Source of the DNA: Spirochaetia bacterium
GTDB taxonomy: Bacteria; Spirochaetota; Leptospirae; Leptospirales; Leptonemataceae
Length of the DNA: 6,683 nt
Assembly: GCA_016195395.1 (NCBI GenBank)
Contig: JACPZR010000129.1
Span: 1-6,683 of the forward strand
Direction: 5' to 3'
A program made the translations under genes and the position numbers. Below, in pieces: positions 1 through 6,683 of the stretch. The notes beneath the pieces are model-generated. The model ran no database searches, was not told the DNA's origin, and was given only the letters and a program-made list of their open reading frames with translations. Position 1 is the first letter of the stretch, and each line of letters opens with the position of its first letter.

Positions 1-1021
1 AGATCTTCTTGCCGGCCTTGATGATCTTCTTTGTGCGCCCGGATTCCGTGTCCAGAATCTGAATGTCGCCGTCGTGGTCGTCTCCGGTGAACGTTACCCA
101 GAGCTCCGTCCCGTCCGGGGATACAACGCTGTAGACGGGGAAACCCAAGAGATCGATCGAGCTGATACGCGAGAAATCTTTCTGCGAAAGAACAGCGATC
201 CTGTGCTCGCCCACCACCGGCATAAAGATCTTGTCCCCGGCAACGGCCCAGCTGGCCATGTGCGGCATCTTGGGTGGAACAACGCCGGGGGCGCTGCCGC
301 GGTAGTCGAGAACGCGCACGGATGGGTGGTCGCTTCTGACATCCACCAAGGAAGACCGCGCCGAATTGATGTGTGCTGTAATGTAGTAACGTCCGTCCGG
401 AGTGATGATCGCGTCAAAGGGGTGGGGAACCGGTGTCGATACCCTGTGCTTCAATTCATACGATGCGGGACCGCCCTCTTTGCCGGGTGCGAGAATCCAG
501 ATCTCATTTCCGTCCATGAGGCCGCAGAGAAACGTATCGGAAGCTCCGTCGGACATGCCGGTGACACGCGAAACGATCTCTTTGCCTTCAAACGTGGTTT
601 TTGCCGGGATTGACTTGGCGATCTTGAACGACTCGAGGTCAACGATTGTCACCCCGCCCGGGTCGTATTCAGCAACGGCCACCGTGCGCGCATCGCGCGA
701 GATGGCAATGCCGATGGAATTCTTTGACGTCTGGAGACTACCCGCTTCTTTCAGGCGCGCAAGATCGATCCTTGAAAGAACTCCGTTTCGCAGGGCCACG
801 TAGCCGTAGCGGAGCGCCGGATCAAAGACCATGCTCGCATGACGCATGTCGCCGGCTGACGTCTGGATTTTAGTGATGAGTTCCATTTTTGCATAGTCGA
901 TGACGGCGAGCTTCCCGCCCGCGCGCTCCACAACAAAGACGCGTGTTCCCACGGTGGCTGTGGGCGTGCAGGCCGAGAGGACTGCGGCCAAAGAGAATGA
1001 TAAGAGTAAGAATTGTTTCAT
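1..1021 (-). CDS. nirF: NirF-like heme d1 biosynthesis lipoprotein (partial, C-terminus beyond left edge)
   Basis: Reading leftward from ATG at 1021, the frame stays open to the window edge (340 codons, no stop), so the gene is partial; NirF proteins are usually about 390 residues. Residues 1-18 form a lipoprotein leader ending in LSAC, so the mature protein should be lipid-anchored at Cys18 and face the periplasm. The rest looks like a beta-propeller related to the d1 domain of cytochrome cd1. NirF-type stretches are HASMVF with His61 (matching a histidine important in characterised NirF), NSIGIAISRDAR, EYDPGGV, PFDAIITPDGRYYI and KMPHMASW. Known NirF proteins act late in heme d1 formation; the exact reaction is not settled. 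A GGAG lies 7 bases before the ATG, and the ATG overlaps the nirJ stop (ATGA), so translation is probably coupled. The main alternative, NirN or a cd1-like protein, is less likely because NirN carries an N-terminal cytochrome c domain and none is seen. Confidence 0.88.
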   Translation of the reverse strand, partial: MKQFLLLSFSLAAVLSACTPTATVGTRVFVVERAGGKLAVIDYAKMELITKIQTSAGDMRHASMVFDPALRYGYVALRNGVLSRIDLARLKEAGSLQTSKNSIGIAISRDARTVAVAEYDPGGVTIVDLESFKIAKSIPAKTTFEGKEIVSRVTGMSDGASDTFLCGLMDGNEIWILAPGKEGGPASYELKHRVSTPVPHPFDAIITPDGRYYITAHINSARSSLVDVRSDHPSVRVLDYRGSAPGVVPPKMPHMASWAVAGDKIFMPVVGEHRIAVLSQKDFSRISSIDLLGFPVYSVVSPDGTELWVTFTGDDHDGDIQILDTESGRTKKIIKAGKKI

Positions 1022-2205
1022 GCTGTTGCTCCAGCGGCTGCGTTTTCCCGCGCAGCGAGTATGTTCTGATCTTGATCTGTCAGGATGCAGGATGGATCTT
1101 CCGCCCATATGTCACCAAAGGCCGCTTCCGCGCGTTCTCTGTGTGATCCGCGGCAGAGCGGGAGCGCCGCACAGGAGGCGCACTTTCCTTTTAGATAACG
1201 TGTGCGATTGCGGAGCGTTTCAACGAGGGGGCTTTTCAGAATAGAGAGAAGGGAGTCTTCTTTGACATTTCCCATGCTGACACTGCGCCAAAACTGGTCA
1301 GGGTGTACGTTTCCTTTGTGGTCGATATTGATGACTTTCTCACCGGCCGAGTTGCCTCCGCGGCGGGCCAGAAGAGTTTGGAGCCTCGCGGTGGCGGCCT
1401 CGCCGTACCTTTGCATAACGTATAGAAGTAGAAGGACACCGTCAGAGTCGTTTCCACCCGTAACGATGCGCACCGGAGATCGACGCTCTACCAACTCCAA
1501 GGCACGGTCAAAGAGGTGTGTGACGAAAGCGCGGGCTTCGTCAGGAGAGAGGTCGTTTCGTGAAAAACCTGCTCCCCGTCCGCTGTACACTAAGTGCGAT
1601 ACGTAAAAGCGTTGGATATTCTCCTTTATACACAGCTCCAGAAGGGAATCAACGTGAGACACATTGATACGACTGACGGTGATGCGGAGACCGGCATTGA
1701 TTCCAGCACGCATGCTGTTACGAATCCCGTCGAGGGCGCGTTCATACGCTCCGTCAAGGCCCCTGTACGTGTCGTTTACGTCCGGCAGGCCGTCAATGCT
1801 CACGCCCACATAACGCACACCGGCCGATTTCAAACGCCCGGCCGCGGCCGGATCGATGAGGACGCCATTAGTTGAAAGCTGGCAGTGGATGCCCTGTTCG
1901 TTGGCTTTTTGGATGAGATCAAAGAGGTCGGGACGCAGCAGCGGTTCACCGCCGGAGAAAATGAGCACACGGATACCGGCCGCCGCCAGGTCGTCCACAA
2001 GTTGGAGCGCGTCTTCATGGGAAAGCTCGTCGGCGCTGACGGCCCGCTTGGCGGTTGAATAGCAGTGCGGGCAGGCCATGTTGCAGGTGTTGGTGACGTT
2101 CCAAATTACGACAGGAGGTGGATTCGCTTGATAGCGTCCGGCCGTATCGGTCTTTGGAGAGTCGTGCTCGAGAATCTGATGGAGGCTGTCCGTTATGGGG
2201 AGCAT
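1018..2205 (-). CDS. nirJ: Heme d1 biosynthesis radical SAM protein NirJ
   Basis: A 395-residue radical SAM enzyme of normal NirJ length. The cluster-binding motif CNMACPHC gives Cys41, Cys45 and Cys48 for the SAM-binding [4Fe-4S] cluster, and GGEP (85-88) is the SAM-contacting motif. The C-terminal region has a SPASM-like cysteine set (Cys342, Cys345, Cys351, Cys373) for an auxiliary cluster. TGGNDSDG, RRGGNSAG and NIDHKGNVHPDQFW are typical of the NirJ/AhbC group. In the heme d1 pathway NirJ acts on didecarboxysiroheme in the cytoplasm and removes the two propionate side chains on the way to the oxo groups. ATG at 2205 has a GGAG about 5 bases upstream, lies inside the end of nirE (13-base overlap), and the stop overlaps the nirF start. 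The related AhbC of siroheme-dependent heme synthesis was considered, but the coupled nirF gene favours NirJ. Confidence 0.92.
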   Translation of the reverse strand: MLPITDSLHQILEHDSPKTDTAGRYQANPPPVVIWNVTNTCNMACPHCYSTAKRAVSADELSHEDALQLVDDLAAAGIRVLIFSGGEPLLRPDLFDLIQKANEQGIHCQLSTNGVLIDPAAAGRLKSAGVRYVGVSIDGLPDVNDTYRGLDGAYERALDGIRNSMRAGINAGLRITVSRINVSHVDSLLELCIKENIQRFYVSHLVYSGRGAGFSRNDLSPDEARAFVTHLFDRALELVERRSPVRIVTGGNDSDGVLLLLYVMQRYGEAATARLQTLLARRGGNSAGEKVINIDHKGNVHPDQFWRSVSMGNVKEDSLLSILKSPLVETLRNRTRYLKGKCASCAALPLCRGSHRERAEAAFGDIWAEDPSCILTDQDQNILAARENAAAGATA

Positions 2206-2990
2206 GCTTTCTCCGCTTGAAGCGACGCAAGGGACAGAGTGCGCAGGGCTTCTCTCTTGTTCAGATGATTTACAACGCGTCCCATGATGACCAGCGCCGG
2301 CGAGTCGATGCCGGCATCGTGTACGCGCCCGAGGATATTGCCCACGGTCCCGGTAACAAAACGTTGGTTGGCACGTGTTGCATTTGAAACGACGCAGACG
2401 GGCTCGTCAACATTGGCCGCATCCTGTGAGACATTGAGGATGATGTCACTGATAATGGTGAGGCCCATATAGACCACGCATGTCTGGCGGGACAGATCAA
2501 GGCCGCGGAAATGCGCGTAATCCCCGTCGCTCCGCTTGTGTCCTGTGAGAAACAAGATCTGTGAAGAAGAGTCGCGGTGGGTGAGGGGAAGGCCCAGACT
2601 TGCCGCGGCTCCGGACGCTGCTGTGATCCCCGGCACAACGTCACACTCGATCCCCCGCGACTGCAGATATTCCTGCTCTTCGCCTCCGCGTCCAAAAACA
2701 AGCGGGTCCCCGCCTTTCAGCCGCACCACCAGCGCATAACGTGAAGCAAGATCCGCGAGCAAAGCATTAGTCTCATGCTGCGGCAGTGTGTGATTTCCCT
2801 TTGTTTTTCCGGCGAAGATCAGCTCAGCCGAGGACCGGCAGTGATGGAGAATCTCTGACCCTACAAGCTGGTCGTACACAACGGCATCTGCGGCTTCCAG
2901 AAAGCGGACGGCTTTCAACGTCAAGAGCTCCGGGTCTCCCGGACCGGCACCCACTAGAACGACGCGGCCCATTTTTCGGCAGTTGCTCAT
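2193..2990 (-). CDS. nirE: Uroporphyrinogen-III C-methyltransferase (SUMT, NirE/CobA type)
   Basis: A single-domain SUMT that uses two SAM to turn uroporphyrinogen III into precorrin-2, the shared precursor of siroheme, heme d1 and cobalamin. Hallmarks, numbered from the longest reading (TTG at 3005, 270 residues), are GAGPGDPELLTLKA (19-32), VRLKGGDPLVFGRGGEE (94-110), VPGITAASGAAA (124-135), LTHR (141-144) and VVYMG (177-181). There is no CysG dehydrogenase/chelatase domain. The start is uncertain: TTG at 3005, ATG at 2990 (chosen here, 265 residues) and ATG at 2972 are all in frame, and none has a clear Shine-Dalgarno sequence. The SAM loop begins just after the last, so all give a full domain. 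It is the first gene of the operon and overlaps nirJ by 13 bases, which makes heme d1 supply its likely role, though the product could also feed siroheme or cobalamin. Confidence 0.9.
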   Translation of the reverse strand: MSNCRKMGRVVLVGAGPGDPELLTLKAVRFLEAADAVVYDQLVGSEILHHCRSSAELIFAGKTKGNHTLPQHETNALLADLASRYALVVRLKGGDPLVFGRGGEEQEYLQSRGIECDVVPGITAASGAAASLGLPLTHRDSSSQILFLTGHKRSDGDYAHFRGLDLSRQTCVVYMGLTIISDIILNVSQDAANVDEPVCVVSNATRANQRFVTGTVGNILGRVHDAGIDSPALVIMGRVVNHLNKREALRTLSLASLQAEKACSP

Positions 2991-3035
2991 GAGATTCGTA
3001 TTCAAGAGGATGATATCCGTAATTAGTCAACCAAG

Positions 3036-3064
3036 AAAATACCGATATTGAGAATGTCTCTCAA
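3036..3064 (-). promoter_or_regulatory. Candidate sigma-70-type promoter of nirEJF
   Basis: On the minus strand TTGAGA (3064-3059; 5 of 6 to the -35 consensus) is followed after exactly 17 bases by TATTTT (3041-3036; 4 of 6 to the -10 consensus). Transcription would begin near 3029, giving a leader of about 40 bases to the ATG at 2990. The -35 box is one arm of the palindrome at 3048-3064. This is a match by eye in a short region; host promoter preferences are unknown. Confidence 0.4.
3048..3064. promoter_or_regulatory. Palindromic candidate operator between nirE and the DUF420 gene
   Basis: TTGAGA-ATGTC-TCTCAA is a perfect 6-bp inverted repeat around a 5-base spacer, 17 bp overall. It sits roughly midway between the divergent starts, about 57 bases from the nirE ATG at 2990 and 62 bases from the DUF420 ATG at 3127. 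Its left-pointing arm doubles as the -35 box of the proposed nirE promoter. The arms resemble the TTGAT...ATCAA half sites of FNR/DNR regulators, but the base at position 5 and the spacing differ, so an FNR site is not claimed. Confidence 0.4.
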
Positions 3065-3126
3065 GCCCTGCGTTTTTCCGATGAATTATCGTTGCGCGCT
3101 ATCGACTTCGGCGCGGGAAGACAACG

Positions 3127-3549
3127 ATGCTTACGGCGCTGGGACATGTGAACGGTTTTCTGAACGCTGTGATCGTGGTCTTGATCGTTTGGGCGTTTCT
3201 GGCCATCCGCAGGGGCGACCGCGTTATGCACCCACGCCTTATGAAAGCGGCGGTTCTGACGGGATGTCTCTTTCTTGTGGGCTACGGAACGCATACGGCG
3301 CTGGCGGGCCACACCCGCTTTCCGGGAAACGACTGGGTGAGGACGTTATTTGTTGTGATTCTCACCACCCACACGGTGCTCGCTGTGGTGGTGGGGCCGC
3401 TGGTTCTGTGGATGCTAGTCCTCGGGATTCGGGGACGGTTCGAAGCTCACAAGCGGCTGGCGCGTTATGCGTACCCAATCTGGCTCTACGTATCCGTGAC
3501 AGGCGTGATCATTTATTGGATGAATAACTTCCTGCGCCCCGCCGGCTGA
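3127..3549 (+). CDS. DUF420 (YozB/CtaM-like) membrane protein
   Basis: A 140-residue, very hydrophobic protein with four predicted membrane helices (about 9-27, 42-60, 73-99 and 115-133). The DUF420 pattern is clear: HVNGFLNA at the N-terminus, AIRRGDRVMHPRLMKAA after helix 1, FLVGYGTHTALAGHTRF after helix 2, ILTTHTVLAVVVGPL in helix 3, and EAHKRLARYAYPIWLYVSVTGVIIY into helix 4. Histidines 7, 35, 56, 62, 82 and 108 include the family's conserved set, which may bind metal or heme. Staphylococcal CtaM of this family is needed to mature a heme-copper oxidase; in other bacteria the family is seen near respiratory genes. Divergence from nirEJF fits a respiratory role, but a direct link to nitrite reductase is inference. 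The ATG is preceded by GGAAG with 6 intervening bases. It is shorter than YozB but keeps the core. Confidence 0.85.
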   Translation: MLTALGHVNGFLNAVIVVLIVWAFLAIRRGDRVMHPRLMKAAVLTGCLFLVGYGTHTALAGHTRFPGNDWVRTLFVVILTTHTVLAVVVGPLVLWMLVLGIRGRFEAHKRLARYAYPIWLYVSVTGVIIYWMNNFLRPAG

Positions 3550-3637
3550 CGCCGTACGCGGGGAGCATGGACTCACCTGGGCATTGAGGTCGCGCTACTC
3601 GAATGGAGCCGCGGCACTTCCGATAATCAATCTTATG
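3550..3637. other. Convergent intergenic gap, no terminator seen
   Basis: These 88 bases separate the convergent ends of the DUF420 and DUF1295 genes. I found no GC-rich hairpin followed by a T run in either direction, so how transcription ends here is not visible. Confidence 0.5.
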
Positions 3638-4423
3638 TCACCGCCGCGGCCGACCCGGAATAAAAGCATTCGTGGATTTCATGTATTCCTCGAACCCAGG
3701 TTTTGTTTTGGCAAGGCCCCGTTCGAGCATGGCCACACCGGATACCTTGAGCAGAAGAAACGTCATCATGAAAGGACTCACGAGAACCCAGAGGGATTGG
3801 ACGTCGAACGTGCCGATGCCGAGCGAAGCGAGCGTCAACCCCCACCATACCACCGCTTCCCCGAAATAGTTGGGATGTCTTGAATAACGCCAGAGCCCCG
3901 TGGTCAGCAGCTTTCCTCTATTCGCCGGGTCCTTCTTGAAAAGAGTCAGCTGGAAATCGGCCACGCTCTCCCACAGAAATCCCACGGTAAAGAGCGCCAT
4001 CCCCGCACCCCAGATGGGCCACGTCACATCGCTCTGTGAATGGGACGCGCGGCCGAGCGGCCACGAGAGAATCCAGAGAATGAGGCCCTGCAGGAGAAAA
4101 ACCTGGAAGAGGCTTCGAAGCGGCCAGACGGCTCCGTACTCATTTCGCCACTGCGCATAGCGGTAGTCTTCTCCTTTGCCTGCGTTGCGCATCAGGATGT
4201 GGAAGCCCAGGCGCAGACCCCAGAGCGCTGTTGCCGCCAGCGTTATCAGCATGGGAGCATCCCAGATGCGATTCTCCCATACATAGTAAGCGGCGAGCAG
4301 TCCCATGAAGGGTCCCCACGCAATATCCGCAATGCTTGCATTTCTCAACATCAGGCTCAGAAGCCAGAGGAAGAACATCAATCCCAGTGTCAGGAGTGCG
4401 CCGTTCAAGAGAAGCTGAATCAT
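3638..4423 (-). CDS. DUF1295 family membrane protein (steroid 5-alpha-reductase-like)
   Basis: A 261-residue integral membrane protein with several hydrophobic segments (about 4-25, 36-50, 57-75, 105-121, 136-152, 190-204 and 210-228). The DUF1295 signature is present: SIADIAWG (30-37), LWGLRLG (68-74), WESVADFQL (151-159), GLWRYSRHPNYFGE (176-189) and VSGVAMLER (228-236), with a final EEY...TNAFIP. The RHPNYFGE region is shared with the C-terminal domain of steroid 5-alpha-reductases and isoprenylcysteine methyltransferases, where it takes part in cofactor binding. The substrate is unknown; reduction or methylation of a lipid is plausible but not shown. ATG at 4423 has a GGGAG 7 bases upstream, inside the end of the acyltransferase gene, and overlaps its stop (ATGA). 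That coupling suggests both proteins work on membrane lipids. Confidence 0.88.
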   Translation of the reverse strand: MIQLLLNGALLTLGLMFFLWLLSLMLRNASIADIAWGPFMGLLAAYYVWENRIWDAPMLITLAATALWGLRLGFHILMRNAGKGEDYRYAQWRNEYGAVWPLRSLFQVFLLQGLILWILSWPLGRASHSQSDVTWPIWGAGMALFTVGFLWESVADFQLTLFKKDPANRGKLLTTGLWRYSRHPNYFGEAVVWWGLTLASLGIGTFDVQSLWVLVSPFMMTFLLLKVSGVAMLERGLAKTKPGFEEYMKSTNAFIPGRPRR

Positions 4424-5172
4424 TTCTGGTCTCCCTGCGTCGTTACCGTCTGCGTTCCGGGAAGGCCTGACTGGATAACGTTTCGCACTGTGTCTGACAG
4501 TTCCGCAGCAGACATCGCCCCATAACGTTCCGGTGCGATGGCTTCATGCACGGTCACAAACACATCGCCCCGGTATATGCGCTGGATCCAGCGCCCTTTT
4601 TGAACGGGAAGGCACGCACCGGTCCCGTGGATGGTGAGCGGCTGGATTGTCACCTCAGCTTTCTTTGCGAGGATGAACGCTCCCTGTTTGAACGGCAGCA
4701 TTTTGCCTGTTTTGGTGCGCGTACCCTCCGGAAAGATGAACACAGAAATCCCGGCCTTCACGCGCTCTGCTGCCCTGTAGAGGCTCTTCATCCCGGCGTC
4801 TTTATTTTCACGGGCAATGGGAATGTAGCCTGTGCGCTTCATCCCGCGGCCTAGGATTGGGATACGGAACAAGGAGTCTTTGGCGAGCCACCTGTACTGG
4901 GTTTTCAGCACGGCGCCCACAATGAGCACATCAAACAGACTCTCGTGATTGGAAACGTAGATTACGGGCGGCGTGCGGTTCAATCTCTCCGGATGAATCA
5001 CGTGCAACCTCGCGGGCGAGATGAAAACCATTAAACGGCACCACCATACGTGAAAGACATGGGCCCCCGCCGCAGACCCAAACAGGAGACATACGAGTCC
5101 GCCGAGCACAAACAGCGGCGAAAGGGCCCAGAACACCATCCAATACAAAGTGGATCTTACGGCATCGATCAA
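4420..5172 (-). CDS. plsC: 1-acyl-sn-glycerol-3-phosphate acyltransferase (PlsC family)
   Basis: Transfers an acyl chain to lysophosphatidic acid (or a related lysolipid) at the inner membrane to make phosphatidic acid. Counting from TTG at 5172 (250 residues), all acyltransferase blocks are present: NHESLFD with catalytic His76 and Asp81, GYIPIAREN (115-123), FPEGTRTKTG (147-156), and VTIQPLTIHGTG, the proline block. An N-terminal hydrophobic stretch of about 30 residues should anchor it. The frame is open to another TTG at 5238, but the 22 extra residues are hydrophilic, resemble no family member, and lie in the control region. The TTG at 5172 has a strong GGAGGT just upstream and gives the usual family length. 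The gene overlaps the DUF1295 gene by four bases. Specificity could be for another lysophospholipid or ornithine lipid precursor, so the symbol denotes family only. Confidence 0.88.
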   Translation of the reverse strand: MIDAVRSTLYWMVFWALSPLFVLGGLVCLLFGSAAGAHVFHVWWCRLMVFISPARLHVIHPERLNRTPPVIYVSNHESLFDVLIVGAVLKTQYRWLAKDSLFRIPILGRGMKRTGYIPIARENKDAGMKSLYRAAERVKAGISVFIFPEGTRTKTGKMLPFKQGAFILAKKAEVTIQPLTIHGTGACLPVQKGRWIQRIYRGDVFVTVHEAIAPERYGAMSAAELSDTVRNVIQSGLPGTQTVTTQGDQK

Positions 5173-5176
5173 AGCA

Positions 5177-5182
5177 ACCTCC
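5177..5182 (-). promoter_or_regulatory. Ribosome binding site that sets the plsC start
   Basis: GGAGGT on the minus strand ends 4 bases before TTG at 5172. It is the best Shine-Dalgarno match in this region and is the reason for choosing the shorter reading over TTG at 5238. Confidence 0.65.
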
Positions 5183-5231
5183 GTGGCTCCTGAACAAGAA
5201 CGAGGAGACACCCCGCTTTGACGCCTACTTT

Positions 5232-5262
5232 TTGTCAAATGTTAACTGCAAGCATTTGACAA
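5232..5262. repeat. Perfect 10-bp inverted repeat, candidate operator or upstream activator site
   Basis: TTGTCAAATG (5232-5241) and CATTTGACAA (5253-5262) are exact reverse complements separated by 11 bases; the spacer begins so that GTTAAC (5241-5246) is also palindromic. The centre (about 5247) is roughly 75 bases upstream of the plsC start and about 195 bases upstream of the expected sigma-54 transcription start. No transcript enters here from either flank and there is no T run, so a protein-binding site is more likely than a terminator. It does not match the NtrC site I know (TGCACC-N5-GGTGCA). Confidence 0.6.
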
Positions 5263-5417
5263 GAGAATCGCGGAGGCGCGCACGAGGTCCACGCCGCTGT
5301 AGTCGTGCTTCCCCGCATTCATCCTCACTGGGCCCACGTCGGCCCCAGAGTGCCCAAAATCCCCACAAAAAGCCCGGTGAAGAGGCCGCATTTTCGCTTT
5401 CGAGGCGCTGATGGGGA

Positions 5418-5433
5418 TGGCACGGTTTTTGCA
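5418..5433 (+). promoter_or_regulatory. Sigma-54 (RpoN) -24/-12 promoter
   Basis: TGGCACG (5418-5424), four bases, then TTGCA (5429-5433) matches the sigma-54 consensus TGGCACG-N4-TTGCW at every core position. The invariant GG (5419-5420) and GC (5431-5432) are separated by the required 10 bases. Transcription should begin near 5443-5446, only about 15 bases before the receiver ATG at 5459. A sigma-54 promoter needs an AAA+ activator bound upstream; the inverted repeat at 5232-5262 is a candidate site. Confidence 0.85.
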
Positions 5434-5458
5434 ACGCACTACTCATGGGGATGCGGAA

Positions 5459-5824
5459 ATGCGGCTTCTAATTGTGGACGATTCAAACGTGGTCCGCCGG
5501 GCGATCGAAAAATACCTGGGGCCGCTGGGAATGACGTTAGTCGGCACCGCGGGCGACGGGGAGACGGCTTTGACCATCTTCCGACAGCACCTGCCGGATC
5601 TCGTCACGCTCGACATCACGATGCCCAAGATGGACGGCCTCGCCTGCCTCGACGCGATGATGCAGATCAAAAAGGACACCAAGGTGCTCATCATCAGCGC
5701 GCTGTCCGACCAGCACACGGGGCTCCTTGCGCTCAAGAAGGGCGCCCGCGGATTTCTCCCAAAACCGATTACGGAGGCATTGCTGCTCGAAGAAGTGCGA
5801 CGCATCGCGGGAGCCTCCGTATGA
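5459..5824 (+). CDS. CheY-like single-domain response regulator
   Basis: A 121-residue receiver with nothing attached. The acidic pair is Asp7-Asp8 in LLIVDDS, the phosphorylation site is Asp52 in LVTLDITMPKMDG, Ser80 is the switch residue in VLIISALSD, and Lys102 lies in FLPKPI. With no output domain it must act by protein contact or as a phosphorelay intermediate. The frame is open upstream with an ATG at 5411, but that start would put the sigma-54 promoter inside the gene; ATG at 5459 gives an ordinary receiver N-terminus. Its Shine-Dalgarno is weak (GGGG 8 bases upstream). It overlaps the CheX-like gene by four bases (ATGA), so the phosphatase next door probably acts on it. The cognate kinase is not in the window; it could be fused to or follow the Amt gene. 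I avoid the symbol cheY because no chemotaxis gene is nearby. Confidence 0.9.
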   Translation: MRLLIVDDSNVVRRAIEKYLGPLGMTLVGTAGDGETALTIFRQHLPDLVTLDITMPKMDGLACLDAMMQIKKDTKVLIISALSDQHTGLLALKKGARGFLPKPITEALLLEEVRRIAGASV

Positions 5825-6267
5825 CAGAACAAGAGCTCAGAACATTCATCAAGGTCGTCATGACCTATTTTGAGACTGTCTCCGGTGAGCCGTCCCGCAT
5901 GGGACTGCCTTCCATTAAACGCAAAGACAGTCCGCTTTCGGATTTTACAGGAGCAATCGGCATTTCAGGAGCGCGCCGTGGCGCCGTTTACTTCACGGCC
6001 CCGCGGGCTCTCATGATTGATTTTGCCGCGCAGATCCTGGGAGAAGGCAGTCACGACGACGAAAGCCTGTACGATCTTGTGGGAGAAATGACGAACACAA
6101 TCGCCGGGAATGTGCGCGAGACGTTCGGCCCTGAGTTTATGATTTCAGTGCCGATGATCGTCAAAGGTAACGCTACGGATATCGACGTGCGGCTTGCCAA
6201 CTCTGTCTTCCTTGTCCCCATCGAATGGCGCACCCATAAGTGCTACCTGGGGATTGGGTTGGAGTAG
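5821..6267 (+). CDS. CheX-like chemotaxis phosphatase
   Basis: A 148-residue protein of the CheC/CheX/FliY phosphatase superfamily. The single catalytic motif ExxN is seen in VGEMTNTIAGN (Glu89, Asn92, with the trailing Asn97), the form typical of CheX: one active helix per subunit and a dimeric enzyme. Flanking features also fit, including GAIGISGARRGAVYFTAPRAL for the central sheet and a C-terminal strand region FLVPIEWRTHKCYLGIGLE. Such proteins remove phosphate from CheY-like receivers, so the partner is most likely the receiver encoded directly upstream, with which it overlaps by four bases. The frame is open far upstream to about 5305, but that part runs through the receiver gene in another frame and is not coding. 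The ATG at 5821 gives the normal family length. Confidence 0.85.
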   Translation: MTEQELRTFIKVVMTYFETVSGEPSRMGLPSIKRKDSPLSDFTGAIGISGARRGAVYFTAPRALMIDFAAQILGEGSHDDESLYDLVGEMTNTIAGNVRETFGPEFMISVPMIVKGNATDIDVRLANSVFLVPIEWRTHKCYLGIGLE

Positions 6268-6271
6268 CGGC

Positions 6272-6275
6272 GGAG
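6272..6275 (+). promoter_or_regulatory. Ribosome binding site of the Amt gene
   Basis: GGAG lies 7 bases before the ATG at 6283, in the 15-base gap after the CheX-like stop, and supports that start. Confidence 0.6.
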
Positions 6276-6282
6276 TTGACGG

Positions 6283-6683
6283 ATGGAAAAGACACAGGTT
6301 GACATACTCTGGATTATCGTCGCTTCCGCGCTTGTGTTTATCATGCGCGCCGGCTTTGCCATGCTTGAGACAGGGCTTACGCGTTCCAAAAATTCCATCA
6401 ACGTTGCGGTCAAAGTGCTGACCGATCTGGGCATTTCGCTGGCCGCCTTCTGGCCGTTTGGTTTTGGTCTGATGTTCGGGGCCAGCCGCTGGGGTGTATT
6501 TGGAACCAGCTACTTTCTGCCGGATTTCAGCGCCGTCTGGATAACGGTTTTCTTCCTCTTTCACGCCATGTTCTGTTCCACTGCGGCTACGATTGTCTCC
6601 GGTGCGGTGGCGGAACGGATTCGATATTCGGCCTACATCGTGATCACTTTCGTTTTTTCAGGCCTCGTCTATCCGGTGGTAGG
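6283..6683 (+). CDS. Amt/Rh-family ammonium transporter or Amt-type sensor (partial, runs off right edge)
   Basis: The frame is open from ATG at 6283 to the edge (133 codons). The first membrane helices of an ammonium channel are plain: ILWIIVASALVFIMRAGFAMLETGLTRSKNSINVA (8-42), FWPFGFGLMFG (56-66), and FLFHAMFCSTAATIVSGAVAER (91-112) followed by YSAYIVITFVFSGLVYPVV. Phe97 falls where the Amt phenylalanine gate is. Departures from the usual Amt pattern are Arg22 for Gln in the (Q)AGFAxLExG motif, Val45 for Asn in the KN pair, and His94 for Gln in FQxxF. There is no cleavable signal peptide and the N-terminus is very short. The gene follows the CheX-like gene by 15 bases and is probably transcribed from the sigma-54 promoter. 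Proteins with this short N-terminus, in my recollection, are often Amt domains fused to histidine kinase or GGDEF modules; the missing C-terminus would decide between transporter and sensor. Confidence 0.88.
   Translation, partial: MEKTQVDILWIIVASALVFIMRAGFAMLETGLTRSKNSINVAVKVLTDLGISLAAFWPFGFGLMFGASRWGVFGTSYFLPDFSAVWITVFFLFHAMFCSTAATIVSGAVAERIRYSAYIVITFVFSGLVYPVV

Follow-up and report, generated by a model that had tools for sequence, protein, structure and literature searches.

The right end of a 6,683-nucleotide stretch of DNA from a Spirochaetia bacterium of the Leptonemataceae (contig JACPZR010000129.1; hereafter the window, meaning the whole stretch analyzed) raises the question of what an Amt-family ammonium protein is doing behind the genes for a chemotaxis-type receiver and phosphatase. 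The original prediction for this locus, made from the DNA sequence, was that the Amt protein senses or gates ammonium, that its signal is read by the receiver, and that the CheX-like protein resets it. Having compared the locus with its relatives, we consider it likely that these genes are the 5' end of a spirochaete-type operon encoding an array-free, ammonium-sensing, chemotaxis-like pathway with an Amt-PAS-CheA-type kinase.

The receiver, CheX and Amt genes of the window

The first of the three genes (5459..5824, + strand) encodes a stand-alone CheY-like receiver of 121 aa, with a Pfam Response_reg score of 92.1 bits (cut-off 30.2). It has the features expected of such a protein: two acidic residues, a phospho-acceptor aspartate (Asp52), a Ser/Thr, a lysine, and no output domain. 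Asp7, Asp8, Asp52 and Lys102 were invariant in the 78 related loci that could be aligned, and position 80 was Ser or Thr in all 78. The receiver gene overlaps the second gene by ATGA (5821-5824, + strand). This gene (5821..6267, + strand) encodes a protein of 148 aa that is, by homology, a CheX-type phosphatase (Pfam CheX PF13690, 70.4 bits, cut-off 27), with the ExxN motif at residues 89-92; Glu89 and Asn92 of the motif were present in all 80 of the loci kept for comparison (the best 80 of 302). Five solved relatives were found for the window CheX, all of them CheX/CheC-like proteins, and its score against the CheX_Thtogales equivalog NF041094 was 28.3 bits, far below the cut-off of 280.

A spacer of 15 bases (6268-6282, + strand) separates CheX from the Amt gene and contains GGAG (6272..6275, + strand), likely the ribosome-binding site of that gene. 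The Amt frame (6283..6681, + strand; PF00909, 107.6 bits, cut-off 23.2) is open at the contig end, so that the window covers the N-terminal third of the Amt domain (133 residues). The overlapping receiver and ExxN phosphatase genes, with Amt 15 bases later, are therefore as first described, based on both coordinates and Pfam scores. The closest solved sequence relatives of the window Amt are Sd-Amt1 of Shewanella denitrificans (8qj3/8qpf) and Ks-Amt5 of Kuenenia stuttgartiensis (6eu6). Promoter- and terminator-like sites were located within the Amt frame or on the opposite strand and were not used in the analysis, and a plasmid search of the window gave no match.

Elsewhere in the window, at 2-3005 on the - strand, genes for a cytochrome d1-domain protein, a NirJ-like radical SAM protein and a uroporphyrinogen-III methyltransferase were observed together. 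This cluster resembles heme d1 biosynthesis genes, and the right end of the same contig looks spirochaetal. The radical SAM protein had matches in 43 of 198 genomes of the phylum at E 1e-40.

Conservation and distribution of the gene order

Species genomes were scanned with an alignment of 30 CheX members, and the best 80 of 302 loci were kept (locus, genome and contig numbers with L, G and C are ours); an earlier genome scan with a single CheX protein as query had found nothing. Among these best 80 of 302 loci, a receiver gene lay upstream of CheX, on the same strand and within 300 bases, in 77 (the exceptions being L032, L047 and L078), and a CheA-type kinase gene lay on the same strand within 900 bases in 73. 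The seven loci without a kinase by the 900-base rule were L013, L014, L022, L023, L026, L032 and L046. An Amt gene adjoined CheX, in the order receiver-CheX-Amt, in 24 of the same 80 loci. This order is beyond chance, and the recurrence of the neighborhood among relatives, for which a search had been proposed as a check of the original prediction, speaks in its favor. The receiver, CheX and a CheA-type kinase lacking CheW are a wider cassette with varied sensors.

Across the phylum, CheX matches of some kind were found in 135 of 392 sampled genomes. At least 54 of the 392 contained a protein closely matching the kinase core at E 1e-30, a lower bound as a maximum of five candidates was scored per genome, and Amt was beside CheX in at least 21 of the 392, a figure for which the better places were read.

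Some of the loci had variations of their own. Two different CheX genes in tandem were observed behind the receiver in L023, L026, L046 and L067, with a kinase and cyclase pair a little upstream in L026 and L046. In L033, L043, L047, L058, L062 and L069, CheX was followed by a gene of ~477-509 aa resembling the kinase core, and L033, L043, L058 and L062 had an additional kinase upstream of the receiver.

A CheA-type kinase fused to Amt in relatives

Amt and kinase were encoded by a single frame in 19 of the 24 Amt loci; 17 of these frames were 901-1060 aa in length and two (L006 and L010) were cut by a contig end. In L014, the contig finishes ahead of the kinase, and in L013, Amt and kinase are in two frames. 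The three gammaproteobacterial loci (L041, L050 and L077) have a plain Amt after receiver and CheX, and their kinase is a separate gene upstream. The Amts of these three belong to another clade and represent a second, unfused link between an Amt and the cassette. Seventeen of the 19 fused loci are from genomes named as spirochaetes, and the remaining two are L021 (Bacteroidetes) and L037 (named as "bacterium"). Because 19 of the 24 loci have the kinase within the Amt frame, a fused kinase is very probably the route by which the Amt protein signals to the receiver. The proposal that the receiver reads the Amt signal is thus supported, with the addition of a fused CheA-type kinase.

In the relatives, the fused frame consists of Amt, PAS, Hpt and P3/P4 regions and is without CheW. 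The model of the L017 fusion matched Amt structures, and the kinase part of the fusions in relatives gave matches to CheA P3-P4. The key residues of the Hpt HxxKG motif and of the P4 ATPase boxes were invariant in 17 fusions, all from relatives of the window, and the stretch after the Amt domain (FTExGQIA) was conserved in the fusions. In seven fusions scanned, there was no match to HisKA (PF00512), Hpt being present instead, and none to CheW, so that the CheW-like P5 region of canonical CheA was missing from them; the fusion alignment stops within ~25 residues of the P4 end. The available text of a CheA survey (PMC10542144) reports four core domains in all of its CheAs and counts CheW among them. 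As that core domain is absent, the fusion would work like CheA yet is not a canonical CheA. In a separate scan of ten genes, Hpt and HATPase_c were present in eight; the one from L024 turned out to encode a ribonucleotide reductase, and that from L050 gave no match.

Is the Amt of the window fused as well?

That the receiver-CheX-Amt order by itself does not prove fusion is evident from L041, L050 and L077, which have a plain Amt. These loci also suggest another reading of the window, in which its Amt is a plain, separate transporter accompanying receiver and CheX, the kinase is elsewhere, and the relay responds to some other signal, either adjusting ammonium uptake or operating alongside it. 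In a tree of 49 Amt rows, however, the window Amt grouped with the L017 and L009 fusions (100/97, starred), among 33 fused or CheX-linked rows and apart from the 15 plain Amts, including those of L041, L050 and L077, which were beyond a branch of 92/81, unstarred; the window was placed in this tree by 133 columns only. The Amt domain starts at residue 9 of the window frame, as it does in the fusions, compared to 37-50 residues ahead of the domain in the three gammaproteobacterial frames. In addition, the kinase gene that precedes the receiver in those three loci has no counterpart in the window, where that place is occupied by an acyltransferase gene (4420-5238) on the opposite strand. Based on the grouping with fused rows and the fit of the frame start, fusion of the window Amt beyond the contig end is likely, and we predict that it is probably joined to a PAS-Hpt-ATPase kinase in a protein of ~910 aa in total. 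We consider the plain-transporter reading very unlikely.

Counting against the fusion, a tree of CheX alone was poorly resolved: the fused label required five changes, at least two of them forced, compared to a mean of 25.8 with shuffled labels; this was a quick tree of 90 rows and few columns, from which L058 and the overlapping or truncated L150-L154 were left out, and the window fell in no starred set.

The closest solved Amts, Ks-Amt5 and Sd-Amt1, are joined to other effectors, and the window Amt might similarly be fused to a HisKA kinase, as in Ks-Amt5, or to an effector like that of Sd-Amt1. Against this, relatives with the same gene order have a CheA-type kinase, and the best 120 of 7,663 matches to the L017 fusion all had HATPase_c, with Amt in 119 and Hpt in 114 (counted by eye). 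There appears to be only the slimmest chance that the effector is of another kind, and we continue to favor the CheA-type kinase.

Linkage of Amt genes to PII

The original prediction noted that Amt genes are usually paired with a PII gene, and we examined PII linkage in 16 genomes with a limit of 1 kb. Among Amt genes other than those of the cassettes, PII lay within 1 kb of 18 of the 22 with frames <560 aa, a group that includes three fragments, and of three of the seven with longer frames. None of the 14 fused cassette genes had a PII gene within 1 kb, and neither did the two gammaproteobacterial Amt genes beside CheX. A PII-linked Amt was also present in 13 of the 14 genomes that contain a fusion, the exception being G013. 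A plain Amt followed by glnK, in a gene order that relatives do not share, was accordingly absent from the relatives, and we rejected a plain transporter beside glnK as improbable for the window as well, based on the Amt tree grouping, the conserved order and the lack of PII linkage of the fused genes.

Further long Amt frames (635-833 aa) were noted outside the CheX cassette, on contigs C57, C75 and C90 of G007 and contig C3 of G014. These are possibly other Amt fusions.

The ammonium site and exchange of sensors

The deep ammonium site of Ks-Amt5 is formed by Q24, E31, N47, D50, T51, T109 and T112, and three of these seven residues are kept in the window: E31 (E29 in the window), D50 (D48) and T109. 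The other four are changed (Q24 to Arg22, N47 to Val45, T51 to Leu49, and T112 to Ser), the positions having been matched by eye. The pore plug F27 is also kept, and Y30 and F34 are both Leu. With four of the seven site residues and two plugs changed, ligand and transport may differ in the window protein. Retention of Q, E, N and D at the Ks-Amt5 site positions was considered as a mark of sensor Amts and rejected, since the four also occur in 11 of 15 plain Amts.

Two positions of this site co-varied in the fused Amts. In 125 rows, 102 had Q/N, 22 had R/V, one was missing the first position, and none was mixed; the window Amt is of the R/V type. On the Amt part, the R/V proteins formed one clade (98, starred) with one change, compared to six changes of the label on the linker and kinase, at least five of them forced by starred branches, and three on the whole protein. 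These were quick trees without a mixture model, with five of 120 proteins (<880 aa) dropped. As a lead, the difference between the trees suggests that the Amt domain may have been swapped between kinases, which recombination would fit.

Other sensors are found on the same kinase. L016, with a CheX 53% identical, has the same operon and the same linker and kinase with a different N-terminal region that contains hydrophobic segments (by eye) and had no Pfam identification. Six other loci with the same kinase core have CZB (two), GAF, PAS, Cache or propeller sensor domains. We put forward, as an evenly poised proposal, that receiver and CheX with a CheA-type kinase lacking CheW are a widespread array-free chassis with exchangeable sensors, present in several phyla, and that swapping of the Amt has given two types maybe tuned to different ammonium ranges.

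Proposed pathway and its output

We hypothesize that ammonium would enter or bind the Amt domain and cause a shift on its cytoplasmic side, which the conserved FTExGQIA stretch and the PAS domain would relay onward. P4 would then phosphorylate the Hpt histidine, and the phosphate would pass to the stand-alone receiver at Asp52. CheX, as we infer from homology, dephosphorylates the receiver of its cassette, and would by removing the phosphate set the duration of the signal. Output could be via an adjacent class III cyclase, as in some relatives, via other enzymes, or via the flagellar motor. In this scheme, ammonium as the ligand, the output and the direction of the response are all inferred.

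In ten loci, we scanned the gene that follows the fusion; nine of these genes had a class III cyclase domain with a PAS or receiver domain in front, and that of L011 had SpoIIE. By homology, 15 of the 17 fused loci in our first set with enough sequence to show it were followed by a cyclase gene, compared to one of ten such loci in a second set fetched later; these counts come from a search with three query cyclases, and distant members could have been missed. Neither cyclase nor SpoIIE was found in L003. Based on the difference between the two sets, we rejected the cyclase as a universal part of the operon.

Cyclic nucleotide signaling through this fourth gene, a PAS-class III cyclase, is one candidate for the output. 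It is favored by the frequency of the gene in the first set and by the first metal aspartate being kept in nine of 15 cyclases (by eye). The residues at the substrate positions, Lys and Thr, presumably indicate an adenylate cyclase. The aspartate is missing, however, from L018, L019, L020 and L021 as well as from L009 and L017, the neighbors of the window in the Amt tree, and for this reason cAMP cannot be taken for granted as the output in the window. With the scarcity of the gene in the second set and the exceptions L011 and L003 also counting against it, cyclase output is possible, if on the doubtful side. In L009, L017 and L020, the sensor operon is otherwise intact around a fourth gene whose cyclase domain lacks the first metal aspartate, and their product is possibly a regulatory pseudo-cyclase.

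Another candidate is ammonium taxis, with the phosphorylated receiver acting on the flagellar motor like CheY and the array being bypassed. A stand-alone CheY-like receiver, CheX and a CheA-type kinase are all present, and CheW-family matches in all 16 genomes searched indicate that these organisms have chemotaxis proteins. In some relatives, the kinase is instead adjoined by a cyclase or SpoIIE gene, and we regard taxis as rather unlikely to be the output.

Comparison with described systems

The nearest described system is Ks-Amt5. According to the available text of PMC5764959 (PDB 6eu6), this Amt binds ammonium without moving it and controls a HisKA kinase, the phosphorylation of which is altered by ammonium; the response regulator that it works with had still to be found. 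Ks-Amt5 is the sole Amt-kinase named in the available portions of PMC8534201 and PMC10433425. The two systems share an Amt-kinase fusion, the pore histidines and the absence of glnK near the gene. They differ in that Ks-Amt5, as described in the accessible part of PMC5764959, is a protein of 679 aa of the HisKA type without PAS, whereas the relatives of the window have PAS and a CheA-type Hpt/P3/P4 kinase. Here, the receiver and phosphatase are also in the operon, and the ammonium site of the window is changed at more than half of its residues.

By both sequence and fold, the best match to the Amt domain is Sd-Amt1 (PDB 8qj3, 8qj4, 8qpf), with which the stretch after Amt aligns too. The Sd-Amt1 chains are 644-661 aa in length, and thus have another C-terminal part. 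No paper on Sd-Amt1 was found in the open-access literature. Its effector is, we assume, a diguanylate cyclase.

The Hpt histidine, CheA-type P4 ATPase, single-domain receiver and CheX phosphatase are those of a CheA-CheY-CheX phosphorelay, from which the fusions scanned differ by having no CheW/P5 and by a sensor that is fused to the kinase. GlnK-AmtB similarly involves ammonium and an Amt protein, but here the Amt C-terminus runs into a kinase and the fused genes stand apart from PII. The two-component system GrtK-GrtR of Burkholderia glumae senses external ammonia, and in the available text of PMC12918730 its sensor is outside the ammonia transporter family.

We found no account in the open-access literature of an Amt joined to a CheA-type kinase, nor of a receiver-CheX-Amt operon, most subscription papers being outside the search. 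The suggestion that the locus is an undescribed module therefore holds for the CheA-type version with receiver and CheX, and does not hold for Amt-kinase fusions as such, which are known from the HisKA-type Ks-Amt5.

If the proposed pathway is correct, a complete route from ammonium to a receiver would be contained within one operon, including the kind of partner receiver that has yet to be identified for Ks-Amt5. It would also mean that chemotaxis-type kinases can do without an array when the sensor is built into them. The natural variants, namely the N-terminal region of L016 and the R/V versus Q/N types of Amt, make the coupling of sensor and kinase in this family directly testable.
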